Assembly (NCBI RefSeq): GCF_016756745.1
Contig: NZ_JAESIH010000061.1
Coordinates: 1-64,000 of the forward strand
Source of the DNA: Aminivibrio sp.
GTDB lineage: Bacteria; Synergistota; Synergistia; Synergistales; Aminobacteriaceae
Length of the DNA stretch: 64,000 bases
Direction of reading: 5' to 3'
Position 1 is the first letter of the stretch. Each line of letters begins with the position of its first letter. The notes below the pieces were generated by a model. It made no database searches. It was not told the origin of the DNA and saw nothing but the letters and a program-made list of their open reading frames with translations. The position numbers were made by a program, and so were the translations under genes. Positions 1 through 64,000 of this stretch are shown here, in pieces.

Positions 1-326
1 CCGCCCTTGACGCCGAAGCTGGGACCGAGGGACGGTTCCCGGATGGCGAAACTGACCTTCTGACCGAGCTTCGCCAGAGCCTGGGAAAGCCCGACGGTGG
101 TCGTGGTCTTTCCCTCCCCTGCCGGGGTGGGGGTGATGGCGGTGACGAGGATGAGCTTTCCGTCGGGGTTGTTCTTCACCCGCTCCCACACCGACGGGGA
201 GATCTTGGCCTTGTATTTGCCGTAGAGTTCAAGGTCGTCCTCGCCTATTCCGAGTTTCTCGGCGATCCCGACGATGGGCCTGAGCTGCGCGCTCTGGGCA
301 ATCTCTATGTCGCTCGGTATTTTCAT
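1..326 (-). CDS. fhs: Formate-tetrahydrofolate ligase, N-terminal part (cut by window edge)
   Basis: Only the first 108 residues are inside the window; the gene runs off the left edge. The protein begins [18 protein letters not shown] and contains the P-loop region [16 protein letters not shown] at about residues 64-79, followed by an [14 protein letters not shown] segment; both are diagnostic of formyl-THF synthetase. The family joins formate to tetrahydrofolate with ATP hydrolysis, or runs in reverse to make ATP from formyl-THF in fermenters. The ATG is preceded by a GGAGG-type site, and a housekeeping-type promoter lies about 50-75 bases upstream. With glyA in the neighbouring unit it would supply or drain one-carbon units from purine, glycine or serine breakdown (inference). 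Confidence 0.93.
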
Positions 327-373
327 TGTGGTTCCTCCTTCGTCTGTCTTCCTTTGGGAAATTCTCGAAATAT

Positions 374-402
374 ATATTACTCTACCGGTAAATAAATATC
401 AA
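374..402 (-). promoter_or_regulatory. Promoter of fhs
   Basis: On the minus strand a -35 box TTGATA (397-402) and a -10 box TAATAT (374-379) are separated by 17 bases. They point at fhs, whose start codon is at 326. This is a sequence match only. Confidence 0.55.
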
Positions 403-418
403 TTGCGTCCCTTTCACC

Positions 419-693
419 CAAATCCGCACCCCAGCGGGGAGCGTCACCGGTGCTCCCGCTGGGGTGCGGATTGTCGTCCGTGACAACTGCCCAGGCGAGT
501 CCCGCGGCTCCCTGCGTTCGCCGGCTGCCTGCCTGTAAAACCGACATCCATGGCGGTTTCTCTCCCCTCAGACGCCCTCCTCCAGGGGATTCATCCGCAA
601 AGAGCGCGGAGCGGGATCTCTTCGCCCCTGGGGGGGCGAATTCACCGTATGCCCGGCGACACTCCCTCTGCCTGAAAAGCCTGCTGATTTAGG
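419..693 (+). repeat. Long interspersed palindromic repeat, copy R1
   Basis: This fills the gap between the end of hyuA and the fhs promoter. It starts with a near-perfect hairpin (arms about 421-442 and 452-472, loop GTCACCGGT) and ends with CCGGCGACACTCCC ... GCTGATTTAGG, so its outer parts are inverted relative to each other. Further internal hairpins lie at about 538-562 and in the segment 575-635. R2 (17540-17803) and R3 (55338-55617, inverted) match along the whole length, and three short copies match the outer hairpin. No convincing ORF is present. The element could be a non-autonomous mobile repeat or a structured RNA. Confidence 0.85.
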
Positions 694-721
694 TTTCAGA
701 TTCGCCGGGACGGATTCCCTG

Positions 722-2071
722 TCATCTCGGAAGGAACTTTCCCCTCCCCCTCCTGCCGAGAAACCGTCCGTCGGCATAGATGATCTCCCCCCGGGAGACG
801 GTCTGCCATACCTTTCCCCTGACCTCCATCCCCTCGTAGGGGGAAAAGTCCACGTTCATTCTCAAGGCGCCCGCACGGATAGTCCAGGCATCCTCGGGGT
901 CGAAGATGACCAGGTCTGCGTCGGAGCCGGGAAGGAGGCACCCTTTCTTTGGATACAGACCGTAGAGTTTCGCCGCCTGTTCCGATGTCACACGGACAAG
1001 GTCGCACAGGGAAAGCTTTTCCTTGAGCACCCCCTCCGAGTAGAGAAGGGGAAGGAGGGTCTCCACTCCAGGCAGGCCTCCGGGAAGGCGGTCGAAAGCT
1101 CCCTTCCATTCCTTCTGGGTCCTGGTGAAGGGGCAGTGGTCCGTGGCGGCGAAATCCACCGCGCCGGAAGCAAGGCCGCGCCAGAGCGCTTTGTTGTCAT
1201 CAGGGGTCCTGAGGGCAGGCGTAGCGGAATAGAGGTGCCCCTGGGGCCCTTCGTAGACGCCTGATGTGAGCAGCAGGTACTGGGGGCAGGTCTCCGCCGT
1301 CATGGCAGCTCCCCTCGTTCGTGCCGCCTCCACTTCCGCGAGTCCGAGGGCGGAGCTGAGGTGGACGATGTGGCACCGCACGCCTGTCCTGGCGGCGATC
1401 CACGCAACGGAATTCACCGCCGAGCCCTCGCACAGGTCGGAGCGGACTTCCGCCACGGTTCCCATCCGCCCCCACGCCTCCTTGGAGAGAAGTGCGGCGG
1501 CGGCCTCGATCATACTGTCGTCCTCCGCGTGAACCAGAGCCACCCCGTCTCCTTCCGCTATCGCCCGAAAGGCATGGTAGAGGGGCCCAGTATCGGTTCT
1601 CCTTCCCGAAGCCCCGTAGGCCGTGAAAAACTTGAAACTTTTTATCCCCCGGGCCATGGCGTCAGCTATTTCAGCGGTTCGGCCCGGCCGCCAGCCGACA
1701 ACTTCCCCGTGGAAGGAATAATCCACCACCGACGGGCGGGCGTCCTCGAGGCGGTTCCGCAGGTCTTCCGCCATGGTCCGCTCGGGAGCCCCCACGGTAA
1801 AATCGATCACGGCAGTCACGCCCCCACAGGCCGCGGCCACGGACCCGGAATAGAAATCGTCGCTCGACACGGCAGCGCCCACGGGAAGGGAAAAATGCAC
1901 GTGGGGATCGATAATTCCGGGGAGAACCAGTTTTCCCGAGGCATCCGTCTCAGATTTTCCTTCCAGGCCGTCACCGAGGGCGGCGATTTTTTCCCCGAAA
2001 ATCCCGATATCGGTGGCGAGAAGGGCCTCCGGTGTGACCACCGTCCCGCCCCTGATCACCAAGTCATACAT
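722..2071 (-). CDS. hyuA: Dihydropyrimidinase/hydantoinase-family amidohydrolase
   Basis: A 449-residue metal-dependent cyclic amidohydrolase. The expected binuclear ligands are visible: DPHVHF (H57, H59), the lysine that is carboxylated in this family (SFKFF, K147), H181 (HAEDD), H237 (VHLSS) and D311 (TDHCPF). The family opens hydantoin, dihydropyrimidine or allantoin-like rings. It is the last gene of the BMP-type ABC transporter unit, 15 bases after the second permease, and has a GGAGGAG ribosome site. HyuA is one of the proteins repeatedly found with YgeW and YgeY, both encoded just upstream, so a role in opening a purine-derived or hydantoin ring is likely. The exact substrate cannot be read from the sequence. 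Confidence 0.88.
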   Translation of the reverse strand: MYDLVIRGGTVVTPEALLATDIGIFGEKIAALGDGLEGKSETDASGKLVLPGIIDPHVHFSLPVGAAVSSDDFYSGSVAAACGGVTAVIDFTVGAPERTMAEDLRNRLEDARPSVVDYSFHGEVVGWRPGRTAEIADAMARGIKSFKFFTAYGASGRRTDTGPLYHAFRAIAEGDGVALVHAEDDSMIEAAAALLSKEAWGRMGTVAEVRSDLCEGSAVNSVAWIAARTGVRCHIVHLSSALGLAEVEAARTRGAAMTAETCPQYLLLTSGVYEGPQGHLYSATPALRTPDDNKALWRGLASGAVDFAATDHCPFTRTQKEWKGAFDRLPGGLPGVETLLPLLYSEGVLKEKLSLCDLVRVTSEQAAKLYGLYPKKGCLLPGSDADLVIFDPEDAWTIRAGALRMNVDFSPYEGMEVRGKVWQTVSRGEIIYADGRFLGRRGRGKFLPR

Positions 2072-2086
2072 TTCTGTCTCCTCCCG

Positions 2087-3007
2087 TCATTTTTCCTCCT
2101 TGAAATAAGCCGTCCCCAGCGAGGCCGGTACGTTGAACCGCTTCCTGGCGACGGTGGCCGCTATGGTGAGCATATAGGGAAGGGCGATGAGAAACTCGTT
2201 GGGCACCATCCGGATGCCCGATGTCTGGAGAGTGATGGCTGCGGCATCGGCGACCCCGAAGACCACCGCTCCGAGAAGAGCCCCCAGAGGATTCCAGTTC
2301 CCGAGAAAACAGAGGGCAAAGGCGATCCATCCCCGCCCTCCGATCATGTCATTGGAAAAAAGGCCGAGGTAGCCAATGGAATAGAATGCCCCCGCCAGAC
2401 CGCTGAGCGCACTCGCCGCGAGAACGGCGCCGAACCGGACCCGCTCCACGGAGAGGCCCGCCGCGTCGACGGCCTCGGGGTCGGCTCCCGTCGACCTGAG
2501 AACCAGCCCGGTCCTGGTCCGGAAAAGTACCCACCACCCCAGGGGCATGGCTCCCCAGGCAAGGTAGGTGAGGATGTTCTGCCTGAAGAGCGCCGGGCCG
2601 AGGATCGGAATGCCTGACAGGAGCGGGACGGCCAGGGGGCGGAGAGGCTCCACCGTGAGAGGCAGCAGGGGAACGCCGAAGAGCACCCTGTAGAAAAAGA
2701 TGCCTATTCCGGCAGCCAGTATGTTGAGAGCCACCCCCGTCACGATCTGGTGCTGTTTCAGGAAGACGGTGATCCAGCCGTAGAGAGCACCGACAACGAC
2801 ACCAGCGGCTATGGCGCCCAGGAAACCCGCCGCGAGGCTGCCCGTGATATAGGCTCCTGTAAATCCCGCCCAGGCGCCGAGGAGGAAAATTCCCTCGATG
2901 GCCATGTTCATGACCCCCGTCCGTTCGACGATCACTTCCCCGAGAGATCCGAGGAGGAGGGGGGTGCTCATCTGCACAGCCCGGACGAGGATTCCCTCGA
3001 GAATCAC
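2087..3007 (-). CDS. BMP/Nup-type ABC transporter permease 2
   Basis: A 306-residue polytopic inner-membrane permease of the BPD_transp_2 fold, similar to the NupQ/YufQ subunits of nucleoside importers. The family segment GEVIVERTGVMNMAIEGIF sits near the N-terminus. The start is a GTG overlapping the stop of the previous permease (GTGA), which implies translational coupling. The neighbours are the partner permease, a double ATPase, a Med/BMP binding protein and, downstream, the hydantoinase. Relatives import purine nucleosides or other ring compounds; the substrate here is unproven. Confidence 0.88.
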   Translation of the reverse strand: MILEGILVRAVQMSTPLLLGSLGEVIVERTGVMNMAIEGIFLLGAWAGFTGAYITGSLAAGFLGAIAAGVVVGALYGWITVFLKQHQIVTGVALNILAAGIGIFFYRVLFGVPLLPLTVEPLRPLAVPLLSGIPILGPALFRQNILTYLAWGAMPLGWWVLFRTRTGLVLRSTGADPEAVDAAGLSVERVRFGAVLAASALSGLAGAFYSIGYLGLFSNDMIGGRGWIAFALCFLGNWNPLGALLGAVVFGVADAAAITLQTSGIRMVPNEFLIALPYMLTIAATVARKRFNVPASLGTAYFKEEK

Positions 3008-4116
3008 GGTTCTTTACCTCCCGAAGCGGCCCGCTTGCGGGCACCGGCCAGCTTCAGCCTGTGACGGAGATAGAAGGAAAGGATCACGTAGAGCATGACG
3101 AATCCCTCGAGAATGGCGATGATGCTCGATGGGACGGAGGACGTCTGGGTGACCAGCAGACCGCCCACCTTGAGAGCTCCGAACAGAAGGGCCGACAGCA
3201 CAACACCGAAAGGATGGGCTCCGCCAAGGACGGCGATGCCGATGCCCTCGGCCCCCAGGAGAGGATTGAACCCCTGGACGACCATGTGTTGGACGCCGTT
3301 GACCTCGATGAAACCCGCCAGTCCGGCGAAGGCCCCGCTGAGAAGAAAAACGGAGACGAAAACGCTCTTTTCCCTGATACCGGCGAACCGTGCTGCGGCC
3401 CTGTTCCTGCCCACCGCCCTCATGCGGAAGCCCAAGGTCGTTTTCCAGAGAAGAATCCATGCCGCCCCTGCGGCGGCAAGGGCGAGGAAAAAGCCCCAGT
3501 GGAACCTGGTGCCGGGGAGAAAAGAAGGGATCCAGGCCGCCTCCGCGAGGACGTCCGTCTGGGGGTATTCCCCCTTGGCTTCCCTCAGGGGGCTTCGGAC
3601 AAGGAAATCCATGACGGCCACCGCCACGTAGGTGGACATCATGCTGACGAGAAATTCGTTGGCGTTGAACCTGGCCTTGAAATAGCCCGTCATACTTCCC
3701 CACAGACCCCCTGCTGTCATGGACACGGCGGCGCACAAGGGAAGCAGCAGCCGGGAGGGCAGGAACGGGAAGAAAAGAGCGCAGGCCGCAGAGGCAACGG
3801 CGCCGAGGTAGAACTGGCCCTGGGCTCCGATGTTGAACAGCCCGGCCTGGAAGGCGAAAGCAAAGGCCAGGCCCGTCAAAATCAGGGGGGCAGCCTTGGC
3901 GAAGATGTCGGCGATATTGTAGATGTCCCTGAAAGCGAAGGAAAACAGGTCCAGGTATACAGCCACCGGGTTGTGCCCAAGGAAGAGCATGAGGGCTCCG
4001 GCGGAAGCGAGGCCGAGAACGACGGACAGGGCGGGGAAGAAAAGGGATGCAGGGATCCCGTCGGGATCGGTAAGCGATTCGTACAGAGGGGGTTTCTCCC
4101 GTTTTTTCTCCGTCAC
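3004..4116 (-). CDS. BMP/Nup-type ABC transporter permease 1
   Basis: A 370-residue membrane permease with a short cytosolic N-terminus, about nine hydrophobic segments, and the family signature AFQAGLFNIGAQGQFYLGA in the first half. It is similar to NupP/YufP. It begins with GTG overlapping the stop of the ATPase gene by four bases. Together with the second permease it would form the heterodimeric channel of a nucleoside- or purine-type importer. Confidence 0.88.
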   Translation of the reverse strand: MTEKKREKPPLYESLTDPDGIPASLFFPALSVVLGLASAGALMLFLGHNPVAVYLDLFSFAFRDIYNIADIFAKAAPLILTGLAFAFAFQAGLFNIGAQGQFYLGAVASAACALFFPFLPSRLLLPLCAAVSMTAGGLWGSMTGYFKARFNANEFLVSMMSTYVAVAVMDFLVRSPLREAKGEYPQTDVLAEAAWIPSFLPGTRFHWGFFLALAAAGAAWILLWKTTLGFRMRAVGRNRAAARFAGIREKSVFVSVFLLSGAFAGLAGFIEVNGVQHMVVQGFNPLLGAEGIGIAVLGGAHPFGVVLSALLFGALKVGGLLVTQTSSVPSSIIAILEGFVMLYVILSFYLRHRLKLAGARKRAASGGKEP

Positions 4117-5636
4117 GATGGTTCCCCCTTTCCGCCGGCCATGAGCAGGCCGATCGTACGGAGGTCGGCGCTCTCCCCGGGGAAGATTCCGCGAATCTCG
4201 CCGCCGGTCATGACGGCGACCCTATCGGAAAGGCTCATGACTTCGGAAAGTTCCGTGGACACGAGGATAACGGCTCTGCCCGCGTCTCCGGCTGCAGTGA
4301 GCATCCGGTGAACGTGGGCTGCGGCCCCAAGGTCGAGGCCCCTGGTGGGCTGCACTGCGACAATGCATTTTCTGCCCGCCTCGATCTCACGGGCGGCCAC
4401 CACTTTCTGCTGGTTGCCCCCCGACAGCGAGGCCGTCCGTATTCCCGGAAGGGGCGGTCTGATCCCGTACTCGCCGATGTGCCGCTCTGCGTTTTTCCGC
4501 ATGGCGCCTTCCCGAAGAAAGCCGTTCCGGGAATAGGCGGCGAGGTTCTTCAGCACGAGGTTCTCTTCCACGGTCATATCGAGCACCAGGCCTTCCCTGT
4601 GTCTGTCTGCAGGAATGTACCCCACTCCGGCGCGAAAGACAGCCCCGGGATCCGCTCTTGGGAGGCTCCTTCCTTCGAGGAGAATGTCTCCCCTTTCCTG
4701 GCCGGCAAGACCGCAGACGCAGTCGGCCAGTTCCTCCTGTCCGTTTCCGCTCACTCCGGCGATGCCGAAGATCTCGCCGGCCCTGACGGTAAAAGAAACA
4801 CCCCGGACGGCATGGTGCCCGCGGCTGTCCCTGACCCACAGGTCCCGGACTTCCAGCACGTTGTGCCCCGCAGGCCGGACCCTGGCCGTAGCGACAGGGG
4901 GGATGTCCTCTCCCACCATTCGGCCGGCAAGCTCCCTCTCGGTCACTTCACCCCGAAGGAAGGATCCGGCGTTTCTGCCGCCCCTCAGGACTTCTATGCG
5001 GTCTGCGATCTCCATGACTTCCCCGAGCTTGTGGGTGATGAAAAGGACGGTGTTTCCAGCAGCCCGGAATTCCCGGAGAAACCCGAAGAGGTTCTCTGTC
5101 TCTCCGGGGGTAAGGACGGCGGTGGGTTCGTCCATGACCAGGATGCTGACACTGCGGTACAGCGCTTTCAGAATTTCCGTCTTCTGCTGCATCCCTACCG
5201 AAAGATCCGCTACGACAGCGCAGGGATCGACTTCAAGGCCGTACCTCCTGCCCAGGTCCGCCAGTTCGGCGATGGCACCCTTCCGGCCTGTGGGACGGCC
5301 GGAGGAAGGATCCAGGCCGAGCACCACGTTCTCCCAGACCGTATGAACCGGAACGAGGGTAAAATGCTGGTGGATCATCCCGATACCGAGGGACAGAGCA
5401 TCCTTCGGCGAACGTATCCTGACCTCCCTGCCGTTCACGAAAACGGTGCCGCTGTCCGGCCGGTACATGCCGTACAGTATTTTCATCAGCGTGGACTTGC
5501 CGGCACCGTTCTCGCCCAAAATGGCCAGAATTTCACCCCGGCCGGCGGAAAGGTTCACATTTGCGTTGGCGACCGCTCCGGGAAACACCTTTGTTATTCC
5601 CCTGAGGGAAAGGGCTTCATGCTGTGGGAATTTCAT
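4113..5636 (-). CDS. BMP/Nup-type ABC transporter, double ATP-binding protein
   Basis: A 507-residue protein with two ABC domains. Domain 1 has Walker A GENGAGKST at residues 41-49 and the signature LSVGMQQK. Domain 2 has the degenerate P-loop GIAGVSGNGQEE and the signature LSGGNQQK, the pattern seen in RbsA/NupO-type ATPases. I chose the ATG at 5636 (MKFPQHEALS) because GGTGAGG lies six bases upstream; a GTG four codons earlier is also in frame. It energises the two permeases that follow with overlapping start/stop codons. Confidence 0.9.
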   Translation of the reverse strand: MKFPQHEALSLRGITKVFPGAVANANVNLSAGRGEILAILGENGAGKSTLMKILYGMYRPDSGTVFVNGREVRIRSPKDALSLGIGMIHQHFTLVPVHTVWENVVLGLDPSSGRPTGRKGAIAELADLGRRYGLEVDPCAVVADLSVGMQQKTEILKALYRSVSILVMDEPTAVLTPGETENLFGFLREFRAAGNTVLFITHKLGEVMEIADRIEVLRGGRNAGSFLRGEVTERELAGRMVGEDIPPVATARVRPAGHNVLEVRDLWVRDSRGHHAVRGVSFTVRAGEIFGIAGVSGNGQEELADCVCGLAGQERGDILLEGRSLPRADPGAVFRAGVGYIPADRHREGLVLDMTVEENLVLKNLAAYSRNGFLREGAMRKNAERHIGEYGIRPPLPGIRTASLSGGNQQKVVAAREIEAGRKCIVAVQPTRGLDLGAAAHVHRMLTAAGDAGRAVILVSTELSEVMSLSDRVAVMTGGEIRGIFPGESADLRTIGLLMAGGKGEPS

Positions 5637-5713
5637 GATGTACCTCACCGGACAGAGTGCGCGAACTTCTGGAAATCGTTCGGACCCCGCGGCGTGTTTC
5701 GCCCGGCTCCGGA

Positions 5714-6703
5714 TCAGGGCTTCTCCGGGTAACCGGAGAGGAAGAAGAGGACATGTCCATTTTTGACCGCTTCCTCCGCCGCCTTCACCGTTTCGCGGAC
5801 TTCGGGGGGTATGTCGTCGGAGTAGGACACGTTAACTATGCCTTCGGCGATGCCGGCTTCGTTGACCACTGGTTTCAGCGTGCCGTCGAGATATTTATTC
5901 ACCGCCCAGGTATACATGGAGGCGAAGTCGAAATACACACTCGCCGCCACTGTTCCGGGGGCTGCGTTGTTCTGGTCGCTGGCGAAGCCGATATACTTTA
6001 CACCTTTCTCCTTCGCCGCCTGGATGGCGCCGAGACCGACCTGGTTCGCGTAGAAGAAAAGTACGTCCGCTCCTCCGTCGATCATGGAGCTCGCCATCTG
6101 TTTCCCAAGGGCCACGTCGCTCCAGGAGTTGGCATAGGCTCTGGCGACCCTCAGGTCGCTCCGGCCGACTCTGGCGGCCCATTCAAAGGTATTCAGCAGC
6201 CGGATCATCAGCTTGTTCGGGAACCCTCCCGCAACGCCGATCTTCCCGGACCTGGTGATGTGCCCTGCGATGATTCCCGCGAGGAAGCTCGCTTCGTACT
6301 CCTTGGGAAGGATGGGCATGACGTTCGGTTCGGCAGCGGCCATTCCGTTCACCACACAGAAAACGGTTTTGGGATACTTGGGCGCCACCCTGGAGGCGGG
6401 TTCGTCAAACTGGGTACCGGCGGCCATGATCAGGTCATATCCCCGTTCAGCGTAATTCCTGAAGGTAGACTCGTAATCGCTTGCCTGGACGTTCTCCACG
6501 TATTCCATCTTCGTGCCGAGGGTCTTGTTCACCGCTTGGAGCCCGGCGTAGTTCGTGGCGTTCCAGCTTTGGTCGTTGATCGGCCCGGGGAGGATCAGCA
6601 CCATCTTGTGTTCCCCGGGAGCCTTCGCAAAAGCAGGCACCTCATGGAAAATCCCCGCCGACGCCATTGCCGCGATCACTGCCAACAGAATGAACCGCTT
6701 CAT
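5714..6703 (-). CDS. BMP-family ABC transporter substrate-binding protein
   Basis: A 329-residue periplasmic binding protein of the Med/BMP (PnrA-like) family. The signal peptide ends at about residue 26 (PAFA/KAP); there is no lipobox cysteine, so it is probably soluble. Family features include LILPGPINDQSWN near the mature N-terminus and FASDQNN in the second lobe. It is the first gene of the unit SBP-ATPase-permease-permease-hyuA, with a GGAGG ribosome site. PnrA-type proteins bind purine nucleosides, but several relatives bind other ring compounds, and the hydantoinase suggests a hydantoin- or purine-derived ligand. Confidence 0.9.
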   Translation of the reverse strand: MKRFILLAVIAAMASAGIFHEVPAFAKAPGEHKMVLILPGPINDQSWNATNYAGLQAVNKTLGTKMEYVENVQASDYESTFRNYAERGYDLIMAAGTQFDEPASRVAPKYPKTVFCVVNGMAAAEPNVMPILPKEYEASFLAGIIAGHITRSGKIGVAGGFPNKLMIRLLNTFEWAARVGRSDLRVARAYANSWSDVALGKQMASSMIDGGADVLFFYANQVGLGAIQAAKEKGVKYIGFASDQNNAAPGTVAASVYFDFASMYTWAVNKYLDGTLKPVVNEAGIAEGIVNVSYSDDIPPEVRETVKAAEEAVKNGHVLFFLSGYPEKP

Positions 6704-6761
6704 CCTTAACCCTCCTTGACGATAATGATGATGGTAGTTTTCAGCAGGAGTATAGCACGAA

Positions 6762-6797
6762 GAAAAACGGAGGATGCCCTGTGTTTCCGGGCATCCT
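6762..6797 (-). terminator. Intrinsic terminator after ygeW
   Basis: An 8-bp stem (GGATGCCC / GGGCATCC, arms 6772-6779 and 6789-6796) is followed on the minus strand by TCCGTTTTT. It separates ygeW from the BMP transporter unit. Confidence 0.7.
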
Positions 6798-6814
6798 TTT
6801 CGAAAAAACGTTCT

Positions 6815-7801
6815 TTACCTTCCGCCCATGGTGAGAGCCATTACGGCCTTTGCGGTGTGGAGCCTGTTCTCCGCCTCGTCGTAGATGACGGAGTGGGGGC
6901 CGTCGATGACCGGGTCTTCCACTTCGTTCACCCTGTCGGCCGGGAGGGCGTGCATGTACAGGGAATACTTGTCGGTGAGAGCCATACGCTCCTCGGTGCA
7001 TTTCCAGTGCCGGTTGGCCTCGAGGGTGCTGTCGATGACCGCCTTGCTTTCGTTCGTCACCCAGTTGCCCCAGTTCTTGGGAATGACCACATCGGCACCC
7101 CGGTAGGCTTCTTCCTGGTCGTTGGTGATCCGGAAGGTTCCGCCGTTCTCAAGGGCGTTCTTCTTCGCCTGCTCGATGACCCAGTCGGGCATCTCGTAAC
7201 CCTTCGGGTAGGCCAGGGTGACTTCCATGCCGTACCTGGGGAACAGGAGGGCCTGAGTGAGAGGTACGGAGATGGGCTTTTTGTGGGTGGTGGCGTAGGC
7301 CCAGATGACTGAGACCTTGAGGCCCCGGACGTTCTTCCCCCGCTTCTCCTGGATGGTCATGAGGTCGGCGATGCCCTGCAGGGGGTGGTACAGGTCGTCC
7401 TGCATGTTGATGATGGGGACGGGAGACCACTTGGCCATCTCCCGGAGGTAGGCGTTCCCTTCCTTCCAGAAGCAGTTCCGGCACGCGATGGCGTGACCCA
7501 TGCGGGACAGGATGATGGCCGTGTCTTTCGGCACTTCGCCATGGGCGATCTGCATGTTGCTGGTGTCCAGGAAGTGGGCGTGGCCGCCCAGCTGGGTTAT
7601 TCCCGCCTCCATGGAGTTCCTGGTCCTGGTGGACTGCTCGAAGAACATGAGAAACACGGTCTTGTTGGGCAGGTAGTTCGTCGGCCTGTCAAGGGCGAAC
7701 TGCATCTTCAAGTCGTAGGAAACGTCGAGAAGGGTGTCGATTTCCTCCTTCGTCCACTCCTGGAGGGTGATGAAATGTTTCCCCCGGAAAAGCGTCTGCA
7801 T
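6815..7801 (-). CDS. ygeW: Knotted carbamoyltransferase, YgeW type
   Basis: A 328-residue aspartate/ornithine carbamoyltransferase-fold protein. The carbamoyl-phosphate loop STRTR is at residues 57-61 (EQSTRTRNSME), HPLQ at 139-142, and the HALPADR motif is near the C-terminus. The start at 7801 has AAGGAGGAG upstream; a longer frame has no such site. YgeW proteins carry the same conserved carbamoyl-phosphate residues as OTCases but differ in the amino-acid-binding loop. They travel with YgeY, hydantoinase and carbamate kinase in anaerobic purine/urate clusters. Phosphorolysis of a carbamoyl compound to carbamoyl phosphate, an ATP source, is a reasonable role (inference). Confidence 0.88.
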   Translation of the reverse strand: MQTLFRGKHFITLQEWTKEEIDTLLDVSYDLKMQFALDRPTNYLPNKTVFLMFFEQSTRTRNSMEAGITQLGGHAHFLDTSNMQIAHGEVPKDTAIILSRMGHAIACRNCFWKEGNAYLREMAKWSPVPIINMQDDLYHPLQGIADLMTIQEKRGKNVRGLKVSVIWAYATTHKKPISVPLTQALLFPRYGMEVTLAYPKGYEMPDWVIEQAKKNALENGGTFRITNDQEEAYRGADVVIPKNWGNWVTNESKAVIDSTLEANRHWKCTEERMALTDKYSLYMHALPADRVNEVEDPVIDGPHSVIYDEAENRLHTAKAVMALTMGGR

Positions 7802-7829
7802 GATTCTCTCTCCTCCTTGAATACCCGTT

Positions 7830-9038
7830 CTAGCGGGCGTGTTTTTCCGCATAGATGGAAGGGACCACCGCGTAGAGTGCGGCGGCCTTCACCAGCTCGT
7901 CCTTCCATGTACGTTCGTTGGGGGCGTGGGCCTGGTCCTCGTGTCCCGGGCCGAAGCCTACGCAGGGAATGCCGAACCTTCCCATGATGGAGACGCCGTT
8001 CGTGGAGAAGGTCCACTTGTCCACCAGGGGCTCCGATCGGAACAGTTCCCGGTAGCCTTCCACGAGAGTGCGGCAGGCCGGATGATCCTCCTCGAGCACC
8101 CACGTGGGGAAGAAGCATTCCGTGGGATAGACGAGGCCGGTCCAGGAAGGACAGTCGTAGGTGTACATGGAGACTTCCGCCCCGGCGGCCTTGACTGCCG
8201 GGAGGTTCCGTATCTCCTGGAGGGCCTTTTCCCAGGTCTCCCCGTGGGTCAGCCGCCGGTCCACGGATATGGAGCACCCGTCCGCCACGGCGCACCTCGA
8301 GGGAGAGCTGAAAAAGATTTCCGATACGGTCAGGCTCCCCTTGCCAAGGAAGGGATCATAATGGAGATTTTCATGAAGGGCGCGGAGCTCCTGCAGGATG
8401 GGGGCCATCTTGTAGATGGCATTGTCCCCCCGCTCGGGGGCGGAGCCGTGGCAGGAAATCCCCCTTGCGCTCACCTTTATTTCCATGCGCCCCCGGTGTC
8501 CCCTGTAGATGTTGCACGACGTGGGCTCGGTGAGCACCACAAACTCCGGACGGTACTTGTCCTCGTTGATGATGTACTGCCAGCAGAGACCGTCGCAGTC
8601 CTCCTCCTGGACCGATCCCACCACCATGAGGGTGAAATCCCCCGAGAGGGCGAGGTCTTTTATTATCTTCCCTCCGTAGACCATAGAGGCCATGCCGCCC
8701 TCCTGGTCGCTGGCCCCCCTGCCGACAATGATCTCGTCGTCCTCGTATCCTTCGTAGGGGTCATACTGCCAGAGGGAGCGGTCGCCGATACCCACGGTAT
8801 CGATATGGGCATCGAGGGCCACAAGGTGTTTTCCCGTCCCGATGAAGCCCAGGACGTTTCCCATGGGGTCGATCTCCACACGGTCGTACCCGCAGACCTC
8901 CATCTCCTCCTTGATCCGGCAAATCACTTCCTTCTCACCGCAGCTTCCGCTGGGTAGGGCGATCATGTCCCGAAGGAAACGGGATATTTTGGGTCTGTAC
9001 TCTTCCGCCTTGCTTAGTACCTTCTCGAAAGGAATCAT
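7830..9038 (-). CDS. ygeY: YgeY-family M20 hydrolase
   Basis: A 402-residue M20 metallohydrolase. Visible ligand motifs: ALDAHIDTV (first His), [10 protein letters not shown] (bridging Asp), QEEDCDG (catalytic Glu pair), LTEPTS, and a C-terminal [11 protein letters not shown] (last His). The start at 9038 (MIPFEKVL) has GAAAGAAGG five bases upstream; a further ATG seven codons earlier lacks a ribosome site. It lies 28 bases upstream of ygeW and downstream of the TRAP genes. YgeY is known from clusters with selenium-dependent molybdenum hydroxylases and urate breakdown, where it is thought to deacylate or decarbamoylate an intermediate. The precise reaction is unknown. Confidence 0.88.
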
Positions 9039-9078
9039 GGAATACCTTCTTTCATACAAATGATCGTGTTTCCCGATG

Positions 9079-10368
9079 TCAATGGACCATACCCATCAGC
9101 CTGGGAAGGAAAAGGGGTATCTCAGGCACCACGGTGATGAGCAGGAGAACCGCGAGCACCACCAGGATGAAGGGAAAAATTTCCCTGCTCAGCTGCTCGA
9201 TGGTCAGCTTGCTTATGCCGCAGGCAACGAAAAGGCACGCACCCACCGGCGGCGTCATAAGGGCAATGTTCAGCGCCAGCACCATGATGATGCCGAAGTG
9301 AAGAGGGTGGAAGCCGATCTTCACCGCCAGGGGGTGCAGGATGGGACCAAGGATGATGAGTGCCGCCGCGATGTCCATGAACATGCCGATGAAAAGCAGC
9401 AGCACCAGGATCATGCCCATGACCACCCATTTATTGGTGCTCACGCTGAGCATGAGGGCCGCCACTTTCTCGGGAATCTGTTCGATGGTAAGTACCCATC
9501 CGAGAATGGACGCGGCCGCGATGACGAGGAAGACCACGCCCGTAGTGCGGGCCATCTTCATGAATATGGGCCACATGTCCCCAAGGGTCAGGTTCCTGTA
9601 GACGAAAAACCCGAGGACCATGGAGTAGGCTACCGCAACAGCCGCCGCCTCGGTAGGCGTGAAGATGCCCGAAAGTATTCCGCCGAGAATGATGGCGGGC
9701 ATGAGGAGCGCTACGAGAGCCTCCTTGAACGCAAGAGCCATTTCCTTCAGAGTAGCCCTCCGGGATCCTACGGGATATCCTCTCTTCTTTGATATGCGGG
9801 CGGTCAGGAACATGAGCGCCACCGCCACGAGCAGGCCAGGCACTATTCCCGCCAGGAAAAGGCCGGCGATGGAGACTTGCATGAAGGCTCCGTAGATCAC
9901 CATGATGTTCGACGGCGGTATGGTGGGGCCGATGATCGACGACGACGCCGTGACCGCGGCGGAAAAGTCCTTGTCGTACCCTTCGTCCACCATGGCGGGG
10001 ATGAGCATGGATCCGATGGCGGCGGTGTCGCTCACTGCCGCTCCCGTGATTCCGGCGAAGAACACCGAGGCCAGGATATTGGCATGGGCGAGACCGCCCT
10101 GAAGGTGTCCGACGAGGACATTGCTGAACTTCACGAGACGGGAAGTGATGCCCGTCTTGTTCATTATCTCCCCGGCCAGGATGAAGAAGGGCATGGCCAT
10201 GAGGGTAAACATGTCCACCCCGGCGAAATATCGCTGGGGAACGAGCTGGAGCACCGAGGGAAGCTCCATCTTCAGCATTGCGGCGAGGCCGCTGACGCCG
10301 AGCACGAAGCCGATGGGCATGCCCACGGCGATGAGAATCAGAAAGGTGACTGAAATGAACCCGGTCAT
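9079..10368 (-). CDS. dctM: TRAP transporter large permease (DctM)
   Basis: A 429-residue polytopic membrane protein with about 12 hydrophobic segments and the DctM signatures [19 protein letters not shown] and [10 protein letters not shown]. It starts four bases inside the end of the small-permease gene (ATGA overlap). With DctQ and DctP it forms a sodium- or proton-driven importer of an organic acid or amino-acid-like solute. Its position between ygeY and the PLP enzyme suggests that it imports the substrate, or an intermediate, of this pathway. Confidence 0.93.
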
Positions 10369-10988
10369 CGCGGCTTCGCCTCTTTCAGGGGGACATCGCC
10401 GAAGTCGAGCCCTTCCTCCCGCTTCACGGTGTCGATAATATCCTCAGACATGAGCATTTCGTCGATGTTTTTTCTCCTGACGTCAAGAACCATCTTGCAC
10501 GAAAGCATGATCATGCATAGCAGGGCGCTGACGGGGACCGCCATGAGCCACCATTCCATGGACGTATCGAGGGCCGTGGAGAGCTGCGCCTTTCCTCCCT
10601 CGGCCATCCGGAAGCCGTACCGTGTGAGAACGAGGAGGAAATACATCACCAGGCCGTTCGAGACGAAAATCAGTGTTTTGGCGACCGTCCGTGGTAATTT
10701 TTTTATCGCCATGGTTACCCCCACGTGTTCGTGACGCCAGACGCAGAGCGCCACGGAAAGCAGGGCCATCCAGATCATGAGGTACCGGGACAGCTCCTCT
10801 GACCACCCGAGGGGGTCGCGGACCACGTAGCGGAAGAAGACCCCGAGGAGCACGATGGCGGTCATGAGGATGGAGAGGATGAACACAGGCAGTTCGATCA
10901 TCCTCTCCAGTCCGTTCCCCACTTTCCTTGCGAGGAGAAAAATTCCCCTTTCCTCACTGTTCGCCCCGTCGGGACTGTTCGTAATCAT
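10365..10988 (-). CDS. dctQ: TRAP transporter small permease (DctQ)
   Basis: A 207-residue inner-membrane protein with four hydrophobic segments and the DctQ-type motif GWSEELSRYLMIWMALL in the second one. It overlaps dctM by four bases and lies 35 bases after dctP. The extra hydrophilic C-terminal tail of about 40 residues is longer than in many DctQ proteins. Confidence 0.9.
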   Translation of the reverse strand: MITNSPDGANSEERGIFLLARKVGNGLERMIELPVFILSILMTAIVLLGVFFRYVVRDPLGWSEELSRYLMIWMALLSVALCVWRHEHVGVTMAIKKLPRTVAKTLIFVSNGLVMYFLLVLTRYGFRMAEGGKAQLSTALDTSMEWWLMAVPVSALLCMIMLSCKMVLDVRRKNIDEMLMSEDIIDTVKREEGLDFGDVPLKEAKPR

Positions 10989-11023
10989 AAAACTCCCCGG
11001 GGAGGAAAAGCAGGGCCGGAGCC

Positions 11024-12061
11024 CTACTTTTCCTCCTTCATGGCGGCTTCGACGGCGTCGAGGTACATCCGGGCAAGGGCTACGCCTTCATCCTTGTAGG
11101 TTTCCCGGATGAAGGCAAGGGCGGATTCCCGGCCGATCTTCCGGAATTCCTCGAGAGCCTCGGGGGTGGGAGTGTTGATCTCCATGCCCGCCTCTGCAAG
11201 GGCGGGGAGGCCTCTCTCGGAGGATTCGATGATCCTGTTCAGTCCGCGGCCGGCCACAATGGCCGTCCGCGCGGCGGAGTCCACGATGGACCGTTCCTTC
11301 TCGGTCAGCCCGGCATAAAAGTCCTTGTTCATGACCCAGCAGTAGGAGCTGTAGAGATGGTTGGTGAGGGTGAGATATTTCTGCACTTCGAAGAGCTTCC
11401 CGGTCAGGACGATGGGGATGGGGTTATGCTGGCCGTCCACCACACCCGTCTGGAGGGCGGTGTACACCTCGGCCCATGCCACGGGGGTAGCGGCTGCGCC
11501 GTAGGCCTTCATGAGATTCTGGTGCGAAGGAAGGGTCATGGTGCGCATCTTGAGGCCCTTCATGTCGGCTACTGTTTTGATGGGCCGCCTGCTGTTGGAG
11601 AGCTGGAAGAAACCGCCCGCTTCGCCGTAGCCGAGCACTTTGAAGCCGGCCTTGTTTTCGATTTCGGAGGCGAGATGCCGGCCGAAGGGACCGTCATAGA
11701 CTTTCCAGGCTACATCGTAGTTGGGAATGGCGAAAGGAATGTCCACGGTGCTGTAAAGGGGGTAGAACGCGGCCATGCCGCCGGCGGAGGCGATGTAGCT
11801 CTGAACCACGCCGACCTTGACCTGCTCCATGGTTTCCCGTTCGTTGCCGAGCTGCCCGGCAGGGAAAATGTCCACTTTCAGGGACCCGTTGCTCTCCGCT
11901 TCGACCATGCTCTTGAAGACGGCCGCCATGGCTGCGGTGGCCACTTCGAAGGGCTGCTGGGGGTTCAGATGGGCCAGCTTGATGGTCTTCGGGGCCGCGA
12001 AGGCCGCCGCTGAGGTCGCCACGATACAGATCGCGAGAAACAGTATCCCGAGCTTTTTCAT
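11024..12061 (-). CDS. dctP: TRAP transporter substrate-binding protein (DctP)
   Basis: A 345-residue periplasmic protein with a cleavable signal peptide (cleavage near AAAFA/APK, residue 22). It has the DctP fold: an AHLNPQQP start, the FPAGQLGNERE segment, LKMRTM carrying the arginine that normally salt-bridges a carboxylate ligand, and PVAWAEVYTALQTGVVDGQ. The conserved arginine argues for a carboxylate-containing ligand. It is the first gene of the dctPQM trio. Confidence 0.93.
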   Translation of the reverse strand: MKKLGILFLAICIVATSAAAFAAPKTIKLAHLNPQQPFEVATAAMAAVFKSMVEAESNGSLKVDIFPAGQLGNERETMEQVKVGVVQSYIASAGGMAAFYPLYSTVDIPFAIPNYDVAWKVYDGPFGRHLASEIENKAGFKVLGYGEAGGFFQLSNSRRPIKTVADMKGLKMRTMTLPSHQNLMKAYGAAATPVAWAEVYTALQTGVVDGQHNPIPIVLTGKLFEVQKYLTLTNHLYSSYCWVMNKDFYAGLTEKERSIVDSAARTAIVAGRGLNRIIESSERGLPALAEAGMEINTPTPEALEEFRKIGRESALAFIRETYKDEGVALARMYLDAVEAAMKEEK

Positions 12062-12199
12062 TTTGTTCTCCTCCCTTTGTTTGACAATGAACTCTCCATT
12101 TCATCTCTTCCGCCACGGTGCGCATTGTCCGGCCCCCCGGGCCGTCATGGAACAGGGAACAGGCGTCAAACCACCACACTTTCCTTCCGGCGGGAGAGG

Positions 12200-13675
12200 C
12201 TACAGCAATCCCGTCAGGCGATTGAACTCCTCGATTTTTTCGTCGATTTTGTCCGCCATGGTGTGGATGCCGCCCCAGTACTCCTCGGCGTCATACCACT
12301 GGGCGTTGAGCTCGTCCGAGGTTTTGCCCTGCTGCTCCACCCAGGTATAGTACTTCAGGTTGTGGATCCGTCTTCTCTCGGCATAGGTCAGCTCGAGAAG
12401 ACCGTCGGTGCGCACGCCGAGAACATGGCGGGCGTGGCCTGCGGCCGCGTCCATGTCCGTGTAGGGGCCGTGCTCCTCCTCCATCTCCTTCAACCGGGAA
12501 CCGTACATCTCCATGGAATCGGTGAAGACGGTGAGGATGACGTCTTTCGACGTCAGCTCGTAATACTTCGCCATCTTCACGGCCATGAGAACATTGGCCG
12601 CACCGGAGATGCCCATGAGGGGAAGCCGGTCAATGAATTCATCCGTCAGTCCCAGAGACCGGAGATACTTCTTTCCGGCGGGCTCGTTGCAGAGCCGGAT
12701 GAACCCCATGCAGTCCTCGTCGTCGACGGCCATGACCATGTCGGTGTTCTTCACGTTGTGAACCCAGGGGACATGCTTGTCGCCGATGCCTTCGATCCTG
12801 TGGGCTCCGAAGCCGTTCTCCAGCAGGGTGGGACACTGGAGGGCCTCACCGACGGCCACTTTGCTTCCGGGGAAAATCTCCTTCAGATAGTCTCCGCAGG
12901 CTGTGGTCCCGGCGGACCCTGACGTGACGGCCACGCCGGCATACCTGTCTCCCGGCCTCATAATCTCGCGGAGAACCTCTTCCATGGCGTGTCCCGTCAC
13001 CTCGTAGTGCCAGAGGTGGTTGCCCATTTCGTCAAACTGGTTGAACACGACGATATTGTCCCTGGTCTTCCGAAGCTCCCAGACCTTGTCGTAAATTTCC
13101 TTGACGTTGCTCTCCGTCCCGGGGGTGGCGATGATCTCTCCCGCCACCGTTTCGAGCCAGTCAAAACGCTCGCGGCTCATACCCTCGGGAAGGATGGCGA
13201 TGGATTCGCAGCCCAGGAGCTGGGCGTTGTAGGCCCCGCCCCGGCAGTAGTTCCCGGTGGAGGGCCAGACGGCCTTCTGGCGGAGGGGATCGAACTGCCC
13301 CGTCACCAGGCGGGGGGCCAGGCATCCGAAGCTCGCTCCCACCTTGTGGGCTCCCGTGGGGAACCACTTGCCCACGATGGCGATAATCCGGGCGTCAACC
13401 CCGGTGAGGGCCGGAGGCAGCTCGATGTAGTTCACTCCGCCGAACAGTCCGCCGGATTTCACCGGCTGGTTTTTCCAGGTGATCCTGAAGAGGTTTGCCG
13501 AATCCACGTCCCACAGCCCCGTCTTTTTCAGCTTCTCCTTCACGGAGGCGGGGGTATGGGTCTCAGGATCCTTCATCTGTTTGAACGTGGGGATGACGAT
13601 GTTCCGTTTCCTCGCCACCTCGACGGCGTGCTTCAGTCCTTCTTCATGAATGGTGAGGTCGATTCCGTATTTCAT
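12200..13675 (-). CDS. PLP-dependent fold-type II enzyme of unassigned reaction
   Basis: A 491-residue protein related to the tryptophan-synthase-beta/cysteine-synthase superfamily. K111 in FPTGAHKVGASFG is the likely Schiff-base lysine. STGNYCRGGAYNAQLLG corresponds to the substrate loop, and TSGSAGTTACGD to the phosphate-binding loop. It is longer than YgeX (about 400 residues) and lacks YgeX's sequence signatures, so I do not call it diaminopropionate ammonia-lyase. The start at 13675 (MKYGIDLTIH) has AAAGGAGAG just upstream; a longer frame would overlap glyA. It lies between glyA and the TRAP transporter. A beta-elimination or beta-replacement reaction on an amino acid such as diaminopropionate is possible (inference). 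Confidence 0.75.
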   Translation of the reverse strand: MKYGIDLTIHEEGLKHAVEVARKRNIVIPTFKQMKDPETHTPASVKEKLKKTGLWDVDSANLFRITWKNQPVKSGGLFGGVNYIELPPALTGVDARIIAIVGKWFPTGAHKVGASFGCLAPRLVTGQFDPLRQKAVWPSTGNYCRGGAYNAQLLGCESIAILPEGMSRERFDWLETVAGEIIATPGTESNVKEIYDKVWELRKTRDNIVVFNQFDEMGNHLWHYEVTGHAMEEVLREIMRPGDRYAGVAVTSGSAGTTACGDYLKEIFPGSKVAVGEALQCPTLLENGFGAHRIEGIGDKHVPWVHNVKNTDMVMAVDDEDCMGFIRLCNEPAGKKYLRSLGLTDEFIDRLPLMGISGAANVLMAVKMAKYYELTSKDVILTVFTDSMEMYGSRLKEMEEEHGPYTDMDAAAGHARHVLGVRTDGLLELTYAERRRIHNLKYYTWVEQQGKTSDELNAQWYDAEEYWGGIHTMADKIDEKIEEFNRLTGLL

Positions 13676-13686
13676 GGCGCTCTCCT

Positions 13687-14946
13687 TTATTCCAGTCCCG
13701 GGTACAGGGGGTGATTTCCGCATGCCTCGAGAACTTCGGCGCGGACGACCTCGATCTCTTTCTCGTTCTCCACGTTCCGGATGACCCTGTCGATCCAGCG
13801 GGCGATGAGCTTCATGTCATCTTCGCCGAAGCCGCGGGTAGTGACCGCAGGGGTTCCGATCCGTATGCCGCTGGTGATGAAGGGACTCTGGGTGTCGAAG
13901 GGAACGGCGTTCTTGTTCACCGTAATTCCAGCCCGGTCGAGGGCCGCTTCCGCCGCCTTTCCCGTCACTCCCTTGGTCGTCAGGTTCACGAGGATCAGGT
14001 GGTTGTCCGTTCCTCCGGAGACGAGATGATAGTCAAGGGAGAGAAGTTCCCCGGCGAGGGCCTTCGCGTTGGCCGCCACTTTCTTCTGGTATTCCCTGAA
14101 GGAGGGCTGGAGGGCCTCCTTGAAGGCCACTGCCTTGGCGGCGATGATATGCATGAGGGGACCGCCCTGCATGCCGGGGAAGATGCTCTTGTCGATGACT
14201 TTGGCGTACTCGGCGGTGGTCATGATCATGCCGCCCCTGGGCCCCCTGAGGGTCTTGTGGGTGGTGGACGTAAGGAAATGGCAGTAGGGGACGGGGTCCT
14301 TGTGACATTTCGCCGCTATGAGGCCCGCGATGTGGGCGATGTCGAAGAACAGCAGGGCGCCCACCTTGTCGGCGATGGCCCGGAACTCTTCGGCGTCGAT
14401 CTCCCGGGGATAGGCGGAGGCGCCGCAGACGATCATCTTCGGTTTGTGCTCCACGGCGAGACGCTCCACCTCGGCGAAGTCTATCCTCTCCGTGGTCCTG
14501 TCGACCCCGTAGGGCACTATGTTGTAGAGCTTGCCGGAGAAGTTGACCGGGGATCCGTGGGTAAGGTGCCCTCCGTGGGCGAGGTTCATGGCCAGGACAG
14601 TGTCCCCCGGCTGGAGGACGGAGAAGTAAACGGCCATGTTCGCCTGGGACCCCGAGTGGGGCTGGACATTTACGTGGTCGCAGCCGAAAAGCTCCTTCGC
14701 CCTGTCCCTGGCGAGGTCCTCAGCCCTGTCCACCACGTGGCAGCCGCCGTAATAGCGTGCATGGGGGTACCCTTCGGCGTACTTGTTTGTCATCACCGAC
14801 CCCATGGCGGTGAGGACAGCCCGGGAGACGAAATTTTCCGAGGCAATGAGTTCGATGCCGTTCCTCTGTCTCTCGAGTTCGTCGGAGATAGCGCTGAAAA
14901 TTTCGGGGTCGGTGTCGCGAAGAAATTCCTGGCCTTTTTCTAACAT
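13687..14946 (-). CDS. glyA: Serine hydroxymethyltransferase
   Basis: A 419-residue PLP enzyme interconverting serine and glycine with tetrahydrofolate. Family features: [11 protein letters not shown] near residues 31-41, [15 protein letters not shown] at 54-68, and [13 protein letters not shown] with the PLP lysine at K231. It overlaps the end of the upstream threonine-synthase-like gene by seven bases and is followed 11 bases later by the PLP enzyme, so it is embedded in the catabolic operon. In that setting it would convert glycine or serine intermediates and feed one-carbon units to folate, where fhs also acts. Confidence 0.96.
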
Positions 14947-16187
14947 GGGAACCCACTCCTTTCAAGTTGTTCAGAGAACCTGCCGATGTCAGGCTCCGAT
15001 ATTATGGGAGATCCGGCGGACTTCCGCGCGCTCTCGATATCCTTCAGACCGTTGCCGGTAATCACTACGGCCACCCGTTCCTTTCTTCCCAGTCGGCCTT
15101 CGCCCGCCATCTTCCTGAATCCCGCGAAGGCTGCCGCCCCGGCGGGTTCCCCGAAGACTCCTGTCTTTCTCGCAAGTTCGGGTATGGCGGATAAAATTTC
15201 GGCGTCCGACACGGCTACCATGTCCCCTCCGGATTCCCGTACCGCCCTCAGGGCTTTTGCCCAGTTCCTGGGCGCACCGACTGAAATGCTGTCCGCAACG
15301 GTATCGGCAGGGCCGAAAACCACCCGCTCTGCACCGGTTTGAAAGGCGTCGAAGATGGGCTTCGCACCCTCGGCCTGGACGCCCGTAATTTTGGGCATCT
15401 CGCTGATGAGCCCCATCTTCATCAGGTCGCTGAATCCCTTGTACAACCCGCCGATACAGCAGCCGTCCCCCACGGAGATGAAAACCCTGTCGGGGGGATT
15501 CCAGCCGCTCTGCTCAGCCATTTCGAGGGCGCAGGTCTTCTTGCCCTCCACGAGGTAGGGGTTGATTGCACAGTTCCGGTTGTACCACCCGTACTTTTCT
15601 ATGGCCGCCGTGGCAAGCCGGAAGGCGTCGGCATAATCCCCCCTGACAAGCACCACCGTCGCCCCGTAGACAAGCAGCTGGGTCACCTTGGCCGCAGGAG
15701 CCTTCTCCGGGACAAAGATAAAGCTCTTCAGTCCCCCCACCGCTGCGAAGCCTGAGAGGGAGCTCGCCGCATTTCCCGTCGAGGCGCACGCCACGGTCCG
15801 CTGCCCGAGCTCAATCGCCCGGGCCACCCCCACGGCGCTCGCCCTGTCTTTGAGGGAGCCGGTAGGATTCCGTCCGTCGTCCTTCACGAAGAACTCCCTG
15901 ACCCCGTACTCCTCCGCAAGAGCGGAACAGTCATAATAGGGAGTCCACCCTACCGAGAGAGAGGGTATGTTCTCCTCCTCTTCAACGGGCAGGATCTCGC
16001 CGTAGCGCCACAGGGAAGAGGTTCTCCCGGCCAGCGCCCCGGCCGTCAATGTCCGGGCGGCTTCTTTGTAGTCATAGAACACATCGAGGGTTCCGTCGAG
16101 CCCGCATTTCGGGCAGGTGTACTCAACCTCCCCCGGCGCGTAGGACGTCCCGCAGAGAACGCACCGCAGCTCCACCGGTTTTCCCAT
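14940..16187 (-). CDS. thrC: Threonine synthase-like PLP enzyme with zinc ribbon
   Basis: A 415-residue fold-type II PLP protein. A zinc-ribbon-like CxxC pair is at C9/C12 and C25/C28, the PLP lysine is K113 in [11 protein letters not shown], and [15 protein letters not shown] plus GDGCCIGG provide substrate and phosphate loops. Length and order of motifs match archaeal-type threonine synthases. It sits between an M20 hydrolase (16 bases upstream) and glyA, with no homoserine kinase or dehydrogenase nearby, so a catabolic or beta-elimination role in the island is as plausible as threonine synthesis. The annotation follows family similarity only. Confidence 0.75.
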
Positions 16188-16203
16188 CCTGTCTTCCTCC
16201 TTC

Positions 16204-17433
16204 CTAAACCGCTACTCCCGCCGCCGGGGCAAGCACACCGTCCCGCCCGGAAAGAAGCCGGGCGGCCATGGCGTAATATCCGCGGCAGGCCCCCAGGAGT
16301 TCCCGTATTTCGATATATTCGTCCACCCCGTGGACAAGTTCCCTCCGGGAGGGACCGTATATGACCGTCGGCACTTTTCTTTCCACGGCAAAGTGGCATC
16401 CGTTCGTCCCGAATCCCGGTCTGTCGGAGACACGGTGGGGAAGTCCCGCTTCCGCCAGGGCCGCCGAAAGGACCTTCAGAAAGGCCGAATTCTCCGGCAT
16501 GGCCCAGGCCGGAGCGTAGTGGTTTCCCCTGATGGGGGCCCCGGTATAGCACCGGTCCTCCATCACCGGGAAGGAGACCCTTGCCCGGAGTCCCGGAATC
16601 TGCTCCGACGCACGGGCGATGATGGTTCTCAGCTCTCCGGCGGCCCCTTCGAGGGTTTCCCCCCGGAGAAGCCTGCGGTCGAAGAGGGCGGTACATTTTT
16701 CCGGAACGGCGCCTCCGGCTCCCGCAGGAGATGTATAAAGGCTGGTGAGTACAAGGATTCCCTCGCCGAGAAAAGGGTCCCGGGGAGGGGAAAAGTTTTG
16801 TTTCAGATAGGAAAGAAGGGCGTTCATCGTTTCGGCGGCATTGACGCCGTATTCAGGGTGGGAGGAGTGGGCCATTTTACCAAATGTGTCCAGCCGGATT
16901 TCCGCCCTGCCCCGCTGTCCCCGCTCCAGCAGGAGGGAAGACGCCTCCCCTACCAGGACGCAGGTCGGATCCGCCGTGTCGGCGATCGCCCTGGAGGCCA
17001 CGTTCTCGAAGGTTTCCTGGTGTACGGCGGCGGCCACGGAAAGCTGTCCTTTCAGCGAAGGGCCCAGGTCGGACCTGAGAAAGGCGCCCGCCATGATCAT
17101 GGCAGAGAGGGCTCCTTTCTGGTCGGAAGCCGCCCTGCCGAAAATCCTGCCGTCCTCGATGAAGGCACCGTAGGGATACTTCGACCACTCGGCGGCGTCC
17201 CCCACGTCCACGTGATCCATCTGGGAAATGAGGAGAACCCTCTCCCCGGCGCCGGAGAAAATCATGGTACCCACCACGTTGCCGTAGGAATCGGTGGTCA
17301 CCCGGTCATAACCAAGGGCGGTCATGACGTCGGACACGAACCGGGCCACCTCCCCCTCCCTGCCGGAAACGGCGGGGCGGCGGAGGAGTTCCCTGCAGAG
17401 CTGGACGAGATCTTCCTGCCGTTTTATTTCCAC
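16204..17433 (-). CDS. M20-family metallohydrolase, second YgeY-like paralogue
   Basis: A 409-residue M20 peptidase/deacylase: QMDHVDVGD (His and Asp), GRAASDQKGA (bridging Asp), VHQETFENVA (catalytic Glu), VGEASS, and a C-terminal ELVHGVDEYIE (last His). It resembles the YgeY/ArgE/DapE group and is distinct from the ygeY at 7830. It is the first gene of the long minus-strand operon and faces the LysR gene across a 390-base intergenic region that holds a palindrome and repeat R2. It probably trims an acyl, carbamoyl or peptide bond from the imported compound. Confidence 0.85.
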   Translation of the reverse strand: MEIKRQEDLVQLCRELLRRPAVSGREGEVARFVSDVMTALGYDRVTTDSYGNVVGTMIFSGAGERVLLISQMDHVDVGDAAEWSKYPYGAFIEDGRIFGRAASDQKGALSAMIMAGAFLRSDLGPSLKGQLSVAAAVHQETFENVASRAIADTADPTCVLVGEASSLLLERGQRGRAEIRLDTFGKMAHSSHPEYGVNAAETMNALLSYLKQNFSPPRDPFLGEGILVLTSLYTSPAGAGGAVPEKCTALFDRRLLRGETLEGAAGELRTIIARASEQIPGLRARVSFPVMEDRCYTGAPIRGNHYAPAWAMPENSAFLKVLSAALAEAGLPHRVSDRPGFGTNGCHFAVERKVPTVIYGPSRRELVHGVDEYIEIRELLGACRGYYAMAARLLSGRDGVLAPAAGVAV

Positions 17434-17479
17434 GGCTCACCGCTCCCTTCTCTGACAGCAACAAGATACACCAGACAGT

Positions 17480-17510
17480 ATTATTTTCAAGAAAGAAATA
17501 ATGATATAAT
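17480..17510 (+). promoter_or_regulatory. Palindrome and extended -10 promoter between M20 gene and lysR
   Basis: A perfect 7-bp inverted repeat with a 9-base centre (ATTATTT, 17480-17486; AAATAAT, 17496-17502) lies in the AT-rich divergent region, a suitable operator for the neighbouring LysR protein. Immediately after it TGATATAAT (502-510) forms an extended -10 box reading toward lysR. On the other strand TTGAAA and TATCTT with a 16-base spacer overlap the same palindrome and could be the operon promoter. Confidence 0.5.
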
Positions 17511-17539
17511 TCATCAGGATTTCCTATATCAAAATCAGG

Positions 17540-17803
17540 CCTAAATCCGCACCTCAGCGGGGAGCGTCACCGGAACTCGCTTGGGCGGGGGGTGCAGATT
17601 GTCGTTCGTGACAACTGCCCAAGCGAGTCCCGCGGCTCCCTGCGTTCGCCGGCTGCCTGCCTGTGAAACCGACATCCGTGTCGGTTTCTCTCCCCCGGGC
17701 GCCCTCCCCCAGGGGCGGAGCGAGATCTCTCCGCCCCTGGGGAGGGCGAATTCACCTTTTGCCCGGCGACACTCCCTCTGCCTGAAAAATGAGCGGATTG
17801 AGG
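17540..17803 (+). repeat. Long interspersed palindromic repeat, copy R2
   Basis: Begins CCTAAATCCGC and ends GCGGATTGAGG. Three well-formed stems are visible inside. ACTCGCTTGGGC pairs with GCCCAAGCGAGT (12 bp) and encloses a small TTGTC/GACAA hairpin; GAAACCGACA pairs with TGTCGGTTTC; GCCCTCCCC-AGGGGCGGAG pairs with its complement. Subterminal GGGAGCGTCACCGG and CCGGCGACACTCCC are inverted copies. If the extended -10 at 17505 is used, the whole element is the 5' leader of lysR mRNA. It has no coding capacity that I can support. Confidence 0.85.
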
Positions 17804-17822
17804 TCAGGGGAGGCTTATTGAC

Positions 17823-18731
17823 GTGAACCTCCATCAGCTGAGAATATTCTGCGCCGTCGTCGAGGAAGGATCCTTCCGGCAGGCGGCCGGGAAGCTCTTT
17901 CTCTCACAGCCTTCGGTCAGCCAGCACGTGGCCTCCCTGGAAAAGGACCACAGCATCCGCCTCTTCGAACGAAAGGGACGGACCATCTCCCTCACCCCGG
18001 AGGGCAGGGCCCTCTATGCTCTGGCATCCGATCTTCTCCGCCAGGCGGACGAAATCCCCGCACGATTCCGGGACATGCAGGCCCTGCGGTCGGGAAGGCT
18101 TGTGACCGGAGTCTCCCCTTTTGCGGGCTACTACATCCTTCCCCAGGCCCTGGCCGATTTCCGGACCGCCTTTCCCTCAATCTCGGTGTCCGTTTCCTCG
18201 GGAAACACTACGGAAATTCTCTCCGACCTCAGGAGCGGCGAAGTCGAGCTGGTCATCCTCGGGCGGAACTTCCCCTCATCCCGGGAACCGGACCTGACGT
18301 ACCGTGTCCTTGGAGACGACCCTCTTGTGCTGGTTGCCGCGCCATTCCACCCGTGGGCACAGCGGGGCCGGGCCTCCTTTGCTGAGACCGCCGCCGAGAC
18401 GCTCATCAGGTTTGCGGGGGACTGCCCCCTGGGAACCTACGTGGACGAATTTCTTCTCAGGAACAGAATCCGGTTCGGCGGACAGGTGGAGACGGACGAA
18501 ATCGAGATGGCAAAACACCTTGCCCTTCGGGGCGTAGGAGTGGCCATTACCAGCGCTCTCTCGGTCCGGAAGGAGCTGGGCTCGGGAGAACTGACCCCCG
18601 TACTGCTCGAGGGAATGGAGGAACTGTCCTGGGAGATCCAGTGTGTCTATTCCTCCACCAGGGGGCTGTCCTATGCGGGGTGGGAGATGGTGAAGCGGCT
18701 CGAGGAACAGTGCCGCAGCCTGCTCAGGTAA
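17823..18731 (+). CDS. LysR-family transcriptional regulator
   Basis: A 302-residue regulator with an N-terminal winged helix-turn-helix (NLHQLRIFCAVVEEGSFRQAA, SQPSVSQHVASLE) and a periplasmic-binding-like effector domain from about residue 90. It starts with GTG, preceded at nine bases by GGGGAGG. It is the only regulator near the divergent catabolic operon and the natural candidate to control it in response to a pathway metabolite. A long leader containing repeat R2 precedes it. Confidence 0.92.
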   Translation: MNLHQLRIFCAVVEEGSFRQAAGKLFLSQPSVSQHVASLEKDHSIRLFERKGRTISLTPEGRALYALASDLLRQADEIPARFRDMQALRSGRLVTGVSPFAGYYILPQALADFRTAFPSISVSVSSGNTTEILSDLRSGEVELVILGRNFPSSREPDLTYRVLGDDPLVLVAAPFHPWAQRGRASFAETAAETLIRFAGDCPLGTYVDEFLLRNRIRFGGQVETDEIEMAKHLALRGVGVAITSALSVRKELGSGELTPVLLEGMEELSWEIQCVYSSTRGLSYAGWEMVKRLEEQCRSLLR

Positions 18732-18732
18732 A

Positions 18733-18758
18733 GGCGGCCCCGGAGGGCCGCCTTTTTT
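18733..18758 (+). terminator. Terminator after lysR
   Basis: Stem GGCGGCCC (18733-18740) and GGGCCGCC (18745-18752) with loop CGGA is followed by six T. It lies between the convergent lysR and pepF genes. Confidence 0.85.
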
Positions 18759-20610
18759 ATGATCTTGATTCCAGGAGGTTTTCCAGGAGGGCTGTTTTTT
18801 CCCTGAAAGTGCGGATGGTCTGCTCCAGTGGAACAGGTGAGGTCATATCCACCCCGGCCTCCCGGAGGATATCCAGGGAGTAGGCCGAACTGCCCCTGGA
18901 AAGAAAGCGGATATAGCGCCGCCTCTCTTCCTCCCCGCCCTTGAGGATACCGCTGCTCAGGCAGCCTGCGGCGGCGAATCCGGTAACGTATTTGTAGACG
19001 TAGAAAGCGCTGTAAAAATGGGGAATTCTGGCCCATTCCACTGACAGGACCTCGTCCACGGCCGTTTCGGGGCCGTGATACCGCTCGTTCAGCCCTCTCC
19101 ACAGGAAGCAGAGAAGCTCGGCGGTAAGAGCCTCTCCCTTTTCGGCCAGAGCGTGGGTTTCCCGTTCAAACTCGGCGAACATGGTCTGCCTGTACACCGT
19201 GGTCCGCACCTGGTCAAGATAGTGGTTCAGGAGGAAGATTTTCTCCTCCTTCGGCGCTTTTTCCAGCAGGAATTCCAGGAGGAGAGCCTCGTTGGTGGTG
19301 GATGCCACCTCCGCGAGGAAGATGGTGTAGTCGGCGTAGACCTGCGGCTGGCCGGCATGGGAGAACCACGTGTGGAGGGAGTGCCCCGCCTCGTGGGCGA
19401 TGGTGAACACGTCCCTGAGGGTGCCGTTGTAGTTCAGGAGGATGTAGGGGTGGGTTCCGTAGCTTCCCCAGGAATAAGCCCCTTTTCTCTTCCCCTGATT
19501 CTCGTATACGTCGATCCACCGGGAGGAAAATCCTTTTTTCAGCACGTCAAGATATTCCGTCCCGAGAGGCGCAAGCCCCTCCGTCACCATTTCAACAGCC
19601 TTTCCGTAGGGGATCCTGGTTTCCGGCTCGTCGGCAAGGGGCACGTTGAGGTCGTACATCCGCAGCTCCTCCAGCCCGAGGGTTTTTTTCCGAAGCGCCA
19701 TGTAGCCGTGGAGAGCGTCGAGGTTCCTGTTCACCGTGTCCACCACCATGTCGTACACGGATGGGGATATATTGTCGCCGTGGAGAGACGCCTCGAGGGC
19801 AGAGGTGTACTTCCTGGCCCGGGAGAAGAAGAGGTCGGATTTCACGCTCCCGGAGTACAGGGCTGCGAGGGTGTTCCTGAATTTCCCGTAGGTGGTGAAA
19901 AGCCCTTCGAAAGCGTCCTTCCGGACTCTCCTGTCCTTCGACCGGCTCAGAAGGTAGTAGCGTTCCTCCGAGAGCTCGGTCTCCCTGCCCGATTCGTCGC
20001 GGATCACCGGGAATGTGAGGTCGGCGTTCGTCAGAAGGGAGAAGGCATTTTCCGGCGTGCGGGCCATTTCCCCGGACCGGGCGAGAATTTCTTCCTCCTG
20101 CGGTCCGAGAACATGCCCGGCGGTCCGGAGGAGATCATCGAAGTGATGGCGGTACATTTCAAGCCCGGGACAGGCTTTTATGGCATTGTTCACTTTCTCC
20201 TTTCCGGCGGCAAGGATTTCCGGCCGGTAGAAGGAGAGGACGGCGCCGTAGGAGGCCAAGAGAGAGCCCGCCCTGTCGGCCCGTGCCTGCCGGGCAGCGT
20301 CGGCGGTATCCTCGTGGCTCTTCATCACCGCATAGGCATAGAGCTTGCCCATCCTTTCCGAAGCGGCTTCCTCCAGTTTCAGAAACTCCAGCAGTGTCTC
20401 CGGTGACTCGAAAAGCCTTCCGTTATAGCCTCCGAGCCGCTCCATTTCTTCTCCCAGAAGGCGAAACGATTCCTCCCATGCCTCTGCTGTAGGAAAGACG
20501 GCCTCCAGGTCCCAGGTGTATTCCCTTGGAATTTCGCTTCTCGCCGGAATCCTGCCCGAGGGATCGGCTTCTCCGGTGACGGTGCCCGAAAACAGGCGAC
20601 AGTGGTTCAT
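18757..20610 (-). CDS. pepF: Oligoendopeptidase F, M3 family
   Basis: A 617-residue zinc oligopeptidase. The HEAGH zinc site is at residues 406-410 and the third ligand is probably E434 in FLAEVASTTNE. The length fits PepF (about 600). The enzyme cleaves imported oligopeptides in the cytosol, which suits an amino-acid-fermenting lifestyle. It has an AAAGGAG ribosome site and appears monocistronic, converging on lysR and divergent from the TAXI-TRAP genes. Confidence 0.93.
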   Translation of the reverse strand: MNHCRLFSGTVTGEADPSGRIPARSEIPREYTWDLEAVFPTAEAWEESFRLLGEEMERLGGYNGRLFESPETLLEFLKLEEAASERMGKLYAYAVMKSHEDTADAARQARADRAGSLLASYGAVLSFYRPEILAAGKEKVNNAIKACPGLEMYRHHFDDLLRTAGHVLGPQEEEILARSGEMARTPENAFSLLTNADLTFPVIRDESGRETELSEERYYLLSRSKDRRVRKDAFEGLFTTYGKFRNTLAALYSGSVKSDLFFSRARKYTSALEASLHGDNISPSVYDMVVDTVNRNLDALHGYMALRKKTLGLEELRMYDLNVPLADEPETRIPYGKAVEMVTEGLAPLGTEYLDVLKKGFSSRWIDVYENQGKRKGAYSWGSYGTHPYILLNYNGTLRDVFTIAHEAGHSLHTWFSHAGQPQVYADYTIFLAEVASTTNEALLLEFLLEKAPKEEKIFLLNHYLDQVRTTVYRQTMFAEFERETHALAEKGEALTAELLCFLWRGLNERYHGPETAVDEVLSVEWARIPHFYSAFYVYKYVTGFAAAGCLSSGILKGGEEERRRYIRFLSRGSSAYSLDILREAGVDMTSPVPLEQTIRTFREKTALLENLLESRS

Positions 20611-20663
20611 GATTGAAAACTCCTTTCATTGTGGAGACTCAAGACAAAAGGTCCGCCGGTTCA

Positions 20664-20692
20664 TTGACACCTTTTTGTAAAGCCCTTATTAT
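20664..20692 (+). promoter_or_regulatory. Promoter of the TAXI-TRAP genes
   Basis: A consensus -35 TTGACA (20664-20669) and a -10 TATTAT (20687-20692) are separated by 17 bases, about 45-60 bases before the binding-protein start. Confidence 0.75.
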
Positions 20693-20749
20693 TTCTTTAA
20701 TGAATTCGAAGGAATTCTAACCCATATTAACAGGAGTGTGAATAAAAAA

Positions 20750-21757
20750 ATGAAAAAGCGCGTTCTCGTTCTTTCAGCTCTTGCGCTCATTTTCGCCCTG
20801 AGCGGTTCAGCCTTTGCCGTCCAGACCGTCACGCCGGACCAGCTCCGCTTCCTGGCGGGCCCTCCGGGCGGTAACTGGTTCGCCCTCGGCGGAGCCCTCG
20901 CCGACCTCTGGACCTCCAAGCTGATCCCCACCACCAGCATCACCGGCGGCGCCGTGGCCAACATCATCAATGTCCATAACGCCAAGGGCGAGCTCGGATT
21001 CTCCAACACTTCCATGGTCGCCGTGGGACAGAAGGCGAGCGACGCTCCCTTCAAGGAAACTACCGACAACGCCGTCATCATGGCCAACCTCTACACCCAG
21101 TACACCTACTTCATCGCACGGAAGGACTTCGCGGAGAAGCACGGCATCAAGTCCCTCGACGACCTCATCGCAAAGAAGATTCCCACCCGGTTCGCAACCC
21201 TCAAGACGGGCACAGGTTCCGAGTTCATCGTGAACGGCATCTTCAAGGCCGGCTTCGGTATCGCCGACTACAGGAAGGAATTGAAGGACTGGGGCGGTTC
21301 CGTGGAATACGCCTCTTATTCCGGCGGCGCAGACCTTCTGGCGGACAACCACCTGGACGTCTTCGCCTTCTCCGTGGGCAAAGTCGCTTCCATCGTGATG
21401 CAGATCGAGAGCCAGACGGACATAGTCCTTCTGGGCATGGAGCAGGCTACCCTCGATAAAGTCGGCGAGGCCTACGGCACTGTCACCTTCACGGTGGATC
21501 CCGGAATCTACAAGTCCGTGACCGAGCAGACTCCCACCGTGAGAGTCGTGGGCGACTACACCTGCATCGTGGTCCGCGGCGACCTCGACGAGCAGCTTGT
21601 CTACGACCTGTGCAAGGTGATGCACGAGAACCAGGAGATTCTCTCCAAGGCAGTGGTGGACATCAACGAACTTACCCCCGCCACGGCGATCCCAGGCGGA
21701 GCCGTCAAAAGCCACCCCGGCGCCGTCCGCTACTGGAACGAAGTCTCCAAGAAATAG
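20750..21757 (+). CDS. TAXI-family TRAP solute-binding protein
   Basis: A 335-residue periplasmic protein with a signal peptide cleaved near GSAFA/VQT (residue 23) and the TAXI signature GPPGGNWFALGGALADLW, then GELGFSNTSMVA. I chose the ATG at 20750 (MKKRVLVLSA), although CAGGAG is 13 bases away; a GTG at 20738 in the same frame is only one base from it. TAXI proteins deliver glutamate-like or other carboxylate ligands to a fused DctQM permease, which is encoded 120 bases downstream behind a hairpin. Confidence 0.9.
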   Translation: MKKRVLVLSALALIFALSGSAFAVQTVTPDQLRFLAGPPGGNWFALGGALADLWTSKLIPTTSITGGAVANIINVHNAKGELGFSNTSMVAVGQKASDAPFKETTDNAVIMANLYTQYTYFIARKDFAEKHGIKSLDDLIAKKIPTRFATLKTGTGSEFIVNGIFKAGFGIADYRKELKDWGGSVEYASYSGGADLLADNHLDVFAFSVGKVASIVMQIESQTDIVLLGMEQATLDKVGEAYGTVTFTVDPGIYKSVTEQTPTVRVVGDYTCIVVRGDLDEQLVYDLCKVMHENQEILSKAVVDINELTPATAIPGGAVKSHPGAVRYWNEVSKK

Positions 21758-21785
21758 CACCCCATCTTTTCGCACTTTGAACCGG

Positions 21786-21810
21786 AAGGCGGGCTGATCC
21801 AGCCCGCCTT
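21786..21810 (+). terminator. Hairpin between binding protein and permease genes
   Basis: A 10-bp stem (AAGGCGGGCT / AGCCCGCCTT) with a 5-base loop is followed by only a short T run. It is probably a partial terminator or mRNA-stabilising stem that keeps the binding protein in excess over the permease. Confidence 0.6.
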
Positions 21811-21876
21811 TGCCTTCGTTCCGGACATTTCTGCCTTTTTCGGCAGCCCTGTGTTTTCAAGGAGGGAGTTTTTTCC

Positions 21877-23760
21877 ATGAGGAAACTCGACGGCTTCGTG
21901 GCAAAGGGTTTGTATGTCTACGTTCTGGCCATGGGCCTTTTTCACATTTATACCGCGGTTTTCGGAACCTTCGAGGCGTATCTTCAGAGAGCGATCCACC
22001 TCACCTGGGTCCTCCCCATGTGCTTCGTTCTCTACCCCTTTGCGGCAGGCAGGAAGCAACAGGCTATTGAAACTTCCGTCCCTTGGTACGACTGGATTTT
22101 TGCCGCCCTTTCCGCTCTGCCGGGTGTCTATATCATGCTGAACTACGACGAGATCATGATGCGGATGCAGGGGGTGGACGACCTGACAACCGCCCAGCTC
22201 GTCCTGGGAACCCTGCTGATCCTCCTTCTGCTCGAGGCAACGAGGCGGATCGTCGGCCTTCCCTTGGTCATCGTGGCGGTGTTCTTCACGGTTTACACCT
22301 ATTATTGCGACGCCCCCTTCCTGCCCCGGCTCCTCAGGGGTGTTCCCACCGAGTTCCAAAGGCTGATCGAAGGGATGTACCTCACCGACGAAGGCATTTT
22401 CTCCTCTTCCCTGGGAGTCTCGGCCACCTTTGTCATGATCTTCCTCATCTTCGGCGGCTTCCTTGAAAAGAGCGGCGTGGGAGAGTATTTCATGGAGTTC
22501 GCCCAGGCCTTCACCGGAACCGCCCCCGGCGGCCCGGCGAAAATCGCCGTGCTCAGCTCGGCCCTCTTCGGCTCCATTTCCGGCTCCGCCGTGGCCAACG
22601 TCTACGGAACCGGGTCCTTCACCATTCCTCTCATGAAGCGGATCGGCTACAAGCCTTTCTTTGCAGGTGCCGTGGAGGCGGTGGCCAGTACGGGAGGACA
22701 GATCATGCCCCCCGTCATGGGAGCCGGCGCCTTCGTCATGGCCGCCCTCCTCGGTGTGCCCTTCAACACCATCATGATCGCCGCCATGCTGCCGGCATTG
22801 CTCTACTACGGCACGGTACTCCTCATGGTCCACCTGACGGCCCTCCGGGACGGCCTCAAGGGGCTCCCCGCGGACGAGCTTCCCTCAATCAGGTCGGTGA
22901 TGAAGAAACTCTATATGATGTCCCCCATCGTCCTCCTGGTATACATGCTTCTCGCGGGGTATACGCCCATGTACGGTGCCATTGCCGGCATCTCCCTCGC
23001 CTGGGCTGTCTCCCTCTTCAATCCCGGGAAAAGAATGGGACCGAAGAAAATCCTTCAGGCCATCCACGACGGCTCACAGAACATCCCCATGATTTGCACC
23101 GCCTGCGCCTCCGCCGGCCTCGTCATCGGCTCGGTGGCTCTGTCAGGCATCGGCTTCAAATTCGTGGGAGCCGTTCTCGCTCTTTCGGGCGGCATCCCCT
23201 TCCTGGCCCTCATTTTCATAGCCATAGTCTCCCTGATCCTCGGCATGGGGCTTCCCACCACGAGCGCCTACATCCTGGGCGCGGCCCTCGGCGTCCCCGC
23301 TCTGGCCCAGATCGGGATCATGCCCCTGGCAGCCCATCTTTTCGTGTTCTACTACGCCATCATCTCGAACATTACCCCCCCCGTGGCCCTGGCAGCCTAC
23401 GCTGCTGCGTCCATCGCCGGTTCTCCCCCCAACAAGACGGGTTTTGCCGCCTGCCGGCTGGGGATCCTTGCCTTCATCGTGCCCTTTGCGTTCTGCTACG
23501 ATCCGGGCCTGCTCCTCAAAAGCACCTTCATGGGCAACATCATCTCCATCGTCAGCGGCGCCGCCGCCATGGCGGGGCTGGGATTCTCCATCACCGGATT
23601 CACGAAGCGGAGACTCTCCCTGCCGGAGAGACTGGCATTCGCCCTTTTCGGCCTTCTCGCCCTCCACGGCAGCCTGCCCATAGCTCTCGGGAGCACCGCA
23701 GCAGTCATCGGACTGTTCCTGATCTTCCGGCCCAGGGAGAAAACCTCCGGCGCATTTTAG
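21877..23760 (+). CDS. TRAP transporter fused permease (DctQM)
   Basis: A 627-residue membrane protein in which a DctQ-like N-terminal part (to about residue 130) is fused to a DctM-like domain. DctM features include SGSAVANVYGTGSFTIPLMK, STGGQIMPPVMGAGAFVMA and GLPTTSAYILGAALG. The fused form is the normal partner of TAXI binding proteins. The start ATG has AAGGAGG upstream. A strong bidirectional terminator follows. Confidence 0.93.
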   Translation: MRKLDGFVAKGLYVYVLAMGLFHIYTAVFGTFEAYLQRAIHLTWVLPMCFVLYPFAAGRKQQAIETSVPWYDWIFAALSALPGVYIMLNYDEIMMRMQGVDDLTTAQLVLGTLLILLLLEATRRIVGLPLVIVAVFFTVYTYYCDAPFLPRLLRGVPTEFQRLIEGMYLTDEGIFSSSLGVSATFVMIFLIFGGFLEKSGVGEYFMEFAQAFTGTAPGGPAKIAVLSSALFGSISGSAVANVYGTGSFTIPLMKRIGYKPFFAGAVEAVASTGGQIMPPVMGAGAFVMAALLGVPFNTIMIAAMLPALLYYGTVLLMVHLTALRDGLKGLPADELPSIRSVMKKLYMMSPIVLLVYMLLAGYTPMYGAIAGISLAWAVSLFNPGKRMGPKKILQAIHDGSQNIPMICTACASAGLVIGSVALSGIGFKFVGAVLALSGGIPFLALIFIAIVSLILGMGLPTTSAYILGAALGVPALAQIGIMPLAAHLFVFYYAIISNITPPVALAAYAAASIAGSPPNKTGFAACRLGILAFIVPFAFCYDPGLLLKSTFMGNIISIVSGAAAMAGLGFSITGFTKRRLSLPERLAFALFGLLALHGSLPIALGSTAAVIGLFLIFRPREKTSGAF

Positions 23761-23780
23761 ATTCCGGTATCAAGAGAGAG

Positions 23781-23833
23781 GTCCCGAAAAAGTGTCCCGG
23801 CCGAAGACCATGGCCGGGACACTTTTTCGGGAC
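23781..23833 (+). terminator. Strong bidirectional terminator
   Basis: A perfect 22-bp stem (arms 23781-23802 and 23812-23833) with a 9-base loop lies between the convergent permease and flavin-reductase genes. An A-run in one arm and a T-run in the other mean it can act on both strands. Confidence 0.85.
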
Positions 23834-23849
23834 CAGGGAAAAATCGAGC

Positions 23850-24425
23850 CTATTTCCCCAGATATTTCTTCCCCTCGCCGAAGGCCTTTCCCACTAGGTT
23901 TCCCAGGCCGAAGTACTTCGCGGTGCGGGGGGCGAAAACCAGAGGGCGCACTTTTTCAGGATCGGGATACCCCTTTTCGTCGAGGCATTCTTCCCGGGCC
24001 CAGGTTTTGACCACCTTTCCCACGAAGAGAATATGGGAGCCGAGATCAAGGGACTGAACAACTTCGCACTCCATGGAAACGGGAAACTCCTCGATCAGCG
24101 GTGCGTCCACTATCTCCCCCTTTACCGGGGTGAGGCCCGTCCTGGAAAACTTGTCCACATCCCTCCCCGAGGCAACACCGAAGAAATCGGCCTCCGCGGC
24201 CTGGCTCTCCGACGGGACATTCACCGTAAAGGCTTTCTTCTCCAGTATTCCCTCCAGGGTATGGCGGGATTTCGCAACAGCCACAGAAATGCACGGCGGT
24301 TCCGAATTGCAGACTCCTCCCCAGGCGACCATGAGCCCGCCGGGCCGCCCGTCGGTGCCATAGACCGCCACGACCAAGGCAGGCGCAGGATAGAGGGGGG
24401 TGGAGATTCCTATGTCTTTTTTCAT
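23850..24425 (-). CDS. Flavin reductase-like (FMN-binding split barrel) protein
   Basis: A 191-residue protein of the flavin-reductase/NADH-FMN oxidoreductase family: MVAWGGVCNSEPPCISVAVAK corresponds to the FMN-binding strand, with KAFTVNVPSE and ECEVVQSLDLGSHILFVGKV following. Many Synergistota and Clostridia members accept electrons rather than reduce flavin for a monooxygenase, so the physiological partner is unknown. The gene stands alone. Confidence 0.85.
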   Translation of the reverse strand: MKKDIGISTPLYPAPALVVAVYGTDGRPGGLMVAWGGVCNSEPPCISVAVAKSRHTLEGILEKKAFTVNVPSESQAAEADFFGVASGRDVDKFSRTGLTPVKGEIVDAPLIEEFPVSMECEVVQSLDLGSHILFVGKVVKTWAREECLDEKGYPDPEKVRPLVFAPRTAKYFGLGNLVGKAFGEGKKYLGK

Positions 24426-24484
24426 TGCATACTCTCCCTTGCCGGTAAAATTTGTTTTGTTTTCATTATACTCCTGCGGGGTCC

Positions 24485-24536
24485 CCCTAAATCCGCACCT
24501 CAGCGGGGAGTGTCACCGGTGCCTGCGGATTTAGGG
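24485..24536 (+). repeat. Short palindromic repeat, copy S1
   Basis: A 52-base element with perfect 13-base terminal inverted repeats (CCCTAAATCCGCA ... TGCGGATTTAGGG) and the family loop GTGTCACCGGTG. It lies between the flavin-reductase gene and hsp20. No T-run follows, so it is not a simple terminator. Confidence 0.85.
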
Positions 24537-24647
24537 TCCCTTCCCCATTCTGAAAAGAAATACAAAGAAAAAAAGAGAAATCAGAAGGGTGCAGAGGAAA
24601 TTCAGCCCTATTTCCCGATATTTTTTCCTGTTTCTTCCTTTTCGCCC

Positions 24648-24693
24648 TTGTCTAACCAAAACTGACGAATATAATTGTTAGCGTAAGGTCAAT
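24648..24693 (+). promoter_or_regulatory. hsp20 promoter with CtsR-like heptad repeats
   Basis: -35 TTGTCT (24648-24653) and -10 TATAAT (24670-24675) are 16 bases apart. The spacer is occupied by TCTAACC-AAA-ACTGACG (24651-24667), which on the other strand reads CGTCAGT-TTT-GGTTAGA, a direct heptad repeat with a 3-base gap. A second, less regular pair (TGTTAGC, 24676-24682; GGTCAAT, 24687-24693) follows the -10. The same heptads occur at clpB and the J-protein gene. Confidence 0.75.
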
Positions 24694-24721
24694 AAAGATC
24701 AAATTTATGGAGGTGGAGACA

Positions 24722-25207
24722 ATGGCACGGAGATTTCTGGCCATGCGGCCCAATGACATTACTCAGCCCATCACACCTTTCGCTTCAGTGGACAAGATGA
24801 TGCGGGACATGCTCCGGGCTTTCGGCGAGTTTTCTTCCGATATGGGGTATGCCCCGGAGACGGAAAGGGTTCCTGCGATTCCGAGGGGGGACTTTTACCG
24901 GAAGGATGGAAAGGTTTTCGCCGAGTTCGAACTTCCCGGCATCGACCCGTCGAAGGTTGAACTGAACGTTTTCGAGGACAGGCTGACCCTGCAGGCGGAG
25001 AAGTCGGACGAGAAAACGGTGGAAGAGAACGACATTCTCCGGTCGGAGCGGTATTACGGAAAGGTCTCCCGGTCCATTCAGTTCCCCATGGAAGTAGACC
25101 CTGAATCGGCGAAAGCGACGTTCAAAAACGGGGTGCTTACCGTGGAAGTCGCTGAAAAGGTCCAGGCCGAGAAGATGAAGAAAGTGGCCATCGAGGAAAA
25201 AGCATAG
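24722..25207 (+). CDS. Small heat-shock protein, Hsp20/alpha-crystallin family
   Basis: A 161-residue ATP-independent holdase. The alpha-crystallin domain runs from about residue 55 to 150 and includes ELPGIDPSKVELNVFEDRLTL and the C-terminal strand motif ATFKNGVLTVEV. I chose the ATG at 24722 because GGAGGTGG (24709-24716) sits at proper spacing; the upstream ATG at 24707 overlaps that site. Its promoter carries CtsR-like boxes, so it should be heat-inducible. Confidence 0.93.
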   Translation: MARRFLAMRPNDITQPITPFASVDKMMRDMLRAFGEFSSDMGYAPETERVPAIPRGDFYRKDGKVFAEFELPGIDPSKVELNVFEDRLTLQAEKSDEKTVEENDILRSERYYGKVSRSIQFPMEVDPESAKATFKNGVLTVEVAEKVQAEKMKKVAIEEKA

Positions 25208-25227
25208 AAAGCTGGAGTCTGAAGAGA

Positions 25228-25264
25228 GGGGAGCGCCGGGAATTCCGTCGCTCCCCTGTTTTTT
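25228..25264 (+). terminator. Terminator after hsp20
   Basis: Stem GGGGAGCG / CGCTCCCC (25228-25235, 25249-25256) is followed by TG and six T, ending at the stop codon of the convergent tupA. Confidence 0.8.
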
Positions 25265-26093
25265 ACCTTACGGCGTTCGGGAAGAAGAGCTGCTTTCCGA
25301 GTAGCTGGAAGTCGGCAATGGCCTTCTGGGTTGACGGGGACACCATCCAGTCAATGAAGGTCACGGCAAGGTCGTACCGAATGTTCTCCCACTTGGCAGG
25401 GTTGACGGCGATGACGCTGTACTGGTTTTTCAGAGATTCGTCACCCTCGACGATGATCACCAGTCCCCCCTGTTCCTTCCGGGAATCCTCGTACTTGATG
25501 AAGGTCCCCCTGTCGGTGAGGCAGTAGCTCTTTCGCTCATCGGCGATCATGAGGGTTTCAAGCATTCCCTGGCCTGTCTGGATGTACCATTTCTCCTTGT
25601 CGGGTTCCGGGATCCCCGCGTTTTTCCAGAGGGTAAGTTCCGCCACGTGGGTTCCCGACTTGTCGGCCCGGCTGGCGAAGGGCGCTGCGGAGGCGGCGAT
25701 TTTCCTCAGGGCGTCGGCGGCGGCCATTCCCTTGACCCCCGCGGGATCGGAAGCAGGCCCCACCACGATGAAGTCGTTGTACATCACCTGGCGGCGGTTG
25801 ACGCCCCACCCGTCGGCGACGAACTTCTTCTCCAGCTCGGGGGCATGGACCAGAAGAACGTCCACGTCACCGTTCCTGCCGTACTCGAGGGCCTTGCCCG
25901 TGCCCACGGAAACCCACTGGAGCTCGATGTTCTTCTCCCGAAGCAGCAGGGGGGCCAGATAATCGAGAAGCCCCGTGTTGTCCGTGCTGGTGGTGGTGGC
26001 CATCCGGAGAACCTCGGCGCCGGAGGCAACTCCTCCCAGGACTAAAACGAACAGACAAACAAACAGAACCGACCGCAGTTTTCTCATTTTCAC
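25263..26093 (-). CDS. tupA: Tungstate-type ABC transporter substrate-binding protein
   Basis: A 276-residue periplasmic protein with a signal peptide (cleavage near GVASGA/EVL). TupA features are clear: MATTTSTDNTGLLDYLAP, VGTGKALEYGRNGDVDVLLVHAP, YNDFIVVGP, FASRADKSGTHVAEL and TGQGM. TupA binds tungstate with high affinity for the TupBC importer. No permease or ATPase gene follows, because the next gene is the convergent hsp20, so TupA would have to work with subunits encoded elsewhere. A molybdenum/tungsten-cofactor-type riboswitch and terminator precede it on the same strand. Confidence 0.9.
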   Translation of the reverse strand: MKMRKLRSVLFVCLFVLVLGGVASGAEVLRMATTTSTDNTGLLDYLAPLLLREKNIELQWVSVGTGKALEYGRNGDVDVLLVHAPELEKKFVADGWGVNRRQVMYNDFIVVGPASDPAGVKGMAAADALRKIAASAAPFASRADKSGTHVAELTLWKNAGIPEPDKEKWYIQTGQGMLETLMIADERKSYCLTDRGTFIKYEDSRKEQGGLVIIVEGDESLKNQYSVIAVNPAKWENIRYDLAVTFIDWMVSPSTQKAIADFQLLGKQLFFPNAVR

Positions 26094-26149
26094 TTTTCTT
26101 TCCTCCTCGTATGTTTATGTTGTGTGCAGAAACGCGAAACGCCGGAATC

Positions 26150-26188
26150 AAAAAAGCCGTTCCCCGCCCGTACACGGCAGGGAACGGC
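26150..26188 (-). terminator. Expression-platform terminator before tupA
   Basis: On the minus strand GCCGTTCCC (26180-26188) pairs with GGGAACGGC (26156-26164) and is followed by six T (26150-26155). It lies directly at the 3' edge of the predicted riboswitch and about 57 bases before tupA, so it can terminate transcription in the leader. Confidence 0.8.
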
Positions 26189-26302
26189 TCCGGGGAGTCC
26201 GTTGAATCTCCTTGCCGAACACGGGAGGCCCGCCTGTTTCCGGACGGACCCTGACGGCCCGCCGCCGTGGGAAATTCCTGTAGGAAGACGGGCTCGGAGA
26301 TA
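26185..26302 (-). promoter_or_regulatory. Candidate Moco/Tuco-family riboswitch aptamer
   Basis: Read on the minus strand, the leader has CTCCGAGCC (26291-26299), a GGCGGGCCTCCCGT segment (about 26222-26235), GGCAAGG, and CAACGGACTCCCCGGAG (about 26188-26204). These blocks and their order resemble the conserved core of molybdenum/tungsten-cofactor RNAs as I remember it. The 3' end overlaps an intrinsic terminator, the usual expression platform. The downstream gene is a tungstate-binding protein, a fitting target. I could not run a covariance model. Confidence 0.65.
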
Positions 26303-26384
26303 AGTCTATTCTTTTGATTTTATGATACCACGGAAGGGCCTGTTTTGTTACCTCACCCGGCGGATTTTCGAAATTTCTGTTCAT

Positions 26385-27255
26385 TTTCCCCTGGCTGTTC
26401 CTGAAAAATCCGAAAACTTCCGGGCTGAAACGGCGGGGTTCCGTCCGGCCGTCGCCGGACAGGATGATACGGACCGCTTCCTCGTGGGGCAGCGAATCCT
26501 TGCAGACCCTCCGGGACCGCAGGCATCGTACCCGTCCGACAGGACCGCCACCTGCCCCTCCCAGGGGATTTTCGTCCCCCGCAAGGTCGAGGGAGTATCC
26601 GTTGCCGTCCCATTTTTCATGGCGGGTCATGCAGATGCGCCCGGCCGCGGCAAGCCGTTCCGCTCCCCCGATGAGCTCCGCTCCCGTGCCCGAAACGATC
26701 TCCATGACGCTCGAGGTGTTTCTCCAGATCTTTCTGCCTCTCCGGGGGCTCCCGGTTACATCGGCGAGATTGTGTCCTGTATGGCCGGAGCCTCTTCGGT
26801 AAGGGTGGGGATGTACTGGGTGAAGCGGCTGAACACCATCGCGGACAGTATTATCCCGAATGAGGAGCGCTCCCCTGCCGGCCAATGGAAGAGCATGGCT
26901 CTCTCGCCACAGAAAGGAATGACTGCATGCCGGGCTCCCTGTGAAACAGCGCCTTGGTTGCTGTGGAGGGGGGCACCGCCGCCGGGGGAATGACGATGCT
27001 TCTCCGAAAGCTCCCTTCCCGGGATGGGAGCTGCCGGGAAAAAGCCCTTCCTGTCCACGAGGAAGCCGTCCCCTGCGCCGAAAACCTTTCGGGAAAGAAC
27101 CTTTTTCCCTCACGTGAGCCGTGCTCACGTCAATGCCGAAGACGCCGCGGAGCTTTCCGGAAGGAGCGATCACCGGGGCCGTTACGCTCACGATAAGCTC
27201 CCCGGTGATCATGTCCCTGTAGGGCGATGTGATGACGGTGCTCTCCTTTTCAGGG
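26385..27255 (-). pseudogene. Decayed Cache/HD-GYP signalling gene
   Basis: Recognisable fragments lie in different minus-strand frames. About 27120-27225 encodes SPYRDMITGELIVSVTAP and LRGVFGIDV, the end of a Cache sensor domain. A later stretch encodes RHEKWDGNGYSLDLAGDE, then in another frame GQVAVLSDGYDAC, then back to HEEAVRIILSGDGRTEPRRF, which together are the C-terminal half of an HD-GYP cyclic-di-GMP phosphodiesterase domain. Frameshifts, a missing N-terminus and loss of the middle (the catalytic HD) make it non-functional. The 354-residue open frame across it is an accident of composition. Confidence 0.75.
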
Positions 27256-27360
27256 TTTCCTTAGGTCACCTGACTCATGTTGACGTGTTCCGTTTTTGTT
27301 ATACTATCGTCTGGCGTATTAAATCGATTACAATATAACAATTTCTGCCCCGAAATACCC

Positions 27361-27388
27361 CTTCATTTTTTTCTCCACGGGGTATAAT
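27361..27388 (+). promoter_or_regulatory. Possible promoter of the encapsulin operon
   Basis: A consensus -10 TATAAT (27383-27388) in the context GGGGTATAATA lies 74 bases before the ferritin start; the -35 (CTTCAT, 27361-27366) is weak. The same GGGGTATAATA context precedes the alpha-2-macroglobulin gene. Confidence 0.4.
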
Positions 27389-27461
27389 AGGAAAAAATCA
27401 TACCGGTGAGGCTGGAGTGAAGCAGCGAGCCCCCGGCGAAAAGAATGAAAGGAGAGATACC

Positions 27462-27797
27462 ATGCAGTTCACGGAACCTGCCGATATTCTCGACCAGAAG
27501 ACAGCCGACGAAGCAAGGGCGCTCAAGAGCCTTATGGAAGAAGTGGAAGCCATCAATTACTACAACCAGAGAGTGGCCGCGACGCCAAACACCGAACTGA
27601 AGGAGCTCCTGGCCCACAACAGAAATGAAGAAATCGAGCACGCCGTCATGCTTATCGAGTGGCTCCGCCGGAACATGGAGGGATGGGATAAGGAACTCAA
27701 AACATACCTCTTCACCACGGCTTCCCTGCTCGATGTCGAAACCGGTGGCGGAGCGGACGGCACACCCGGCGGGCTGGGCATAGGCAGCCTGAAATAG
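27462..27797 (+). CDS. Encapsulated ferritin-like cargo protein (EncFtn)
   Basis: A 111-residue, two-helix ferritin-like protein. Glutamates near residues 26-29 and the NEEIEH motif (E57 and H60, the ExxH pair) match the ferroxidase site that EncFtn forms only as a dimer. The C-terminus is a Gly-rich linker ending GGLGIGSLK, the typical peptide that docks cargo to the inner encapsulin wall. The ATG at 27462 has AAAGGAGAG upstream. The shell gene starts 35 bases later. Together they oxidise and store iron inside a protein compartment. Confidence 0.93.
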   Translation: MQFTEPADILDQKTADEARALKSLMEEVEAINYYNQRVAATPNTELKELLAHNRNEEIEHAVMLIEWLRRNMEGWDKELKTYLFTTASLLDVETGGGADGTPGGLGIGSLK

Positions 27798-27832
27798 TAC
27801 CGGAGATACCCGATAACAAGGAGGTCAATACA

Positions 27833-28624
27833 ATGGATATTCTGAGAAGAGCAGCCTCTCTCATCACCCCCGAGGCCTGGGCGGAGCTTGACGACCGGGC
27901 GAAAAAGGTCCTCGCGGCGAATCTTTCCGCCCGGAAGTTCGTGGACGTGGAAGGTCCGAAGGGCTGGTCATACAGCGCTCATCCCACCGGCAGGCTCGAC
28001 GTCGCCCAGAAGCAGCCCAAGGACGGCGTCCAGTACGGCATGAACAGGGTGCTTCCACTGGTTGAAACCAGGCACACCTTTGAGATGGACATCTGGGAGC
28101 TGGACAATATCAGCCGCGGCGCGAAGGATCCGGACCTCTCCGGCCTCGAGAAGGCGGCGAAGGAGATCGCCCTGTTCGAGGAAAAGGCAGTTTACAAGGG
28201 CCTTGCCGAAGCGGGCATCGAAGGACTTGCCGCCGCCGCAAAGGGACGGTCGGTGAAGCTCGGCGGCGATGACGCGGAAAAGATCGTGAATGCCGTATCC
28301 ACAGCCATCTTCAAGCTCATTGGAGACGCCGTAGAGGGCCCCTACGCCCTCGTGGCGTCTCCGAAACTCTGGAAGGCCATCTACGGGACCGCTTCCTGCT
28401 ACCCCATATCCAAGCACCTGGGGAGCCTGGTGGACAAGATTATCCTTTCCTCCCAGGACGATTCCTACGTGGTCTCCCTCCGGGGCGGGGATTTCGAACT
28501 CGTCCTCGGCCAGGACCTCTCCCTCGGCTTCGATGAGCGGAACGGCGACAAGGTCCGCCTTTTCTTCACGGAATCCTTCACCTTCCGGGTGATCACCCCG
28601 GAGGCCGCGGTGGCTCTTTCCTAG
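27833..28624 (+). CDS. Encapsulin shell protein, family 1
   Basis: A 263-residue HK97-fold shell protein (linocin M18/encapsulin family): ITPEAWAELDDRAKKVLAANLSAR near the N-terminus, then ELDNISRGAKDPDLSGLEKAAKEIALFEEKAVYKG, and GQDLSLGF with FTFRVITPEAAV at the C-terminus. AAGGAGG precedes the start. The cargo is the ferritin encoded just upstream. A terminator follows, then a broken rubrerythrin gene. Confidence 0.95.
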   Translation: MDILRRAASLITPEAWAELDDRAKKVLAANLSARKFVDVEGPKGWSYSAHPTGRLDVAQKQPKDGVQYGMNRVLPLVETRHTFEMDIWELDNISRGAKDPDLSGLEKAAKEIALFEEKAVYKGLAEAGIEGLAAAAKGRSVKLGGDDAEKIVNAVSTAIFKLIGDAVEGPYALVASPKLWKAIYGTASCYPISKHLGSLVDKIILSSQDDSYVVSLRGGDFELVLGQDLSLGFDERNGDKVRLFFTESFTFRVITPEAAVALS

Positions 28625-28653
28625 CAGAAACACCGCACACATCCGGCACACGG

Positions 28654-28683
28654 GGCGGCCTCACAGGGGGGGCCGCCTTTTTT
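28654..28683 (+). terminator. Terminator after encapsulin
   Basis: Stem GGCGGCC / GGCCGCC (28654-28660, 28671-28677) is followed by six T. Confidence 0.8.
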
Positions 28684-28716
28684 CACTGCCTCATCTACTG
28701 TGGGAGGAACGGAAAA

Positions 28717-29173
28717 ATGGGAAAGGCCATGAAAGGTCTCTCTGAAGCCTTCGACCAGCAGGCTGAGAAAGAAGGCTCCCCCAGCGATAGCCAAACTTTT
28801 CAGAACCGTCGCCGAGACGGAAACCCTTCATGCCGTCGCTCACTTCAAGACCATGGGCGGCGTGAAATCCACGGCGGAAAACCTCCAGGCCGCCCTTGAC
28901 GGTGAGACCTACGAATTCACCGAGATGTACCCCGGCTTCATCAGGGACGCCGAGGAAGAGGGGCAGAAGAACGCCGTCCGCGCCTTCACCTTCGCCGACG
29001 AAGCGGAAAAGGTCCACGGAGAGCTGTACAAAAAAAGCCCTCGCCTCCATGAAAAAGGGGAAAGATTCCACCTTCTTCCTCTGTCCGGTGCGCGGCTGCG
29101 TGGAGGAAGGGAACGTCCCGACGCGTGCCCTGTCTGCACGGCAAAGAAGGACGTTTTCATTACCGTGGCATAA
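28717..29173 (+). pseudogene. Frameshifted rubrerythrin
   Basis: The frame opens MGKAMKGLSEAF, loses about 15 residues of the iron-binding helix (usual ESQANRKYLAF), then shifts frame into PAIAKLFRTVAETETLHAVAHF ... DGETYEFTEMYPGFIRDAEEEGQKNAVRAF. It shifts again near FFLCPVRGCVEEGNVP (rubredoxin-type knuckle, first Cys pair altered) before ACPVCTAKKDVFITVA. At least two frameshifts and a deletion remove one ligand helix, so it is unlikely to give an active peroxide-reducing rubrerythrin. It sits just behind the encapsulin genes. Confidence 0.8.
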
Positions 29174-29243
29174 CGTGCACGAGGCCTCTTCTGATGCCCC
29201 TTTTCCTTTCTCTTCCCGGTCTGTTTCTTCCATTTTTTACCCC

Positions 29244-29271
29244 TTGTTTTTCCGTCAAAAACACCTATAAT
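29244..29271 (+). promoter_or_regulatory. Promoter of the ATP-grasp/kamA cassette
   Basis: -35 TTGTTT (29244-29249), 16-base spacer, -10 TATAAT (29266-29271), upstream of the four-gene cassette. Confidence 0.55.
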
Positions 29272-29326
29272 CCGCAGATAATAGCCCTTGATTCACTCCG
29301 GGGCGGACTCCGGGAGGAGGGGAGAC

Positions 29327-29365
29327 ATGGCGTTTATTTCATCGGCGGGCCTGCCCGCAATCTGA
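29327..29365 (+). CDS. Possible 12-residue leader ORF
   Basis: MAFISSAGLPAI, preceded by GGAGGGGAGAC at normal spacing, ends in a TGATG that overlaps an in-frame ATG of the following ligase gene (29365). A GC-rich inverted sequence (CCGTCC ... GGACGG) follows. It may couple translation or act as a leader peptide; equally it may be chance. Confidence 0.3.
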   Translation: MAFISSAGLPAI

Positions 29366-29427
29366 TGTTTCCCCGGTCCGTCCGGAGAGGACGGCCTGTA
29401 ATTTCATACTCCGGGAGGAGATTGTCC

Positions 29428-30504
29428 GTGAACGACGAATACAGCTGTGATCCTGAAGTTCCGTTGCGCCCTGTTTCCCGCATTTCCGTCGTCTACAACC
29501 TGAAAAAAGCCGCCGGTGCCGGAGAGCCCGACGACAAGTACGAAGAGTACGACCCCCTGAGTACCGTTGAATCTGTGGCGGAGACCATCGCTTCCTTCGG
29601 GTTTTCCGTGTCCCTGTGCGAACAGGATGAGAACTTTTTTCCCCGGCTCCGGGACCAGGCACCCGATTTCGTGGCCAATCTCGCCGAAGGACGGGGCGAC
29701 GCCAGGGGAAGGGAAGCCCAGGTTCCCTGCATCCTCGAGAGCGAGTCCATCCCCTTCTGGGGATCCGACGCCGTCTCGATGGCGGTTGCCCTCGACAAGC
29801 TCCTCACCGGGCGCACCCTTTCCTCAGAGGGAATTCCCGTGCCCCTTTCCTCCTCATTCCGGGAGGAGGACGACCTGTCCGTCCTGCCGGAGCTTTTCCG
29901 GCAGCGGCCCCGCTACGTGGTCAAGCCACGGTACGAAGGCTCCTCCAAGGGCATCTTCACCGACTCGGTGGCCCATTCGCCCCGGGAGGCCAAAGACCGG
30001 ATAGACCGGATATGGCGGCGGTACGGTCAGCCCGCCCTGCTGGAGGAATACCTCCCCGGAGCGGAGATCACCGTGGGCGTCACGGGCAACGGGCGGCCCG
30101 GAATAGCAGGAATGATGCGGATCTCCCCGGTTCACCCCAAGGAGGAATTCCTCTACTCCCTGGAAGAAAAACGAAACTACCTGGAACGGATCCGGTACGA
30201 CGGCCCCGAGTCCATACCCGCCCCCTTGCGGGAACAGCTCGGTCGGTTTGCCGTGGGCGCCTTCCGGGCACTGGAGCTCCGCGACATGGCCAGGATTGAC
30301 TTCCGGCTCGACGGGGACGGAATCCCCCGTATCATCGACATTAACCCCCTCCCCGGCCTCTCCCCGCAGTACAGCGATCTGCCTATTCTGCACCGCTTGA
30401 GCGGCGGCAGCTACCCGGACCTGGTCCGCTCCATCCTCGCGTGCGCCTTCCGACGGAACGGCCTCGCCTTCTCCGCCCTTCCCGTGGGGGCAGATGCCCT
30501 ATGA
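29428..30504 (+). CDS. ATP-grasp ligase related to D-Ala-D-Ala ligase, copy 1
   Basis: A 358-residue ATP-grasp protein. RYVVKPRYEGSSKGI is the ATP-binding lysine strand and glycine loop. LLEEYLPGAEITVGV supplies nucleotide contacts, and ARIDFRLDGDG with IIDINPLPGLSP is the metal-binding D/E-x-N motif. The GTG at 29428 has GGGAGGAG seven bases upstream; an alternative ATG at 29365 would add 21 residues. It is not a second housekeeping ddl: it is the first gene of a cassette with another ATP-grasp gene (ATGA overlap), a GNAT and kamA. It most likely joins two amino acids or an amino acid to another carboxylate, with beta-lysine as candidate substrate (inference). Confidence 0.82.
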   Translation: MNDEYSCDPEVPLRPVSRISVVYNLKKAAGAGEPDDKYEEYDPLSTVESVAETIASFGFSVSLCEQDENFFPRLRDQAPDFVANLAEGRGDARGREAQVPCILESESIPFWGSDAVSMAVALDKLLTGRTLSSEGIPVPLSSSFREEDDLSVLPELFRQRPRYVVKPRYEGSSKGIFTDSVAHSPREAKDRIDRIWRRYGQPALLEEYLPGAEITVGVTGNGRPGIAGMMRISPVHPKEEFLYSLEEKRNYLERIRYDGPESIPAPLREQLGRFAVGAFRALELRDMARIDFRLDGDGIPRIIDINPLPGLSPQYSDLPILHRLSGGSYPDLVRSILACAFRRNGLAFSALPVGADAL

Positions 30505-31535
30505 AACCTGGCGCAGCCCAGGAACCTCCTCAAAAAGAGCTGCTCATACTCGTGGCCGCCGCCGTCGAACCGGAGGCGCGGCCCGACGTGGCCGACGCCC
30601 TGGAGGCCAGGGCGTCGCTTTGCTGTGCCCTCGAACGGGCGGGATGGGCGGCGGAGGCCTGGGACATCACTCAGTCTCTGCTCACTTCATCGGAACGGCT
30701 GTTCGGGTGCCTGAAAAAAACGGGGGCGACATGCGTCTTCAACCTTTTCGAAGGTTTCGGAAACGACAGCGGAGCGGAGCACCGATTCCGCGCCCTGCTG
30801 GAGAAAACCGGCATCCCCTGCACCGGGAACCCCGCGGCGGTCCTTGAAACCTGCCTGTCGAAGGAGACCGTTTCCTCTCTGCTCAGGGAAAACGGCATCC
30901 CCGTCCCTGAGGGAAAGACCCTCCTTCCGGGCAGTTCCCTTTCCCTCCTGGACGATCTCCCCCTTCCCCTGTTCCTGAAACCCCTGCGGGAGGACGGAAG
31001 CGTGGGCGTCGACGAAAAATCCCTCGTGACTGACAGGATGGACCTCGCCCGGAGGGCCATGGAAAAACTGACGCTCTTCTCCGGCGGAATTAGGGTGGAA
31101 GAATTCCTTCCTGGGAAGGAGTACTCCGTCTCCTGCATAGGAAACGGCCCCTATTTCATTCCCGCCGTGTCCGTCATCGACTACGGGAAGTGGAACGCCG
31201 GGCTCCCCTTTCTCGACTACGGCTCGAAGTGGGATCCGGCCTCCCCTCTCTACGACCTGGTCCCCGAACCGGCGGAAGGAGCCCTGAAGGAAAGGGCGAA
31301 ACGACTGGCCGCCGAGGCGGGAAAGACTCTCGGCTGCAGAGGGTACTTCCGGGCCGATCTGAGGGAGAAGGACGGTTCGCTCTACGTGATCGACGTTAAC
31401 CCGAACCCCGACATGGGTCCGGGCGGCGGGTTTCTGAGGCAGTGCCGCGAAGGCGGCATGGAGATGGAAGAGGTGGCGGCCCGTATCGTGGAGCTTGCCC
31501 TCGAAAGTGTGCGGGGAGGAGAACAACAGTGGTGA
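30501..31535 (+). CDS. ATP-grasp ligase related to D-Ala-D-Ala ligase, copy 2
   Basis: A 344-residue ATP-grasp protein, divergent from copy 1. LFLKPLREDGSVGVDEKS is the ATP-binding loop, RVEEFLPGKEYSVSCIG the following strand, and YFRADLREKDG with YVIDVNPNPDMGPGGGF the metal site. The start ATG overlaps the upstream stop (ATGA). Two tandem ligases suggest sequential ligations or a heteromeric enzyme. Confidence 0.82.
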   Translation: MKPGAAQEPPQKELLILVAAAVEPEARPDVADALEARASLCCALERAGWAAEAWDITQSLLTSSERLFGCLKKTGATCVFNLFEGFGNDSGAEHRFRALLEKTGIPCTGNPAAVLETCLSKETVSSLLRENGIPVPEGKTLLPGSSLSLLDDLPLPLFLKPLREDGSVGVDEKSLVTDRMDLARRAMEKLTLFSGGIRVEEFLPGKEYSVSCIGNGPYFIPAVSVIDYGKWNAGLPFLDYGSKWDPASPLYDLVPEPAEGALKERAKRLAAEAGKTLGCRGYFRADLREKDGSLYVIDVNPNPDMGPGGGFLRQCREGGMEMEEVAARIVELALESVRGGEQQW

Positions 31536-31990
31536 ATCTGCCGGCAGACCGCTGCCTGAGTGTGGCGAAGGCGACCGGGGCCTTTACCCCCGAAGAGCTT
31601 GACGTTCTCGAGGATGTTTTGATCGAATGGTCTCTCCACCCGGGAAAGGACTACATCCTTCTTACCGAGTGGAACTGCGGGAGCCTGGCGGGATTCCTGA
31701 TCTATGGCCCGACACCCATGACCCGGTTCGCCTACGATCTGTACTGGATCGCCGTGGACCCGGCGCACCAGAAAAAGGGAATAGGCAGGATACTGGAAGA
31801 AAAGATGTGTTCTGCCCTGCTCGAACAATCCGCCAGCGCGGTCGTGCGGGTGGAAACCGCGGGACGGGACGACTATCTCGGGCAGCGCCATTTCTATCTT
31901 GCGACAGGCTACAAGGAATGCGGACGCATTCCAGACTTCTATTCGGAGGGTGACGACCTTGTCCTCTACTGCAAAAAAATCGAAAAGTAA
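31529..31990 (+). CDS. GNAT-family N-acetyltransferase
   Basis: A 153-residue protein with the acetyl-CoA motif WIAVDPAHQKKGIGRILEEKM (V-x-P-x-x-Q-x-x-G-x-G). The GTG at 31529 has GGAGGA eight bases upstream and overlaps the end of the ligase gene by seven bases. In the neighbourhood of lysine 2,3-aminomutase it could acetylate beta-lysine or the ligated product. It is much shorter than AblB, the classical beta-lysine acetyltransferase, so I do not call it that. Confidence 0.82.
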   Translation: MVNLPADRCLSVAKATGAFTPEELDVLEDVLIEWSLHPGKDYILLTEWNCGSLAGFLIYGPTPMTRFAYDLYWIAVDPAHQKKGIGRILEEKMCSALLEQSASAVVRVETAGRDDYLGQRHFYLATGYKECGRIPDFYSEGDDLVLYCKKIEK

Positions 31991-32051
31991 CGAAATCCAG
32001 GCGGAGAGGAACGGGGAGGAAACCCGCCCCCCGTCCCCGAGGACGAAAAAA

Positions 32052-33374
32052 GTGAAAGAAGGCGCCCTTCCGGTGCTCCCCCTCTTCCCCTCGAACAGGC
32101 CCTACCTGGAGGCACTCCGGGAGTCCGCCGGGGAAGGACTCTGGAACGACTGGCGCTGGCAGATGAAGGCCAGGATCACCACTGCGGGAGAATTGGCAAA
32201 GATCCTCCCCCTTTCCAAGGGGGAATCGGCAACACTGAAGCGGAGCCTGAACTCCCTCCGGATGGCCATAACCCCCTATTACGCCTCCCTCATCGACGGA
32301 AGCGACCCGGCCTGTCCCATACGGAAGCAGGCCATCCCGACCCTGAAGGAGACCCTGATATCCCCTACCGACCTCCTCGACCCTCTCCATGAGGACGTAG
32401 ACTCCCCCGTGCCGGGACTGACCCATAGGTACCCTGACCGGTGTATCCTCCTCGTCACGGACCAATGCGCCATGTACTGCCGCCACTGTACGCGGAGGCG
32501 GTTCGCCGGTCAGAACGACACATCCAGGACGGAGGAGCAGATCAGCCGCTGCGTGGACTATATCGCCCGGACTCCCGAGATACGGGACGTGCTGATCACG
32601 GGAGGGGATCCCCTCACCCTGTCGGACGGGACCCTCGATTTTATCCTGTCCCGGCTGCGAGCCATACCTACGGTTGAGATCATCCGTATCGGTACCAGGA
32701 TTCCCGCGGTACTCCCCATGAGGGTGACGGAGGAGCTCTGCTCCGTGCTCAAAAAGTACCACCCCCTCTGGATCAACCTGCACTTCAATCACCCCAGGGA
32801 ATTGACTCCCGAGGCGGCGGCGGCCTGCGCGAAGCTGGCGGACGCCGGGATCCCCCTGGGAAACCAGTCAGTCCTCCTCAAGGGGGTGAACGACTGTCCC
32901 TATATTTTCCGGGACCTCAACCAGAAGCTCCTGAAGATGCGGGTGCGCCCCTACTATATCTACCAGTGCGATCTTTCCCGGGGTATAGAGCACTTCCGCA
33001 CCTCCATCGGCAAGGGCATCGAGATCATGGAATATCTCCGGGGCCACACGTCCGGCCTGGCCGTACCCACCTTCGTGGTGGATGCACCGGGAGGGGGCGG
33101 GAAGATCCCCGTCATGCCGAACTATGTTCTCTCGAGGTCCGACAGAAAAACGGTGCTCCGGAACTTCGAGGGGGTCGTCACCGTATACACCGAGCCGGAC
33201 GACAACAGGAGCGTCTGCGGCGGGAAATGCAGAGAGACCTGCGAAAAGGCAAAGAACATCTATACGGGAGGAATTGAATCCCTGTTCGAAGGGGAAGCGG
33301 TTTCGCTGGAACCCCGGGAACTCGCCCGGGAGAAGCGAAGAAAACACTGGGTTGAAGGCGAAAAGAACAAATGA
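32052..33374 (+). CDS. kamA: Lysine 2,3-aminomutase (radical SAM)
   Basis: A 440-residue radical-SAM, PLP-dependent mutase. The 4Fe-4S site is C139-x3-C143-x2-C146 (CAMYCRHC). RMAITPYYASLID, HEDVDSPVPGLTHRYPDR, HFNHPRELT, RPYYIYQCDLSRG and DAPGGGGKIPVMPNY (PLP lysine) match clostridial KamA nearly word for word. A C-terminal CGGKCRETC can bind zinc. The start is uncertain: GTG at 32052 gives the usual length, while an open frame extends to 31899 through the GNAT gene. It converts L-alpha-lysine to L-beta-lysine. No other lysine-fermentation genes (kamDE, kce, kal) are here, so a biosynthetic role with the ligases is favoured. Confidence 0.92.
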   Translation: MKEGALPVLPLFPSNRPYLEALRESAGEGLWNDWRWQMKARITTAGELAKILPLSKGESATLKRSLNSLRMAITPYYASLIDGSDPACPIRKQAIPTLKETLISPTDLLDPLHEDVDSPVPGLTHRYPDRCILLVTDQCAMYCRHCTRRRFAGQNDTSRTEEQISRCVDYIARTPEIRDVLITGGDPLTLSDGTLDFILSRLRAIPTVEIIRIGTRIPAVLPMRVTEELCSVLKKYHPLWINLHFNHPRELTPEAAAACAKLADAGIPLGNQSVLLKGVNDCPYIFRDLNQKLLKMRVRPYYIYQCDLSRGIEHFRTSIGKGIEIMEYLRGHTSGLAVPTFVVDAPGGGGKIPVMPNYVLSRSDRKTVLRNFEGVVTVYTEPDDNRSVCGGKCRETCEKAKNIYTGGIESLFEGEAVSLEPRELAREKRRKHWVEGEKNK

Positions 33375-33408
33375 CGAAGGGCGCGGAATCTTCCGCGCCC
33401 TTCGTCAT
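33371..33408 (+). terminator. Terminator at the end of kamA
   Basis: A perfect 18-bp stem (33371-33388 and 33391-33408) with a 2-base turn begins inside the kamA stop codon. It stands between the convergent kamA and MFS genes and could serve both. Confidence 0.75.
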
Positions 33409-33429
33409 TTCCCGCTATATCGGGGGAAT

Positions 33430-34620
33430 TCAGTCTTTCGCTTCCCTGAAGGGGCGGGTGAAAAGCAGAGGAAGGGAGATAAGGGGAAGGAGCGCCACTA
33501 TGAAGAGGGTGGCGTTCACCCCGTAGAGGTCTCCCACCCTGCCGAAGGGGGCCATGAGCATATTCCCCATGCCCCAGGAAAGCCCCATGACGATGGAGCT
33601 GGCCATGCCCCTCGAGTTGGGCACCATTTCCTGGGCGATAGCCGCCGTAATGGGCATGGTGGCGTTCACCGCCGCCGTCCCCAAGACGAAGAAGAGGATG
33701 GCTGTCCATCCCCCCGACACCCGCCCCGTGAAAAGAAAGAGGGAGGAAAGCGCCATTGTGACAGTCAAGGTTTTCTTCTTGCCGTACCTGTCGGCCATCC
33801 TGCCGATGACCAGCATGGTGATGGTACTTCCCAGCATGATCAGGAAAAGGACCGTCCCCACGAAGGCAATGTCCCCTCCTTCAGCGGCGATGCGGATCGG
33901 AAAGAACATCCGCACACCCTGGCTTGTGGCGTCCCTCACGGTGGACATGGCCCAGATGGGGTAAATGACTGCGAAGACAGATTTCATGGTGGAGAGAAGC
34001 CCCTTCTGGGGCATCATGGCATCGCCGCTCTCGTGGGAGATGGAGGGCATGGTTCGCCATGTGAAAAGTCCGAGGATAAGTACAGGAAGAATGGCCGCCA
34101 CGGGCATGAGCTTCAGGCCGACGGTGTTCACCAGGGCGACGGCAAAGAGGGGACTCATTGTCACTCCCGCAGTCCCGGCCACGGCGAAGAGGGCCAGGGA
34201 GACCGTCAGCCTGTCCCGGGGTACAACGTGTCCCACCCCTCCGTGTCCCTGGGGGTGGAACATGGCGCTCCCCAGTCCCCAGAGACCGACAAAGAAGAGA
34301 GCGGCGCCGTAGGTGGGCGACAGGGGGATCATGGTGGCTCCGAAACAGGTGAGGATGGGACCCCAGATGATCAGCCAGGGATTGGCTGACCGGTCGGAAA
34401 GGTAGCCTATCACGGGCTGGAAGACGATATGGATCACGCCGAGGAGGGTGCTGAAAAAACCGGCCTGGGCCATGGTGATGCCCAGGCGGGATATAAGCGT
34501 GGGAATAAAGGTGGGCAGAAAGGAGGCGTACAGGTCGTTAAAAAAATGCCCCACCGAGAGCATGGACAACTTGAACCCCGAGCTCTCGGTGTGGAAGAGG
34601 CGGAAAGTTTTTGACGTCAT
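33430..34620 (-). CDS. MFS transporter, fosmidomycin-resistance (Fsr) type
   Basis: A 396-residue 12-segment major facilitator. HFFNDLYASFLPTFIPTL in the first helix and GSAMFHPQGHGGVGHVV are typical of the Fsr group, and GRMADRYGKKKTL is the MFS loop motif. Fsr proteins are drug or metabolite exporters. It converges on the kamA cassette, so export of that cassette's product is possible but there is no transcriptional link. Confidence 0.9.
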   Translation of the reverse strand: MTSKTFRLFHTESSGFKLSMLSVGHFFNDLYASFLPTFIPTLISRLGITMAQAGFFSTLLGVIHIVFQPVIGYLSDRSANPWLIIWGPILTCFGATMIPLSPTYGAALFFVGLWGLGSAMFHPQGHGGVGHVVPRDRLTVSLALFAVAGTAGVTMSPLFAVALVNTVGLKLMPVAAILPVLILGLFTWRTMPSISHESGDAMMPQKGLLSTMKSVFAVIYPIWAMSTVRDATSQGVRMFFPIRIAAEGGDIAFVGTVLFLIMLGSTITMLVIGRMADRYGKKKTLTVTMALSSLFLFTGRVSGGWTAILFFVLGTAAVNATMPITAAIAQEMVPNSRGMASSIVMGLSWGMGNMLMAPFGRVGDLYGVNATLFIVALLPLISLPLLFTRPFREAKD

Positions 34621-34715
34621 AAAGAAAAATCACTCCTTTGGATAATGATCGAGGCAAATAGTACCACGAATGAAGGAATCTGTAATACCACCCGGCCTTA
34701 AAAAATACATAATAC

Positions 34716-34751
34716 AAAAACCGGAAGGCATGATCAGCCTTCCGGTTTTTT
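34716..34751 (-). terminator. Terminator of the clpB unit
   Basis: A 14-bp stem (AAAAACCGGAAGGC / GCCTTCCGGTTTTT) with loop ATGATCA lies after the small coiled-coil gene; the A and T tracts in the arms suit both strands. Confidence 0.85.
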
Positions 34752-34777
34752 GAACCGCTGTTTCGCAGCGAACGCCG

Positions 34778-35098
34778 TCAATCCGGCCTGTCAGCCTCCT
34801 GTTTTCTCCGGACCTTCGCTTCCTCCGCCCGTTCTTCGAGGAATTCCCTCAGGAGGAGCCGCCGCTTTTCGATCTCCTCCTCCAGGAGCTTCTTCTTCAC
34901 TAGCTTTTCGTAGGTCTCGGCGGATTTTTTCACTGTCTCGTGATGGCGGTCCATGATGTCGAGCCTCTCTCTTTCCACTTTTCGCCTGACCTTCTCCACC
35001 TTTTTCAGGGCTTCCTCCCTGTCTGGGCCGCCTTCCACGGCCGGGAGAGGAGGAAGGATGCCTCCGCTCCGGATCGGTTCGATTTCCACTTCCGCCAT
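34778..35098 (-). CDS. Small charged coiled-coil protein of unknown function
   Basis: About 106 residues, very rich in Glu, Lys and Arg, with a long predicted helix from about residue 25 onward (REEALKKVEKVRRKVERE ... ELRR-type heptads) and no signal peptide or cysteines. The start is uncertain. An ATG at 35098 has GGGGG directly against it, a GTG three codons later is better spaced, and an open frame reaches 35149 inside clpB. It follows clpB on the same strand before the shared terminator, so it is probably co-expressed under heat stress. I recognise no family. Confidence 0.55.
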   Translation of the reverse strand: MAEVEIEPIRSGGILPPLPAVEGGPDREEALKKVEKVRRKVERERLDIMDRHHETVKKSAETYEKLVKKKLLEEEIEKRRLLLREFLEERAEEAKVRRKQEADRPD

Positions 35099-35117
35099 CC
35101 CCCTTCGCGAAACGTCT

Positions 35118-37760
35118 TTACCTGTTATTCGGCTGAACATCCTCCTCATCTGAGTGCGCCGTCCGAAGCACCAGCTTCCCCTCCGCTTCGTCCACCGTGA
35201 TGACCGTTCCGTCCCCGGCCTCTCCTGAGATGATCATCCTGGCCACGGGGGTCTCGATGTTCCTGACCATGTACCGTTTCAGCGGCCGGGCGCCGTACAC
35301 GGGATCGTATGCCGCGGCTGCAATGAAGGCCGCTCCCCGGTCAGTGATCTCCAGGGAAATGTTCCGCTCCTTGAGGCGGTCCGAAAGAGCCGAGGCCAGC
35401 AGGCGGACGATACGTGCAATCTCGGCCGGGGTGAGGGGCTTGAAGAGGACCACGTCATCCACCCGGTTCAGAAACTCCGGCCTGAAGGAACGCCGCAGCT
35501 CGTCCATCACGGCCTTTCTCGCATCCTCCCGGATTTCCCCGTCCGACGTTATGCCCTGGAGCAGAAAGGGAGCCCCGATGTTGCTCGTCATGATGATCAC
35601 CGTGTTCTTGAAGTTCACCACGTGCCCCTTGCTGTCGGTGATTCTGCCGTCGTCGAGAATCTGGAGCAGGATGTTGAACACGTCCGGGTGGGCCTTCTCG
35701 ATCTCGTCGAAGAGGAGCACCGAGTAGGGCTTCCTCCTGACTGCCTCGGTAAGCTGCCCGCCCTCGTCGTACCCCACGTAGCCCGGAGGCGCCCCCACCA
35801 TTCGGGAGACGGAGTGCTTCTCCATGTATTCCGACATGTCCAGTCTGACGAGATTGTCCTCGCTGTCGAAGAGGGCCTCGGCAAGGGTCTTGGCGAGTTC
35901 TGTCTTCCCCACGCCCGTGGGGCCGAGGAAGATGAAAGAACCTATGGGCCGCCTGGGATCCTTGATTCCCGCCCGTGCCCGGAGCACGGCATCCGCCACC
36001 AGGTCCACAGCCTCGTCCTGGCCGATCACCCTCCGGTGGAGGATGTCCCCCAGCCTGAGGAGTTTTTCCTTTTCCCCTTCCAGGAGCCTGCTTACCGGAA
36101 TCCCCGTCCAGCGGCTCACGATCTCGGAGATCTCGTTCTCCGTAACTTCCTCCCTGAGAATCCTGGTTCCCTTCCCGCGGGCCTGGATCTCCTCCTCCTT
36201 CGCCCTGAGACGGTCCTCCAGCTGGGGGAGGGTGCCGTGTTTCAGCTCGGCGGCCCGGTTGAGGTCGTATTCCCTTTCCGCCTTCGCGATCTCCCTCCGG
36301 ACCGATTCGATCTGCTCCCGGAGTTCCCGGACTTCAGCCAGAGCCTGTTTTTCCGCCTCGTACCCCGCCCTGAGGGCAGCCTGCTCCTCTCTGGCCTCCT
36401 GGAGCTCAGCCCGGAGATCCTTCAGCCTCCCGAGGCTGGCGGCGTCCTTTTCCTTCATCAGAGCCGCCTCCTCGATCTCGAGCTGCATTACCTTCCTGGA
36501 GACGGTGTCGAGCTCCGCCGGAAGGGAGTCTATTTCCGTGCGGATCATGGCGCATGCCTCGTCCACCAGGTCAATGGCCTTATCCGGAAGGAACCGTTCC
36601 GTGATGTACCTGTTCGACAGCACCGCCGCCGCCACGAGGGCGTTGTCCCTGATCTTCACTCCGTGGTGGACCTGGAACCGCTCCTTCAGTCCTCTCAGGA
36701 TGGAGATGGCGTCCTCCACGGAGGGCTGCTCCACCAGTACGGGCTGGAACCGCCTCGCAAGGGCGGCGTCCTTTTCGATATGCTTCCTGTACTCATCCAC
36801 CGTAGTGGCGCCGATGCAGTGAAGCTCTCCCCTGGCAAGCATGGGCTTGAGCATGTTCCCCGCATCGATGGCCCCCTCGGCGGCTCCGGCCCCCACGATG
36901 GTGTGGAGCTCGTCGATGAAGAGAATGATTCTTCCGTCGCTCTCCTTCACCTCGTTGAGGACGGCCTTCAGCCGTTCCTCGAACTCGCCCCTGAACTTGG
37001 CTCCGGCCACCAGCGCCCCCATGTCAAGGGCGAAGATGGACCTGTCCCGAAGCCCTTCGGGCACGTCACCGTTCACGATCCGCCCGGCGAGACCCTCTAC
37101 GATAGCGGTCTTGCCCACCCCTGGGTCGCCGATGAGCACGGGATTGTTCTTCGTCTTCCGGCTGAGAATCCGGATGACCCGCCGGACCTCCTCATCCCTC
37201 CCGATTACGGGGTCCAGCTTCCCCGCCCGGGCCATGGCCACCAGGTCCCGGCCGTATTTCTCCAGTGCCTCGTAGGTTGACTCGGGATTGTCGCTGCGTA
37301 CCCTGGTCCGGCCCCGAACCTCAGTGAGGGCCGACAAAAATTTCTCCTCGGTGACCCCGCCCTCGGCCAGAATGCGGCCTGCCGCCGTGGTTCGACCCTC
37401 GTCGAAAAAGGACGCGAAGAGATGCTCCACGGAAACGTATTCGTCCTTCAGCCTGTCCGCCCGTTCTTCCGCTTTCAGAAGGAGCCTTGACAGGCGGGGG
37501 GATATCCTGATTTTCCCCGGCTCCACGCCGGGACCGCTGACCCTCGTCCGCCGGGAAAGATCCTGTTCTATCCTTCCGGCGATGGCGGAAGGATCCGCAC
37601 CCGCCCTGGAAAGAATGCGGGGAATGAGCCCCTCCGGCTGTTCCAGGAGGGCAAGGAGCAGATGCTCTCCGTCCACATCGGCGTGTCCGTAGGAAATGGC
37701 CTTGTTCTGCGCTTCAGACAGGGCCTCCTGTGATTTTTTCGTGAGTTTTGCAAAGTCCAT
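35118..37760 (-). CDS. clpB: ATP-dependent disaggregase ClpB
   Basis: An 880-residue Hsp100 protein. Order: N-terminal double repeat (1-150), NBD1 with Walker A GDPGVGKT at 211-218 and [12 protein letters not shown], a coiled-coil middle domain (about 410-530), then NBD2 with GPTGVGKT near 610, [28 protein letters not shown] and [13 protein letters not shown]. The middle domain and the absence of a ClpP-binding IGL/F loop identify ClpB rather than ClpA or ClpC. The promoter has a heptad repeat of the CtsR kind. It works with DnaK, the J protein and Hsp20 to resolve aggregates. Confidence 0.97.
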
Positions 37761-37777
37761 CGAAAGGCCTCCTTTTT

Positions 37778-37828
37778 ATTGACCTTTACTAACCAATATG
37801 ATTATAACGGACTTTTTCCCTTATGCAA
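37778..37828 (-). promoter_or_regulatory. clpB promoter with CtsR-like heptad repeat
   Basis: Minus-strand -35 TTGCAT (37823-37828), 16-base spacer, -10 TATAAT (37801-37806). Directly downstream, overlapping the expected start point, is GGTTAGT-AAA-GGTCAAT (37778-37794), a direct heptad repeat with a 3-base gap. Confidence 0.75.
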
Positions 37829-37947
37829 GAGGGGAAACGAATTTTTTGGGGAGAAAAACGTTTTTTCTCCCCCTGTATGCCGTCCTTCGTCCCGTAAGCG
37901 GAAAGAGCCGTCCTACCACCTTTCAAGACCACCCGAACGGGTGGTTC

Positions 37948-38053
37948 CAAATCCGCACCCCAGAGGGAGCGTCGCCGGCGCTCCCTCTGGGGTGCGGATT
38001 CAGCCGGTGGCTGGAAGAAACTTCCTCTGCCGGGAAAAGCTGCGGATTTGAGG
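37948..38053 (+). repeat. Palindromic repeat, copy S2
   Basis: A perfect 22-bp stem with loop TCGCCGG (37950-38000) is followed by a shorter tail ending CTCTGCCGGGAAAAGC-TGCGGATTTGAGG, which matches the right end of the long copies. This is an intermediate-length member of the family. Confidence 0.85.
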
Positions 38054-38090
38054 TGGTTTCAGGGTGAGGCATCCCCCTGGGGAAAAGGGG

Positions 38091-38096
38091 TATAAT
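38091..38096 (+). promoter_or_regulatory. -10 box for the alpha-2-macroglobulin operon
   Basis: TATAAT in the context GGGGTATAATA, between repeats S2 and S3. No good -35 is visible. If used, transcription would start at about 38103, just before the S3 hairpin. Confidence 0.45.
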
Positions 38097-38106
38097 ACAG
38101 ATGGTC

Positions 38107-38166
38107 CCTTAAATCCGCAGGCGGCGGGGAGCGTCGCCGGTGCTCCCCGCCGCCTGCGGATTTAGG
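38107..38166 (+). repeat. Short palindromic repeat, copy S3
   Basis: A perfect 22-bp stem (38111-38132 and 38142-38163) with loop GTCGCCGGT. The outer stem keeps AAATCCGC but the middle is CAGGCGGCGGGG instead of CACCCCAG, changed on both arms. It lies in the probable 5' leader of the alpha-2-macroglobulin mRNA. Confidence 0.88.
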
Positions 38167-38228
38167 ATTCCTGCGCCCCTTTGACAAAAGATCAATATGC
38201 CGAAACACAGCGGAAGAGGAGGATATGC

Positions 38229-41200
38229 ATGAGAAGACTGGTCCTGGTGTTCATGGCGCTGTTTTTTCTCGCGGGGGGAACCGGACTCTCCGAAGGAGCT
38301 CCGGCGGACGAGTTCTCTGTCCTTTCGTTCTCCCCTTCGGGGACGGTCAAGGGGAGACCCCCCGTCAAGATCGTGTTTTCCCAGCCGGCGGTCCCGAAAA
38401 ACCTGATCGGCAAGACCCTCCCGGCGGACCGGCATCCAGTGGTTTTTTCCCCTTCCATTCGGGGAGAAGGGAAATGGACCGATGCCAAAACCTTCGTCTT
38501 CACTCCCCTGGCAAACCTTCCTTCCGCCACGCTCTTCCGGGCCACCCTCAGGGATGATCTCAGGGACACGTCGGGACGCAGGCTCGTCGGCAGGCAGAGC
38601 TGGGAATTCTCCACAGAATCCCTCAAGCTTTTACGGGTCCAGCAGGTGGACTTCACCGAAAACGGCAACGCCGTTCTCGAACTGACCTTCAACCTTCCCG
38701 TATCGCCCTTCAGGCTCCGGGGATACCTTGTTCTGGTCAACGACAAAAATCAGGCTGTGGAGTATTTTTTCTCCGGCAACGCCCCGTCATCCCGCATCCA
38801 GGTCTTCACCGGCCCCTTCAGCGAGCGGAAACTCCACGTGATCCTGGCCGCCGGAATGACCAGCGATGCCGGCCCCCTCGGAATAGAGAAGGATGTCCGG
38901 CAGGAAGTCATGGTCACCCGGAAGATGGAAATACGGGGAGCCTACGCTTCCAGCAACTATCCCGAACAGAGCGGCATCACCATCAACACCTCCATCGGTG
39001 CGGACATGGCCTCGGCGGCCCGGTTCGTGGAGCTTTCCCCGAAGGTCCCCTTCACAGTGGAACCGGAATACAACGGCTTCACCATCCTGGGAGACTTCAA
39101 GCCCAGACAGCGCTTCGAAGTGACCCTGAAAAAGGGGCTTCCTTCCAGGGACGGCCCGAAACTCGAAGCCGACTACACGAAGGCGGTCATCTTCCCCGAC
39201 ATGTACCCGGTGCTTCTCTTCCCCGCCGCCGGCACCTTTCTCTCTCCCGCCGGCGACCTGAGAGTCCCCATAGAAACGGTGAATATCGAGGAAATCAGCC
39301 TGAGCCTCTGGAGGGTGTACGAGAACAACATCCCCCTGGCCATGACCATGCAGGGGTATTCCGTTCCCCGGGACCTCACGAGGAGAATCGTCACGAAGAA
39401 TGCCCGGCCTGAAGGAGCGCTGAACACGCCCGTCCGCAGGGCCATCGACCTGAGGGAGCTCGCCGGTGAATCCAAGGGTGTCTTCCTTCTCACAGCTTCA
39501 GACGTCTCCGGCGAATACTGGGGCGAGGCAGAACAGCTCGTGGCCGTGACCGACCTCGGCATCACGGCGAGGGTCGCCTCGGCGGGAATCACCGTCTGGG
39601 TGAACACCATTCTCGGAATGAAGCCCGTGGACAATGCTTCCGTCAAGGTGTATTCAAAGAGCAACCAGCTGATCGCCTCCGGGTCCACCGACGGTGTCGG
39701 CATCTGGTCCTGGAGCGGGAAGGACCCCTGGGATCCCCAGCTCGTCCCCGCCATCGTCACCGTGGAAAAGGGGGACGACCTCTCCTTCCTGAAGCTGGAT
39801 ACCAACCTCCTCGCCGACGGTGGGTTCGACACCGGCGGCCGGTCCTGGAGCACCGGGTACGACGCCATGGTATTCACTCCGAGAGGAGTCTTCCGGCCCG
39901 GAGAACGGGTGGATTTTTCAACCATCGTCCGGGATGCCCGCAGGATGCCTCCCGACCCCTTCCCCGTACTCTACGTGGTACGCTCGTCCCTCGGGCGGGA
40001 AGTCGCCCGGGGAACGGCTCTGCTTTCCCCCGAGGGAATGGCCTCCTTCCATGCGGCCCTGGCCCCGGGATCGCCCACAGGGAACTATAGCGCGGAAGTG
40101 TCCCTTCCCGGCGACGAAAAGAACCCCCTCGGCCGCACATCGTTTTTCGTGGAAGATTTCGTCGCTCCCCGCCTCGAGGTGAAGGCAGCGTCCGAAACGA
40201 AATACCTTCTCCCGGGAGAGACAGCGGGCGTGGAAATCGTATCCTCCTATCTCTTCGGCGCATCGGCGGCGGCCCTTCCTTTCGAAGCGGAAGTCCGGGC
40301 CTCGTCCGCACCCTTCCGGCCAGAAGGATGGGAAGCCTTCTCCTTCGGCGACACGGAGAAGAAGTTCGAACCCTTCGCCGAGTTCGTCGGTAACGGAACC
40401 CTCGACGAGACGGGAAAGGGAAGGGTGTCCTTCGAGGCTCCGGAAGGCTGGTCGCCTCCGGCCTCGGTGAACCTCCTCTTCCTCCTGAGGGTCATGGAGG
40501 AAAGCGGCCGGTGGGTCTCCACCTCCCTTTCCATTCCCTTCCACCCCTACCCTGTCTACCTCGGCATCGAAAAACCTTCCGGAGACGCAGTTCCCGGCAA
40601 GGAGACATCCGTCAGGTTGGCGGCGGTAACCCCGGAGGGAGCCCCCGCCAACCTCGAGAGAGTGGTGGGAACCCTCTTCCTCGTGCAGCGCCATTACAAC
40701 CTGGTGAGGATGGACAACCAGACCAGGATGCAGGTCCAGACAGAACTTATCCCCCAGTCGAAAGGAACGGTCGTCCTGAAGGATGGTATAGGCATCTTCT
40801 CCTTCACCCCGAAAAGCTGGGGAGAGTACGTGGTCCATTTTTCGGACGAGACCTCCGGAAGCACGGCTTCCACCCGGATGTACGCCTGGGCTCCCTACGG
40901 AACGGCTGAGACGGCGGGCTCTTCCCTTATCGACAGGGTCCTCATCAGGACCGACAAGGAAAAGTACGCTCCCGGTGAAACGGCCTCCGTCTCCTTCCGG
41001 AGCCCCTTCGCAGGCAACCTCCTCGTGACGGTGGACACCGACAGGGAGCTTTTCCGGAAGGTCATCCCCTTCGACAAGGGGGAGATCACCCTTGACATCC
41101 CCCTGTCAGACGAGATGATACCCAACGCTTACATCACCGCGTGGGTCATCCGGCCCGTCAAGGAGGGCGAAACGTGGGGCAGCCACAGGGCACTGGGAAC

Positions 41201-43577
41201 CCTCCCCGTTCCCGTGGAGCGGCCGGAGAAAAAGCTCTCCGTCTTTCTTCAGGCTCCGGACCGCGTCCTTCCTGGCGAAAAGGTGAAGGTCACCGGAACT
41301 CTGGAGGACGGGGCCGGCATCCCGAGAAAAGGCGAAGTCTCCCTGTTCTTCGTGGACGAGGGTATCCTCTCCCTCACCGGCTTCGCCACCCCCGATCCCT
41401 GGAAACACTTCATGGCCAAGCGGGCTCTCGGCCTTTCGGTCCATGACATGTACGACCTGCTCCTTCCCCTGGAATCCAGGGAAACGCCTCTCCTGAAGCC
41501 CGGCGGAGGCGCGGGGGAAGATGCCGTGGCCGCCCTCAGGGCCGGTCTGTCGCCCCTTTCAGCCCGGTCGTTCCTGCTCCTGTCCGTTTTCGCCGGTAAC
41601 ATCACCACCGACGACCGGGGCGCTTTCGAAGCGGAGCTTGATCTGCCCGAGTTCAGCGGCAAGGGCCGGCTCATGGCCGTGGCCGCATCCGGAGACGCTT
41701 TCGGCATGGCGGAGACCCGCATCGTCATGGCGCGGGAGATCACCGCGGAACTGTCCCTGCCGAGAGCAGTCTCGCCCGGCGACAACTTCTTCGCGCCCCT
41801 GAAGATCTTTTCAGGGGCTTCCGGAGAACGGAGAGCCACGGTGAAGATCGCCGCGGAAGGTCCTCTCTCCGTCAACGGCAAAAGGGAGTTCATCGCCGAT
41901 CTGAAAAAGGACGGGGATGAAGCCCTCTTCACCGCCCGGTTCACCGCGGGGCCCGAGGCGGGAATGGCCTCTCTCTCGGTGGTCACCGAGTGGGAGGGAG
42001 GCACCTTCACCCAGGAGCTCGATCTCCCCGTACGCCCCGCTTTCCCGAGGATCGCCCTTTCCGGGTCGGGAGTCGTCATGGGAGGCGAGAGCGGAGAGAT
42101 CGCCATCCCCAGGGCATGGTTCAGCGGAACGGAGGAAGGGCGCCTGGTCCTTTCCGACCTCCCGGAGCTGGATCTCCTGGGCCCCTCCGTATTCCTCATG
42201 ACCTATCCCTACGGATGCCTGGAACAGACCGTTTCCGGTGCATGGCCCCTTCTCGTCCTACCGGAACTGGCCGCCGACATCGATCCCGCCCTGGTGAACA
42301 GGGACGAACTTGACGCCGCCCTGGCTCTCAGAATACGGCAGATCGGCGCCATGCAGCTCTACCACGGCGCCTTCGCCTCATGGCCGGGAAGCTCCTCGGC
42401 CTACCCATGGGGATCCGTCTACACTGCCCACTTCCTCGTGGAGGCGCAAAAGAGCGGAATTCCGGTCCCTGAAGACCTTGTCGGCGGGGCCCTCTCCTAC
42501 GTCAGGGCCCTTCTGCCCCTGATGCCGGACGATGAAAGCGAATGGCGAATGAGGGAAAACATGACGCTGAAGGCCTATGCTTCCTATGTCCTTGCCCTTG
42601 CGGGAGAACCTCCCCTTGGGTGGATGGCCCACATCAGCGAACACAAAAACCTGCTCAGGGAATCGGGGACGGTGTTCCTCGCCGGCGCCTACGCTCTCTC
42701 GTCGAAAACATCCGAACCTTTGAAGGATCTGGGAACTTCGGCACCCTCCCTCCGGGAGGGGGACATCTCCACCCTGGAATCGGTCTCCAGGACCGATGCC
42801 CTGAAACTGCTCATGTGGACGGAGGTGGATCCCCTGTCCGCCCCCGCGGCCGAACTTGCCGGAAAGCTCATCAGCGAGGCGAGAAAAAAAGCGTGGGGCA
42901 CCACCCAGGACAACGCCATGAGCGTCCTCGCCCTGGGGCGGTGGATCGAGCGGACGAAGGAAGCCGGGAAACCCTTCACGGCGGTCCTCAGGGATCAGTC
43001 GGGAGCCCGGGTCGCCTCTTTCTCCGACGGGAAGAGGATGTCCCTCCTCCTGAATGATCTCCCCGAAGGACCGCTCTCCCTCGAACTGACGGGAGATGGA
43101 ACCGCCTATTACGCCTGGGCCGCCGCCGGAGTGCCGGAAAAGGCTCCGGTTCCCGGCTCGCGGGGAGTCACTGTGAGCCGGACATGGACTGACAGGAAAG
43201 GAACCCCCCTTCCCAAGGGAACCCCGGTGGAGCGGGGCGACAGCATCGAGGTCACCCTTACCATCACCCCGTCGGCTCCCCTGAGGGATCTTGTGGTCAT
43301 CGACATGCTCCCGGGAGGGATGGAGATAGAGAACCTGCGCCTTTCCGGAGGAGCGGAACTGCCGCCGTCCCCGAACAGGACCTACGGTGTCAGGGCGGAG
43401 ATGCGGGACGACCGGATGCTTCTCTTCATCGACTATCTGGACAAGCCCCTCCAGTACAGGTACCTCGTCAGAGCCGTCAGCAGGGGGACCTTCACCCTTC
43501 CGCCCCTGGCTGCGGAGGGAATGTACGCTCCCGACACCGGTGCAGTGACCGCCGCCGGTACGGTGGAAATCCGCTGA
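38229..43577 (+). CDS. Bacterial alpha-2-macroglobulin (YfhM/MagB type)
   Basis: A 1782-residue periplasmic protein. It has a signal peptide (to about residue 25, no lipobox), several MG beta-sandwich domains, a bait-like region, and the intact thioester motif C1330-L-E-Q1333 in YPYGCLEQTVSG, followed by the helical thioester domain. Bacterial A2Ms trap attacking proteases by a bait/thioester mechanism and are typically encoded next to pbpC, as here, so that cell-envelope defence and peptidoglycan repair are coupled. The ATG at 38229 has GAGGAGG six bases upstream. No lipobox suggests a soluble form or uncleaved anchor. Confidence 0.94.
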   Translation: MRRLVLVFMALFFLAGGTGLSEGAPADEFSVLSFSPSGTVKGRPPVKIVFSQPAVPKNLIGKTLPADRHPVVFSPSIRGEGKWTDAKTFVFTPLANLPSATLFRATLRDDLRDTSGRRLVGRQSWEFSTESLKLLRVQQVDFTENGNAVLELTFNLPVSPFRLRGYLVLVNDKNQAVEYFFSGNAPSSRIQVFTGPFSERKLHVILAAGMTSDAGPLGIEKDVRQEVMVTRKMEIRGAYASSNYPEQSGITINTSIGADMASAARFVELSPKVPFTVEPEYNGFTILGDFKPRQRFEVTLKKGLPSRDGPKLEADYTKAVIFPDMYPVLLFPAAGTFLSPAGDLRVPIETVNIEEISLSLWRVYENNIPLAMTMQGYSVPRDLTRRIVTKNARPEGALNTPVRRAIDLRELAGESKGVFLLTASDVSGEYWGEAEQLVAVTDLGITARVASAGITVWVNTILGMKPVDNASVKVYSKSNQLIASGSTDGVGIWSWSGKDPWDPQLVPAIVTVEKGDDLSFLKLDTNLLADGGFDTGGRSWSTGYDAMVFTPRGVFRPGERVDFSTIVRDARRMPPDPFPVLYVVRSSLGREVARGTALLSPEGMASFHAALAPGSPTGNYSAEVSLPGDEKNPLGRTSFFVEDFVAPRLEVKAASETKYLLPGETAGVEIVSSYLFGASAAALPFEAEVRASSAPFRPEGWEAFSFGDTEKKFEPFAEFVGNGTLDETGKGRVSFEAPEGWSPPASVNLLFLLRVMEESGRWVSTSLSIPFHPYPVYLGIEKPSGDAVPGKETSVRLAAVTPEGAPANLERVVGTLFLVQRHYNLVRMDNQTRMQVQTELIPQSKGTVVLKDGIGIFSFTPKSWGEYVVHFSDETSGSTASTRMYAWAPYGTAETAGSSLIDRVLIRTDKEKYAPGETASVSFRSPFAGNLLVTVDTDRELFRKVIPFDKGEITLDIPLSDEMIPNAYITAWVIRPVKEGETWGSHRALGTLPVPVERPEKKLSVFLQAPDRVLPGEKVKVTGTLEDGAGIPRKGEVSLFFVDEGILSLTGFATPDPWKHFMAKRALGLSVHDMYDLLLPLESRETPLLKPGGGAGEDAVAALRAGLSPLSARSFLLLSVFAGNITTDDRGAFEAELDLPEFSGKGRLMAVAASGDAFGMAETRIVMAREITAELSLPRAVSPGDNFFAPLKIFSGASGERRATVKIAAEGPLSVNGKREFIADLKKDGDEALFTARFTAGPEAGMASLSVVTEWEGGTFTQELDLPVRPAFPRIALSGSGVVMGGESGEIAIPRAWFSGTEEGRLVLSDLPELDLLGPSVFLMTYPYGCLEQTVSGAWPLLVLPELAADIDPALVNRDELDAALALRIRQIGAMQLYHGAFASWPGSSSAYPWGSVYTAHFLVEAQKSGIPVPEDLVGGALSYVRALLPLMPDDESEWRMRENMTLKAYASYVLALAGEPPLGWMAHISEHKNLLRESGTVFLAGAYALSSKTSEPLKDLGTSAPSLREGDISTLESVSRTDALKLLMWTEVDPLSAPAAELAGKLISEARKKAWGTTQDNAMSVLALGRWIERTKEAGKPFTAVLRDQSGARVASFSDGKRMSLLLNDLPEGPLSLELTGDGTAYYAWAAAGVPEKAPVPGSRGVTVSRTWTDRKGTPLPKGTPVERGDSIEVTLTITPSAPLRDLVVIDMLPGGMEIENLRLSGGAELPPSPNRTYGVRAEMRDDRMLLFIDYLDKPLQYRYLVRAVSRGTFTLPPLAAEGMYAPDTGAVTAAGTVEIR

Positions 43578-43581
43578 CGCC

Positions 43582-45834
43582 ATGAGAGGCTCCTTCCGCC
43601 TCCTCCTTCGGGCCATCGTACTGACGGTGGTTCTGGCGGGAGGAGCCTTTTTCTTCCTGGCATCCCTTCCCTATTCGGAGGACACAATAACCCGGTGGCC
43701 GACCTCGCCCGTGCTGCTCGATGGAAAGGGCGGAGTCTTCGCCGTTTTTCTCTCCGGGGATTCGGAATGGTCCATCCCTGTTCCCCTCGACACCATGGGG
43801 AAATGGCTGCCCCTCGTGGCCGTGGAGGTGGAGGACCGCCGCTTCCGGGAACACAGCGGAATAGACTGGACCGCCCTGCTCCGGGCTACCATTCAGAATG
43901 CCCGGGCCCGCCGGGTGGTCTCCGGCGCTTCCACCATCACCAGCCAGCTCGTGCGCCTTTCAGAACCCCGGCAGAGGACCGTGAAAACGAAAATTCTCGA
44001 GTTCACCGCCGCGGTGAAGACAGAACGGCATTTTTCCAAGGACCGCATTCTCGAACTGTACCTGAACCGGGCTCCCTTCGGCGGCAACATCCGAGGGGTG
44101 GAGGCGGCGGCCAGGATCTATTTTTCCAAATCCGCCGCGGAAGTCTCCCTCGCCGAGGCCGCCCTGCTCGTGGGCATGCTCAGGGGCCCCTCAGTCTACA
44201 GGCCGGATCGCAATCCGGAAGCGGCCATCGGACGCAGGAACGCTATCCTCACTTCCCTTGCCGACAGGGGGGTGATCACTCAGGACCAGCTCACCCACGC
44301 CCTGGCGGAAAAGCTGCTTCCGTCGAAAGGGAATCTCCCGGCGAAGGCGTGGCATTTTGCCCTTGCCGCCCTGGGGGATAGGAAGGAGGGCGGAACGATC
44401 CGGACCACCCTGGATTCTTCGGTGCAGGCCCTCCTGGAGAGAACCCTCGCCTCCGCCCTTTCTTCCATGCCGCCTGAAGTGACCGCGGCCGGCATCATCA
44501 TGGACAACGACACGGGGGACATCCTTGCCTACTTGGGAAACGGAAGGCTTGGGAGCGGTCTGCCGGGAAGCTGGGTCGACTGCGCCGGGAGCCCCAGGTC
44601 CCCGGGATCGGCCCTGAAACCCTTCGCTTATCTCGCCGCCTTCGACCGGGGTATTCTCACCCCGTCAAGCCTCCTGGCGGACACTCCCCTCGCCTTCTCC
44701 GGCCAGGCCCCGAGAAATTTCGACCTGACCTACCGGGGCCCCGTCACGGCACGGACCGCCCTGGCCGATTCACTCAACGTCCCCGCTGTGAGGGTGCTCC
44801 GGGCGGCGGGGCCTGAACTGGTGCTCGACCTGCTGCGGAACGCCGGTTTCCGCTCCCTGGTCCACCCCACCGGCCATTACGGAGACTCCCTCATCCTCGG
44901 CGGGTGCGAAGTCACTCTCCTCCAGATGGCGGAGGCCTATGGTGTCCTCGCCACCCTCGGCATACGCCGGCAGCCCCGCTTTCTGGCCGGAGAAGGTCTC
45001 CCCGAGAGAAGAATCCTTCCGGAGGCAGCTCCCTTTCTCGTGGCAGACATCCTGAAGGACACTGGGCGGCTGCTCCCCGTCCACGGCAGGCGAATAGAGA
45101 GCCGGAGGGACTGGTTCGCCTTCAAGACGGGCACATCCTACGGGTACCGGGATGCCTGGACGGCGGCCTACAATCCCCGGCACACGGTGGTGGTCTGGAT
45201 GGGCGACCCGTCGGGGGGATCCCACCCTGAACTCGTGGGGCTCTCCGCCGCGGCGCCGGCCATCGTCGAGATTCTCAGGGCCCTTCCCGCAACAGATTGG
45301 TACGAACCGCCCCCCGGAGTGGAATCCCGCACCGTCTGCACCCTGTCCGGGGCCCCTCCGTCTCCCGTTTGCCCCTCAACCCGGACTGAATACGCCATTG
45401 CCGGCATTTCGTCCACCACACCGTGCACCCTGCACGTAATCCGGAACGGCTCACCGGCGGAGCGCTGGCCGGCGGAACTCGAGGAGTTTGCTCTTCGCCG
45501 CTCGCTGGAATTCGAAACGGGAAGGACCGTATCCATCGTCTCCCCTCTTCCGGGGTCCCGCTATTTCCTCACTCCCCTCGGAGGGGAGCAGAAAACGGCT
45601 TTGAAGGCAGAGGGAGCTGTCCCGCCGGTGTACTGGTTCGTGGGAGGCACCTTCGCAGGCAGGCAGGAAGGAAGCATCCCCCTGTTCTGGAGGCTCAGAA
45701 AGGGGCGCCACACCGTATCCCTGGTGGATTCCCGGGGCAGAACGGCATCCTCGTGGGTAATTGTCGAGGCCATTGAAAAAGGGCCGGAGCAGCGCCCCGG
45801 CCCTTCACCCCTTCTTCTTACACCCGTGGATTGA
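43582..45834 (+). CDS. pbpC: Penicillin-binding protein 1C
   Basis: A 750-residue bifunctional peptidoglycan synthase. An N-terminal membrane anchor (about 10-30) precedes a GT51 transglycosylase ([48 protein letters not shown]). The transpeptidase has SALKPF as the SxxK motif, SLN and KTGTS, and a C-terminal BiPBP_C domain is present. It starts four bases after the alpha-2-macroglobulin stop without a clear ribosome site, implying coupling. It would rebuild peptidoglycan at sites of envelope damage. Confidence 0.95.
45776..45805 (-). terminator. Terminator of the J-protein gene inside the pbpC 3' end
   Basis: Stem AAGGGCCGG / CCGGCCCTT (arms 45779-45787 and 45797-45805), followed on the minus strand by TTTTTC. 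It lies within the last codons of the convergent pbpC. Confidence 0.75.
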
Positions 45835-46753
45835 ACCGGGATTCCCTCGCCAGAGCTTCCAGCAGCTCCCGCTCCCTGTCCGTCAGCTTCTCCGGGATAA
45901 CGATCTCCACCCTGACGAGAAGGTCGCCCGGAAGGGCGCCTTTCCTCCTCGGAAGCCCTTTCCCCTTGATACGGAGCTTTTTCCCGGCCTGAGTACCGCC
46001 GGGAAGCTTCACGATGACAGAACCTGAGGGCGTCTCCACGGGAAGGCTCGCCCCGAGGGCCGCCTCCCAGGGGGACACCTTCAGGGTGGTGGAGATGTTG
46101 TACCCCTCCACGGTGAACCGGGGATGGGGAGCTATCCTGATGAGAAGAAAGAGATCCCCGCCTCCGCTGCCCTGTCCCTTCAGGCGAATCCTGGATCCGT
46201 CCGTCACTCCCGCGGGAAGGTTTACTTTCATCGTTTTCCTGGCTTTCCGCAGCCTTCCGTCCGGCCCGGGCTCGGCCCTTTCGAAGGAGAGCGTCTTCGT
46301 GCCGCCCTTCAGCACTTCCTCCAGGGAAAGCTCGAGAACCATCTCCTGGTCCCCTCCTCTGCCTGCTCCGCCGCCGAAGAACATGCCCTCCATGGAGGCG
46401 GAACGGTCTCCTCCCGAAAACCCGCCGAAGATGGTGCGGAAAAAATCGCTGAAGCCGCCGGCATCCCCGCCGAAATCCATATGCACCCCGCCGCCCCATC
46501 CCGGAGGAGGAGTGAAATCCTGCCCCGAGCTCCAGTTTGCGCCCAGGGTGTCGTATTTCTTTCGCTTTTCCGGGTCCCTCAGGACCTCGTAGGCTTCGTT
46601 GATCTCCCTGTATTTCTCCCCGGAGCCGGCATCCCTGTTGACATCGGGATGGTATTCCTTCGCCAGCTTCCTGAAGGCCTTCCGTATTTCCTCCTGGGAA
46701 GCCGTCCTGCTGACGCCGAGTATTTCGTAGTAGTCCTTGTACGAGACGGCCAT
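45818..46753 (-). CDS. cbpA: J-domain co-chaperone, CbpA type
   Basis: A 311-residue DnaJ-family protein. The J domain (1-70) carries [10 protein letters not shown] with the HPD motif. A Gly/Phe-rich linker and two substrate-binding beta domains (from about residue 120) follow, and there are no CxxCxGxG zinc repeats, which distinguishes CbpA from DnaJ. The ATG at 46753 has AGGTGG five bases upstream; a longer frame to 46786 would start inside the operator. It converges on pbpC with a 17-base overlap. The promoter carries a heptad repeat shared with clpB and hsp20. Confidence 0.92.
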
Positions 46754-46777
46754 GTTCCCACCTGCTTTCCTAAAAAA

Positions 46778-46827
46778 TCTAACCAATGCTGACCTTTATA
46801 TTCTACCCTTTTCTGCCGTCATCTCAA
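46778..46827 (-). promoter_or_regulatory. J-protein promoter with CtsR-like heptad repeat
   Basis: Minus-strand -35 TTGAGA (46822-46827), 16-base spacer, -10 TAGAAT (46800-46805). Immediately downstream is GGTCAGC-ATT-GGTTAGA (46778-46794), a direct heptad repeat with a 3-base gap, in the same position relative to the -10 as at clpB. Confidence 0.75.
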
Positions 46828-46870
46828 ACACACCGGAGGGGAATAAAGGCTTGTTTTCCGCTTCTATCTT

Positions 46871-47707
46871 TTATTTGCTCTGATTTTTTCCATTTTTCAC
46901 TTTCACAGCATTCCGAAGGGCCTGCACATCCGCTCCTCTCGCCACAGCCACGATTTCCGCCAGGACGGAGACGGCGATCTCCTCGGGGGTCTCAGCCCCG
47001 ATGGGGAGTCCCACGGGCTGGTAAATTCCGTCCAGGAATTCCGGGGAGACCCCCTGGCCGAGAAGGCGCTCCCGAACGAAGGCGATCTTCCGGCGCGACC
47101 CTATCATGCCCATGTAGGCCGCCTCCCTGCCCTCAAGGAGTTTCACCACTTCGGCATCCAGGGCATGGCCCCTGGTCACGATGACCGCATAGGTGTCCCC
47201 GTGAAACCGGGGCATCCTGCCGGGCAGTTCCTCCAGGGAACAGCAGAGGGTTTTTCCCCAGGGAATGTGTTCAGGGTTTGCGAACTCCTCCCGCTCGTCC
47301 CAGACGGTAACGGCAAACCCGGTCATGTCTCCGAGCCTGGCGACGGCCTTTCCTACGTGCCCGCCGCCGAAGATCACAAGCTCTCTCCGCCGGCCGACCA
47401 CCTCGAGGTAGACCCCCATGGATCCGCCGCAGGCCGCGCCTTCGAGAGCCGCCTCCGTGGCGGTCAGGGTTTCTCTGTACATCAGGGATCCGGTGCCTTT
47501 TCTCAGGAGTTCCATGGCCTTTTCGATCACCCGGTGCTCCGTGATGCCTCCGCCGACGGTTCCTTCGATGGCCCCATCGGAAAATACGAGCATGGACGAT
47601 CCGATGCTCCTTGGTGTGGAACCCGATTCCTCCACCACCATACAAAGGACCGCCGCCTGTCCTTCTTCGTAGAGACCGGCAAGACGCCTGGAAATCACGC
47701 TGTCCAT
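46871..47707 (-). CDS. xdhC: XdhC/CoxI-family molybdenum-hydroxylase maturation factor
   Basis: A 278-residue protein. The N-terminal XdhC/CoxI domain contains [15 protein letters not shown] and [12 protein letters not shown]; the C-terminal Rossmann domain has [13 protein letters not shown] and ends with [27 protein letters not shown]. XdhC proteins insert sulfurated molybdenum cofactor into xanthine dehydrogenase and relatives. No hydroxylase is in the window, but the factor fits a purine-degrading organism. The start overlaps the end of mnmA by 13 bases. Confidence 0.9.
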
Positions 47708-48816
47708 TCTACTTCCTCCTTCCGGCGGCGGATGACGCCTCCGCCTGTCACCCGTCCGTCCTTATCGTACACCACGAGCCGCTGCCCGGGAGCCGGGGCG
47801 AAATGAGGCTCCGCAAACCGGACAAGGAGTTCGCCCCCTTCGCATTCCAGAACGGTGAGAGGCTGAGGCTCCCCCCTTGACCTGGTCTTCCCGAAAAGGG
47901 CCGCGCCGGGAACAAGCAGGTCCGGAAGAAGGACGTTCGTATCCTCCGCCCTGACCATCCTGCGGAAAGCCCGCTCCCTGGGACCCACAACCACCAGGTT
48001 CTTTTCGCCGTCGATTCCGAGCACGTACAGCCCTTGCCGAGAGGCGATGCCGAGTCCCTTTCTCTGCCCTACGGTGAAGTTGGACACTCCGTCGTGGGCG
48101 CCCAGGGGGACGCCGTTCTCGTCCACGATGAGCCCGGGCCGGAAGGACCGGTCACCTATTATGTGCCGGTAGTCGCCCTCACCGGCGAAACAAATCTCCA
48201 TGCTTTCCTTTTTTTCCGCCACGGCAATCTTCGCCTCCCGGGCAAGCTCCCTGACCTCTTCCTTGCTCCTGTCCCCAAGGGGGAGGAAAAGTTTCGGAAG
48301 TCGTTTCCTCCTGATTCCGTAGAGGAAGTAACTCTGGTCTTTCGATACATACGCTCCCCTGGCGAGGGCCCATCCCTCCCCGGAACGGAGAACCCTGGCG
48401 TAATGGCCCGTGGCGAGAGAGACGGGACCGAAGGCGTCTTCCACGGCATCCCAGAGGCGTCCGAACTTCAGGACGGCGTTGCAGTCGGCGCAGGGGTTGG
48501 GGGTTTCGCCCGCCAGATAGCTTTCCACGAAGGGGGAGATGACCGATTCCCGAAATTCATCCTCAAGGTCGGCCACGTAGTGGGGAATGGAAAGGGAAAG
48601 GGCCACCGCGGCGGCGTCGCGGCCACAGCAAGACCGGGAGGACGGGCCGTCCTGACCTGGTATTCTCATGGTAAGCCCCACCACGTGCCATCCCTCCCTT
48701 TTCAGGAGCCACGCCGTGACGGAGCTGTCCACGCCGCCGCTCATCAAAACCACCACCGACCGGGGGCCGAAGGACGGCGAAGGGGATGAAAAGCCTGTTG
48801 AAGGGCGTATGTTCAT
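47695..48816 (-). CDS. mnmA: tRNA-specific 2-thiouridylase MnmA
   Basis: A 373-residue enzyme that thiolates U34 of Lys, Glu and Gln tRNAs. The PP-loop motif is SGGVDSSV at about residues 26-33. The two catalytic cysteines are visible in NPCADCN and [20 protein letters not shown] and GQRKGLGI are also typical. The ATG at 48816 has CGGAGG six bases upstream; the open frame continues 130 codons further but without family similarity. It needs sulfur from a cysteine desulfurase such as the NifS at 53.6 kb. Confidence 0.94.
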
Positions 48817-48858
48817 TTTTTCCTCCGGGATTGATTGGATTGAATTCCTTTCTCGTGT

Positions 48859-48887
48859 AGTATAGGGAAAAGCGGGAAACCCTACAA
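48859..48887 (-). promoter_or_regulatory. Promoter of mnmA-xdhC
   Basis: Minus-strand -35 TTGTAG (48882-48887), 17-base spacer, -10 TATACT (48859-48864), 43 bases before the mnmA start. Confidence 0.55.
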
Positions 48888-48976
48888 GGGAAACTCTCCG
48901 CCCCCTCGCAGGGGAAGGGCATCGGAACCGGGCCCATTCCTGGAGGACGGGCATCGAATTCGGGAGGAGAAAAACC

Positions 48977-49888
48977 ATGAACACTTCTGTAGAACAGAGA
49001 ACGGAGCGCCTGACGGCCCTTCTGCGGGAACTGGGGAAAGCCGCCGTCGCTTTTTCGGGAGGGGCTGACAGCACGCTCCTCGCCGCCGCCGCAGCAAAGG
49101 TCCTGGGGAACAATGCCGTGGCGGTCACTGCCGCCTCGCCCACCCTTCCCGCATGGGAGCTGAAGGACGCCGAGCGGTTCGCAGCCCGTCTCGGCATACG
49201 GCACGTGGTGCTGCCCATCTCGGAACTGGAGCGCCCCGAGTTTGTCCGAAACGACGGCGAACGATGCTACCACTGCAAGAAATACCGTTTCGAGCTGCTC
49301 TGCCGCTGGGCCGGTGAACAGGACATTTTCTGGGTGATCGAGGGATCGAATACCGACGACCTGCGGGATTACCGGCCCGGGATGAGGGCTGTGGACGAAA
49401 TCGACAGGGTGAGAAGTCCTCTTCTTGAGGCGGGATTTTCCAAGGCGGACATACGAGAACTTTCCAGGGAATGGGGCCTTCCGTCCTGGGAGAAACCCGC
49501 AGCGGCATGCCTTGCGAGCAGGATAGCCTACGGTACCCCCATCACCGCGGAAAATCTCCGCCAGGTCGAACAGGCTGAGGAAATCGTCCGGTCCTGCTGC
49601 CCCCCAAATGTCCAGGTGAGGGTACGCCATCACGGTGCCCTCGCCAGGATAGAGGCTGCGCCTCAGGTCCTTCACCTGCTCGCCGAACCGAAAAGGGCGG
49701 CCCGGATTGCCGCATCCCTCGCCGCCCTCGGATTTGCCTGGGTTACCCTGGATCTCGCCGGCTACCGCATGGGCAGCATGAACGAGCTACTTGCAGATCG
49801 CCGAAACCGTTCCGGGAGTGACCCACTGGCCGTTGAGGTAGATTTCAAGGCTGCACGTTCCGATATTGAAGAAACACAGGGACGCTGA
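48977..49888 (+). CDS. larE: LarE-type sacrificial sulfur transferase
   Basis: A 303-residue PP-loop enzyme: [11 protein letters not shown] (residues 25-35), [27 protein letters not shown], and [13 protein letters not shown] carrying the cysteine that donates its sulfur in LarE. LarE acts on pyridinium biscarboxylate to build the nickel-pincer cofactor of lactate racemase and relatives. LarB and LarC are not in the window. The family normally ends near GYRMGSMNE; here the frame runs about 35 residues further, antisense to the end of the carbonic anhydrase gene. Confidence 0.9.
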
Positions 49889-50356
49889 CGTCTTTCCTTC
49901 CCCCTCGAGCTTCCTGAAGAGAGGGTATTTCCGAACCCGGTCGAGCTGCCTCACGCCTGTCTCTTTGGCGGCTTCCTCCGCGTCCGTCCCGTCGTAATGT
50001 TCCTCTCCGAGCCAGAGCCGGAGCCCTTCCGTGTCCAGGTGCTCCGGGTTGCGGCTTGCCTTGACGGCACAGCAGTCCGCATGGGCAAGCACCACCACGT
50101 TTTTCACTCCCAGGTGCAGCAGAGCATAGTCGAGGGCGGCCGCCACGGACGGTTCATCTGTCCTGGCAAGATTGCCCACGTTCCTGAGAACGAAGAGCTC
50201 CCCTGGCCGGGCGTCGAAAATATCCTCCGGAATTATTCTGCTGTCGGAGCACGTGATGACGAGAGAATGGGGAGCCTGCCCGGAGCAGAGGGCGCGGTAC
50301 GCGTTTCTGTCGGCCCGCGCCCGGAACCGACTGTATCCCTGAAGAAGAGTGTCCAT
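49787..50356 (-). CDS. Beta-class carbonic anhydrase
   Basis: A 189-residue enzyme with zinc ligands in ITCSDSR (Cys, with the Asp-Arg dyad) and LAHADCCAVKA (His and Cys). FVLRNVGN is also typical. It hydrates CO2 to bicarbonate. The start at 50356 (MDTLLQGYSRF) matches the family N-terminus; GAAAGG lies somewhat far upstream, and a longer open frame overlaps msrB. Its 3' end overlaps larE by 102 bases on the opposite strand. Confidence 0.9.
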   Translation of the reverse strand: MDTLLQGYSRFRARADRNAYRALCSGQAPHSLVITCSDSRIIPEDIFDARPGELFVLRNVGNLARTDEPSVAAALDYALLHLGVKNVVVLAHADCCAVKASRNPEHLDTEGLRLWLGEEHYDGTDAEEAAKETGVRQLDRVRKYPLFRKLEGEGKTSASLCFFNIGTCSLEIYLNGQWVTPGTVSAICK

Positions 50357-50396
50357 AAAGATAACAGCGACCTTTCTCGAAATAAAGTTGTATCCC

Positions 50397-50867
50397 TTAC
50401 CTGGGTTCTGGATGAAACAGGAGGGAGGCGGAGTTGATGCAGTACCGCATCCCCGTGGGAGGCGGCCCGTCGCTGAAAAGGTGCCCCAGGTGGGCGTCGC
50501 AGCGGGCACACAGGACTTCGGTACGGATCATGCCGTAGGAAAAGTCCCTTTTTTCCGTTATGGGGGCGTGTTCCAGGGCGGCGGTAAAACTGGGCCAGCC
50601 CGAACCGGAATCGAATTTGTCCCTGGAGGAAAAGAGCTCCGCGCCGCAGCAGACACAGGCGTAAATACCCTTTTCATGAAAGTCCAAGTATTTCCCGGAA
50701 AAAGGAGGTTCCGTCCCTTTCAGCCGGGTGACCTGGAACTGTTCGGGGGTGAGGAGAGCCTTCCATTCTTCCTCGGACTTCTCCACCCTGTCGGGGACGG
50801 CCGCAGGACATGCCCGAACCGGGACCAGCAGGGAAACCCCCGCCAGGATGAGCAGGACGGCGGTCAT
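50397..50867 (-). CDS. msrB: Peptide-methionine (R)-S-oxide reductase, exported
   Basis: A 156-residue MsrB domain behind an N-terminal signal sequence ([20 protein letters not shown]; the Cys could be lipidated, but the lipobox is poor). The zinc-binding pairs are CVCCG and CARCD. GSGWPSF and the catalytic RYCINSASL motif are intact. It repairs oxidised methionine outside the cytosol. AGGAGAGGGAG precedes the ATG at 50867, 11 bases after the small upstream gene. Confidence 0.93.
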
Positions 50868-50877
50868 GCTCCCTCTC

Positions 50878-51153
50878 CTACAACGCCCGGACATAGTCCA
50901 TGAATTCCCGGATGCCCTTCCCATTGGTCCAGGAAATGTTGAATCTCTGCCTGACCTCCAGGCTCTTCTCTCCCCTCGCGAGGACCTGGCAGCTGAAGTC
51001 GTTGTCCGAAAAGATGAGGTCGAATTTGAAATGGGTTTCGAACCGGTCGTCCATGGCAAGCAGCTTGTCGTCATCGGTAAAATACAGCACCAAGCCTCTC
51101 TCTTCTATGTTTTGACGGATAAAACGGGTAATGATAGCGGATACATGCTCCAT
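50878..51153 (-). CDS. Small protein of unknown function upstream of msrB
   Basis: A 91-residue soluble protein beginning [11 protein letters not shown], with a predicted alpha/beta pattern, one cysteine and no signal peptide. AGGGGAGGAT precedes the ATG, and codon use matches its neighbours. It is the first gene of a two-gene unit with msrB. I do not recognise a family. Confidence 0.7.
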
Positions 51154-51349
51154 TGAGAAATATCCTCCCCTCCCCGGTTACGGGAAATATATTCTTATTT
51201 TACGCCATCGATGGAAAAAGATCATGGGGCAAATGGAAAATCGGTGAAAAAGCGGTTCTTTCCCAAATCTGTCTCAAACAGCTCCGCAAAGCCCTGGAAA
51301 TTCAGGGTGCTATTTTTTGATTTCGATTTATTTTGGACAGCAGTGACCT

Positions 51350-51990
51350 CATGTTTTATGTGGCCATGGGGGAATGACCGTCTTTTCCATAGCCGCCGGA
51401 CGGCGCCCCTTCTGCCCCATTACGGATGCCTGCCGGCCCCTTTCATGACGGCCGGGCGTTTTCCCTGCGACAATGATATTGGCAAGGCTCCCCACGATGA
51501 GCAGGTTCCCTGCGAAAGTGCGTGACACCGCAAGAATATACCCGGCCTCCGAAATGTCCCGGACCAGGGGCAGGAGAAGCATGACCGCGGACACGTTGGA
51601 CACCGGGTTTGACAGGACGGTGGTCAGCCCGTAGAGCCGGGAGGGAGCCACGAGATCCCGATGAAGGGAGGTGAAGAGAAAAAGGAGTACCACCGTCCCG
51701 AGGACGGGTTCTTCCCTTCGCCGTCTGCCATGCGTTGAAGGGCCGTTCCGGCTCCTCCTTCACCGCCCTGGGAAGAAGAAATTTTCCCCGGAAGAGCACG
51801 AGGACGATGCCCTGGAGAAAGAGCAGCGAAAGGGCGGTCGGCAAGGGCGGCAAAGACCAGGTATCCCCCGAAGGGAAGACCGAGGTACTGGCCGATGAGC
51901 ATGTCCTGGGGATTGCCGATGAGCGTCAGCGCCGAGCCGATGTTCGCGGAGCAGGCCAAGAAAGGTCGCCGGCCTGCTCCGGGACTCCGG
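51350..51990 (-). pseudogene. Fragment of an ArsB/NhaD-type anion transporter
   Basis: Minus-strand pieces in different frames read as one transporter: ACSANIGSALTLIGNPQDM and GLPFGGYLVFAALA, then ALSLLFLQGIVLVLFRGKFLL, then YGLTTVLSNPVSNVSAVMLLLPL and FAGNLLIVGSLANIIVA. These match the second half of the ion-transporter superfamily that includes ArsB, NhaD and SLC13 proteins. The N-terminal half is missing and at least two frameshifts interrupt it. Confidence 0.75.
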
Positions 51991-52034
51991 CTTCGCGGCA
52001 TTGAATTGAAGTGAAAAGTCTGTCATTAACAGCC

Positions 52035-52063
52035 TTGACAGCCCTCAAGAAAGAAGGTACCAT
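52035..52063 (+). promoter_or_regulatory. Promoter of the attenuator leader
   Basis: Consensus -35 TTGACA (52035-52040), 17-base spacer and a weaker -10 TACCAT (52058-52063), about 50 bases before the leader-peptide start. Confidence 0.55.
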
Positions 52064-52110
52064 CTCCTCCAATATTCAGACAGGCATATCGCCGGAAAGG
52101 AGGATACATA

Positions 52111-52194
52111 ATGAGAGCTTCACGGTCTTCCCTTGTTCTGCTCCTCGTACTTATCATTATTGGCGGTCCCCCTTCCGGTGGGTTCGGCACCTGA
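52111..52194 (+). CDS. Branched-chain amino-acid leader peptide
   Basis: A 27-residue ORF with an excellent AAAGGAGG ribosome site. It encodes ten consecutive branched-chain codons (residues 8-17, LVLLLVLIII) followed by GGPPSGG. This is the layout of ilv leader peptides, where ribosome stalling on Leu/Val/Ile codons senses charged tRNA. The antiterminator and terminator that complete the device follow directly. No ilv or leu gene is found downstream. Confidence 0.8.
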   Translation: MRASRSSLVLLLVLIIIGGPPSGGFGT

Positions 52195-52250
52195 GCCGTA
52201 CACCAGACACCGGAACCGGGGACCGCTTTCAAAGGGGTCCCCGGTTTTTT
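52165..52250 (+). promoter_or_regulatory. Attenuator: mutually exclusive antiterminator and terminator
   Basis: GGTCCCCCTTCCGGT (52165-52179), inside the leader ORF just after the Ile codons, is complementary at nearly every base to ACCGGAACCGGGGACC (52209-52224). The latter is also the 5' arm of an 11-bp terminator stem (52214-52224 with 52236-52246) followed by six T. Stalling on the branched-chain codons would leave the antiterminator free to form and allow read-through. Confidence 0.78.
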
Positions 52251-52306
52251 GTGGCTTGTTTTCGGCCTGTCATTATCTTTTTTATTTCGGAAGGGAGATG
52301 CAGAAA

Positions 52307-52531
52307 ATGGAAAAGAAACACACCGGCATGATGGAAACTGGCATGAGGGAAACGGAAGGACAGTGCGAGTTTTACCGTCGGGACGACCGGCACCTCAACG
52401 GCATGTTTTCAGTCAGTTGGAGGGGCCCTTTTGAAGGCTTTTCCGCAGTGAGGAAGGTGGAGGCTCCCGAACCAGCCTCCTTTTCGCCGTCTGAAATTCG
52501 GTGGAGAGGCCCCTTTGAAGGCCTCCGCTAG
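52307..52531 (+). CDS. Possible 74-residue ORF behind the attenuator
   Basis: An open frame starting MEKKHTGMMETG, with GGAAGGGAG about nine bases upstream. It contains a duplicated heptapeptide WRGPFEG, once in the middle and once at the C-terminus, matching a 21-base imperfect DNA repeat. A stem GGAGGCT / AGCCTCC plus four T (52459-52484) lies within it, so the region may be RNA-regulatory rather than coding. I recognise no family. It is the only candidate target of the attenuator in the window. Confidence 0.35.
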   Translation: MEKKHTGMMETGMRETEGQCEFYRRDDRHLNGMFSVSWRGPFEGFSAVRKVEAPEPASFSPSEIRWRGPFEGLR

Positions 52532-52540
52532 AGGAAATAA

Positions 52541-52570
52541 GGGGAGACCTCGCCACATGCGGGTCTCCCC
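52541..52570 (+). terminator. Hairpin between the small ORF and tag
   Basis: A 9-bp stem GGGGAGACC / GGTCTCCCC between convergent genes; T-runs on both sides are short, so strength is uncertain. Confidence 0.55.
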
Positions 52571-52577
52571 TGTATTT

Positions 52578-53156
52578 CTACTGTCCCGCGTCCGGATGCC
52601 GGAAGCAGGAAACGAGATGGTCGTTTACAAGCCCTGTGGCCTGCATATAGGCATATGCTATGACGGGACCGAAGAACACGAACCCCTCCCGCTTCATGGT
52701 TTTGCTGATGTTCTCCGCCAAGGGAGTGACGGCCGGAATTTCCTCAAGGCTTTTCCACCGGTTGACCACCGGCTCTCCGTCCACGAATCCCCAAAGAAAG
52801 GATGAAAGGGACCCCTTGGCCTCCCGAAGGCGGAGATACGCCCTGGCATTTTTCACAGCTCCCTCGATCTTTCTCCTGTTCCGGATAATCCCGGAATCCT
52901 TAAGCAGGGCATCTATCTTTCCCTCGTCGTACCGGGCGATTTTTTCCGGGGCGAAGCCGTCGAAAGCCCGCCGGTACTCCTCCCGTCTCCTGAGGATGGT
53001 TATCCAGGAGAGCCCCGCCTGGGCTCCCTCAAGAAGAAGGAATTCGAAGAGCTTCCCGTCGTCGCGGACAGGCGTCCCCCACTCCTCGTCATGGTAGGCC
53101 ACGTAGAGGGGATCGGAACCCGGCCAGGGACACCGGGCGAGCGTACCGTCCGCCAT
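52578..53156 (-). CDS. tag: DNA-3-methyladenine glycosylase I
   Basis: A 192-residue Tag protein: RCPWPGSDPLYVAYHDEEWGTP at the N-terminus carries the zinc-binding Cys and His, EGAQAGLSWITILRRRE forms the helix-hairpin-helix region, and a C-terminal NDHLVSCFRH gives the remaining ligands. It removes 3-methyladenine from DNA. It lies four bases downstream of nifU and may be co-transcribed. Confidence 0.94.
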   Translation of the reverse strand: MADGTLARCPWPGSDPLYVAYHDEEWGTPVRDDGKLFEFLLLEGAQAGLSWITILRRREEYRRAFDGFAPEKIARYDEGKIDALLKDSGIIRNRRKIEGAVKNARAYLRLREAKGSLSSFLWGFVDGEPVVNRWKSLEEIPAVTPLAENISKTMKREGFVFFGPVIAYAYMQATGLVNDHLVSCFRHPDAGQ

Positions 53157-53159
53157 GGC

Positions 53160-53591
53160 TCAGGCGTGGTGATGGGCGTGGCGGTCCACCAGTTCGTCGT
53201 GGCTCTCCTCTTCCCATACGGGAAGGCCCCTGTTCCTCCTGTAGTTGTTTATGGCGGCGTGGATGGCCTCCTCGGCGAGAACGGAGCAGTGCATCTTCAC
53301 AGGCGGAAGTCCGTCAAGAGCCTCGGCCACCGCCTTGTTGGTGAGATTCCATGCCTCCTCCACCGTTTTGCCCTTCACAAGTTCCGTGGCCATGCTCGAC
53401 GAGGCTATGGCCGAGGCGCAGCCGAAGGTCTTGAACTTGATGTCAGTAATGACGTCGTTCTCCACCCGCAGGTAGATCTTCATGATGTCGCCGCACTTGG
53501 GGTTCCCCGCCTGCCCGACTCCGTCAGGGTTCTCTATCTCTCCCACGTTCCTGGGATTCTGAAAATGGTCCAGCACCTTTTCGCTGTACAT
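53160..53591 (-). CDS. nifU: NifU/IscU-type Fe-S scaffold
   Basis: A 143-residue scaffold with three conserved cysteines: NPKCGD, FGCASAIASSS and MHCSVLAEEA. The C-terminal tail is His-rich (DRHAHHHA), which may bind metal. It starts five bases after nifS. NifS delivers sulfur to it for cluster assembly; this minimal two-gene system without IscA or HscAB is common in anaerobes. Confidence 0.95.
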   Translation of the reverse strand: MYSEKVLDHFQNPRNVGEIENPDGVGQAGNPKCGDIMKIYLRVENDVITDIKFKTFGCASAIASSSMATELVKGKTVEEAWNLTNKAVAEALDGLPPVKMHCSVLAEEAIHAAINNYRRNRGLPVWEEESHDELVDRHAHHHA

Positions 53592-53595
53592 GAAA

Positions 53596-54789
53596 TCACC
53601 TTCCTCCTTCTCTGCTCTTAAGGTAGTCCTCCCAGAGGGGAGACATTTCCCTTCGATGCTTCACGATCCCGGGAAGGGTCGAGAGGACATACCGTATATC
53701 TTCTTCCGTGGTTTCCTCGCCGAGGGTGAGGCGGAGGGAACCGTGGGCCTGTTCATGGGACAGGCCGATGGCCATGAGCACGTGGGAGGGATCCAGGGAT
53801 CCCGAGGAACAGGCGCTGCCGGTGGACCCGTAGATTCCCGCCCCGTCCAGGTCGAGGATAAGGGTCTCCCCTTCAATGCCGATGAAGCTGAAGTTGGCGT
53901 TGTTGGGAAGCCGCTCTCCGGAGGGCGCCCCGTTCAGTTTCGCGTGGGGGATGCTCTTCATGACGCCTTCCACGAGCATGTCCCTCAGCCTGCCGATCCG
54001 TGCCGATGCTGTTTCCATCCTGCCCGCCGTCATCTCGATGGCGGCGCCCAGGCCTACGATCCCGGGCACGTTCTCCGTGGTGGCCCGCCGTCCTCTTTCC
54101 TGTCCCCCGCCGTGCATGAAGGTGTCAATCCTGACACCCTTCCGTATATAGAGGGCCCCGACGCCCTTGGGTCCGTAGAATTTATGGGCCGAAAGGGACA
54201 GAAGATCGATGTTCATGGCCTTCACGTCGATGGGCACATGGGCCACTGCCTGAACCGCATCCGTATGGAACGAAATCCCCTTTTCCCTGCAGAAGGCACC
54301 GATCTCCGCTACCGGCTGCATGGTTCCGATCTCGTTGTTGGCGAACATCACCGACACAAGAACGGTTTTGTCCGTCACGGCCTTCTTCAGGTCGTCAAGG
54401 CTGATGCGCCCTTCGGCATCCACGCCGAGAAAGGTCACGTCAAAGCCGTTTTCCTGGAGGAACTGGGCCGTGTGGAGCACGGCATGGTGCTCAATCTTTG
54501 TAGTGATCACATGGTTGCCCTTTGAACGGTTTCTCCACGCCACGCCTTTCAGGGCCCAATTGTCCGACTCGGTTCCCCCGCTGGTAAAATAAATCTCTTC
54601 CTTCGAGGCTCCAAGAACATCCGCTACTTTCTGCCGGGCGGCTTCGATAGCCTTCCTGTTCCTTTCGGAAAAGGAATAGATGGACGAAGGGTTACCGAAG
54701 GATTCGGTAAAATAGGGTGCCATGGCGGAAACCACTTCGGGCGCTGTAAAGGTTGTTGCGGCATAATCGAGATAAACCTGCCTTGACAT
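53596..54789 (-). CDS. nifS: Cysteine desulfurase NifS
   Basis: A 397-residue PLP enzyme of the NifS/IscS class: YLDYAATT at the N-terminus, IEHHAVLHT, LSAHKFYGPKG with the PLP lysine, RRATTENVPGIVG, and GSACSSGSLDPSHVL with the persulfide cysteine. It supplies sulfur to NifU and probably to MnmA. It follows the Rrf2 regulator by 24 bases in a regulator-nifS-nifU-tag unit. Confidence 0.95.
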   Translation of the reverse strand: MSRQVYLDYAATTFTAPEVVSAMAPYFTESFGNPSSIYSFSERNRKAIEAARQKVADVLGASKEEIYFTSGGTESDNWALKGVAWRNRSKGNHVITTKIEHHAVLHTAQFLQENGFDVTFLGVDAEGRISLDDLKKAVTDKTVLVSVMFANNEIGTMQPVAEIGAFCREKGISFHTDAVQAVAHVPIDVKAMNIDLLSLSAHKFYGPKGVGALYIRKGVRIDTFMHGGGQERGRRATTENVPGIVGLGAAIEMTAGRMETASARIGRLRDMLVEGVMKSIPHAKLNGAPSGERLPNNANFSFIGIEGETLILDLDGAGIYGSTGSACSSGSLDPSHVLMAIGLSHEQAHGSLRLTLGEETTEEDIRYVLSTLPGIVKHRREMSPLWEDYLKSREGGR

Positions 54790-54813
54790 TCCGGGTTGCT
54801 CCTTTCTTCGGCT

Positions 54814-55257
54814 TCAGCCGTTCGCTACACCGGGGGCGTCGTCTTCCCCGCTCCCGCGTTTTTTTACGAGATCAAAAAGGGTGGTGTCTTCCAGAATTCC
54901 GTCGATGCTGTCCTTGAGCCTGCTCCAGAGATCGTGGGTTGCGCAGGACCCTTTGTTTCTGCATCCTACCGCGCTGAGACAGTCCGCAAAGGTGATGTCA
55001 CCCTCGAGGGCCTCCACCACCGAGGCTACAGTTATCTCCGTGGGATGCCTCCGGAGCACGTATCCTCCCTGGGCTCCCCGGACGCTTGCAATGATGTCCT
55101 TGCGCCGCAGCTTGATGAAAAGCTGTTCAAGGTATTTCTCCGAAACCTGCTGTTCCTTCGCGATTTCACCCACGGGGACAGCCCGGTCCCCGTCGTACCG
55201 TTCGGCCATGTATAAAAGGGCCCTGAGGCCGTACCTCGTCTTGGTGGAGAGTTTCAT
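54814..55257 (-). CDS. Rrf2-family regulator, IscR-like
   Basis: A 147-residue winged-helix regulator: MKLSTKTRYGLRALLYMAE at the start, QVSEKYLEQLFIKLRRKDIIASVRGAQGGY in the DNA-binding part, and three cysteines (FADCLSAVGCRNKGSC) positioned as in IscR for an Fe-S cluster. It likely senses cluster status and controls its own operon with nifS and nifU. Confidence 0.92.
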   Translation of the reverse strand: MKLSTKTRYGLRALLYMAERYDGDRAVPVGEIAKEQQVSEKYLEQLFIKLRRKDIIASVRGAQGGYVLRRHPTEITVASVVEALEGDITFADCLSAVGCRNKGSCATHDLWSRLKDSIDGILEDTTLFDLVKKRGSGEDDAPGVANG

Positions 55258-55293
55258 TTCCTATCACATCCCCTGCCTGTATCTTCCGGAGAG

Positions 55294-55322
55294 AATATAC
55301 TATATCCTACTATTTTTGTCAA
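55294..55322 (-). promoter_or_regulatory. Promoter of the Rrf2-nifS-nifU unit
   Basis: Minus-strand -35 TTGACA (55317-55322), 17-base spacer, -10 TATATT (55294-55299). The spacer contains a direct ATAGTA repeat that could serve as a site for the Rrf2 protein. Confidence 0.75.
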
Positions 55323-55337
55323 CTTTATATGGCCCGC

Positions 55338-55617
55338 CTAAATCCGCTCATTTTTCAGGCAGAGGGAGCGTCGCCGGGCATACGGTGAATTCGCCCTCCC
55401 CAGGGGCGAAGAGATCTCGCTCCGCGCTCCTTGCGGAGAGGCCCCTGGGGGAGGGCGCCTGAGGTGAGTGAAACCGACACGGATGTCGGTTTCACAGGCA
55501 GGCAGCCGGCGAACGCAGGGAGCCGCGGAACTCGCTTGGGCAGTTGTCAAAGGCGACAATCTGCACCCCCCGCCCAAGCGAGTCCCGGCGACGCTCCCGC
55601 TGAGGTGCTGATTTAAG
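55338..55617 (-). repeat. Long interspersed palindromic repeat, copy R3 (inverted)
   Basis: The reverse complement of R1 and R2. It starts CTAAATCCGCTC with CAGGCAGAGGGAGCGTCGCCGG, contains the GAAACCGACA/TGTCGGTTTC hairpin and the ACTCGCTTGGGC/GCCCAAGCGAGT stem, and ends near GCTGATTTAAG. It separates the Rrf2 promoter from the end of livF. Only its orientation differs from R1 and R2. Confidence 0.85.
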
Positions 55618-55653
55618 AAAAGAGCCTGCCGGGGAAATCCGGCAGGCTCTTTT
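55617..55653 (-). terminator. Terminator after livF
   Basis: A 15-bp stem (AAAAGAGCCTGCCGG / CCGGCAGGCTCTTTT) with T-tracts on both sides lies 16 bases after livF. Confidence 0.85.
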
Positions 55654-55668
55654 CTTTTTGTGAACGCC

Positions 55669-56433
55669 TTAGGAAAGGGCCCGGGTGGTCTTTCCGCCTC
55701 CGTGGGCTCCGCCGAGATAGGCCGCCTTGATGTCGGCGTTGACAAGAAGCTCCTCCGACAAACCTTCATGGACCATGCGCCCCGTCTGCAGGACATATCC
55801 CCTGTGGGAAAGAAGAAGGGCCTGCCGGGCGTTCTGCTCCACCAGGAGGATGGTGACCCCTTCGTTGTTGATCCTCCGCAGTTCCTTGAATATGTCCCTG
55901 ATGATGATAGGGGCCAGTCCGAGAGACGGTTCGTCAAGAAGCAGAACCTTCGGCCTGGCCATAAGGGCCCTGCCTATGGCCAGCATCTGCTGCTCTCCTC
56001 CGGACAGGGTGCCGGCGTACTGGCCGATCCGCTCCTTCAGCCTCGGGAAGAGGGAAAAAACCCATTCCAGATCTTCCTCGACCTTTGTATCGCTTCCTCT
56101 CGGGAACGCCCCCATCCGAAGATTTTCTAGGACGGTGAGGGGGGCAAAGACCTTCCGCCCCTCTGGGCTCAGGGAAACACCCTGCTGGACGACCCTGTAG
56201 CTCTTTGCCTCGAGGGGAACGCCGCCGAGGAGCACTTCCCCCTTCTCCCGGCGCACCATGGCCATGATGGCGTTCATGAGGGTCGACTTTCCCGCGCCGT
56301 TCGAACCGATAACGCTGACGATCTCACCCTCGAAAACCTTCAGGGACACCCCCGAAAGGGCCTTGATCGCCCCGTAGCTGACATGCAGATCCTTCACTTC
56401 GAGGAGGACGTTTCTTTCCTCAGTCCCGGTCAT
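55669..56433 (-). CDS. livF: Branched-chain-type ABC transporter ATPase LivF
   Basis: A 254-residue ABC ATPase: Walker A GSNGAGKST at about 37-45, LSGGEQQMLAIGRALM signature, LLLDEPSLGLAP Walker B. It starts four bases inside the end of livG. It is the last gene of the livKHMGF operon. Confidence 0.95.
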   Translation of the reverse strand: MTGTEERNVLLEVKDLHVSYGAIKALSGVSLKVFEGEIVSVIGSNGAGKSTLMNAIMAMVRREKGEVLLGGVPLEAKSYRVVQQGVSLSPEGRKVFAPLTVLENLRMGAFPRGSDTKVEEDLEWVFSLFPRLKERIGQYAGTLSGGEQQMLAIGRALMARPKVLLLDEPSLGLAPIIIRDIFKELRRINNEGVTILLVEQNARQALLLSHRGYVLQTGRMVHEGLSEELLVNADIKAAYLGGAHGGGKTTRALS

Positions 56434-57203
56434 TCGTCTTCCTCCTCTCCGAGATAGGCCTTGAGCACTTCGCTGTGGTTCTGAATCTCCCCGGGGGGGC
56501 CCTCGGCGATTTTCGCCCCGAAGTTCATGCAGATGATGTGCGGGCAGATTTCCATCACGAGGTCCATGTGATGTTCGATGACGAGGATGGTCAGTCCGAA
56601 ATCCCTGTGAATGTCCTGTATCAGAATATTCAGGGAGGCCACTTCCTCGGCGTTCATTCCTGCCGCAGGTTCGTCAAGCAGAAGAAGCTCCGGGTCAAGG
56701 GCAAGGGCCCTGGCGATCTCGAGCCTCCGCTGGTAGCCGTAGGGGAGGGTCCCCGCCGCCTGCTCGGCCCTGTCGGCCAGCCCCACCCGCTCCAGGAGGG
56801 TCATGCTTTTTTTCCGGATCTCCCGCTCCTTTGCCCGCCACCTGCCGAGGTGAGTGATCCCCTCCACGAAGGTATAGGGCACGTGGTGCTGGGCCGCGGT
56901 CATCACGTTCTCGAGGACCGTGGAGCGCTGGAAGAGCCGGAGGTTCTGGAATGTCCGGGCCACTCCCCGTGCCGTGACCTGGTAGGTCTTCAGCGGAACG
57001 AGGTTTTCTCCCTTGAAGAAAATGCTCCCTTCGTCCGGGTCATAGACGCCGGTGATCAAGTTGAACACCGTGGTCTTTCCCGCTCCGTTGGGGCCCATGA
57101 GGCCTGCGAGCTCCCCCTTCTCTAGGGAGAAGGTCATTTTGCTCACCGCCTGCACGCCGCCGAAGTTCTTGGTTACGCCGGAAAGTTCGAAGAATGAGCT
57201 CAT
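56430..57203 (-). CDS. livG: Branched-chain-type ABC transporter ATPase LivG
   Basis: A 257-residue ABC ATPase: Walker A GPNGAGKTT near residues 37-45, the LivG-specific insertion with ARTFQNLRLFQ, a modified signature LPYGYQRRLEIARAL, and LLLDEPAAGMN. Overlapping codons link it to livM and livF. Confidence 0.95.
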   Translation of the reverse strand: MSSFFELSGVTKNFGGVQAVSKMTFSLEKGELAGLMGPNGAGKTTVFNLITGVYDPDEGSIFFKGENLVPLKTYQVTARGVARTFQNLRLFQRSTVLENVMTAAQHHVPYTFVEGITHLGRWRAKEREIRKKSMTLLERVGLADRAEQAAGTLPYGYQRRLEIARALALDPELLLLDEPAAGMNAEEVASLNILIQDIHRDFGLTILVIEHHMDLVMEICPHIICMNFGAKIAEGPPGEIQNHSEVLKAYLGEEEDE

Positions 57204-58066
57204 CAGGCACGCCTCCGGAAGGGCGCCTTCACCCAGGAGAGGAACTCACGGTTACCCATGATTCCCTCGGGCCGAAGGACCATGATAATGACGAGAACCG
57301 CTCCGTAGATAAGCATGCGGTACTGGGAAATGGGACGGAAAAGTTCCGTCACCAAGGTAATCACCGCTGTCCCCAGGAGTGATCCGCTCATGGACCCCAG
57401 TCCGCCGAAGACCACCACGGCGGTGAGCTCCGTGGACTTGAGCATGTCGAACATGACGGGCTGGATGAAGGAGAGGAATCCTCCGAGGAGGGCTCCGGCC
57501 ACGCCGCAGTAGAAAGCGGAGATCATGAGACTGAGCACCCGTATCCGTGCTGTGTTAAAGCCGAGCAGGGACGAGGCGATGTAATCGTCCCTGCAAGCCT
57601 TGCAGGCCCTGCCGAAACGGCTGTTGATCAGGTTGAACATGAAAACCGCCAGCACCAGGAAAAAGGCGAGGGCCACGGGAAAGGTGGTGTAGGGATCGAT
57701 CCCGGGGTATCCCCGGGCGCCTCTGGTTACGGACTGCCAGTTCTCGAGGATGAGGCGGATGGCTTCGCCGAGGCCGATGGAGGCGATGGCGTAATAGTCC
57801 CCCATGAGCTTCAGGGTGGGAACGCCTATGAAGTAAGCGACGGCCACGGCGACCACCCCTCCCAGGAGGATGGCGGGCAGCCAGTGGACGTCGTGCTGCA
57901 CCGTCAGGATGGCGGTCGTGTAAGCTCCGAGGGCCATATAGGCGGCGTGCCCCAGGGAAAAGATCCCCGTGAAGCCGGTGAGAAGCGATACACCCATGGC
58001 TGCGATGGCGTTGATGCAGAGGAGGATGATAATACCTTCAGTATATCCGGACATAGGGGGCGTCAC
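57203..58066 (-). CDS. livM: Branched-chain-type ABC permease LivM
   Basis: A 287-residue membrane permease: SLGHAAYMALGAYTTA near the N-terminus and GGLGSMSGSLLGTAVIT toward the C-terminus are LivM landmarks. It is immediately adjacent to livH and livG. Confidence 0.94.
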   Translation of the reverse strand: MTPPMSGYTEGIIILLCINAIAAMGVSLLTGFTGIFSLGHAAYMALGAYTTAILTVQHDVHWLPAILLGGVVAVAVAYFIGVPTLKLMGDYYAIASIGLGEAIRLILENWQSVTRGARGYPGIDPYTTFPVALAFFLVLAVFMFNLINSRFGRACKACRDDYIASSLLGFNTARIRVLSLMISAFYCGVAGALLGGFLSFIQPVMFDMLKSTELTAVVVFGGLGSMSGSLLGTAVITLVTELFRPISQYRMLIYGAVLVIIMVLRPEGIMGNREFLSWVKAPFRRRA

Positions 58067-58948
58067 CTACACTTTCTCGCTGACGCTCTTCCCGAAAAGC
58101 CCTGTGGGCTTCACGAGCAGGGTGATCACCAGCATGGAGAAAACGACCAGGTCCCTCATCTGGCTCGAAATGAACCCGGCGGTGAGCATCTCGGCAAGTC
58201 CCAGGATCAGGCTGCCCACCACGGCTCCGGGCAGGGACCCCAGCCCCCCGATCACCGCGGCGACGAAGGCCTTGATGGTGATGGCCCCGAGCTGGGGATA
58301 GAGGGTATAGCGCACGGAAAGGAAAATGCCCCCGACAGCCGCAAGGGCTCCGGCAACAAAAAAGACGATGGAGATCAGCAGATTCACGTTCACTCCCATG
58401 AGCCCGGCGGTCCGCAGGTCATAGGCCGCCGCACGGATGGCGAGGCCCCACCTGGTTTTCGACAGGAAGAGCTGCAGGGCGCCGAGGAAAACAACTGCGG
58501 ACACAAGGGAGAGGAGGTCAAAGGCACTGGTGGTTGCCATTCCCATGAGGTTGACCGGAGTCGTGGGAATGACCGGAGGAAGAGCCCGGAAGCGGCCTCC
58601 CGCCACGATGACGAAAATGTTTTCGATGACGATACTCATGCCCAAGGAGGCAATGAGAAGGTACAGCGTGACATTGGTCCGTTCACGGATGGGACGGTAG
58701 GCGAGCCGTTCGGTGAGAACGGCGGCAAGACCTGCACCCGCAAGGGCAAGGGCCCCGGACACCCAGATTCCCGTTCCGAAAGTGTGGAGCACGCCGTAGC
58801 AAATGTAGCCTCCGATAACGAGAAAACCGCCGTGAGCGAAATTGGAAAATAAAAGGATGGAATACACGAGAGAATAGCCAACGGCGATGAGTGCGTAGAC
58901 CGACCCAAGGGAAAGGCCGTTGATGATCTGCTGGATCAGCGTCGCCAA
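58067..58948 (-). CDS. livH: Branched-chain-type ABC permease LivH
   Basis: A 293-residue membrane permease: GLSLGSVYALIAVGYSLVYSI at the N-terminus and GGLGSLPGAVVGSLILG near the end. It begins with TTG (MATLIQQ) behind AAAGGGGTGA. The adjoining livM starts one base after its stop. Confidence 0.94.
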   Translation of the reverse strand: MATLIQQIINGLSLGSVYALIAVGYSLVYSILLFSNFAHGGFLVIGGYICYGVLHTFGTGIWVSGALALAGAGLAAVLTERLAYRPIRERTNVTLYLLIASLGMSIVIENIFVIVAGGRFRALPPVIPTTPVNLMGMATTSAFDLLSLVSAVVFLGALQLFLSKTRWGLAIRAAAYDLRTAGLMGVNVNLLISIVFFVAGALAAVGGIFLSVRYTLYPQLGAITIKAFVAAVIGGLGSLPGAVVGSLILGLAEMLTAGFISSQMRDLVVFSMLVITLLVKPTGLFGKSVSEKV

Positions 58949-58973
58949 AGACGGATCACCCCTTTCACGTATT

Positions 58974-59006
58974 GATGAGGGCGAACGGGGGGTCCGCCCT
59001 CATCAG
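58974..59006 (-). terminator. Hairpin between livK and livH
   Basis: A perfect 11-bp stem (TGATGAGGGCG / CGCCCTCATCA) with an 11-base loop and no T-run. It probably attenuates or processes the transcript so that the binding protein is made in excess. Confidence 0.6.
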
Positions 59007-59068
59007 TTCCAACTATAGCATATTTGCGTTTTTCGGTATACTATTTTCCGAATCGGCCGTCTTCCGGT

Positions 59069-60412
59069 CTACGGCTTGATCTTTGTGAAGAACTGTCCCT
59101 TGCCTTCCTTGGCGATCAGCACCACGCCGTCCTTGTCCACAGGATTGTGGGTCGCGGGATCCATGGTGATCGTCGCATGGTGCAGTTTCAGGTCCTTCGT
59201 CGCCTCGAGGGCATCACGGATCGCCTTAGGGTCGTCAGAGCCGGCACGGGCTATGGCGTCAACCACCCAGTACACCGAGTCGTACCCGAGCACTCCGTTC
59301 ACGAACTCCTTGCATTCGTCGTTCCACCGTTCCTTGTAGGCTGCGAAGAACGGCTGCATGGCAGGATCTTCCGGAGCCACGTGGTTGATCCAGTAGGACC
59401 CCTCCATGGCTTCACCGGCGATCTCCCACATGAACTCGCCGTACCCGTCGCCGCCCACAAACACGATCTCGTTCAGACCAAGCTCACGGGCCTGCTTCAT
59501 GATCAGCGCCATTTCCTTCCCCATGTTCGGAAGCACGAGAACATCGGCGCCCTTCTCTCGGATCTCCGTCAGCTGCGCCCGGAAGTCCACGTCCTGACCG
59601 CCCCGGAATCCGAGGTCGGCTACAACCTTCCCGCCGTACTCACCGTAGCTCGCCATGAAGAACTCCCGCAGCCCCTGGGAGTAGTCGTTCCCCACGTCGT
59701 ACAGGATCGCCGCGTTCATCTTCTTCAGCTCCTTCGCCGCGAAGAAGGCGATGAGCTTGCCCTGGTACGGATCGGTGAAGCAGATGCGGAAGGAGTAGGG
59801 ACGGACCGCTCCCTTCTCGTCGACCGTCACCAGCGGGTTCGTGGACACTGTCCCCACCTGGGACACGCCGAGACGGTTCACTATGGGCGCCGTGGCGATA
59901 TTGATGCCGCTTCCGTTCGCGCCGACGATGGCGACAACCTTGTCCTCTTCGATCATCCGGCGCACAGCGTTCACCGCGTCTTCGGCCCGGGTGCGGAAGT
60001 CGTACACCACAAGCTCTACGGGACGGCCGAGCACGCCGCCCTTGGCGTTAATCTCCTCCACTGCGAGACGGGCCGTCTTCTCCTCCGTCTGGCCGTAGGC
60101 GGCCCAGTCACCGGTGAGCGCAGCCAAGTACCCGATCTTCACTGGCTGACCCCCGGCCTTCACTTCTTCAGTCTTTGCCGGTTCGGCAGGTTTCTCCTCA
60201 GGTTTCGGTTCTTCCGCGGCCTTTGGGGCTTCGGCCGGTTTGGGAGCTTCAGCGGGTTTTTCCTCGGCTTTCGGGGTCTCGGCAGCCTTGGGCGCAGGCG
60301 CTTCCTGCTTCGGGGTCTCCTTGGGCGCTTCGGGCGCCGGTTTCTGCTGCATCACAAAATATCCGACAATAACGACGAGAACAGCCAGACCTATCAACCA
60401 GTTCTTCTTCAA
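59069..60412 (-). CDS. livK: Membrane-tethered LivK-type substrate-binding protein with long linker
   Basis: A 447-residue protein. Residues 5-21 form one hydrophobic segment with no cleavage motif and no lipobox, so it should stay anchored in the inner membrane. A linker follows (about 24-88) made almost only of Pro, Ala, Lys and Glu with repeated PAEAPK-like units. The periplasmic type-I binding fold begins at VKIGYLAALTGDWAAYG. The start is TTG with AGGAGGTGG seven bases upstream. Liv-family proteins bind branched-chain or other amino acids. The tether is unlike the usual free or lipid-anchored form. Confidence 0.9.
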   Translation of the reverse strand: MKKNWLIGLAVLVVIVGYFVMQQKPAPEAPKETPKQEAPAPKAAETPKAEEKPAEAPKPAEAPKAAEEPKPEEKPAEPAKTEEVKAGGQPVKIGYLAALTGDWAAYGQTEEKTARLAVEEINAKGGVLGRPVELVVYDFRTRAEDAVNAVRRMIEEDKVVAIVGANGSGINIATAPIVNRLGVSQVGTVSTNPLVTVDEKGAVRPYSFRICFTDPYQGKLIAFFAAKELKKMNAAILYDVGNDYSQGLREFFMASYGEYGGKVVADLGFRGGQDVDFRAQLTEIREKGADVLVLPNMGKEMALIMKQARELGLNEIVFVGGDGYGEFMWEIAGEAMEGSYWINHVAPEDPAMQPFFAAYKERWNDECKEFVNGVLGYDSVYWVVDAIARAGSDDPKAIRDALEATKDLKLHHATITMDPATHNPVDKDGVVLIAKEGKGQFFTKIKP

Positions 60413-60456
60413 AATCTACCACCTCCTGAGTGAATTTCACTGCCTGAACGCTCTTT

Positions 60457-60485
60457 ATTTTACTACGACCACGATCGGGTCACAA
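60457..60485 (-). promoter_or_regulatory. Promoter of the liv operon
   Basis: Minus-strand -35 TTGTGA (60480-60485), 17-base spacer, -10 TAAAAT (60457-60462), 45 bases before the livK start. Confidence 0.5.
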
Positions 60486-60520
60486 ACTGTTTCTTTTTTT
60501 CTGCCGTATCCACTATCCAC

Positions 60521-60547
60521 AAAAAAGGCACCGGAAAGACCGGCGCC
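60521..60547 (-). terminator. Terminator after rocB-like gene
   Basis: Stem GGCGCCGG / CCGGTGCC (arms 60540-60547 and 60527-60534), followed on the minus strand by six T. Confidence 0.8.
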
Positions 60548-60556
60548 CCGTTCGTC

Positions 60557-62215
60557 CTAGACAGCGGTTTCTTCCCTTCCAGCCTCCTCGGCAACGTAGA
60601 AGGCAAAGTTTCTGAACAGCGGGGGGAGGGTGCGCAGGAAATAGGGAAGGTGGATCCTCTCGCCGTTCTTGTGGTCATCCTTGCCCAGGGGGCCGAAATT
60701 CGCCACGGGAACGTCAAGCTTCTTGAGGTCTTCCAGGGGGAAGCGGTATTCCCTCCCCCAGAGGGGCATGTTGTCCCCCAGGGCGTCGAGATCGTCCGGG
60801 TTCCCCTGGAACCCGAAATAACTGAGGTCCATGATGCCGTGGAAGACATCCACCACGGAAATGTCGAGGCCGTCTTCCTTCCCGTCCTCCCGGAGGCGGG
60901 CAACGGCCCTGAGGACGGCACGCTCTCCGCCGGTCCTCCCGTTGTTCAGCCTCGGAGGGTAATAGGGCGGAAGGAAACCCACCACGATAAGGGGTCCCTT
61001 CTCTCCCGCCAGGTCGAGCAAATAGGAGGTTGTTTCCACTCCCCGCTCCCGTTCGTCCAGGGAGGGGGGAAGAGACCGGAGAAAATCGTCCAGGAGCCCT
61101 TCGAACCCCGGCGTTTTTTTCTTTGCCCCGGCGAGCAGTTCACCGAAATCCATGACCCGGGGAGAAAAGATCTTCGCCCGCGGCGCGATGCCACCCCTGC
61201 CCCTGATAAGGCAGTTCTGCTCGCTGATCCTCCGCAGGCTCATCTCCAGGGCCTCTCCGGCCGCCGCCTTCATCTCCTCAAGCACTCCGGCGGGTGTTTT
61301 TTTCACGGTAAGGAGATTGTAATAGGCCACAGCCCGCTCGGGGAGGGTCACCGAGTAATTCTTCACCAGGTCCCTGAACCGGAGACATGCCATGGGGGGG
61401 AAGCTTCTTCCCTCCCATTCCTCCGAGGTGGAGGCGGCCCCTTCGAGAACAAGGGAGAGGTTGGCCGCCAGGAGAGAGGCGCTCACTCCGTCGAAATAAT
61501 CACCCACGTGAGCTTCCTTGCCCACGCAGAGAAAGAAGGGCATGATCTTGCCGATGGTGCCGAGGTACACCGCTCCGGCTGGAATCTCCCTCCCTCCGAC
61601 GGAAGGCTCTCCGTTGATGGCGGCGGAGTACTCGATCCCCCACTCTTCCCTGAGCCTCACAAGCCAAGGGACGGCCCCTCGCATACCCGCCGAGGTGTTT
61701 TCCTCGTCCGGGACTGCCAGGAAGAGAATGTTCGCGGGAAAGTCTCCTGTTCGTGAAACTTCAGCAAGGAGCCCCATCTCGAGGGCCAGTCCGGACTTCA
61801 TGTCCGAGACCCCCCGGCCGAAGAGGTATTCCCCGCTCGCAAGGTCCGACCGGGCCTCCGGCGGTATATCAAGCTCACCGACCCGTCCGGTCAGTTCCTC
61901 CGGCGAAAATGCCAGGTGCTTCAGCGGCCCGTAGGCTTCGGCATCCACCACGTCGAAATGGCCCGTGAGAACCACGGTTCGCTTCATTTCCGCCGCGCCC
62001 CTCACCAGGGCGGCAACAGCACTCCTGCCAAGCGAATCTCCTTCGGCAGGAAGATACCGCAGATGGGATGGATTCCTCCGGAAATACTCCAGTTCCGACA
62101 GCTTTCCGAAAATGAGCTCCGCTGCGCGGTTTTCCTCTCCCGAGAAGGAAACGCTCGGGACGGAAACGAGTTCCAGAAGAAGACGGTATAGATCTTCACT
62201 GTCAAGGGATACCAC
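60557..62215 (-). CDS. rocB: RocB-type M20 peptidase
   Basis: A 552-residue M20 metallohydrolase of the RocB group, longer than YgeY-type enzymes. Motifs: LTGHFDVVD (His, Asp), GRGVSDMKSG (bridging Asp), VPDEENTSAG (Glu pair), INGEPS, and a C-terminal PLGKDDHKNGER (last His). RocB is linked to arginine utilisation in Bacillus, but the reaction is undefined. The start overlaps the end of the MscS-type gene by 14 bases. Confidence 0.88.
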   Translation of the reverse strand: MVSLDSEDLYRLLLELVSVPSVSFSGEENRAAELIFGKLSELEYFRRNPSHLRYLPAEGDSLGRSAVAALVRGAAEMKRTVVLTGHFDVVDAEAYGPLKHLAFSPEELTGRVGELDIPPEARSDLASGEYLFGRGVSDMKSGLALEMGLLAEVSRTGDFPANILFLAVPDEENTSAGMRGAVPWLVRLREEWGIEYSAAINGEPSVGGREIPAGAVYLGTIGKIMPFFLCVGKEAHVGDYFDGVSASLLAANLSLVLEGAASTSEEWEGRSFPPMACLRFRDLVKNYSVTLPERAVAYYNLLTVKKTPAGVLEEMKAAAGEALEMSLRRISEQNCLIRGRGGIAPRAKIFSPRVMDFGELLAGAKKKTPGFEGLLDDFLRSLPPSLDERERGVETTSYLLDLAGEKGPLIVVGFLPPYYPPRLNNGRTGGERAVLRAVARLREDGKEDGLDISVVDVFHGIMDLSYFGFQGNPDDLDALGDNMPLWGREYRFPLEDLKKLDVPVANFGPLGKDDHKNGERIHLPYFLRTLPPLFRNFAFYVAEEAGREETAV

Positions 62216-64000
62216 GCTGGTTTTCCTCCTGCCGGCTCTGCAGCGCTTCCCTGGCCGGACGGCTCATGGACACTTCGATGGGCTCGGTGGCGTTCAGGTG
62301 AACATCCATCTGGGGGAAGGCCACGGCAATGTTCTTTTCCTCGAAGAGAGAGACAAGGCGGAACCGGAGGTCGCTGGGCACCTTCACCGTGGAGGCATTG
62401 GTCATGTCCACCCAGAAGAAGAGGCTGAATTCCAGAGCGTTGGGCCCGAAGTCCCGGAAAACCACGTAGGGCTCAGGCTTTTTCAGCACCCTCGAATGAT
62501 CATCCGCCGCCTTAAGCAGCAGCTTCTCCACTTCCCTCGCGTCCGAGCCGTACGCCACTCCTACGTTGATCTTGAGCCGGATCTTCTGGTCTGTGAGGTT
62601 CCAGTTGATGATCTTGTTGTTCAGGAAATAGCTGTTCGGTATAAGCACGTCGATGTTGTCGAAGGTCTTCACCCTGGTGGACCGGGAGCCGATCTCCTCC
62701 ACGGTGGCGAACAAGCCGTCTATCTCGATGGTGTCGTCCGGCCTTATGGGCTTTGAGAGCATCAGGATGAAACCGCTGATGAGGTTGTTGAAGAAGTTCT
62801 GGGCGCCGAAACCGATGCCGATGGCCAGGGCACCGCCAAGGAAGGCGAACGCCGTGAGGGGAATGCCGACCAGGTCAAGGGCCGACAGGATGAAGGAGAC
62901 CATGAAGACATAGAAGAGAATCTGCTGGGTGGCCTTCCGGGCCGACAAGTCGAGGCCGAATCTCTTGAGCAGCGTCCTGCCGAGAAAGGCGGTGAGTCTG
63001 CCGCTCAGGAAGAACGCCGCGATGAAGAGGATAATGGCAAGAACGAGCTTCGCTATGGTGACATCGAAGCCATCGCCGGACCAGAGGGAAATGTTCCAGA
63101 AGGCCAGGAAGCGGTCCTTGCTTAAACGGGTGACCTGCTCGGCGATGCGCACGGCGTCGATCTGGTTGTCAAGCTCCTCCTGAAACCGGTTGTAGTTGTT
63201 GAAAAGACCAAGCAGCATGGCCACGGTAGCATTGGTGGTCTGGACAGTCTTGTCCAGCGCCTCGATACGCTTCTGGATCCTTGTGGCGACTGCATTGTTT
63301 GCTTTCACCTCCTCAAGCTCTTTCTGGGCTGCGAGAATATCGGCCTGCATGGAGGCAAGCTTCCGCTGCTGGACCTGGAACATATTCTCCAGATCCTTGA
63401 TCCTGTTCTTCACGCTGCTGCGGTAGTCCCATATTTCCTGAGACTTTACCGTCCCCTGGATGAGGCCGTACCGCACCTCCCAGATCCTCCTGTTTTCGTC
63501 AAGCACCATGAGTTCCTGTTCCGCCTGTTCAAGGGCTGCCTGGTTGTGCTTCAGCCAAGCTTCCCTTTCCGCGACACTTGCCCGGGCCACCAGCCGCTGC
63601 TGGTCGTTCCGCGCCGAGCTCAGTTCGCCCTGAGCCCTGGTAAGAGCGCTGCGCAGCTTTTCCCGCTCCGCCTGGAGGGCAGCGATTTTCTCCCGTGTTT
63701 TTGTGATCTCCTGGGCAATCGCTTCCATCCGGCCGTTCCTGTCCGCTTCATCGAAATGCAGGTTTTTCCTGACGCCTTCGAGGTCATTTCCCAATATTTT
63801 TTTCTGGGCCTCGAGGAAAGTTCGCCGAACATTATTGGCTTCCAGATTGGTTTTCTGGAGGAAAACGGTTACCCTCGCCGTCTCCAGATCTGCCTCGGCC
63901 TCGCGGAGCTGGAGTTCTTTCGTCATGGCCTTTCCTTCCGGCGTTTGAGCCTCCCGCCGGAGTTCTTCCACCCTTCCCTCAAGCTGGGTGACCTGGCCCC
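62202..64000 (-). CDS. MscS-family mechanosensitive channel with coiled-coil N-terminus (cut by window edge)
   Basis: At least 599 residues are visible and the frame continues past the right edge. The N-terminal 300 residues are Glu/Gln/Arg-rich coiled coil, followed by hydrophobic segments, the pore-lining helix region (AFLGGALAIGIGFGAQNFFNNLISGFILM) and the cytoplasmic beta domain (KPIRPDDTIEIDG, RSTRVKTFDNIDVLIPN). This architecture resembles large MscK/YbdG-type channels that release solutes on osmotic downshock. The N-terminus, including any signal peptide, is outside the window. Confidence 0.9.
   Translation of the reverse strand, partial: GQVTQLEGRVEELRREAQTPEGKAMTKELQLREAEADLETARVTVFLQKTNLEANNVRRTFLEAQKKILGNDLEGVRKNLHFDEADRNGRMEAIAQEITKTREKIAALQAEREKLRSALTRAQGELSSARNDQQRLVARASVAEREAWLKHNQAALEQAEQELMVLDENRRIWEVRYGLIQGTVKSQEIWDYRSSVKNRIKDLENMFQVQQRKLASMQADILAAQKELEEVKANNAVATRIQKRIEALDKTVQTTNATVAMLLGLFNNYNRFQEELDNQIDAVRIAEQVTRLSKDRFLAFWNISLWSGDGFDVTIAKLVLAIILFIAAFFLSGRLTAFLGRTLLKRFGLDLSARKATQQILFYVFMVSFILSALDLVGIPLTAFAFLGGALAIGIGFGAQNFFNNLISGFILMLSKPIRPDDTIEIDGLFATVEEIGSRSTRVKTFDNIDVLIPNSYFLNNKIINWNLTDQKIRLKINVGVAYGSDAREVEKLLLKAADDHSRVLKKPEPYVVFRDFGPNALEFSLFFWVDMTNASTVKVPSDLRFRLVSLFEEKNIAVAFPQMDVHLNATEPIEVSMSRPAREALQSRQEENQRGIP

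Follow-up and report, generated by a model that had tools for sequence, protein, structure and literature searches.

A branched-chain amino acid attenuator of Synergistota with a conserved small protein as its probable dedicated target

Introduction

Attenuators are textbook switches of amino acid biosynthesis operons, and the ilvL, leuL and ivbL leaders of Escherichia coli are ribosome-mediated attenuators of branched-chain amino acid (BCAA) genes. The locus described here resembles such BCAA attenuators in having a leader whose Leu/Val/Ile codons form a run, in the opposition of antiterminator and terminator and, probably, in being read through upon shortage, but its target appears to be a single small protein instead of biosynthetic genes, and its leader tail (GSPPG or GGPPSGG) encodes an arm of the antiterminator, a lineage-specific feature. 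Other ribosome-mediated BCAA attenuators include that of ilvBNC in Corynebacterium glutamicum (PMC11857589) and actinobacterial leaders (PMC1262725). The control of a small metabolic effector protein by an amino-acid-sensing RNA has a counterpart in cyanobacteria, where the glutamine riboswitch controls gifB, encoding the glutamine synthetase inactivating factor IF17 (PMC6316151). This is a functional analogy only: IF17 is under a ligand riboswitch, whereas leader translation would be sensed here, and the partner of IF17 is known, whereas that of the protein considered below is putative. PirA, a small regulatory protein of cyanobacterial metabolism (PMC8092223; reviewed in PMC7760959), provides a further functional analogy as a short protein adjusting metabolic flux, but it is regulated differently and there is no family match between the two proteins. 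In the open-access literature, searches for the RGPFEG motif and for BCAA attenuators in Synergistetes/Synergistota returned no description of the element or of the protein. An intergenic-region survey that included Thermovirga lienii (PMC6429828) links uORF candidates to shikimate genes, and its main text mentions neither a BCAA attenuator nor the small ORF described below.

The stretch analyzed, hereafter the window, comprises 64,000 nucleotides of Aminivibrio sp. (GCF_016756745.1, contig NZ_JAESIH010000061.1, positions 1-64,000 of the forward strand), and the unit under study lies within 52035-52577.

Results

Anatomy and conservation of the attenuator

All features of the unit are on the plus strand. 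The sigma-70-type promoter, TTGACA-N17-TACCAT (52035-52063), has an exact TTGACA in 32 of 32 homologous units and is followed directly on its 3' side by the conserved element AATATTCAGA (52071-52080); counted in a loose form, an AT-rich TTCAGA-like element follows the promoter in 27/32 small-ORF units versus 2/24 ilv/leu attenuators, a contrast whose P value exaggerates its weight, the sequences compared being related to one another. The leader peptide, MRASRSSLVLLLVLIIIGGPPSGGFGT (27 amino acids, 52111-52194), has the Shine-Dalgarno (SD) sequence AAGGAGG upstream, is found in all homologous units and carries ten consecutive Leu/Val/Ile control codons, LVLLLVLIII (52132-52161), which a six-frame scan for residue runs identified as the sole run of at least eight I/L/V residues in the 64-kb window. 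Folding, covariation and the folds of homologues support an antiterminator at 52163-52226, formed by the pairing of 52163-52171 with 52218-52226 and of 52173-52180 with 52208-52215 and enclosing an apical hairpin around the leader stop, with a minimum free energy of -41.7 kcal/mol versus a shuffled mean of -25.0 (z -5.8). Folding also predicts an intrinsic terminator at 52212-52250, with a stem (52212-52224/52236-52248) followed by six T (52245-52250) and an energy of -27.8 versus -15.1 kcal/mol for shuffled sequences (z -5.2). The arm 52212-52224 is common to both, creating two overlapping and competing structures. These results confirm the anatomy proposed in the initial annotation, from the promoter through the 27-residue leader, the ten-codon run and the antiterminator to the six-T terminator, and the antiterminator coordinates given there were correct. 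Among the Rfam leader and attenuator families, none matched the attenuator above its gathering score; the sole Rfam match in the window is a molybdenum cofactor riboswitch (RF01055) at 26192-26311 on the minus strand (73.5 bits).

When the leaders of the 32 units were folded, a strong terminator was present in each and most folded directly into the long antiterminator, a minority of the sequences ending before the antiterminator 3' arm. In the alignment, 84.6% of cells at the antiterminator positions are paired, versus 35-55% after a shift of the partners by 1-3 columns, and double changes number 57 cells versus 23.7 in shuffles that ignore relatedness; by these comparisons, the antiterminator pairing covaries. 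The initial annotation had let its reading depend on conservation of the leader codons and of the competing stems, and both are conserved among relatives. The marks of an attenuator were found together in this element, namely a short leader that can be translated and contains consecutive cognate codons, mutually exclusive antiterminator and terminator structures downstream of the control codons, and occurrence of the same element before BCAA biosynthesis genes in the lineage.

A family of small proteins with RGPFEG motifs

Downstream of the terminator, the SD sequence GAAGGGAG (52290-52297) lies 9 nt upstream of the ATG (52307) of a gene encoding 74 amino acids plus stop (52307-52531), an alternative ATG at 52298 giving 77 amino acids. 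A protein search of 60 relatives recovered homologues in eight, from four genera and with 55-91% identity; every homologue of the family has an SD-like sequence ahead of its start. Invariance among homologues is seen in RR-x-DRHL-type residues and in WRGPFEG, which occurs twice; in the window, the two copies correspond to an internal copy (52418-52438), seen in the homologue alignment and in the structure model, and a C-terminal copy, WRGPFEGLR (52502-52528), supported by the alignment and by the phylum-wide pattern described below. Between the small ORF and tag, which converge, lies a hairpin (52533-52577; -31.3 kcal/mol, z -5.9), a probable bidirectional terminator. A candidate terminator inside the small ORF (hairpin at ~52458-52487) was rejected as weak (z -1.2).

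When the phylum was searched with a profile, further weak matches emerged, many of them short ORFs in which RGPFEGxR immediately precedes the stop. RGPFEG-x-R-stop, written as a degenerate DNA pattern, then occurred at 33 sites distributed over 31 of the 188 Synergistota genomes, 14 genera and five families, and its reversed control matched nowhere in the same 188 genomes. The invariance of RGPFEG and of the final R in this set is partly ascertained, because the pattern fixes these residues; the pattern placed no requirement on an upstream attenuator, and all 33 ORFs sit behind a promoter, a Leu/Val/Ile leader and a terminator. The attenuators number 32 because one genome, G052, has two tandem ORFs behind a single attenuator (locus L087, contig C251, minus strand), followed downstream by another attenuator and leuC. 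Two short peptide patterns were also run against 84,980 prokaryotic genomes; among the matches listed, all confirmed relatives belong to Synergistaceae/Synergistales, and 41 further pattern matches are candidates beyond them. Comparisons of the small protein with Pfam, NCBIfam and PDB chains gave chance-level matches only and assigned no family, and tblastn against phage and plasmid collections gave none or chance-level matches.

Pairwise dN/dS ranged from ~0 to 0.19 for the pairs in which it was computable, synonymous differences being near saturation in the more distant pairs and the synonymous codons of the motif varying as well. Because synonymous sites vary while the protein is kept, the target of selection is the protein rather than the DNA alone. 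The initial annotation had called this ORF doubtful, a view contradicted by the homologues in relatives and by purifying selection; on this comparative evidence, the 74-residue ORF is a real gene of a new small-protein family. The protein would be dispensable, since G026, whose genus includes two carriers, has no detectable copy. Its AlphaFold2 model is of low overall confidence (pLDDT 63, pTM 0.26), with an N-terminus below pLDDT 50 and a short beta-hairpin at the first motif. The mean I+L+V content of the small protein is 9.6%, versus 14-28% in nine neighboring proteins of the window, the homologues in G008 and G035 being exceptions at 21-22%.

The same attenuator elsewhere in the BCAA regulon

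A covariance model built from the small-ORF units and run at a permissive cut-off matched 125 of 188 genomes. Most of the best matches read outside the small-ORF units precede ilvN-ilvC, in many cases with leuA or ilvB next, and others precede leuA, ilvD, leuC, panB, a 2-oxoacid:ferredoxin oxidoreductase subunit or transporters. In the genome of the window itself, the attenuator precedes ilvN-ilvC (contig C97) and leuA (contig C43). Judged by this distribution, the attenuator is an ordinary BCAA switch of Synergistota. Since the same type of attenuator stands before ilv and leu genes, the small ORF counts as a BCAA regulon member that stands on its own, and the lack of ilv or leu genes behind it is the conserved state.

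Leaders of apparently one design, but enriched in other codons, were also observed in Synergistota. Those upstream of ABC transporter genes, probably of methionine type, are rich in Met codons, those upstream of a homoserine-dehydrogenase-like gene in Thr codons, one upstream of panB in Val codons and others in Phe or Tyr codons, many of these leaders having a (C)GSPPG-like tail. Examples are L121:1471-1563 (contig C62 of the same genome as the window), L177, L193, L178, L191, L186 and L189, and no description of one attenuator design for several amino acids in Synergistota was found in the literature searched. Further attenuator-like leaders, rich in Ile/Leu or aromatic codons, lie before related putative transporter genes (L173, L175, L179, L185 and L194), for which the N-terminal piece tested had no Pfam match.

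Neighborhood of the unit

Upstream of the promoter lies a decayed CitMHS-like transporter pseudogene (51349-52001, minus strand) with internal deletions relative to related copies; in a close relative, an intact copy of 428 amino acids (L047:3347-4633, minus strand) is divergent from the attenuator. Over 51958-54000, the segment that holds the attenuator, the ORF and tag, close relatives are colinear with the window at 88-90% identity. The initial annotation had taken the pseudogene as a sign of deletion or rearrangement, and deletions are indeed apparent; they are, however, confined to the transporter and leave the attenuator unit untouched. From these alignments, the transporter decay is a separate matter, next door to the regulated unit and not within it. 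The genes beside the small ORF differ across genera, and no constant neighbor or partner gene was identified.

Discussion

Taken as a whole, the initial interpretation is partly supported. It had offered either an orphan switch left after operon loss or control of a new small protein, and our analyses favor the latter: the unit is very probably a complete ribosome-mediated BCAA transcription attenuator whose dedicated target is the conserved small protein. That the attenuator switches, and in which direction, we infer from established knowledge of attenuation. When Leu, Val and Ile are plentiful, the ribosome would pass the control codons and reach the stop codon (52192-52194), covering the 5' arm of the antiterminator, so that the terminator would form and RNA polymerase would stop near 52250. 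When charged tRNA for any of the three is scarce, the ribosome would stall at 52132-52161 and the antiterminator (52163-52226) would form, allowing polymerase to continue as far as ~52577, where a monocistronic unit would end, and the 74-residue protein to be made. The small protein, being poor in Leu, Ile and Val, could be made during a shortage of them, although this composition could also be a consequence of disorder.

Other readings of the locus can be weighed against this one. That an ilv or leu operon once stood downstream and was deleted, leaving a fortuitous ORF, would fit with the adjoining decayed transporter and its deletions, but the same unit recurs in 14 genera, where the small ORF stands in place of any ilv/leu target, the segment around it is colinear with close relatives (none of which has ilv or leu genes behind the leader either), the ORF is under purifying selection and the ilv/leu operons of the same genome have separate attenuators elsewhere, making this reading extremely unlikely. 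The read-through RNA could itself be the product, acting as a regulatory small RNA with an incidental or secondary ORF; the predicted free-standing transcript of ~500 nt with a strong hairpin at its end and a conserved element at its 5' end would suit such a role, whereas the free synonymous variation within a conserved protein and the SD sequence maintained before each ORF argue for translation, and we regard a small RNA as very unlikely, a dual-function RNA being a possible variant of it.

Two alternatives accept the ORF as translated and give its product another role. If RGPFEGxR stalled the ribosome just before the stop, the ORF would be a second leader or arrest peptide acting in cis, in line with the position of the motif directly before the stop in 33/33 ORFs (a count partly ascertained by the pattern) and with the genome carrying two such ORFs in tandem. 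On the other hand, the unit in the window ends in a hairpin followed by a convergent gene, downstream genes vary between genera and internal motif copies lie far from the stop, rendering an arrest peptide improbable. A variable N-terminus and a repeated, fixed C-terminal motif would also be expected of the precursor of a modified or exported, RiPP-like peptide with a repeated core, but no recurrent modification or export gene occurs in the neighborhoods listed and the protein has no family match, so that this origin seems even less probable than ribosome arrest.

Returning to a dedicated small-protein target, its function can be addressed only tentatively. An ilvC match is absent in 10 of the 31 small-ORF genomes, including the single-contig G008 and G035, and a partner specific to the KARI-dependent ilv pathway is therefore unlikely. 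We consider it possible, at somewhat less than an even chance, that the protein is largely unstructured and acts as a regulator, its RGPFEG copies being docking sites for a partner protein that probably belongs outside the KARI-dependent ilv pathway; such a protein would be bivalent where two motifs occur. A stretch containing GPF in IlvN, considered as mimicry of the motif, was dropped, being also present in genomes without the small protein. The broader proposal, put forward a shade more cautiously still, is that a mostly disordered family with one or two RGPFEG docking motifs may be a dedicated effector of the response to BCAA starvation in Synergistota; produced through ribosome-mediated attenuation, its members would bind a partner protein and thereby tune BCAA uptake or catabolism.

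Across Synergistota, many of which are amino acid fermenters, a textbook switch would thus be dedicated to a small protein that is absent from the family libraries searched, and together the attenuator and the protein point to a hidden branch of the amino acid starvation response in this phylum. Since it is retained even where ilvC is not detected, the protein may serve to curb or reroute the use of BCAAs and not to support their synthesis. The regulatory signal and the motif offer a direct handle for a partner search, and "orphan" attenuators in other genomes may likewise mark unannotated small proteins.
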